Virus record (IMG/VR): IMGVR_UViG_3300031974_001648
Location: 1-26,996 of that record
Direction: 5' to 3' (one strand)
From: a virus
Length of the DNA: 26,996 nt
Shown: piece by piece, positions 1 through 26,996 of the stretch
Layout: each line of letters opens with the position of its first letter
How positions within the stretch are numbered: position 1 is the first letter of the stretch
Made by a program: the position numbers and the translations under genes
Notes under the pieces: generated by a model
What the model was told of the DNA's origin: nothing
The model's database searches: none
The model's input: only the letters and a program-made list of their open reading frames with translations

Positions 1-1
1 C

Positions 2-1543
2 TTCGAGTGTAGTAAGGAAGGTGGATACAGGCGTATCAACGGTTACACTCCTCAGGCTGTGAGTACTCCTGATACTGGTTACATGAAAGGTGTGGCTAAC
101 TACCAAGGTATCCTAGTGGCTCGTGGGGATGCTTTGTATCACACCGCAGATGATGGGGTTACATGGTATCAAGTTAATAGGGATATGGCTAATGTACCTG
201 CGGGTTCTATCGGAGGTTCTACTATCCTCCCTAGACCTAACACTGTTCGTTATATGTTTGCTAGGCATTTCTACAATAACAAAGAATACATCTACATGAC
301 TGATGGGGCTAATCAACCCGCTGTATTCTCTCTGACTGACTCAGGTGACTATAGGTTTGCGGAGATCACAGCAGACGCTTCCCCAGATACACCATTACAA
401 GGAGCTAAGTACTGTACCTTCTTTAAGAATCAATTAGTATTAGCAGGAATGACTGAGGACCCTACAGCAATCTATTATAGCTCCGTAGGTAACAGTGACT
501 TCATCAGTCCTGAGGATGATGCTAAGGAAGACCCAGCTGAGAACTTCAATGGTGCTACCTCAGGTTCCATAGGTTTCGGTGAGATTGTCATGGGAATCAA
601 GGTTCATAGGGAAACACTATACGTGTTCTGTGAGAGTAGCATCTTTAAGGTTCAAGGTATTGATGCTGGTTCTCCTCAGTCTATCCCAGTAACAAGAGAT
701 ATCGGGTGTGTTGATGGTTTCTCTATTCAGGAGATTGGTGGTGACCTATTGTTCCTAGCTCCTGACGGATTGAGAACTATTGCTAAGACCGAGAGACTAG
801 ATGATATCGAACTAGGTGTTATTAGTCGTAAAGTTGATGACCTTATTAGCCCTAGGGTACTACAGTCCGAGAGATACTTATTTAACTCTACAGTAATCAG
901 GGAGAAGAACCAATATAGACTATGGTTTACTGACCTAGCGAATCCTGTTATTGCCCAGCGTGGTATCATAGCAGCCTTTACTTACATAGCAGAGAACAAT
1001 AGTTTCGAGTGGTGCTTCAGTGAGATGTCAGGCTTAGGCATGACTGCTGTTGACAACGGATATCATGAAGGTAAAGAGAGAATCATTGGTGGTAACCAAG
1101 AAGCTGATGAGATTATGCTATTAGAAAGTGGTGATACTTTCAATGGTGTTACTATTGATTACATCTGTCAACTAGCCTTCTCTGACTACGGGGACATAAG
1201 TACACGGAAGTGTATCCATAAGGTTCTCTTGAACTCCCGAGCGGAAGGTAATGTAGAGGCAGGGCTTGAGCTAAGATATGACTACAACGGTAGAGACGTA
1301 TTCCAGCCTGATGTTTACCCGCTAGAGAGGATGACATTAGCTGCTATCTTTGGTAGTCCTCAAGCTACCTTCGGTGATCCTATAGTTCTCTTTGGGGCTA
1401 CTACTTACGGGGATTCAGATATTTATGCGGAAGGCTCCGGTTTTGTGGTTTCTATACGAGTGAAATCCCTTAATACTATTCAGGATGCTCCGTTTGATTT
1501 ACAGAGTTTCCAAATTGACTTAACTACAGGAGGCAAAATCTAA
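2..1543 (+). CDS. Partial tail or head-completion structural protein (5' end outside window)
   Basis: The frame is open from base 2 to the TAA at 1541-1543, so the gene begins upstream of the window. A GTG at 59 is an internal codon, because in-frame coding continues before it with a GGYRRINGYTP segment. That Gly/Arg-rich start followed by repeated beta-strand segments (ARGDALYHTADDGVTWY, then YIYMTDGANQPAVF) resembles the beta-rich tail or packaged-DNA-stabilisation proteins at the head-tail junction of podoviruses (P22 gp10-like). No catalytic motif is visible. The stop overlaps the next start (TAATG) with an AGGAGG just upstream, so the two genes are translationally coupled. The tail-protein role is inferred from sequence character and neighbours; the exact family is uncertain. 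Confidence 0.7.
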   Translation, partial: FECSKEGGYRRINGYTPQAVSTPDTGYMKGVANYQGILVARGDALYHTADDGVTWYQVNRDMANVPAGSIGGSTILPRPNTVRYMFARHFYNNKEYIYMTDGANQPAVFSLTDSGDYRFAEITADASPDTPLQGAKYCTFFKNQLVLAGMTEDPTAIYYSSVGNSDFISPEDDAKEDPAENFNGATSGSIGFGEIVMGIKVHRETLYVFCESSIFKVQGIDAGSPQSIPVTRDIGCVDGFSIQEIGGDLLFLAPDGLRTIAKTERLDDIELGVISRKVDDLISPRVLQSERYLFNSTVIREKNQYRLWFTDLANPVIAQRGIIAAFTYIAENNSFEWCFSEMSGLGMTAVDNGYHEGKERIIGGNQEADEIMLLESGDTFNGVTIDYICQLAFSDYGDISTRKCIHKVLLNSRAEGNVEAGLELRYDYNGRDVFQPDVYPLERMTLAAIFGSPQATFGDPIVLFGATTYGDSDIYAEGSGFVVSIRVKSLNTIQDAPFDLQSFQIDLTTGGKI

Positions 1544-2286
1544 TGCCTGAAGCGTATACTCGTCAGTCGTCCTTCAGTAATGGAGACGTAATTGATGCCC
1601 CTCTGTTTAACGCAGAGTATGACCAGCTGGAAGCTGCCTTCGGTGAAACTGGTGGTCACAATCACGATGGAACTCCGGGGGCTGGTGCTCCCATTCCATT
1701 CATTGAAAAAACATCTAGTGGTCAAACTACTGGAGTCTACATCGATACCTCAGTTCCTGCGGAACCTAAGATAGTTTTTCGTGTCTTTGGTGTCGATGTA
1801 TCTACTGTGGGTGGTGACTTCTTTGGTATTACTACTGCTATCCAGCATACACCTGATGGTGGGGTAGCTCAACCTTTAAACACTTACTTAGATGGTCTAG
1901 AGGTTTCTGTAGGGGACGCCGCTGCTGATGCCGCTAGTGCTGCTGCGGATGCGGATAGAGCTGAAACTGCTGCGATGACCCTAGGTATCCCTGTGTACAT
2001 AGCTGACGCAGGAACTTATGTTATCTCAGATACCGCAGAGAACGCTGATGTGGTATTCGAGGGAGATGGGACATTAACTTTACCTACTGTACTTGTAAAG
2101 GGACGTAGGTTTACAGCAAGGGTTAGTTCTACTGCTTCTATTGAAAAGCGGGGTATTATTCCTAATCCAAGCTTCAGTATCATTGGGGACGTAAGAACTC
2201 TCACTGCTGGGGATGGTCTAGAGTTATCACCGGGTCAAGTAGTAGTTCTTGAAGCAATAAGTACAACAGAATTGGAGATTATTTAA
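1543..2286 (+). CDS. Small tail fibre or adaptor protein with HNHDG motif
   Basis: A 247-residue protein. The N-terminal 35 residues (FSNGDVIDAPLFNAEYDQLE) look like a short virion-attachment domain and are followed by GGHNHDGTPG, an HxH-type motif common in phage fibre proteins, where paired histidines often hold a metal ion. Residues about 120-145 are an Ala/Asp heptad-like run (AAADAASAAADADRAETAA) that should form a trimeric coiled coil. The C-terminal 100 residues are beta-rich and resemble the simple strand-turn domains at the end of small fibres. It lies between a tail protein and a large fibre-like protein, with TAATG overlaps at both ends. A fibre or adaptor role is likely; the binding partner cannot be told from sequence. 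Confidence 0.7.
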   Translation: MPEAYTRQSSFSNGDVIDAPLFNAEYDQLEAAFGETGGHNHDGTPGAGAPIPFIEKTSSGQTTGVYIDTSVPAEPKIVFRVFGVDVSTVGGDFFGITTAIQHTPDGGVAQPLNTYLDGLEVSVGDAAADAASAAADADRAETAAMTLGIPVYIADAGTYVISDTAENADVVFEGDGTLTLPTVLVKGRRFTARVSSTASIEKRGIIPNPSFSIIGDVRTLTAGDGLELSPGQVVVLEAISTTELEII

Positions 2287-4145
2287 TGGCTAACTTTCCT
2301 TTAACTCAGGTAGAAGGTGGGGGTTCAGATGTTGCACCTATCATCACTCAGGGTAAATTCCTGCCTGACTACCCTTCCACTGTAGGGGAGAATTACCTTT
2401 ATGATCCCCTTGGTAAACAATTTGTACCTGAGAAATTCGCAGGTAGTGACTTAGCTGTTGCTGCTTACTTAGGTCCCACAGGTACTTACACAGGTACTCG
2501 CTTTGGTTCGTCTTGCGTGACTACTGATGACGGTGAGCAGTGGGTATTCAATTGTACCCACGCAGCAGCATCAGGTAACACTACTGCTTACTTCCAAATC
2601 TATAAGAAAGAAGGGCAGTCGCTTATACACCAGTCTCAGACTACTATGGCAAGTTTCTTAAGTTTTTCTCCTCAGAACTTTGAAGTAACCATGCCTGTAC
2701 GGTGTGGTACTCAAGATACTTGGGCCATGCTTGTTGGAAATTATATAGTAGGCCCTTCTGGGTACGCTAGATTAGTTAAACTGGTTTATGATTCAGTAGG
2801 TAAAACTTGGACTGTAACTACAGGTATAAACATTCAAACACCAGCTAACTGTAACTTAGTATCTGCTGATATTATATATGATAACACAGACTCTAGTATT
2901 ATGGTGTTTTTCCCTCAGGGGATCAGCGCTGACACAGAGTGGTATAGACATGATTTCGCTAGTCTTGCACAAAGTAATGGTACTGTAGCAGTAAGGTTAA
3001 GTTTAACTAATAGACAGTACTCAAGTGTTAATGTGTTTTCAGTAGCTATGCTGCTTAGTGACGGTAACTACTCTATCACAGGAACTACTGCTGGTTTCCA
3101 AGGTGGGGTATTCTCTTGGAATGGTTCTGTATTTTCAGCGACAGGTACTAATAACTTAGGTTCTGTTAGCGCTTATAAGATTAAGATAGCCGAAGATACT
3201 TTTGTTTCTGAGGTTACTATTAGTGAAGGAACTTCTATAGTAGACATTGCTCAGTATACTAGTGGTACTACTACTCTAGACTTCCAAGCTCAGATGACTA
3301 AACAGAGACTAGCAATACCAGCTATTTCTGCTGCCTCCTCTAGTAATGCTTCTAATCACTTTGAATACATCGGTAATAACACTTTAATAGTGATATCTTC
3401 GGATTCCCGTGGTTATATTACTTGGGATACTACATTCAACATTCTCCCTGAGAGAACTAAGCTCGTAAGTACACCTAACATTACAGAGCAGGTAAATAGG
3501 AACTTTGTTGTAGACGAGAAGTACATTTGTTACACTTCGGGTGTCATTAGACACGGTAACACAGAATCATTTTCTCCGGTATTGTCTTCTTTCTGTGGTA
3601 GTCAAATTGTAGATGGCTATCGACCTATTGAAGGTGGTTCCTTGGTAGCAGAGAACGCGGGTAATATTGACATAGCAGTCACGGCAGAAACAATAGACAG
3701 TCCTGTTACTTTAGTTTCTGGTGATACCTATGGGGATTATGTAGCCATTGATACTATTACTCTCCTTAAGAGAGACCTTAAGGAACATTCCTTTTACATG
3801 GTTTCTAATAAAACGTATAACGACAGTCTAGTTCAAGGTGTAGCATTCTCGGCTACCCAAGGTCTTAATAACCTAAATATAAATACTTCGGCTGGTAATA
3901 GCTCTCGTAATATCCTAGGTAGTGGTTCAGGTCATTTCTGGGGAATCAGTTCCGCAAGTGTTGCTGAAGCTATTGCTATTCTTTTCACTGACTCAGGGGT
4001 ACCTCTAGGTTCCTACACTCAGAACCTACAGAATAGTTCAACAAGTAGAAATCATTTTAAAACAACAGGTATCAGAAAGTTAGGTCTCGCTATATACTGT
4101 GCGACTAACTCTACTGAGCTAGATGGAATAATGGAGGTTATCTAA
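2286..4145 (+). CDS. Large beta-rich fibre-like virion protein
   Basis: A 619-residue protein rich in Ser, Thr, Asn, Gly and Val with alternating hydrophobic/polar strands throughout, no membrane segment and no recognised enzyme motif. The N-terminus (MANFPLTQVEGGGSDVAP) is Gly-rich and may be a linker to the virion. The middle contains repeated YNGSVF/FSWNGSVF-like and TWDTTFN strands reminiscent of beta-propeller or beta-helix fibres. The start ATG overlaps the preceding stop and has GGAG eight bases upstream. Position at the end of a tail operon, after a small fibre-like gene, supports a tail fibre or receptor-binding role. Family not recognised. Confidence 0.6.
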   Translation: MANFPLTQVEGGGSDVAPIITQGKFLPDYPSTVGENYLYDPLGKQFVPEKFAGSDLAVAAYLGPTGTYTGTRFGSSCVTTDDGEQWVFNCTHAAASGNTTAYFQIYKKEGQSLIHQSQTTMASFLSFSPQNFEVTMPVRCGTQDTWAMLVGNYIVGPSGYARLVKLVYDSVGKTWTVTTGINIQTPANCNLVSADIIYDNTDSSIMVFFPQGISADTEWYRHDFASLAQSNGTVAVRLSLTNRQYSSVNVFSVAMLLSDGNYSITGTTAGFQGGVFSWNGSVFSATGTNNLGSVSAYKIKIAEDTFVSEVTISEGTSIVDIAQYTSGTTTLDFQAQMTKQRLAIPAISAASSSNASNHFEYIGNNTLIVISSDSRGYITWDTTFNILPERTKLVSTPNITEQVNRNFVVDEKYICYTSGVIRHGNTESFSPVLSSFCGSQIVDGYRPIEGGSLVAENAGNIDIAVTAETIDSPVTLVSGDTYGDYVAIDTITLLKRDLKEHSFYMVSNKTYNDSLVQGVAFSATQGLNNLNINTSAGNSSRNILGSGSGHFWGISSASVAEAIAILFTDSGVPLGSYTQNLQNSSTSRNHFKTTGIRKLGLAIYCATNSTELDGIMEVI

Positions 4146-4414
4146 TGTCAACTAATTTCTTTATGTTTGAGGTTTGGTCTGAATTCTCTAATGAAGAGTA
4201 TAGAGATATACAGTTAGCTGCTATTATAAACCCTACAGATACACCCGCTGAACAATTGACTTCTGCTAGGCTACACAGGATGCTAGCTAAACTAACTAGT
4301 CAGAAGTCTGTAGAAATACATTGTTTACAGGAGTGCTTAGATGCTTTTGTATCCGAGGGTGTTTTAACGAGTTTAAGGGTTTCTGAGGTTATAGATGCGC
4401 TTACTACGGCATAA
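4145..4414 (+). CDS. Small protein at the end of the tail operon, unknown function
   Basis: An 89-residue mostly helical acidic protein, started by ATG overlapping the previous stop (TAATG) with GGAGG upstream. It has no membrane segment and no motif I recognise. Residues about 36-85 look like two or three amphipathic helices (TSARLHRMLAKL, then LQECLDAFVSEGVLTSLRVSEVIDAL). Its position directly after a fibre-like gene is where many phages place a fibre-assembly chaperone, so that role is possible but unproven. A hairpin terminator follows within about 10 bases. Confidence 0.6.
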   Translation: MSTNFFMFEVWSEFSNEEYRDIQLAAIINPTDTPAEQLTSARLHRMLAKLTSQKSVEIHCLQECLDAFVSEGVLTSLRVSEVIDALTTA

Positions 4415-4424
4415 TAGACGGTGT

Positions 4425-4452
4425 GAGGGACCACTACGGTTCCTCTCCTTTA
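4425..4452 (+). terminator. Rho-independent-type terminator after tail operon
   Basis: GAGGGACC (4425-4432) pairs with GGTTCCTC (4438-4445), 8 bp including one G-U pair, around an ACTAC loop. A T/C-rich stretch (TCCTTTATATTT) follows. The T run is imperfect, so termination may be partial. It separates the tail genes from the internal virion protein genes. Confidence 0.65.
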
Positions 4453-4477
4453 TATTTAACTATGAATTACGTGGGAG
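4452..4477 (+). promoter_or_regulatory. Possible promoter region before internal virion operon
   Basis: The AT-rich gap just after the terminator holds TATTTAAC, then TATGAATTA, then a GGGAG Shine-Dalgarno. A similar block (TATTTAAC-ATAAACTTA-GGGG) follows the second late terminator at 13413-13436. Position and resemblance suggest a promoter or start signal reused at both operon starts. No clear -35 element is present, so this is weakly supported. Confidence 0.3.
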
Positions 4478-4483
4478 AAACCC

Positions 4484-6133
4484 GTGGCAATTATGAATGA
4501 AAAAGGCGTGAACATCGAGGATAAACGCGCTACTATTGATACAGATCCGACAACAGGTTCTGGTGGAGGACAACGCGGGACTATTGATTTACCTACAATA
4601 CAGTCTCCTCAGTTCGCTACAACAGCTGTAGCTCCTCCCAGTGTTGGTGAAGCAACTAATGTTATCCAGTACCCAGATCAACAACCAACAAAAGAACGTG
4701 AAGTAGGTATCCCTGATTGGGGAGCAGGTAGTGGTGTTCCTACTTTACCTGATATTATAGCAAACCCTCCGACTACTGATGAACCGGAGCCACAACCTGA
4801 TCAACCAAGTGAACCTGCGGATGCAAGGGCCACTATTGAAAATATGCTTACTGATCCTACTTCAGTTATTGCTGACAAAGATCTAGAGCAAACATATACT
4901 GAACAACAGATTCAAGAAGGTGAGATCCAAGATCCTACTAGGAATCAACTAGGGGACATTGGTGACCTTGACGCCCAAGTGACTAGCCTCGCTGATCCAA
5001 TATCAGCAGCTACAGGAGTAGACGTTCAAGAAGGGACAGCAGCCTCGGGTGTAGAGGCACAGCAAGGAGTAGCGTCCCCAGCCGTACAAGCAGCGAGTAT
5101 GAGTGCTGCTCTAATTGACCCTGCTTCGTTAACTAAGGCTGTTGATGAAATAGCTAAGATTAACCCTATGCAAGCTGCAAGTATGTCAGAGAACTTAGAT
5201 GATCTTCTTGACGGAATGGAAGACGGTAATGTTCCTCTGTGGGCTAGACCTGCTGTTTCTAAGGTAGAACAGATGTTAGCTTCCCGAGGTATCTCTGCGT
5301 CATCTGTAGGAAGGGACTCTTTGTTTAACGCTATTATCCAAGCAGCAATGCCTATAGCGCAACAAGACGCTGCTTTCCAGCAAGATGCATACAAGACTAA
5401 CTACCAAGCTAAAGTACAGGCTGTTATGTCTGACGTTAGTATGGAGTTTGCTGCTAAGCAGTTCAATGCTACTAGTAAGAACCAAGCTAGCCAGTTCAAT
5501 GCTCAAATGCAGACTCAAGTAAATCTACAGAACGCAGCTCGTGCTGATGCAATGAGTCAGTTTAATGCTCAAATGCAAACCCAAGCAGACCTACAAACTG
5601 CTTCTAGGTTAGACGCCATGAGTCAGTTTAACATACAAAACCAAATGCAAGCGGATTTACAAGAGGCTGCTCGTATAGACGCTATGGGTCAGTTTAATGT
5701 TCAAATGTCTCAACAAGGTCAGCAGTTCAATGCGTCACAAGTTAACGCTATGACTCAGATGACTGCTCAATTACAAAACCAGAGGGATCAGTTTAACTCT
5801 CAAATGGCTTCTCAGATTGAACAAAGTAATGTCAATTGGAGACGTCAAGTTAATCAAATTAATACCGCAGGAGTCAATGCAGTTAATCAGGCTAACGTAC
5901 AGAATGCGTTTAACCTAAGTAACCAAGCGTTAACCTTCTTGTGGCAGGAAATGCGTGATGAAGCTCACTGGGAATTCCAAGCTTCTGAAGCAGAGAAAGA
6001 TCGTAAGAATCAATTGGAAGCTTCTATCCTAGCGAATGAAACAGCCTTGGGTGGTGAGATTGGTACAACAATCGAAAACCTTATCAATGGTGGTAACTTC
6101 CTTAGGAGCTTCTTCTCAAGTTGGGGTAATTAA
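4484..6133 (+). CDS. Virion protein with 11-residue QFN repeats (probable internal or ejection protein)
   Basis: A 549-residue protein. GTG at 4484 is chosen because GGAG lies six bases upstream; an ATG three codons later has poorer spacing. Residues 1-200 are low-complexity, rich in Pro, Thr, Gln and Asp, and probably disordered. Residues about 200-325 are Ala-rich helices. From about residue 326 a Q-F-N motif recurs at 326, 337, 359, 381, 403, 414 and 436, continuing as QSN, QIN and QAN at 447, 458 and 469, all on an 11-residue register. Such hendecad repeats usually make long right-handed coiled coils. The C-terminus is a Trp/Glu-rich helix followed by a Gly-rich hydrophobic end. It heads an operon of large non-enzymatic proteins, in the place where podoviruses keep internal virion proteins. 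Function inferred. Confidence 0.7.
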   Translation: MAIMNEKGVNIEDKRATIDTDPTTGSGGGQRGTIDLPTIQSPQFATTAVAPPSVGEATNVIQYPDQQPTKEREVGIPDWGAGSGVPTLPDIIANPPTTDEPEPQPDQPSEPADARATIENMLTDPTSVIADKDLEQTYTEQQIQEGEIQDPTRNQLGDIGDLDAQVTSLADPISAATGVDVQEGTAASGVEAQQGVASPAVQAASMSAALIDPASLTKAVDEIAKINPMQAASMSENLDDLLDGMEDGNVPLWARPAVSKVEQMLASRGISASSVGRDSLFNAIIQAAMPIAQQDAAFQQDAYKTNYQAKVQAVMSDVSMEFAAKQFNATSKNQASQFNAQMQTQVNLQNAARADAMSQFNAQMQTQADLQTASRLDAMSQFNIQNQMQADLQEAARIDAMGQFNVQMSQQGQQFNASQVNAMTQMTAQLQNQRDQFNSQMASQIEQSNVNWRRQVNQINTAGVNAVNQANVQNAFNLSNQALTFLWQEMRDEAHWEFQASEAEKDRKNQLEASILANETALGGEIGTTIENLINGGNFLRSFFSSWGN

Positions 6134-6135
6134 GA

Positions 6136-7395
6136 ATGGGATTATTTAGTTCAATAAAGAAAGGTCTTAGTAAAGCTTGGAAGGGCGTCAAGAAAGTCGT
6201 TAAGGGCGTTGCTAAAGGTGTTAAGAAAGTAGCTAAGAAAGTTATCACATCAACTCCTTGGGGTAAGAAGGTTTGGGAACTAGGCTCTAAAGCTTGGAAA
6301 GGCATAAAGAAAGGGATAGGGAAGATAGCTTCAAAGTTAGGACCCGTGGGGATGATGGCTCTGTCCTTCGTCCTTGCGCCTATCGTAGGCCCTGCTCTAG
6401 GAGCCATGTGGAGTTCTTTCGGTGCTGGTGCTGCTGCTATGGCCACGAGTGCTAACGCTTTAGTATCTACACTAGGTACTATTGGTAACGGTGTCTTTGC
6501 TGCTGGTAACTTCATTGGCGGTACATTAGGAGCCATGGGTAACGCTATTTCCCAAGGTGCGAGTAATGTAATGTCAGGTAACTTCTCGCAAGCAGTCTCT
6601 AGTTTCGCTAGTAACATGACTAACGCTTTCACAGGTAACGCTGGTATGGCTGCTGTTCACGCTGGTGCTGCTCAAGCTTCTGCTGCGGCTGCTAGTAACA
6701 TAGCTGCTGGTGAGTCTATATTTGCTGCGGAAGGTGTAGGTGCTGCTTCTCAGGTTGCTGAGTTACAAGCTGCTACTCAATCAAGCTTAACTAACCTAGG
6801 TGCTATTGATCCTACAATGGCTGGTCAAGTGGCTGCTGAGACAGGAAGCCTAGCGTCAACACCAGAACAAGTAGCTAACTTAGGACAACCAACTGCTGTT
6901 GATGCTCCGTTACCTTCGGCTCCTGAGATTCCTAATGTTGCGGACCTAAGTGGTACTCAGTACGATCCTAATATGTTTAAACCTCAGTTCGGTGCTGACG
7001 GTTCAGTGATACCTAATCAGGCACTACAGAACCAAGCAGACATCGCTATGTTCGGTAAACCAGTGGATCAAATGACATTAACGGACATGGACGCCTATAC
7101 TCAGTTTGGTAAAGCAGGTGTCATTGGTGCTAACACACCAGCTGCCCCTACTCCGTCGTTAACTGATAACCTTAAAGAAGTAGCTAAGAGAGCTGGACAA
7201 GCTAAGGGTCTCTTAGGAGGCGGTGGTTCTGAGGAAGGTGGTTACCAACCTTATGTACCACAAGCAATTAAATCGTCAGCCGTGGGTGACTCGTCTAGAG
7301 CACAAGGGCAAGGTTCCGCAGGTTTCTCCTTACTAGGGGGAGTCCAAGGGCTTGAAGAATCCGTGCGTAGATCACAGGGCCTAATGTTTGGCTAA
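6136..7395 (+). CDS. Probable membrane-active internal virion protein with Lys-rich amphipathic N-terminus
   Basis: A 419-residue protein. Residues 1-65 are exceptionally basic: Lys-Gly-Val/Trp repeats (AWKGVKKVVKGVAKGVKK, KAWKGIKKGIGKIASKL) like cationic membrane-binding peptides. Residues about 70-180 are Ala/Gly/Met-rich hydrophobic segments (MALSFVLAPIVGPALGAMW and others) able to enter membranes. The C-terminal half is low-complexity with Pro, Gln and Gly. Start ATG lies just two bases after the previous stop. The layout suits a protein that leaves the capsid with the genome and helps cross the cell envelope. No lytic enzyme motif is seen. Role inferred; a minor capsid protein is an alternative. 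Confidence 0.65.
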   Translation: MGLFSSIKKGLSKAWKGVKKVVKGVAKGVKKVAKKVITSTPWGKKVWELGSKAWKGIKKGIGKIASKLGPVGMMALSFVLAPIVGPALGAMWSSFGAGAAAMATSANALVSTLGTIGNGVFAAGNFIGGTLGAMGNAISQGASNVMSGNFSQAVSSFASNMTNAFTGNAGMAAVHAGAAQASAAAASNIAAGESIFAAEGVGAASQVAELQAATQSSLTNLGAIDPTMAGQVAAETGSLASTPEQVANLGQPTAVDAPLPSAPEIPNVADLSGTQYDPNMFKPQFGADGSVIPNQALQNQADIAMFGKPVDQMTLTDMDAYTQFGKAGVIGANTPAAPTPSLTDNLKEVAKRAGQAKGLLGGGGSEEGGYQPYVPQAIKSSAVGDSSRAQGQGSAGFSLLGGVQGLEESVRRSQGLMFG

Positions 7396-7405
7396 GGAGA
7401 AATAA

Positions 7406-8038
7406 ATGAGCGTAATGCAACAACTACAAGATACTGCGGGGCAGACTCCTGTTGACTTCCCTAGGTTCTCAAAAAACCGAGCAGTGAGTAAGAAACAAAT
7501 GCAAGACGCTGAGGCTATGATGATGACTGCTCCTATTCCGGGGCAGTCCTTAACTCAGAACCCAGAAAGTCGAATGCCTTATGAACAACCTTCTAAGTTC
7601 TCAGATATCCAAGAGTTTATTGATGAGACTTTCGTTAGGTTCACTGACGAAGATGCTATGCCTGACTTGCTGGATGCTATGCGAATGGGCTTACCAGTAG
7701 AACATATAGCTGAGAAGTACCTTACCAAAGCCTTCAGGGACGGGGAGATTAACCCTGACATGATGCTTCTTTGTATCGAGCCTACTATCTACATGCTTAT
7801 CTCCATAGCTACTTTTGCTGAGATTGACCCCGTGTTATATCCTGAGGACCCTATGTTAGATGAGGAAGTCAATGCTTCTCACACTGACCTATACAAGAAG
7901 GCTACTCAAGAAATGCTTACGGAAGACGATGGTGATGGTAAGGTTACAGTGAATGATTTTCAAGCCCCTGCTAACGCACCTCAGAATTTACTTCAGCGCA
8001 CCGAGCAAGCTGTAGCTAAAGTTAAAGGAGATATGTAA
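7406..8038 (+). CDS. Internal virion operon protein with EF-hand-like loop
   Basis: A 210-residue acidic protein with AAGGAG upstream of its ATG. The middle (residues about 65-150) is helical, with a hydrophobic stretch PTIYMLISIATFAEI. Near residue 175 the sequence EDDGDGKVTVND fits the 12-residue EF-hand calcium loop: acidic residues at positions 1, 3, 5 and 12, Gly at 6 and Val at 8. Position 1 is Glu and 12 is Asp rather than the usual Asp and Glu. The N-terminus is polar and unstructured-looking. Its stop overlaps the next start (TAATG). A structural role is implied by neighbours; the family is not recognised. Confidence 0.6.
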   Translation: MSVMQQLQDTAGQTPVDFPRFSKNRAVSKKQMQDAEAMMMTAPIPGQSLTQNPESRMPYEQPSKFSDIQEFIDETFVRFTDEDAMPDLLDAMRMGLPVEHIAEKYLTKAFRDGEINPDMMLLCIEPTIYMLISIATFAEIDPVLYPEDPMLDEEVNASHTDLYKKATQEMLTEDDGDGKVTVNDFQAPANAPQNLLQRTEQAVAKVKGDM

Positions 8039-9639
8039 TGAGTCTAAGATCTAGAGCTTTCCTTACAGGAATGGCTAAAGGATTCTTTCAGTCCAATAAT
8101 GAGCGCAGGGCTAAGATGGCTGAGCGTATGCAACAACTAGCTACTAATCGCGCTGAAATGGATAGGGAAAGAGCTAAGAGTCGTGCTAGTGCTGTAATGA
8201 AAGAAGCACAAGCAGAGGAGAGTAAGATAACTGCGTTAAGGGCTGCTGGTCACTTAGAGCAGGATAGTCTTGAGTATACTGAAGCTTACTGGAATGATCA
8301 AACTAGGGACATCTGGAAAGAATCTCAGTTTGGCTCTCAACAGGAATTTATCGAGAAATATTACAAGCAGAATAGGCCAACAGCTTTTAAACGGGAATTT
8401 AAGGGTACTTCAGAAATTCAACGTAACTTATCTGATATAGAGAAAGCTATCCAGATGAGACAGTCTGAGGAAATGAATAGGTCTGTGTCTACTCCTCTTG
8501 ATCGATTGTTAAGCTTTGGTACTCTCAAGGAAGAAGGTGCTTCTACTATTAAAGTACCTGAGTTAGACGCTAAGTCAACCCAAGGACCAGTAGATACTTT
8601 CGCGGAGACTGGAGGTACTATACAGAGGGCTGAGGGAGACTGGGATGTTACCCCTTTCCGTAACGCTATTGAAGCTGAATCTGGCCAAATCCTTGGTAAC
8701 GTATTTACGTTCACTGATGGTACCGAAACTAAGAACATGCAAAGACAGGCTGATGGATCTTGGAAGGAAGTTAACGTTACCTCTCGTCCTACTACTGAAG
8801 AAGGCGAGAGACTTAGAGATAAAACTCCTAAGCTCAACAAAGTACAAGAAGAAGGGCTAGTACGTTACGACAGAAACGATAGAGTACAGCTTCTTGCTAC
8901 AGAGTTAGCGGCTAATGAATACAAAGGTAACCCTGTGGCTTTCGCTCAGAGAAACTTATCTGTTATTAAGGACGTTATTGGTTCTTCTATTGGAATGACA
9001 GGTAATCATAGTGAAGACCTAGCTGCTATCACTGCTTACATGAATGAACAGATTGATGCTGCTGGTTTGGCCAATGAGCTAGGTAAGTTAGATGCTGCCG
9101 CTATTATCAAGGGTGATATTGAGGCTAATACTAAATTCCTTATCTATGCTACTGCTAATATGTTCCATGAAGGAGATCGTATTACTGTAGCCGCTAAAGA
9201 AACTGCTGAGGAAGTCATTGATTCTTTCATTTTTGGTACAGCTACTCATGACGCTAGATTGATGAGTCTAGCTAAGCAAGCTCAATCTGAGATGTCTAGA
9301 ACCACAGGTAACAACCTTAGTTCCATTCGTAACACCATGGATCACCCATTATGGAATAGTTATCCTCGTATTAAGGAAGCTAAGAACCAAGGTCTTGACT
9401 TTATATCCTCTATCTCTGGGGGTATGTCTCTTGGTACTAAGATTAAAGGGATGAAAACAAGCAACCCTAAAGCTTATAAAGCCACTATTGAAAGTATGAT
9501 AAGAAACTTAGGTACTAACGATCTAACGGTTCTAGAGGAACCTGTGTTCGTACACCCTGATTTAGGTACCCCTGTTGTCATTATGTTTAATAAAGGAAAG
9601 AATGGAGAGTTAGACTTCGGTCTTGTGCCTATCAACTAA
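8038..9639 (+). CDS. Probable internal virion protein, helical
   Basis: A 533-residue protein beginning at an ATG overlapping the previous stop, with GGAG upstream. Residues about 20-65 form a highly charged coiled coil (ERRAKMAERMQQLATNRAEM and onward). Residues about 160-270 are polar, with short beta-like segments. The C-terminal half is Ala-rich helix with a hydrophobic segment (AAIIKGDIEANTKFLIYATA). No signal peptide, transmembrane helix or catalytic motif is evident. It lies between two other large virion-type genes in the same operon, which suggests an internal core or ejection protein. I do not recognise a named family. Confidence 0.6.
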   Translation: MSLRSRAFLTGMAKGFFQSNNERRAKMAERMQQLATNRAEMDRERAKSRASAVMKEAQAEESKITALRAAGHLEQDSLEYTEAYWNDQTRDIWKESQFGSQQEFIEKYYKQNRPTAFKREFKGTSEIQRNLSDIEKAIQMRQSEEMNRSVSTPLDRLLSFGTLKEEGASTIKVPELDAKSTQGPVDTFAETGGTIQRAEGDWDVTPFRNAIEAESGQILGNVFTFTDGTETKNMQRQADGSWKEVNVTSRPTTEEGERLRDKTPKLNKVQEEGLVRYDRNDRVQLLATELAANEYKGNPVAFAQRNLSVIKDVIGSSIGMTGNHSEDLAAITAYMNEQIDAAGLANELGKLDAAAIIKGDIEANTKFLIYATANMFHEGDRITVAAKETAEEVIDSFIFGTATHDARLMSLAKQAQSEMSRTTGNNLSSIRNTMDHPLWNSYPRIKEAKNQGLDFISSISGGMSLGTKIKGMKTSNPKAYKATIESMIRNLGTNDLTVLEEPVFVHPDLGTPVVIMFNKGKNGELDFGLVPIN

Positions 9640-9650
9640 AGAGGTAACGA

Positions 9651-12600
9651 ATGATTAATTTTGATAATTCGGAGAAGTCCCCTACAGGTTCACTATTGAG
9701 TGCTGAGGGGATTAACCCCAGCGGTTCTATAGAGCTGCCTGAGCAGACTACTGAATCCCTAGAAAGCGTTAAGCCTGAGATACCTACAGGAGTTCAGGCG
9801 CAAAGTGTACCTGCTCCTAGGGAACCTGAGAGTATGGCTTCTGTACCTTTCGCTCCTCCTGTAGTTCCTGAGGGACAGACTGAGGTTACTGAGGAAGCTC
9901 CTATTATTCAGGACCCTCAAACAGATAGAGAGAAAGTAGCTAAAGCCTTAACTTTTGAAGAACCTAAGGAAACTAAGGAAGTAGATCTTTGGGAAGGTAT
10001 GCGTGTTAGGTTTGCTGGTGAACCCGAGATAATTCCGGGAACAGAGGAACTAGTAGATACTGAAGTAGACGGACGGCAGGAACCTGAGATATTAACTAAT
10101 TGGGATGGTGTTCGTGTTAAACCTTTCAAGAAAAAGACTATTGATGAAGAAGCAGTTGATACTCACGTTGGTGATGTAATTGACACGATGAACCGAATAG
10201 CTTACAAGGGTGTCAAGGGTTTAGCCGATGCTGCTGACTTCCTTACTACTCCGGGTTGGGCTTTAGGTTCACTGGTAGGTGGTCAGAAGTTCCCTTTTGC
10301 TACTATGTTAGAGCAGAACTACCCTGAGAAGAACTACATCATAGCTGAGGATGCTGATTCCTATTATGATGATATGCTTCGTATCACTGCAACTGGACTT
10401 GAGTTTACCACTGGTGGTCTATTGACCGGGGGAGGTATTGCTCAAGGAGCCAGAGCACTTGGTACTAAAACTGCTCAGTTAGCACCTAAGGCTGAAATTA
10501 GTGCTGGTATGTTATCAGGCATGGGATACCAGAGTGTATTGGATTACACGGATAACGAAATGGCTGCCTTTGCTGCCGCTATCTTATCACCGTCCGCGAG
10601 TAAACCAATGGAACTAATGTTCAAGGGTCCTATCAAGGGTGCTCTTAAGATCTCAGCTAAGCCTATCACATGGCCTTTAGGTAAGATCTATAACTTCTCT
10701 CCTGTATTACAAATGGCTAACCCTAAAGCTCACATTACTGCGCTTAAGGTACAATTGGCCTCTAAGGAAGATATGTGGACTTCAGGCTATGGTAAGCTAG
10801 CTCGTAAGTTAGTAGAGAAGATGCCCGAGGATACAAAGGTAACCATAGACCAACAGATTGAACAATTGTCTAACTTGCAGTCTTGGTTGAATAGGGCTAT
10901 CCCTAAGAACGAGCGTATCTTTAAGCATCGTGACAGTATGATGGAGATGCAGGAACAACTTAATAACTGGTCCCAGAAGAAAGGCTTGGGTGAATTTAAG
11001 TTAACCTTGGATCAGATGTTCAAACCTCTGCTTAAAGAGATGAAAGATACTGAGGGTCTTGAGGAACTCCTTGAAGTAGGTAAGTTAATCAATCCTGATG
11101 CTTATGCTGCTCAATTGAGAAATAACGAGAATATCCTAAACACTTTCTTTAACGATGAATCTGTTCCTACTAGTATTAAGCAGTCTGAATACTTCCAAGG
11201 TATCTTTAAGGACAAAGCTGATGAACTAGGGGAACTAGGGGATGCTATTGTTAGCAAGGCTATCTCTGAGGGTTTATTCACTAGCAAGAGTGCTTATGAT
11301 TATCCTGCTGACGCTATGCCTAGAGTTATCAAAGGTCTTAATGATATACGTGATTTACACATTGAAGCCTACGGTCAGTGGCAGAAGACTATCCCTGATA
11401 TTGACTTAGACGTGACTCCTATTAAGAATGCCTTCGAGGAACTAGCACTAAGTACTGGGTTATTTGATGATCCTAAGAATACACCAGCTTACCTTAGAAC
11501 TATGGTTGACGATTTGAATTCCCTAGGTAAAGGTAAGTCCAAGCGTGTAGCTCAACTAGATGCTTCTGATGATATCGACATTCAACTTAAGGAATTAGCT
11601 AAGCAACGTAGACAACTTCAACTTGAACATGCTAAGGAACTAGAGGTTGCTGATGTTAAGGCTGACCTTGAAGTTAAGCATAGGGAAGAACTACAGGTTC
11701 TTGATGACCTGCGTACTGACCTTAACACTAAGAAGTTGGAGCTATCTAAAGCTAAGAGGGCTGAGATAGCTAAGGCAGAACAAGGTACCATTAACATCCC
11801 TGATCCTTCGTTTACAGATGTTAAGGATGTACTGAAGGCTCACAAGATTCTATCTGATATTAAGTTTGCTTCATTGAAAGCGGGGGATGATAAGTACACA
11901 ACTATCAAACCTATCTTAGATTCAGTAGACGAAACACTAGAAGGTCTTATGGAAATCGATAAGGATGTGTATAACTCTTGGAGATCCATGCAAGACAATT
12001 ATCGTAAGTTCATGGGCATCGAGATGAAAGACTCCGTAGTCAAGAAAGCCGTGGGTCCTGATGGACGTACTTACAACATATCTTCTGGTAGGGCTGTTGA
12101 TGCTTTCTTCAATAACGCTAAGGCTGATGAGATTGGAGATTTACTAAGAGTATTCGATAGTAAGAAGGGTGGGCTTAACAAGTGGCTAGAAGTTATCGCT
12201 GAGGAAGCCGAGGAGACTCCTGACAAGCTTAGACAAGTTATTAGGAAGTCTGGTGCGGATATCTTCGCGGATGTCTCTGATGACGCTGTGAGCGCCTATA
12301 AGGACGTAGTATATACTTCACTTGCTAGGGAAGTAACTGATAAGATCGAAGGGACTGTGACAATGGATCCAGCGAAACGATTGCAAGCTATTGATGATGT
12401 TGTGTTGTCTTGGTTGCAGAAGAATCGTGATAAGCTGGATGTCATTCCTGATCTAGAGTTAACCCCCGAAAACATAACTAACGCAAGAGCAAAACTAGGT
12501 CGTTATATTGAACAGGCTAAGGTAATTGAAGAACAACGCAAGTTAGCAATGTTCACTCAACTACAAGGTCCGGGTATGACTATCCAGAATGCTATGCGTA

Positions 12601-13406
12601 ATGATGTAAAAGCTAACCAACTGGCTGACTTCCTTGAGGATGCTTTGCCTGAGTTAGCTTATGGAGACAAAGGGCCTCTGGGTTCAGCAGTTTCCACTAA
12701 CATAAGACAACTAATGTATAACAGTCTAGTAAGAGACAATATGAATGGTAACGTTTTTGATTACAAAGGAATGTCAAAGTTACTGACTGAAGGAACAACA
12801 ACCCGTAATAATCTACTTAAGATACTAGGGGATAACTCTGTAGCAAAACTAGATGCTAAGGTTGCGTTGCACCGTGCTATCACTGAGAATAAAGTACCTC
12901 TTACCGAGGCTCTCAATAGTGATAAAGCGATTACTGCAATGAATAAGCTAGGTCTTTCTTTTGGTCGACTAGGTTCAATACTACAACGTAGGGCTGTCTT
13001 CCAGCCTTCCGGTGGTTACCTTGCGGGAGCCGCTATGTCAAAACTTATTGATGTCGCAGGTAAGCGTGAGACTTCTAAAGCTATTCAGGTATTCATGGAT
13101 AACCCTTCATCTCTCTTAGAGTTTGATAATATCCTGCTGAATGCTAAGAATAAACTTAGTCAACAGAAACAAGTACGCATGGATAGCTACTTGAGTGAAG
13201 GTAATATCAAGGGATTATATCCTATGCTCAAGGATCTCTACGTAGGGGAGGCCAAGGGTTACTTCGGTTACCTAGGTATCCAACTTCCTGATGAAGACAT
13301 TGAGGAAGCTATTAGAGAAGTATTCTTCTTTGAGGAAACAGCAGAACAACAAGAGATTCCTGAGGTACAGCCTGAGCAAGAAGACACTGAGGAAGAGACG
13401 CCTTAG
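9651..13406 (+). CDS. Very large internal virion (DNA-ejection-type) protein
   Basis: The largest gene, 1251 residues, ATG preceded by GAGGT. Residues 1-160 are acidic, Pro/Glu-rich and probably disordered, with a small internal duplication (LWEGMRVRF near 113, NWDGVRVKPF near 150). Residues about 210-330 hold Gly/Ala-rich hydrophobic stretches (TTGGLLTGGGIAQGARALG). Most of the rest is helical, with a highly charged coiled coil at about 635-715. The C-terminus is Glu-rich (EEETP end). Size, helical content and position as the last gene before a terminator match giant internal core proteins such as T7 gp16, but no transglycosylase motif was found. Role inferred from context. Confidence 0.65.
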   Translation: MINFDNSEKSPTGSLLSAEGINPSGSIELPEQTTESLESVKPEIPTGVQAQSVPAPREPESMASVPFAPPVVPEGQTEVTEEAPIIQDPQTDREKVAKALTFEEPKETKEVDLWEGMRVRFAGEPEIIPGTEELVDTEVDGRQEPEILTNWDGVRVKPFKKKTIDEEAVDTHVGDVIDTMNRIAYKGVKGLADAADFLTTPGWALGSLVGGQKFPFATMLEQNYPEKNYIIAEDADSYYDDMLRITATGLEFTTGGLLTGGGIAQGARALGTKTAQLAPKAEISAGMLSGMGYQSVLDYTDNEMAAFAAAILSPSASKPMELMFKGPIKGALKISAKPITWPLGKIYNFSPVLQMANPKAHITALKVQLASKEDMWTSGYGKLARKLVEKMPEDTKVTIDQQIEQLSNLQSWLNRAIPKNERIFKHRDSMMEMQEQLNNWSQKKGLGEFKLTLDQMFKPLLKEMKDTEGLEELLEVGKLINPDAYAAQLRNNENILNTFFNDESVPTSIKQSEYFQGIFKDKADELGELGDAIVSKAISEGLFTSKSAYDYPADAMPRVIKGLNDIRDLHIEAYGQWQKTIPDIDLDVTPIKNAFEELALSTGLFDDPKNTPAYLRTMVDDLNSLGKGKSKRVAQLDASDDIDIQLKELAKQRRQLQLEHAKELEVADVKADLEVKHREELQVLDDLRTDLNTKKLELSKAKRAEIAKAEQGTINIPDPSFTDVKDVLKAHKILSDIKFASLKAGDDKYTTIKPILDSVDETLEGLMEIDKDVYNSWRSMQDNYRKFMGIEMKDSVVKKAVGPDGRTYNISSGRAVDAFFNNAKADEIGDLLRVFDSKKGGLNKWLEVIAEEAEETPDKLRQVIRKSGADIFADVSDDAVSAYKDVVYTSLAREVTDKIEGTVTMDPAKRLQAIDDVVLSWLQKNRDKLDVIPDLELTPENITNARAKLGRYIEQAKVIEEQRKLAMFTQLQGPGMTIQNAMRNDVKANQLADFLEDALPELAYGDKGPLGSAVSTNIRQLMYNSLVRDNMNGNVFDYKGMSKLLTEGTTTRNNLLKILGDNSVAKLDAKVALHRAITENKVPLTEALNSDKAITAMNKLGLSFGRLGSILQRRAVFQPSGGYLAGAAMSKLIDVAGKRETSKAIQVFMDNPSSLLEFDNILLNAKNKLSQQKQVRMDSYLSEGNIKGLYPMLKDLYVGEAKGYFGYLGIQLPDEDIEEAIREVFFFEETAEQQEIPEVQPEQEDTEEETP

Positions 13407-13412
13407 ACTAAT

Positions 13413-13450
13413 GGACCGTCAGAAAACTGGCGGTCCTCACATTTACGTAT
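13413..13450 (+). terminator. Rho-independent-type terminator after internal virion operon
   Basis: GGACCGTCAG (13413-13422) pairs with CTGGCGGTCC (13427-13436), 10 bp with one G-U pair, closed by an AAAA tetraloop. The tail (TCACATTTACGTATTGTT) is only moderately T-rich. It lies seven bases after the stop of the 1251-residue gene. Confidence 0.7.
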
Positions 13451-13452
13451 TG

Positions 13453-13475
13453 TTATTTAACATAAACTTAGGGGA
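13453..13475 (+). promoter_or_regulatory. Possible promoter region before fibre/lysis cassette
   Basis: After the terminator comes TTATTTAACATAAACTTAGGGG, which resembles the block following the first late terminator (TATTTAAC...AATTA...GGG). It ends in the purine-rich Shine-Dalgarno used by the next gene. A phage-specific start signal is possible, but no standard -35/-10 pair is convincing. Confidence 0.3.
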
Positions 13476-13485
13476 ATTAATTAGT

Positions 13486-13776
13486 ATGGACTTGGCAGTT
13501 CTTTCAGCAGTAGTCGCAGCATCAGTTGCGCTTACCGGAGCAATAGGTGGTCTGATAGTGAGGGCCTTCATAAAGCCTCTGGAAACAAAAACGGAGCAAA
13601 ATCATATGGTCGCAAAAGATCACGAGGAGAGGATTAGGTTCTTGGAGAGTCAAGGGTCAGCACACAGTATTCATTTGGAGAACATTATGAAGGCTGTGGA
13701 TCGTCTCGTTAATAAAATAGATGAGCTAGTGAGCTTTGAGAAAGCTAACTCTCACAATCAACATAATGGGGATTAA
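13486..13776 (+). CDS. Small membrane-anchored coiled-coil protein (holin- or spanin-like candidate)
   Basis: A 96-residue protein from ATG at 13486, which has AGGGG upstream. The same frame runs back to 13291, but that extension lies inside the previous gene and crosses the terminator, so it is not used. Residues 1-25 (LAVLSAVVAASVALTGAIGG) form one transmembrane helix, followed by a charged soluble part with heptad-like spacing (ERIRFLESQG, then IMKAVDRLVNKIDELV). This N-anchor plus coiled-coil layout occurs in small phage lysis proteins (inner-membrane spanin or XhlA-like) and also in tail-associated membrane proteins. It is the first gene after a terminator. The lysis role is a guess from topology only. 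Confidence 0.65.
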   Translation: MDLAVLSAVVAASVALTGAIGGLIVRAFIKPLETKTEQNHMVAKDHEERIRFLESQGSAHSIHLENIMKAVDRLVNKIDELVSFEKANSHNQHNGD

Positions 13777-13779
13777 TCA

Positions 13780-14871
13780 ATGCCTAGTAATGTAACTTTA
13801 ACTTCTATGCCCGGACGGGTAGGTATCGAAGATCCTGCTGATACAGTAGCGGGTCTAGCAGCAGCAGACCTCACAGCTAACTCAGCAGTAGAGATCGATG
13901 CAACTTCTCTAAACACATTAAGTCCGGGTTCCACTAGGTATCCCAATGAAGGTGCAGTGGGTGATACAGCAACCGATTGGTGTCTGGGTGGTGTCTGGGA
14001 TAATGAGTTTCACAGAGGTTTTACACCCGGTTCTATTGCAGGATATGATCCTCTAGTTACTACTACTTCTGGTATTACTTCCTTGGATTTAACGCGTAAT
14101 ATCTGGAGACGTAATCGAAGACACTGGAAGGTAGCCTTAGGTCACTGCTACGATGGTTGTGCTTTGGACCAAGAAGGTATTCTATATAAGATGTACTTCA
14201 GCGCTGGTGCTTCAGTTCTACGTTGGAACACACGTACAAACCAGCCACTGACAGCTATACCTTCTCCTCCTACAACTCTAGGTTCCTCGGGTTCATGGCC
14301 TTGGGGTAACGTACATGCTTGTGCTTGGCACCCAAACCTAGGTACTCAGGGTTCCTTAATCTATCAATCGAATTCCCGAGATAGAATCTTACGTTGGGAC
14401 AAAGATACAGAAGTATGGTCAGCCTTGGTTAACACTGAGGTAGCTTTACCTTCTTACAACCCTTACTGTCACTATAACGCTAACTCAGATATAGTAGTGT
14501 GCGGACAGGGCGCAGGAGGCCGAGAGGTTCGTTTAGTAGATAGTTCAGGTAATGTTACCTTGGGTGATATTCCTCCTGTGGATGTGTTTACCAGTACAGT
14601 ACCTTTCAATACTAATACTCTGTTTCTACCAGATCCACATCCAACTAGTACTAAATCTCTGTTGATTTACCCAGATGGTAATATCTATGAGCTAGAGACT
14701 ACTACAGGTGTTTGGACCTCCGTTACTATGCCTACAGAGTTATCAGCTAATAGTTATGAAGCGCTTAGTGATTGTAATGGTTACTCAATCCCTTCCCTTA
14801 ATGCTATCCTTATTGCCTCTCATGCTGTGGGTGGTTTATCTAAGGTGCATCTTTATAGGAGAACTGTGTAA
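13780..14871 (+). CDS. Propeller-like virion protein, possible receptor-binding protein
   Basis: A 363-residue protein; ATG at 13780 with GGGGATT upstream. After a short N-terminal attachment-like region (residues 1-60) it contains repeated blade-like segments with Trp-Asp or Trp-Asn (VLRWNTRTNQ, ILRWDKDTEVW, IYELETTTGVW) and Gly/Asn-rich turns, the look of a Kelch/WD-like beta propeller. Several Cys residues (WCLGG, HCYDGCALD, HACAW, PYCHY) are unusual for a virion protein. It overlaps the next gene by TAATG. The fibre-rich neighbourhood suggests adsorption to host-surface glycans or proteins. Family not recognised. Confidence 0.6.
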   Translation: MPSNVTLTSMPGRVGIEDPADTVAGLAAADLTANSAVEIDATSLNTLSPGSTRYPNEGAVGDTATDWCLGGVWDNEFHRGFTPGSIAGYDPLVTTTSGITSLDLTRNIWRRNRRHWKVALGHCYDGCALDQEGILYKMYFSAGASVLRWNTRTNQPLTAIPSPPTTLGSSGSWPWGNVHACAWHPNLGTQGSLIYQSNSRDRILRWDKDTEVWSALVNTEVALPSYNPYCHYNANSDIVVCGQGAGGREVRLVDSSGNVTLGDIPPVDVFTSTVPFNTNTLFLPDPHPTSTKSLLIYPDGNIYELETTTGVWTSVTMPTELSANSYEALSDCNGYSIPSLNAILIASHAVGGLSKVHLYRRTV

Positions 14872-16523
14872 TGGCTTTAATCTTAAAAGCAGATCACCCC
14901 TTGGTAGTCGAGGGTGTTGTCTATGCACTTATTGCGGTTAACGAAAGTAACCAAGTTGTTGACTATGTAACTCCGGGTCGTGTGTTTACCCCTGATGCTG
15001 GTGTTGTCTTTGGTTCTGGTACTTATGGTAGACACTTTAAGACTGATGCTAGTAATGAGAATGTAGACACGACTGCTATCGGGTTTACTACTGCATTATA
15101 CCCTAACCAAACCAAGATGATGGTATGTAACAACGTCACAGGTGAAAACAGTCGTGGTCTTGCGCAGGGTGGTGGTAATAACACCATGGGCTTCGCTTAT
15201 GATTCTGCTGATGGAAAAGTAGGTATTACCCGTGTCGCTATAACTTCAGGTATTGATGTTAAGTCGACGAACAGTGTGTCGGGTACTAGCTTTAGTGTAA
15301 CTGGTGTTCGTAAGGGTTCTACTGATGCTGATCTTTATGTTAACGGTAGCTATAATGCGAGTAATGGAGGTGTACTAGGGGCTAACGGTTCTAGTAACAG
15401 TGACTCTCAGTTTGGTGCTTATTCTGGCCAAGGTTCAATGTTTGCAGAGTACGTTTACTTTGTTTACTTTACTAGGCAATTAACAGCCTCAGAGATCTCA
15501 GACTTACACACTTCCCTTGGTGCTAATAATGCTTTTGCATTACTTGAGGAATCTGGTGGTGACATTGATCCAGACTCTTTCACTTTCACAGACCAAACAG
15601 GTATTGCTCCTAGTACCTCGGTTACTTCTAATACAGTAACAATCACAGGTATTACTAGTGCTGATATTAGTGTTTCTGGTGGTGATGCTGAATACTCAAT
15701 TGACGGTGGGGCTTTCACGAGTGCCGTAGGTACGATCAATAACAATCAGACTGTAGCACTTAGGGTTACCAGTGATAGTGCTTTTGAAACGCAGACTGAT
15801 GTTGTTTTAACTATTGGTATTGGTTCAGACACTTGGAGTGTTACTACTGCGGATTTCCCTAGGGGATTCGAGGGTAGAGACATATCACCAGTAGGTGAAC
15901 ATGCTGCTAGTATCCTGACTAACCATATCTCTAGTCCTGCTAACGATGATGACATTGTCTATGCTGAGCTAGTCACAGGTCCAGTAGCTGGTGACTTTAC
16001 GTTTAAGGAAGATGGTTCATACATCTGGGATAATGTTCCTGAGGATACCGAGGAAACCATAACGTATAACTGGTACTTGAACGATGAACCACAAGGTCAA
16101 GATACCCAGACGATTACTTTTGGTACTCCCGTAGATCCAGACCCGGTAGAAATACCACCGGAAGAAGGTGTTATATTTCCTTCATCTGGCTCAGGATACT
16201 CAGCTTCATTCCCTGCTACAGTTGACCTGATGTATGATCTACAAACTATCAGTGCTCGTGTCAATGCGTTGGATAGCCTAGGTTTGACTCCTTTACTTAA
16301 GTTGTACAAGGATGAAGACTACGGTGTTCATTTTAGGAGTGGTGTACAGTTGATTAATGAAGTTCAGCTATTAGCTACCCGAGTAACTGTGTTGAGTACT
16401 GTTGAGTTTCCAAAAATAGTAGCTTATCCTTCGGAAGGCTATGGTTTACATTATAGAAGTATGGGAGAAGCTCTACAAGTAATGGCTCTAATCATTGAGC
16501 AACTTGACATACTAGAAGCATAA
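14871..16523 (+). CDS. Multidomain fibre-like protein: LamG-like, Ig-like and C-terminal YGLHxRS repeats
   Basis: A 550-residue protein with GGAG upstream of its ATG. Residues about 1-222 look like a concanavalin/LamG-type beta sandwich (SDADLYVNGSYNASNG strand, then QFGAYSGQGSMFAEYVYFVY and the TASEISDLHTSLG ending common in LamG domains). Residues about 238-318 form an Ig-like domain (FTFTDQTGIAPSTSVTSNTV start) as seen in many marine bacterial and phage surface proteins, followed by a second beta-sandwich region to about 425. Residues 434-548 hold three copies of a roughly 33-residue unit, best preserved as AYPSEGYGLHYRS plus a hydrophobic helix. The first copy is the most diverged. The protein probably binds host-surface carbohydrate; the C-terminal repeats may dock it. 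Role inferred. Confidence 0.7.
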   Translation: MALILKADHPLVVEGVVYALIAVNESNQVVDYVTPGRVFTPDAGVVFGSGTYGRHFKTDASNENVDTTAIGFTTALYPNQTKMMVCNNVTGENSRGLAQGGGNNTMGFAYDSADGKVGITRVAITSGIDVKSTNSVSGTSFSVTGVRKGSTDADLYVNGSYNASNGGVLGANGSSNSDSQFGAYSGQGSMFAEYVYFVYFTRQLTASEISDLHTSLGANNAFALLEESGGDIDPDSFTFTDQTGIAPSTSVTSNTVTITGITSADISVSGGDAEYSIDGGAFTSAVGTINNNQTVALRVTSDSAFETQTDVVLTIGIGSDTWSVTTADFPRGFEGRDISPVGEHAASILTNHISSPANDDDIVYAELVTGPVAGDFTFKEDGSYIWDNVPEDTEETITYNWYLNDEPQGQDTQTITFGTPVDPDPVEIPPEEGVIFPSSGSGYSASFPATVDLMYDLQTISARVNALDSLGLTPLLKLYKDEDYGVHFRSGVQLINEVQLLATRVTVLSTVEFPKIVAYPSEGYGLHYRSMGEALQVMALIIEQLDILEA

Positions 16524-16533
16524 GGAGGAACTT

Positions 16534-16977
16534 ATGTGGGATCAAGTACTAGGTTTCCTTTCGCGTCCTGTGACAGCATGGGTTGAAGGAAGGGAATCTA
16601 GGAAATACATGAAAGAGGAGGGTGCCTTGGCTATCACGAAAGCTAAGGTTGCCCTTAAGGTTTCCAAGTTTGAAGCTGAGGCTGAACGCTTGAAAACACT
16701 AGACGCTGCTGATTCAGATTATGATAAGCAAGCACAAATGGAACGGAGGTATACACTTGCTGACGAACTTCTTATTGTCTGTGTTATTCTACTTGTGGGT
16801 GCTCACTTCTTTTTTCCTGCCTCTCTTGCGGCGGGTTGGGCAGCAATGGGTTACACGAGTGCTCCTTGGTGGCTTGAGTTTATCATTGTTGGTGTGTTCG
16901 TTAGTGTCTTTGGTTTGATGCGTTTGTTTAGAGCGTTCAATCCATTCAATAGAGGAAAGAAAGATGGAGGAAATTAA
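16534..16977 (+). CDS. Two-helix membrane protein, holin candidate
   Basis: A 147-residue protein with a strong AAGGAGGA before its ATG. Residues 1-75 are a charged, soluble, helical region (EEGALAITKAKVALKVSKFE). Two transmembrane helices follow at about 79-100 (ELLIVCVILLVGAHFFFPAS) and 113-133 (LEFIIVGVFVSVFGLMRLF), with a short Pro/Trp-rich turn between them, and a basic tail RGKKDGGN. This matches phage holins in size and topology and has some likeness to the 3TM holin family, though only two helices are clear. It overlaps the following fibre gene by 14 bases. No endolysin gene is adjacent, so the holin call is tentative. Confidence 0.6.
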   Translation: MWDQVLGFLSRPVTAWVEGRESRKYMKEEGALAITKAKVALKVSKFEAEAERLKTLDAADSDYDKQAQMERRYTLADELLIVCVILLVGAHFFFPASLAAGWAAMGYTSAPWWLEFIIVGVFVSVFGLMRLFRAFNPFNRGKKDGGN

Positions 16978-17536
16978 GTTATATCCTGCTGAAGGGTATG
17001 GACTGCACATGAGATCAGCTGTGAGTATAAGAGACCAACTAGAAGCCTTAAGTGATAGTAATGGTTTCTTGGATTACAATGATACGTCTACTAGCTCAAC
17101 CCCTCTATCTCTTGTGTCGGGTGTCTGGACTGATATACCTAATGATGGCTTAGGTGCTTTTACCAATAAAAACTATAGACCAGCAAATGTTACTGAAGTA
17201 CTTGATGTCTCTACTGGTTACTTAGACTTCTCCCAGTTAGAATTAGGTTCTGAGTTAATATTGAGGAACGACTTTTCGGTCACCCCTTCAACTAATAACT
17301 CTCTGTTAGAGGTAAGGTATCTATTAGGTACTGGGGCTGGTGAATACGCTTTACAGTTCTGGTCGGAACGTCTTGATAGTGGGTCTGGTATTCCTTATCA
17401 AAGGGTAACTAACTTCCCAATCTACATGGGTGACACTAACACTAGGGACAATCCGGGTAGACTTCAGGTAAAGTTATCTACTTCTGGTTCCCTTGTTAAC
17501 GCTGGGGTTTACGCTTCTATTAGAGGTGCTTTATGA
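16964..17536 (+). CDS. Fibre-like protein with N-terminal YGLHxRS module and jelly-roll-like C-terminus
   Basis: A 190-residue protein starting at an ATG 14 bases inside the previous gene, preceded by GAGG. Residues 5-34 (KLYPAEGYGLHMRSAVSIR...) repeat the unit found three times at the end of the 550-residue protein. Residues about 37-190 (DYNDTSTSSTPLSLVSGVW, WTDIPNDGLGAFTNKNY, LQFWSERLDS) look like a compact trimeric jelly-roll head of the kind at the tip of short fibres. The stop overlaps the next start as ATGA. Likely a short fibre or capsid-decorating fibre; the partner is unknown. Confidence 0.65.
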   Translation: MEEIKLYPAEGYGLHMRSAVSIRDQLEALSDSNGFLDYNDTSTSSTPLSLVSGVWTDIPNDGLGAFTNKNYRPANVTEVLDVSTGYLDFSQLELGSELILRNDFSVTPSTNNSLLEVRYLLGTGAGEYALQFWSERLDSGSGIPYQRVTNFPIYMGDTNTRDNPGRLQVKLSTSGSLVNAGVYASIRGAL

Positions 17537-18822
17537 CTATAAAGATATACAAAGATATTGCTGCCAACGCAGTTTTCATGGAAGACGCTAACGGTGTTCA
17601 ATTCCTTAACAGTCTTCAGGCTACCGTTACAAATGGGGCTTGTAATGTACATGACTTAGCTAAAGATATTGACATTGTTACCGAACAAGCATTCGATGAG
17701 TTTGTAGACGAGAACGATAACCCCCACGGTACAAATAGTACAGAGGTATGCGATGCGTTAAACGCTATCTTTGCATCATCAGGGACACCTACGAATAGCG
17801 CTCCTGTTATTACATCAAGCTTGGCTGTCAACTTAGTTGAGGGGCAGACTCTGAACTACGAGCTGACTGCTGATTTTGGAGTTGGTTACGAGTGGGACTT
17901 GTCTAGTGTGGCTGGTGTTACTACTGTAGAAGGTAATATCCGAAAGCTGATTGGTGGTAGTTCGTTGTCTTCAGGTACTTATAATATACCTGTAAAAGCC
18001 ATTAACTATAATGGAGAGGATAGCCAAACGCTTGTGTTAACCGTAAGCACACCACCTTTTGCTAATACCAAGTCAGTTCAATTTAATAATAATGATTACT
18101 TAGGGGCTAATGCTGCTTTACTTGATGCAACGCTTGGTCGTTCTGGTAACGGTAGTGGTTCGGGTGATGCATGGACTATAGCATTCTGGTTTAAACCTTC
18201 TACTAACACGACAGGCCAAACCGTCTTCTATTTTGGTGACAACGATACCACGAACAGTGGCCACATTAACGTTAGGTTTTTGGGTTCAAACGACAACTTG
18301 CGTTTACAGTATGGGAGTAATAATAATTATGTACGCTTCCAGTCAGCAAATAATAGCCTCACTGTAAACCAGTGGAACCACGTATTAATAAGCTACGATG
18401 GTGGTACAACGGGTGCGTCAAGTGCGGACATGGCAGATTACTACTCACGATTTAAAATGTTTATTAATGGTTCTAATGTGGTCGCTTCCGGTACTTGGTC
18501 ACATAACAACTTTGGTTACACTGGCTCAATAGACGCTGATAACTTTAGGGTTGGAAGGTACGCAAGTGGTAATTACTTAAAAGATAACGCAAAGATCGAC
18601 GAACTAGCTATATGGAACAGCGACCAAAGCGCTAACGTTAGTAACATATACAATAGTGGTACGCCTTTTGACTTATCAACGCTGACCACTGGACCTAGGC
18701 ATTGGTGGAGAATGGGGGACGGAGACACTTACCCTTATCTCCAAGACAACGGTACTCAAGCTAACTGTGTTTTCCAGATGTATAATATGACCAGTGCAGA
18801 CATAGTAAGTGATACACCATAA
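17533..18822 (+). CDS. Fibre-like protein with Ig-like and LamG-like domains
   Basis: A 429-residue protein with GAGG ten bases upstream of ATG. Residues 1-85 form an N-terminal domain of unknown fold (MTIKIYKDIAANAVFMED start). Residues about 93-176 look like an Ig/cadherin-type sandwich (SAPVITSSLAVNLVEGQTL start). Residues about 182-405 carry LamG hallmarks: AWTIAFWFKPS, QWNHVLISYDGG, FKMFINGSNV and KIDELAIWNS, with the HWWRMGDGD ending that I associate with LamG proteins of marine phages. LamG domains bind carbohydrate or protein ligands. The domain order is the reverse of that in the 550-residue protein. A host-contact role is inferred. Confidence 0.7.
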   Translation: MTIKIYKDIAANAVFMEDANGVQFLNSLQATVTNGACNVHDLAKDIDIVTEQAFDEFVDENDNPHGTNSTEVCDALNAIFASSGTPTNSAPVITSSLAVNLVEGQTLNYELTADFGVGYEWDLSSVAGVTTVEGNIRKLIGGSSLSSGTYNIPVKAINYNGEDSQTLVLTVSTPPFANTKSVQFNNNDYLGANAALLDATLGRSGNGSGSGDAWTIAFWFKPSTNTTGQTVFYFGDNDTTNSGHINVRFLGSNDNLRLQYGSNNNYVRFQSANNSLTVNQWNHVLISYDGGTTGASSADMADYYSRFKMFINGSNVVASGTWSHNNFGYTGSIDADNFRVGRYASGNYLKDNAKIDELAIWNSDQSANVSNIYNSGTPFDLSTLTTGPRHWWRMGDGDTYPYLQDNGTQANCVFQMYNMTSADIVSDTP

Positions 18823-18840
18823 CAAAGAGGAGTTAAATAA

Positions 18841-19104
18841 ATGAGTAAGAAAGACCCGAGATTGGAAAGAGCTGGAGTGTCTGGTTACAACAAACCTAAG
18901 CGTACTCCTAATCATCCTACTAAGAGTCACGTAGTCGTAGCAAAAGAAGGTGACAAGATTAAAACAATTAGATTCGGCCAACAAGGTAAGACAGGCAGTC
19001 CTGATGGAACCAAGCGTAATAAGTCGTTCAAGGCTCGTCACGCTAAGAACATCGCTAAAGGTAAGATGTCTGCTGCTTACTGGGCTAATAAGGTAAAATG
19101 GTAA
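18841..19104 (+). CDS. Small basic conserved phage protein (DUF6321-like)
   Basis: An 87-residue, very basic protein with AGAGGAG upstream of ATG. It carries IRFGQQGKTGSP and SFKARHAKNIAKGKMSAAYW, a block I associate with the DUF6321 family of small phage and marine-bacterial proteins. Function is unknown. The Lys/Arg content suggests nucleic-acid contact or packaging in the virion, but this is only inference. Its TAA overlaps the next ATG. Confidence 0.7.
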   Translation: MSKKDPRLERAGVSGYNKPKRTPNHPTKSHVVVAKEGDKIKTIRFGQQGKTGSPDGTKRNKSFKARHAKNIAKGKMSAAYWANKVKW

Positions 19105-19301
19105 TGAGTTTGTACAAGAATATACATGCAAAACGTAAGAGGATCAAGGAAGGTTCTGGTGAGAAGATGCGTAAGCCGGGTGAGGAAGGTGCTCCTAGTT
19201 CAAGTGACTTTAAGAAAGCTGCTTATACTGCTAAGAAACCTATGAAACCTAAGCGTGGCCAGCGTACTAAAACTAATAATAAAACAAGAAAAAGTAAATA
19301 A
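19104..19301 (+). CDS. Small Lys/Arg-rich conserved phage protein
   Basis: A 65-residue protein if started at ATG 19104, which overlaps the previous TAA in the TAATG style used repeatedly here. An in-frame ATG at 19098 is two codons earlier. The N-terminus (SLYKNIHAKRKRIKEGSGEK, then MRKPGEEGAP) is a pattern I recall from short phage proteins of unknown function. The C-terminus is nearly all Lys, Thr, Asn and Arg, so probably disordered and nucleic-acid binding. It is the last gene of the + strand operon. Confidence 0.65.
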   Translation: MSLYKNIHAKRKRIKEGSGEKMRKPGEEGAPSSSDFKKAAYTAKKPMKPKRGQRTKTNNKTRKSK

Positions 19302-19305
19302 AGAA

Positions 19306-19345
19306 AAGCCCCTTGGTAAACTAATGTATACCTTGGGGCTTCTTT
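19306..19345. terminator. Bidirectional terminator between convergent operons
   Basis: AAGCCCC (19306-19312) pairs with GGGGCTT (19335-19341), and an inner GGTA/TACC stem adds four pairs across a TT/TT internal loop. TCTTTGTTT follows on the + strand. Reading leftward, the - strand has TTTTCTTTATTTACTTTTT. Both converging operons therefore end here. Confidence 0.8.
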
Positions 19346-19366
19346 GTTTATAGGGATGTTATTTAT

Positions 19367-19981
19367 TTAAGGACGGTTACGGTCTGTATCAAACCAGTAT
19401 CTATAAACCTTGATACTACGTCTGTTGTATAAGGGTATCTCTCTTTTGTCTTTCCTTAGTTCCCCATTCTGTTTTACATAGTGATGGGGGTATATCTTCC
19501 ACCCTGTTCTAATGTAAAAGGATGTAGAACCCCACAGAGGTATACGTCTGAACTTACTCTTACGTAACTTACCATCAACTACAAAGGTAATATCATACCA
19601 TATCTTCTGACGTTTACCCTCGAAACTTTGGTAGTACTCGTGTGCTGCTGTGTTACCTGAGTACGTCATGTTACTTATGTCCTTCTTGTTAACCGGAATA
19701 GAAAACTTAGGATGCATCCTCATGTTCCATACTGGGTTACGAATACACCACTTGATAGCTACGTAAATACTAATGAGTAGGTTGTCGTAGTTATTGTAGA
19801 TGAAAGTGTTTCTTGTTCTATGGTATTCCTTGTACCACCCTCTCTTGTCTCCATCATACCCATCCTCTTCATTATCAAAGATATAGAATGGTTTAGGCAG
19901 ATTAGGTAACTTCCTTAGTTTACTATAGATTACTAAGGGAGGGTATAGGAACAGGCTAATTAGTACTAGTAGAATTCTCAT
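19367..19981 (-). CDS. Membrane-anchored phage protein of unknown function (DUF7338-like)
   Basis: A 204-residue protein; ATG at 19981 with GAGG ten bases upstream. Residues 1-20 (MRILLVLISLFLYPPLVIYS) form one N-terminal membrane segment or signal anchor. The remaining part is soluble and basic, rich in Tyr, Trp and Arg, with FDNEEDGYDGDKRGWY near 35-50 and KWCIRNPVWNMRM near 78-90. The D-G-D...RNP..N pattern recalls a family of phage proteins listed as DUF7338, but I cannot confirm it. It is the last gene of the - strand operon, just before the shared terminator. Function unknown. Confidence 0.6.
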   Translation of the reverse strand: MRILLVLISLFLYPPLVIYSKLRKLPNLPKPFYIFDNEEDGYDGDKRGWYKEYHRTRNTFIYNNYDNLLISIYVAIKWCIRNPVWNMRMHPKFSIPVNKKDISNMTYSGNTAAHEYYQSFEGKRQKIWYDITFVVDGKLRKSKFRRIPLWGSTSFYIRTGWKIYPHHYVKQNGELRKDKREIPLYNRRSIKVYRYWFDTDRNRP

Positions 19982-20174
19982 TCTTAGGTTTCCTCTTTGT
20001 TGTTGTTTTCTTAGATGTAGTTGTCTTAGGTTTAGTTAACTTTAGTTCACCTAGGAAGCAGAGGAAATACTGTCCATTGCTAACTGTAATGGAACCTAGT
20101 TGAGTAATGTTATACTTGGATGCTTCCTCTTCCAATAACTTAGTAGATTTAGCTGATATAATCTTAAGGTTCAT
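19956..20174 (-). CDS. Small phage protein with Lys/Thr-rich tail, unknown function
   Basis: A 72-residue protein if started at ATG 20174, which has GGAGGG seven bases upstream. An in-frame ATG at 20186 lies in that ribosome binding site and has no site of its own. Residues 1-40 form a compact alpha/beta domain (MNLKIISAKSTKLLEEEASK, then ITQLGSITVSNGQYFLCFLG), slightly like the short DUF1737-type fold. The rest (KPKTTTSKKTTTKRKPKNEN) is disordered and basic. It overlaps the next gene by 26 bases and sits directly behind a sigma70 promoter. Confidence 0.6.
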   Translation of the reverse strand: MNLKIISAKSTKLLEEEASKYNITQLGSITVSNGQYFLCFLGELKLTKPKTTTSKKTTTKRKPKNENSTSTN

Positions 20175-20204
20175 AGAACCCTCCATGTGTTAACTCATGT
20201 AAAC

Positions 20205-20233
20205 AAATTATCATACTTTTCTCCTTTTGTCAA
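20205..20233 (-). promoter_or_regulatory. Host-type sigma70 promoter
   Basis: On the - strand, TTGACA (20233-20228) is a perfect -35 element, followed by exactly 17 bases and TAATTT (20210-20205) preceded by TGA, an extended -10. The -35 overlaps the stop codon of the upstream DUF5675 gene. It should fire the two small genes to its left using host RNA polymerase. Confidence 0.75.
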
Positions 20234-20568
20234 GAGTAAATCTTAAGGGTGAAAGGCTGTCCCTCTGTTAGAATCATGAGATCCTGAAGTTCAATAAGGT
20301 CAAGTAATATGCATCCTGCTGAATGAGATACTTTATAACCTTCATGAATCTCTATAGCAGTCCTGCCTTCTACATCGTTAACCTTGAACCAAGTGTGACG
20401 TCCATGTTTATCCCTCTCGACTGTGTAGGTACCCTCGGGAATACACGAGACATTAACTTGATTATCTAACCAAGGTCTCTCAAGAGTCGTTAGTTTCCTG
20501 AAGGTTCCCTCGATAACTCCCTCGGTTCTATTAGGGAAGTACTCTCTCTTTAGTTTAAGTTCTAGCAT
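20230..20568 (-). CDS. DUF5675 family protein
   Basis: A 112-residue protein; ATG at 20568 with GGGG upstream, starting right after nrdA. It shows the DUF5675 pattern: an early T.GVIEG strand, LERPWLDNQVNVSCIPEGTY, then GRTAIEIHEGY and SHSAGCILL. The spacing of IH and S..GC resembles the L,D-transpeptidase His/Ser-Gly-Cys signature, so a link to peptidoglycan is conceivable, though the family has no established activity that I know. The lysis or early-function role is open. Confidence 0.75.
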   Translation of the reverse strand: MLELKLKREYFPNRTEGVIEGTFRKLTTLERPWLDNQVNVSCIPEGTYTVERDKHGRHTWFKVNDVEGRTAIEIHEGYKVSHSAGCILLDLIELQDLMILTEGQPFTLKIYS

Positions 20569-20571
20569 AAA

Positions 20572-22263
20572 TCACCCCTCACATGCCTTACATTCTCCAG
20601 CAGAAGCAGATACCCCAGCCTTTGAACGCATATAATATAGAGCTTTAATTCTCTCGTTCTTGAATGCTAACTTGTGAACAGCACTAATGGTCTCCTCGGA
20701 TTCATCAGCATCAAAGAATAAGTTTAAGCTCTGCCATTGATCTATGTGTTTCCCACGTTGTGCTGCGAGTCTGATGAGAACTCTCTGATCAATCTCGTAT
20801 GCAGTGAGGAACACTCGTTTCTCGTGGTCAGTCAACCAATCTAAGTGTTGCACAGACCCATTGTTTTCAATAATTGACTTAACGATTTTTTCGTCCCACC
20901 CAACGCGCTCCTTCGCAAGAGCAAGGAAAACAGGATTAACTCTATAGATTTCCCCTGCCGCGCTTGGTTGGTTAAAAACGTTAGCCACAATCGGTTCGAT
21001 TCCCTGCGAAACTCCTCCGCAAAGGAGAGCTGAACTGGTATTGGGTGCGACTGCCACCAAGTGAGTATTTCTGCGTCCAAGTCCTCTACAGTACTCAGGC
21101 TCTCCAAGTTCCTCCGCAAGATACTTTGTTGCACGTTCAGCCTCCTTCCTAATGTGAGAGAAGATTTCCTCGTTTAACTTAGCTGCATCCAGTGAATCCA
21201 TTGGAATCATCTTGGACTGTAGCAGCGTATGGAAACCTAGGGTACCTAAGCCCAATGGTCTGCCTCTTCGTGTTCCTCTGCAAGCCTTCTCTAAGCCGGG
21301 GATATCCTCAGCAATCCGAAGGAACTCACTGGCTACACAATCTAGGAAGACGATAGATTCAAATACCGTATCCGTATCTTTCCACTCGTCCCACTTATGC
21401 AAGTTAAGGCTGGATAAGACGCAGGTATAGGTTTCTTCGGAATCGCTATGGAGCATGATCTCGGTACACAGATTCGAGGCTTTACATGATAACCCATGGA
21501 TTCCATAAGACTGCGGGTTTGCTCTGTTAATCTTATCGATGAAGAGAAAGTATCCCTTTCCCGTAATGGCTTTGACTTTAAGTGCTCTTTGATAACGTTC
21601 AATTGCATCTGAGTCTTCTCTATCCATTCTTTCAATGAACTTATCTGTGATGATCCAACCCACGTTGAGATCGTCTCCCTCATGCAATAGCTTATCAGCG
21701 ACTTCAAAAAAGTCTCCATGCGTAATCGGGATGTATCCTGCCCACGCCCCTCTTCGGGAAGTACCTTGAGCAACATCACGCATAACCTGCACAAAGTCGT
21801 TAAACACTGGGAGTACTCCCGTAGCAGTGCCTCCTGAGCTAATGGGTTCTCCGCGACTCCTGATGTCTCCCAAGAACGCTGAAGTCCCAAAACCGTGTTT
21901 AGTAAGCATCGCAGCCTCGTGTTGGTTTCTGTAAAAGCTGTCAATGGAATCTCCTACGTATTGTCCAGAGCATGATACTGGTAAACCTTTGTTAGTCCCT
22001 GTGTTCGATGCTACTGGGGTTGATGGTGCTAGGTATCCTTTCCATAGTAGGTTAAAGAACTTAGTTTCCCATAGGTCCCTATCAGGCATGTGTCTAGCTA
22101 GAGTCTTTGCTATGCGTTCAAAGGTATCTCGGATACCCACAGCATTATGCAAGTATTTAGCCTTAAAGAGCTGCCACGATGGGGTAGTGAACCACTCAGG
22201 TATAGCACCTATAGCTTGAAGTTCTTTTCTTTCTTTACTTAGTTTTTGATAAATTGTTTCCAT
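20572..22263 (-). CDS. nrdA: Class I ribonucleotide reductase, large (catalytic) subunit
   Basis: A 563-residue NrdA reducing ribonucleoside diphosphates to deoxy forms together with NrdB. Visible active-site features: [10 protein letters not shown] (81-90); Cys98 in LPVSCSG and Cys281, the redox pair; N264-x-C266-x-E268, with the thiyl-radical Cys266; the PNTSS loop near 407-411; Tyr543-Tyr544 of the radical path; and the C-terminal CKAC pair (558/561) re-reduced by glutaredoxin. It is about 200 residues shorter than E. coli NrdA and lacks the N-terminal ATP-cone, so overall-activity control by ATP/dATP is probably absent. ATG has AGAGGA five bases upstream, which lies inside the end of the HNH gene. 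Parts of the gene are more GC-rich than neighbouring genes. Confidence 0.95.
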
Positions 22264-22660
22264 TTAAATCCTCTGGTGAGTACAGTTCTAGTATACTTCT
22301 GGCCCACTCGACTTTGTCTTCTACCCGCTGTCCACAAGGTTGACTAGTTGACCATAATTCTAAATTTTCAATACGGTTGTCATGACGTACTCCATTTATA
22401 TGATGTACATTTTCCTCAGGTAACAAAGGTCTTCCTAAGAATTCTTCCATTACTAGACGGTGTTCTTTATAAACTTTACCGTTCTTACCTACATAACGGT
22501 ACCCCTCAGGAGAAGTATGACCTTCCCCTTTCTTGTTTATTTTTTTTAATGGGCGTAAAGGAGTACCTCTAGCTTTTTGAGATAGGTGTCCTCTACATAA
22601 AGAACCTTTCCAAGCCGCAGGTTTATTACACCCTTCAAACCAGCATATATCACCAGACAA
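22235..22660 (-). CDS. HNH endonuclease (free-standing homing type) between nrdB and nrdA
   Basis: A 141-residue protein if started at TTG 22660, seven bases after AAGGAG; a GTG at 22681 in the same frame lacks a good site. It opens with a zinc-binding C-x4-C...C-x2-H cluster ([19 protein letters not shown]), then a beta-rich linker, then an HNH nuclease core: [36 protein letters not shown]. The two His, Asn and Asp-Asn-Arg positions of the HNH_3 type are intact, so it is probably active. It overlaps the 3' end of nrdB and the 5' end of nrdA. Such genes spread by cutting unoccupied relatives; the recognition site probably lies in the nrd genes. That is inference. Confidence 0.88.
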
Positions 22661-23600
22661 AACTACGCTCCTTCCAATCACGATTATACTCCGATCCTAC
22701 GCCTACAAAGAAATCATGTAGTTGAACTGCATTGATTCCATCATAGAACCATTCCTTAATCACATTCTTGTCTTCGTCAAACTCAGGTAATAAACCTAAC
22801 TGCTGTAAACATAGGTTTACACGGTGCCTTACGAATACCTTTAGGGACTCCTTGGAAATCCCTTCGACGTCATCGTTAGGAATCATCCGATCAATGATCA
22901 AGTCTTCATGGCCAACTATCTTGTGAGCACACCTAACTATATCACCGATCTGATCGTCAGTATATGTTCCCTGTTCTTCTCTAACTCTAGTCTTCGTTAG
23001 TAAAGCACCAGCCTCACTATGTAAGTTCTCATCTCGTACACTAAACTTTACACCAGCGCAAACATTCTTCAATAGATTCTTTCCTGCTGATTGAAAGTGG
23101 AGTAGGAAAGCAAAGGAACTATACAGGATAGCACCCTCAACTATACTGAAGACTGCATGGGAAACCACGGGGTCCGTATGATTAATAGCGTTACCTATGA
23201 ATCTCATACGCTTACTTAGTACTACGTCCTGCTTATACTCGTTATAGAACTCCTCAGTATCTAGGTTTAATGCAGCGTTCAGATTGTTATAGAAAGGAGC
23301 ATGTACTGCGTCCTCCACGAAAGCAAAGGTCATAGCCATTCTTTCAATACAAGCAGGAGCATCATAAGCATCAATAACCCTGCGCCCCCAGTAACTAGTG
23401 GAAGCCATCTTCTCGTACAAGGTGAACAACTTAAGTAGGTAGGTTACAGCGTAACTTTCGCTCTTAGTCATGTTTACTTTAATGTCTTGTATGTCCTTGG
23501 AAACCTCGATCTCCTTTGGTGTCCATAAGATATCCTGTTGTTTCTCTGCGGCTTCTAATGCCCAAGGGTATAATACTACGTAGCCTTCGGTCTTCTTCAT
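22650..23600 (-). CDS. nrdB: Class I ribonucleotide reductase, small (radical) subunit
   Basis: A 316-residue NrdB, the partner that generates the radical for NrdA. The ferritin-like four-helix core is seen with E63 (LFTLYE), E96/D97 and H100 in [11 protein letters not shown], the likely radical Tyr104, E155 in SIVEG, and E191-x-x-H194 in RDENLH. Compared with E. coli NrdB, the first ligand is Glu rather than Asp and the first Glu-His pair is spaced E-x-x-x-H (or D-x-x-H). The protein ends shortly after a [12 protein letters not shown] segment overlapping the HNH gene. ATG overlaps the glutaredoxin stop (ATGA), with GGAG upstream. Confidence 0.93.
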
Positions 23601-23845
23601 TCCATAAGCTCCTGCATTAGTTCCTCGAACCCACCGATGTGACGTTCTTCTCTATCTGTCGGTCCGTCTTCCCTCACGAATATCTGAGGTACACTACGGA
23701 TACCCTTGTCTAGGAATTCCTTCTGGAAATACGTGGAGCTAGGAGCATCTACGTAATTATAGGGTAACTCTTTCATCTCAAGTAGCTGTTTCGCTTGATC
23801 ACAATAGGCGCAACGAGGAGCACCGTAAATAGTATATTCTTTCAT
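23597..23845 (-). CDS. Glutaredoxin, reductant for the phage ribonucleotide reductase
   Basis: An 82-residue glutaredoxin/NrdH-type thiol oxidoreductase. The active site is C12-A-Y-C15 following the first strand (KEYTIYGAP). The cis-Pro loop SVPQIFV and the GGFEEL helix start are both in place, and the length is typical. ATG has AGGAGA upstream. It heads the nrdB-HNH-nrdA run, and its stop overlaps nrdB by ATGA, so it probably supplies electrons to the NrdA C-terminal cysteine pair. A terminator with a competing hairpin lies just upstream. Confidence 0.92.
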   Translation of the reverse strand: MKEYTIYGAPRCAYCDQAKQLLEMKELPYNYVDAPSSTYFQKEFLDKGIRSVPQIFVREDGPTDREERHIGGFEELMQELME

Positions 23846-23853
23846 ATTATCTC

Positions 23854-23887
23854 CTAGGGATAAAAAAGGGACCGCTGGGGTCCCTAG
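23854..23887 (-). terminator. Terminator with competing hairpin before glutaredoxin-nrd operon
   Basis: On the - strand AGGGACC (23885-23879) pairs with GGTCCCT (23873-23867) around CCAGC, followed by six T, a classical intrinsic terminator. Its left arm, read as CTAGGGA (23887-23881), is equally complementary to TCCCTAG (23860-23854), which runs into the ribosome binding site of the glutaredoxin gene. The stop codon of the HslV-like gene lies in the left arm. Confidence 0.85.
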
Positions 23888-24453
23888 TTTTTAGTTGGTT
23901 CTTCAGGTTCTTCAGGTTCTTTAGGTTCTTTAGGTTCATCAGGTTCTTTAGGTTCATCGGGTTCATCGGGTTCATCGGGTTCAGTATCGTCTGATTCCTC
24001 TGGTTCTGTTAGTAAGGCTACCTGTAAAACCTCATTAGTATATAGGTCATAACGAGCGGCAGCGAGTACAGCATTCTTAGCGTCTGCTCCAGCATGGATA
24101 GCCCCTAGTGCATAGGGTGCTCCAGAGCCAATAGCAAAGGGTACATCAGGTCTCATTTCAAAACTATATTTACCTGTGTAATGCCATACCTCTCCATTAT
24201 AAGTAATAGCAATCATAGCACAGCTACACTCAAGCTCCTTGAAGTCTAACCTTCGTATTTGGTCTATGTTAGTGAAAGGAGTTATGGCCTTTATAACATC
24301 CTTAGCGTCCTGATAGTTACCTGTGATACCTAAGACAGCAAAAGGTCCAACCTCAGGGAATATCTTTTGACAGTCTTCTTCGTATATCTCATTACCCACA
24401 GTTGACTGGGAGTCTGATACTAGGGATTTACCATCGTAAACTACTGTTGTCAT
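23884..24453 (-). CDS. HslV/proteasome-like N-terminal-nucleophile hydrolase with acidic Pro-rich repeat tail
   Basis: A 189-residue protein. Residues 1-150 match the HslV/proteasome beta-subunit fold: Thr2 (Met-Thr-Thr, exposed after Met removal) as nucleophile, LVSDSQSTVGN with Asp14, Lys30 at the place of the catalytic lysine (DCQKIF), FAVLGITGNYQDA, and AIGSGAPYALGA in the place of HslV's GSGGPYA. From about 158 to the end the protein is a run of D/E/K-E-P triplets (EPDEPDEPDEPKEP), encoded by a 9-bp tandem repeat. No HslU-like ATPase is in the window, so it may act alone, use a host partner or serve in virion maturation. ATG overlaps the preceding stop (ATGA). A few marine phages are known to carry HslV-like genes. 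Confidence 0.8.
   Translation of the reverse strand: MTTVVYDGKSLVSDSQSTVGNEIYEEDCQKIFPEVGPFAVLGITGNYQDAKDVIKAITPFTNIDQIRRLDFKELECSCAMIAITYNGEVWHYTGKYSFEMRPDVPFAIGSGAPYALGAIHAGADAKNAVLAAARYDLYTNEVLQVALLTEPEESDDTEPDEPDEPDEPKEPDEPKEPKEPEEPEEPTKN
23897..23986. repeat. 9-bp tandem repeat (GGTTCWTYR-type), about ten units
   Basis: On the + strand the units are GGTTCTTCA, GGTTCTTCA, GGTTCTTTA (twice), GGTTCATCA, GGTTCTTTA, GGTTCATCG (three times) and GGTTCAGTA. Each unit is three codons of the HslV-like gene on the - strand, giving Glu-Pro plus Asp, Glu or Lys. Gain or loss of a unit keeps the frame. Confidence 0.95.
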
Positions 24454-24713
24454 AAGATCACCTCATAAGACGCTTCAAAAATATCAGGCTTACAAGGGTA
24501 AAACTCTCCTTGTACTCCTTTTATGATATAATCACCAACAGAGGCTTCCATGATACCTTCTAAAGTAGTAATTAAAATTGAACCTCCTCTGAAAGGTACA
24601 TCACCTGAATCTCCCATCCAACGAAGTAGTGAACCTCTATTTGTTTCTGTTAGCTGGACAGCCTCTATCTCTACGGGTTTCTTCCTGTAAGGTCTAATTG
24701 CGTCTTTAACCAT
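24450..24713 (-). CDS. Small phage protein, PGDYG-like
   Basis: An 87-residue protein from ATG 24713, which has AAGGAGG six bases upstream; the longer frame to 24761 lies inside phoH and is not used. It shows the widespread small phage pattern PYRKKPVEIEAVQLTE near the N-terminus and VGDYIIKGVQGEFYPCKPDIF near the C-terminus, a PGDYG-type domain. No function is established. It overlaps phoH by eight bases and the HslV-like gene by ATGA, so it is co-expressed with both. Confidence 0.75.
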   Translation of the reverse strand: MVKDAIRPYRKKPVEIEAVQLTETNRGSLLRWMGDSGDVPFRGGSILITTLEGIMEASVGDYIIKGVQGEFYPCKPDIFEASYEVIL

Positions 24714-25392
24714 TAGAATCCTCCTTCTCGAATGCTTTAACAAAGGCTTTACATAAGCCACTCCTTACTATGTCATCACTAGTGAACTGATGATACCCTA
24801 CAGGTAACTCATATTTTTCAACTAGTGATAATAACCAACCGAGTCCATCGGTTTTTACGTCACGCTGAGCTTTATCTCCCATCAGGAATAGCTTTGAGTT
24901 TTGTCCAATCCTAGTAGTGACTGCCTTGAGTTCTTCTACGGTTAACTGTTGGGCCTCATCCATTAGAACTATAGCATCATCAAAACTACGGCCCCTCACG
25001 GTTTCAATGGGCTGTATACAAATCTTACCTGACTTGACTGCATGTTCATAGAACCCATTCCCTAGTTGTTCTCTAAGTACATCAGTAATCGGTAGTAACC
25101 ATGGCTCCATCTTCTCTTCAACTGTCCCCGGAAAGGCCCCTAGGGATCTCCCTGTGGACACATTAGCTCGACTTAGTATGATTCTATCGATACGCTTGTC
25201 GCTCAAGTCCTTGGCTGCTACAGAGGCCGCTAGGTAGGTCTTACCTGTTCCTGCTGGTCCCATTAGGATTACGCAGGGACTATTAAGTAAGTCTATGTAA
25301 CAAGACTTCTGTTTATTATTGAGTGGTTCAATGGTAATTCGAGGACGAGCTTTAGTAGCCTCAGGATTCTTACGACGATGGTTTTTCTTCAT
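24706..25392 (-). CDS. phoH: PhoH-like P-loop ATPase
   Basis: A 228-residue PhoH family protein. Walker A is GPAGTGKT (45-52) and Walker B is IVLMDEAQQ (141-149). RGRSF near 133-137 and the MGDKAQ sensor (171-176) are in place, as is a C-terminal FTSDDIVRSGL. PhoH proteins are common in marine phages; ATPase and helicase- or RNA-linked roles have been proposed, none settled for phages. Start ATG lies 23 bases inside mazG, with GGGGAG upstream. It is in one operon with mazG and the PGDYG-like gene. Confidence 0.92.
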   Translation of the reverse strand: MKKNHRRKNPEATKARPRITIEPLNNKQKSCYIDLLNSPCVILMGPAGTGKTYLAASVAAKDLSDKRIDRIILSRANVSTGRSLGAFPGTVEEKMEPWLLPITDVLREQLGNGFYEHAVKSGKICIQPIETVRGRSFDDAIVLMDEAQQLTVEELKAVTTRIGQNSKLFLMGDKAQRDVKTDGLGWLLSLVEKYELPVGYHQFTSDDIVRSGLCKAFVKAFEKEDSNG

Positions 25393-25843
25393 AGGCTCCC
25401 CTTGTTACTTCTCTAGCTTTAATCCAAGATTTGTTCATTGCTGTTGTTCTTCCTACTAAAGCGTAAGCAGAGAGAACTCCTTCTAAGTCTGGTTCAGTGA
25501 AGTTAGGTCCTTTGAGAACCTTACCGTCTTCCCTGTATATTGGCTTACCGTCCTCACCTAGTTTACTCATGTTAGACCTATGAACCTCACGTAACATAGC
25601 ATCCACAGGGAAACCTAATGCTTCTGCTTGCTGGGCTGTTACGTAGATGATATCAGCTAAGGCATCTGCGATTCCAATAACATCCTTGTTATCCAAGGCT
25701 TCATTCAGTTCCATGAGTTCCTCGTGAATAAGGTTGTTTAATCTAGTGGCCTTATCTTCATCGGGAACCTTGGGTACTACCTCAGCCATCACACCGTACG
25801 TAGTGTTAAACTGTTTAACCATTTGTCCTATACTATTACTCAC
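25370..25843 (-). CDS. mazG: MazG-like nucleotide pyrophosphohydrolase
   Basis: A 157-residue all-alpha NTP pyrophosphohydrolase of the MazG/HisE-like superfamily. The metal-binding motif is present: HEELMEL (40-46) with E42 and E45, then GIADALADIIYVT with D60 and D64, and the NMSKL helix. The KGPNFTEPDL tail is usual in phage and HisE-like members. Start is GTG at 25843 with GAGAGG upstream, overlapping the 38-residue gene by eight bases. Phage MazG proteins hydrolyse noncanonical or regulatory nucleotides; the substrate cannot be fixed from sequence. Confidence 0.88.
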   Translation of the reverse strand: MSNSIGQMVKQFNTTYGVMAEVVPKVPDEDKATRLNNLIHEELMELNEALDNKDVIGIADALADIIYVTAQQAEALGFPVDAMLREVHRSNMSKLGEDGKPIYREDGKVLKGPNFTEPDLEGVLSAYALVGRTTAMNKSWIKAREVTRGAYEEKPSS

Positions 25844-25952
25844 TCTTGAAACCTCTCTTAATAACTCGACCTAAGAACGATACGAAACCAAAGGCCATAG
25901 CGATACCTATGCCTACGAAAAACCCTGTGAATATTAAACCTAATGCTGTCAT
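25836..25952 (-). CDS. 38-residue single-helix membrane protein
   Basis: ATG at 25952-25950 with GGAG eight bases upstream encodes 38 residues: one hydrophobic helix rich in Gly and Phe (LGLIFTGFFVGIGIAMAFGF) followed by a basic tail (GRVIKRGFKSE). The start overlaps the upstream stop as TAATG, and the stop overlaps the mazG start. Such tight coupling and a good ribosome binding site support a real gene. Possibilities include a small holin-like or membrane regulator protein. Function unknown. Confidence 0.7.
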   Translation of the reverse strand: MTALGLIFTGFFVGIGIAMAFGFVSFLGRVIKRGFKSE

Positions 25953-26164
25953 TAGAAAATCTCCTTAAGTTCTTTAAGTGTTTTGTTAAGTTCGTCTGAT
26001 GTTTTTATTAGTTCCTCTCGATACTTAGGATTACTTATTGATAGAGCTACCCCTACTGGATATAGTAGTATAGGAATGATAGCCCAAAGACCTAACTGGT
26101 ATGCTGTACATAGAGCCATGACTGTAAGACACACGGTTGCTAGGATTTCAAATAATGTTCTCAC
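25952..26164 (-). CDS. Small two-helix membrane protein
   Basis: A 70-residue protein starting at GTG 26164, eight bases after AAGGAG. Residues about 4-24 and 27-44 (LATVCLTVMALCTAYQLGLW, IIPILLYPVGVALSI) form two transmembrane segments. The C-terminal 25 residues (ELIKTSDELNKTLKELKEIF) are an amphipathic or coiled-coil helix. The layout fits a small holin or antiholin, or another membrane factor, but it lies among DNA and nucleotide genes. Its GTG overlaps the previous stop. Confidence 0.65.
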   Translation of the reverse strand: MRTLFEILATVCLTVMALCTAYQLGLWAIIPILLYPVGVALSISNPKYREELIKTSDELNKTLKELKEIF

Positions 26165-26499
26165 TTGTGTAACTCCTTAGATCTCTTAATTGAATTGATG
26201 GCCTCATCGGCATCCTGTTGGAAACCTTTGTGACCTCTGATACCTGTGCATAGCATCTTCTTAATAGCGTGTTGCATTGCAGGGCAGGTTACATTGAAAG
26301 CCTTGAGTACATCGTAGACATCAATGGTAATACCTTTGCAGTCTCGGTTGTACTTATTGTCTTCAGTCATAGCTTCCTTAGCTACCTCGGTTGGTTTAGA
26401 GAAAGACTCAAAATATTTAAGTTTCTGATACTCTCTCTTCTCGAAGGCTTTTCTCTTTTCCTCGTAGTCAGCTTCTCTTTGCTTGTCGTAATCGCTCAC
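26161..26499 (-). CDS. Small conserved phage protein, unknown function
   Basis: A 112-residue protein starting at GTG 26499 after AAGGAGG. Residues 1-35 are a charged helix. The C-terminal half (YDVLKAFNVTCPAMQHAIKK, then MLCTGIRGHKGFQQDADEAI) is a pattern recurring in many phage genomes next to replication and recombination genes, in which the central His-Ala-x-Lys-Lys and G-x-R-G-x-K are kept. No enzymatic role is known to me. It overlaps rusA and the following membrane gene by four bases each. Confidence 0.7.
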   Translation of the reverse strand: MSDYDKQREADYEEKRKAFEKREYQKLKYFESFSKPTEVAKEAMTEDNKYNRDCKGITIDVYDVLKAFNVTCPAMQHAIKKMLCTGIRGHKGFQQDADEAINSIKRSKELHK

Positions 26500-26912
26500 T
26501 TGTCCTCCTTAAGAAACTTAGGAAATAACTTCTTGATCCTGCGTTTCCACTGGTTATCTGTTATCTTCTCAAGGCGTACCATGATGTACTCCTCACCCTT
26601 GGAAACCTTATCTTTTAGTGTTTCTATCTCAAAGATCTGCCTATCATCAAAACCCATAGCTAATTGCATAGAATCAAGCAGTGGTTTTATCGAATTGTCG
26701 AGATCACTAAGGGAACTTGAGAACCCAACAACTAAGGATAATTTAAACTTATCATATTTATCAAAGTCGTACTCTTGTTCCCCTAGTAAACTATAGATAT
26801 CCGATTTAAACTCTCGGTACTCTGCTGTATCCTTCTTGAACTTAGCATAGTGCATCCTGTTAGCAGAGAATGGTTTCTGATTTAAGCGTACCTCTAGTAC
26901 TATCTTAGACAA
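26496..26912 (-). CDS. rusA: RusA-family Holliday junction resolvase
   Basis: A 138-residue RusA-type endonuclease. The catalytic motif SDLDNSIKPLLDSM gives D70, D72 and K76, and FDDRQI gives D90, at nearly the numbering of E. coli RusA. The N-terminus (EVRLNQKPFSANRMHY) is the usual nucleic-acid-binding start, and the KP and DD positions are intact, so it is probably active as a dimer cutting four-way junctions or replication forks before packaging. It starts at TTG 26912, overlapping the preceding stop; the ribosome binding site is weak, and no upstream ATG is in frame. Confidence 0.9.
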   Translation of the reverse strand: MSKIVLEVRLNQKPFSANRMHYAKFKKDTAEYREFKSDIYSLLGEQEYDFDKYDKFKLSLVVGFSSSLSDLDNSIKPLLDSMQLAMGFDDRQIFEIETLKDKVSKGEEYIMVRLEKITDNQWKRRIKKLFPKFLKEDK

Positions 26913-26996
26913 GCTTATGCTTCTCTTTGATTTGCTGTACAGTTACGTAAGGATTCTTCTTGACTTCCTTCTTTACCTGCTTGTAGCAAAGACCTA
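26905..26996 (-). CDS. C-terminal fragment of an upstream gene, cut by the window edge
   Basis: One - strand frame is open from the right edge to TAA at 26907-26905, giving 29 residues that end in KKNPYVTVQQIKEKHKLV. The stop overlaps the rusA TTG start, the tight junction seen elsewhere in this operon, and the other two frames stop early. Too little remains to name it. Confidence 0.6.
   Translation of the reverse strand, partial: GLCYKQVKKEVKKNPYVTVQQIKEKHKLV

Follow-up and report, generated by a model that had tools for sequence, protein, structure and literature searches.

A short terminal tag on unrelated surface-type proteins of HMO-2011-related phages and its putative role in virion attachment

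The window is a 27-kb piece of the genome of an uncultivated virus. The product of its tail gene (59-1543) shares 29-37% identity with proteins of HMO-2011, HTVC103P/104P/115P and CHOED, indicating that the window is distantly related to the marine podoviruses of HMO-2011 type. On its plus strand, a 550-aa protein (pA, 14871..16523) combines a weak LamG-like N-terminal domain and a short-tail-fibre-like stretch (PHROG 4924, short tail fibre, E 3.6e-6) with two clear tandem C-terminal units of a short sequence, hereafter the tag. The LamG/Ig label given to this protein in a preliminary description stands only insofar as Pfam Laminin_G_3 is matched below threshold (E 0.009), and searches with the 550-aa protein found no relatives. 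Next comes a gene (16534..16977, +) earlier described as a holin-like gene between two carriers of the tag; a predicted membrane protein is indeed encoded there, but it belongs to PHROG 2524, a family without assigned function, and its match to Pfam Phage_holin_3_6 falls below the cut-off. The second carrier, a 190-aa protein (pB, 16964..17536, +), is composed of the tag, a helix and a TNF/C1q-like jelly-roll knob, and forms a two-gene cassette with a 429-aa LamG protein (pC, 17533..18822, +; Pfam Laminin_G_3, 5e-12). Elsewhere in the window, an HNH-endonuclease-like ORF (22235-22681, -) lies between two ribonucleotide reductase genes; nothing in the relatives used for comparison matched it, and by its sequence it is probably a free-standing mobile endonuclease. 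A 189-aa protein (23884-24453, -), which we take to resemble an Ntn-hydrolase/proteasome-like phage protein, has a long C-terminal repeat rich in E, P, D and K.

The two clear units of pA, u2 (16287..16400, +; TPLLKLYKDEDYGVHFRSGVQLINEVQLLATRVTVLST) and u3 (16407..16520, +; FPKIVAYPSEGYGLHYRSMGEALQVMALIIEQLDILEA), contain the motifs DYGVHFRS and GYGLHYRS, respectively, and u3 is directly followed by the stop codon; u4 (16964..17071, +; MEEIKLYPAEGYGLHMRSAVSIRDQLEALSDSN), with GYGLHMRS, occupies the extreme N-terminus of pB. To judge from sequence comparison, these units are clearly homologous to one another: compared in pairs, they reach local scores of 55-63, whereas 2000 shuffles gave 37-40 at most, and profiles built without a given unit still recover it (u4 6e-13, u3 2e-6, u2 8e-6). 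The preliminary description had counted four units of about 33 residues, of which these three are confirmed, at an actual length of about 38 residues. The remaining one, u1 (16161..16277, +; GYSASFPAT), has a diverged hairpin part and a retained coiled-coil helix. It is missed at E<=10 by a profile from the other seven units described here, which rules it out as a full fourth unit, and its score against u2 is marginal (35, shuffled maximum 34). Because it nevertheless keeps the helix heptads and the spacing of 41 then 40 residues (GYSAS at 442, DYGVH at 483 and GYGLH at 523 of the 550-aa protein), u1 may at best be a degenerate copy.

IMG/VR was queried with the tag unit, the holin-like gene, a 419-aa gene, a ribonucleotide reductase gene and a degenerate DNA pattern. 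Four further tag copies were found in three related uncultivated phages, bringing the total to seven solid units in four phages (including the source of the window), mostly known as fragments. One relative (G001, L053) encodes a 98-aa and a 109-aa protein, both with the tag at the C-terminus (VTLYPAEGDGVHIRNMRQLNVLLQLAVKRIEILEKA and IKLYPAEGYGVHMRSAAEMNVVIQLLLRRIDLLEQ); in the second (G003, L058) the tag opens a 452-aa fibre (MTVKIYPAEGFGAHFRSVVALRDDVDDI), and in the third (G005, L072), added by the degenerate DNA pattern run on IMG/VR contigs, it opens a 393-aa protein (MSKVKIYPAEGNGVHIRSVVAMNEKLTELEN). All three have structural genes in common with the window (28-78% identity), and in all four carrier phages the tag's neighbour is the holin-like gene of PHROG 2524, which every tagged gene flanks. 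The tag lies at a protein terminus in all seven solid units, three N-terminal and four C-terminal; the N-terminal copies begin 1-3 residues past the Met, and the last C-terminal copies finish at the stop or a few residues short of it. The podovirus-like G003 record also encodes a strong rIIA-like protein (L090 12171-14228; PHROG 612, E 1.8e-114).

Among what was searched, the tag is restricted to this lineage. GenBank phages and GTDB genomes yielded no copy, and the degenerate DNA pattern run on other IMG/VR contigs gave nothing beyond the lineage; since tblastn with short queries and exact patterns has little sensitivity, weak copies could have been missed. Two further relatives, G002 and G004, have the holin-like and structural genes and no recognisable tag, and when window genes were compared none stood out as present only in tag carriers, as a candidate partner would be. 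The suggestion that the module is not a named domain is upheld by profile searches of Pfam, PHROGs and the PDB, none of which gave a family containing the tag: for the eight units (including u1), Pfam returned no family and PHROGs just one weak, unnamed family (0.058), and in the PDB the tag profile resembled nothing but designed trimeric coiled coils (E about 0.1).

Each unit begins with IKLYPxEGxGxHxR[S/N], predicted to form a beta-hairpin, and continues as a coiled-coil helix. Across the seven solid units the pattern Y-(P)-x-E-(G)-x-G-x-H-x-R-(S/N) is invariant or nearly so, and the near-invariant polar residues E, H and R sit in the hairpin, not in the coil. In the AF2 model of the pA tail, u2 and u3 each form a hairpin followed by a helix, and u1 a helix only; with a pLDDT of 46 this low-confidence model is a hint only, and in the model of the knob protein the tag reaches 55-64. 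The helix itself has a well-defined core: hydrophobic residues occupy 27 of the 30 core places (positions 4, 8, 11, 15 and 18, counted from the S/N), a level that none of 20000 shuffles reached, and the other registers give 0.17-0.61. The resulting heptads place positions 8 and 15 at a and 4, 11 and 18 at d. R-hxxhE is a motif of three-stranded coiled coils, also found in some dimers (PMC3653964). Its exact form, R(g)-h(a)-x-x-h(d)-E(e), is present in two of the seven solid units in the same register (RIEILE and RIDLLE), with near-matches in u1 (RVNALD), u2 (RVTVLS) and u3 (QLDILE); the N-terminal copies are too short to hold it, and the likeness to such coiled coils covers the helix half of the tag only.

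At the DNA level, tag copies within one phage are identical at 24-33 of 48 bases, and identity among copies is 0.39 at third codon positions versus 0.71 at positions 1 and 2. The copies are therefore not recent DNA duplicates, and the constraint is at the protein level. That every copy flanks the same holin-like gene could be explained if the tag were a relic of gene fusion or recombination at this site, devoid of a function of its own, but the retention of the protein sequence while the DNA diverged makes this very improbable.

In contrast to the tag, the bodies that carry it are mutually unrelated (best E 0.25). The body of pB (residues 34-190) is modelled by AF2 with a mean pLDDT of 91, and Foldseek relates it to the HS1/Sf6 tail-needle knobs and the BC2L-C lectin (E about 1e-5, TM-scores 0.38-0.59, about 10-15% sequence identity to the best solved structures) and to a viral model (E 1.9e-18). 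It is thus predicted with high confidence to adopt a TNF/C1q-like knob fold, a fold of known trimers, which bears out the jelly-roll first proposed for this protein; the likeness to these trimeric knobs concerns the body, not the tag. The same knob body recurs at 50 IMG/VR loci with a wide variety of heads in front of it, and the tag is found in none of 22 whole knob-bearing records. Likewise, from residue 66 onward the 452-aa carrier of G003 is 37% identical (E 2e-74) to a 1026-aa protein of the T4-like Vibrio phage EniLVp02 (Straboviridae), which has a different, unrelated head. Since these two bodies recur in unrelated phages behind other heads, the tag keeps to the lineage while the bodies are exchanged.

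The knob is often accompanied by its LamG partner, a homologue of pC directly following it in 42 of the 50 knob loci (L002-L045); GenBank phages gave no full-length match to pC. The N-terminus of pC is strongly conserved in the cassette (TIKIYKDxxANAIFIEDANGAQFLNSLQA), and because it is constant while the knob head varies, its sequence suggests that the LamG partner docks on the knob. In the window this N-terminus (TIKIYKDxxANAVFMEDANG) shares IKIYK with the tag and was considered as a tag homologue; it was rejected, as hhalign gave a probability of 5% over 6 columns only. On one contig (L029), the knob and LamG cassette occurs with siphovirus-type head genes. In L025 and L029, and weakly in L016/L017, the knob and another gene beside it have in common a different short head, MGxTIRIHxxxGGGG, which may, as far as sequence can suggest, be a further case of a shared tag. 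One more fragment has the same MGxTIRIH head, and as only one of 21 other knob-bearing records has a head common to the knob and another gene of the same phage, such sharing was rejected as a general rule.

Our preferred reading, which we hold to be somewhat more likely than not, is that the tag is a lineage-specific, terminal virion-attachment tag for exchangeable surface proteins (fibres, knobs and lectins), which would bind sugars or the host and which we assume from their gene type to be carried on the virion. The second half of the tag would contribute a short parallel coiled coil, helping to hold the carrier as a trimer, and the first half a beta-hairpin whose YPxEGxGxHxR[S/N] face is presented in three copies; the three hairpins could then dock on a virion component that the lineage has in common, either in the tail or in the capsid. 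The capsid may be the attachment site instead of the tail, since a homologue of the 452-aa body adjoins the coat gene in Aeromonas phage 1233. New bodies may enter next to the holin-like gene by fusing with the tag, which would be acquired at whichever end of the carrier is convenient: N-terminally in the 190-aa knob and in the 452-aa and 393-aa fibres of the relatives, and C-terminally in the 550-aa protein and in the 98-aa and 109-aa proteins of one relative. The docking and/or co-trimerisation role first suggested for the module fits its terminal position, its differing bodies, its trimer-motif coil and the lack of a named family.

The main rival, which we regard as a serious though doubtful alternative, is that the tag is purely a trimerisation clip, its hairpin and coil registering three chains like the foldon of T4 fibritin and needing no docking partner. 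The trimer-type heptads and R-hxxhE motif, the PDB similarity to designed trimers and the fibritin-like C-terminal placement behind elongated domains are all in keeping with this idea. Both the tag and the foldon (PF07921), together with foldon-like phage hairpins, are small terminal combinations of a beta-hairpin and a coiled coil on fibrous phage proteins; the tag differs in that its hairpin precedes the helix and in its confinement to one lineage, and none of the eight units matched PF07921 or the fibritin PHROGs. A generic clip should spread over lineages and move with its body, whereas the tag is found in a single lineage and is left behind, and its near-invariant polar residues are those of the hairpin, not the coil. 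Moreover, the 452-aa carrier (L060 9995-11353) resembles the fibritin foldon, below threshold, in residues 36-58 directly behind the tag, so that the tag would not be needed just to form a trimer.

The presence of copies on both window proteins, with tandem copies that could take several partners, raises the idea that the tags of the 550-aa and 190-aa proteins bind each other to build one branched appendage. We consider such a connector quite improbable, as both the 63-kb G003 record, which includes terminase, portal, DNA polymerase and primase genes, and the 31-kb G005 record hold a single tag copy, evidence that the unit does not have to pair the 550-aa with the 190-aa protein; identical trimers could still assemble homotypically. 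The branched fibre proposed in the preliminary description accordingly finds no support: G003 and G005 each have one N-terminal carrier and G001 two small C-terminal ones, suggesting, even though some records are fragments, that the tag needs no second protein of another kind. A further, unlikely reading is a bidirectional, self-trimerising plug that serves equally at the N-terminus, at the C-terminus and in tandem, so that the lineage could mount whichever knob or lectin it captures in either orientation; the 550-aa protein would then be a multi-collar scaffold for a multi-headed appendage.

For an attachment tag, the closest precedent is provided by the 'conserved peptides' of K1E/K1-5/SP6-like and Klebsiella phages (PMC6872550, citing Leiman 2007). 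These peptides differ per phage group, can be as short as seven residues and have been proposed to fix receptor-binding proteins to an adapter or to a first receptor-binding protein (PMC6872550). As with the conserved peptides, a short terminal segment is conserved within the lineage on unrelated bodies. However, those peptides are N-terminal only and range from 7-11 residues up to longer forms, whereas the present tag has about 38 residues, with a predicted hairpin and coiled coil, and lies at either end of its carriers or in tandem, four of the seven solid units being C-terminal. By analogy, the tag would work like the conserved peptides; we set it apart from them because it does not keep to the N-terminus. 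No T4gp10-like docking domain, as a possible acceptor, was seen in the eight proteins scanned from the window, itself a 27-kb fragment. What appears new relative to the conserved peptides is the use of one tag at both termini and in tandem.

All of the evidence comes from sequence and from four tag-carrying phages. If the attachment reading is correct, relatives of the abundant marine HMO-2011 group would swap entire receptor-binding bodies with phages of quite other kinds and yet retain a tag of their own, at either end of the protein, and the sequence of that tag would help to locate adsorption proteins in phages that have not been cultivated.
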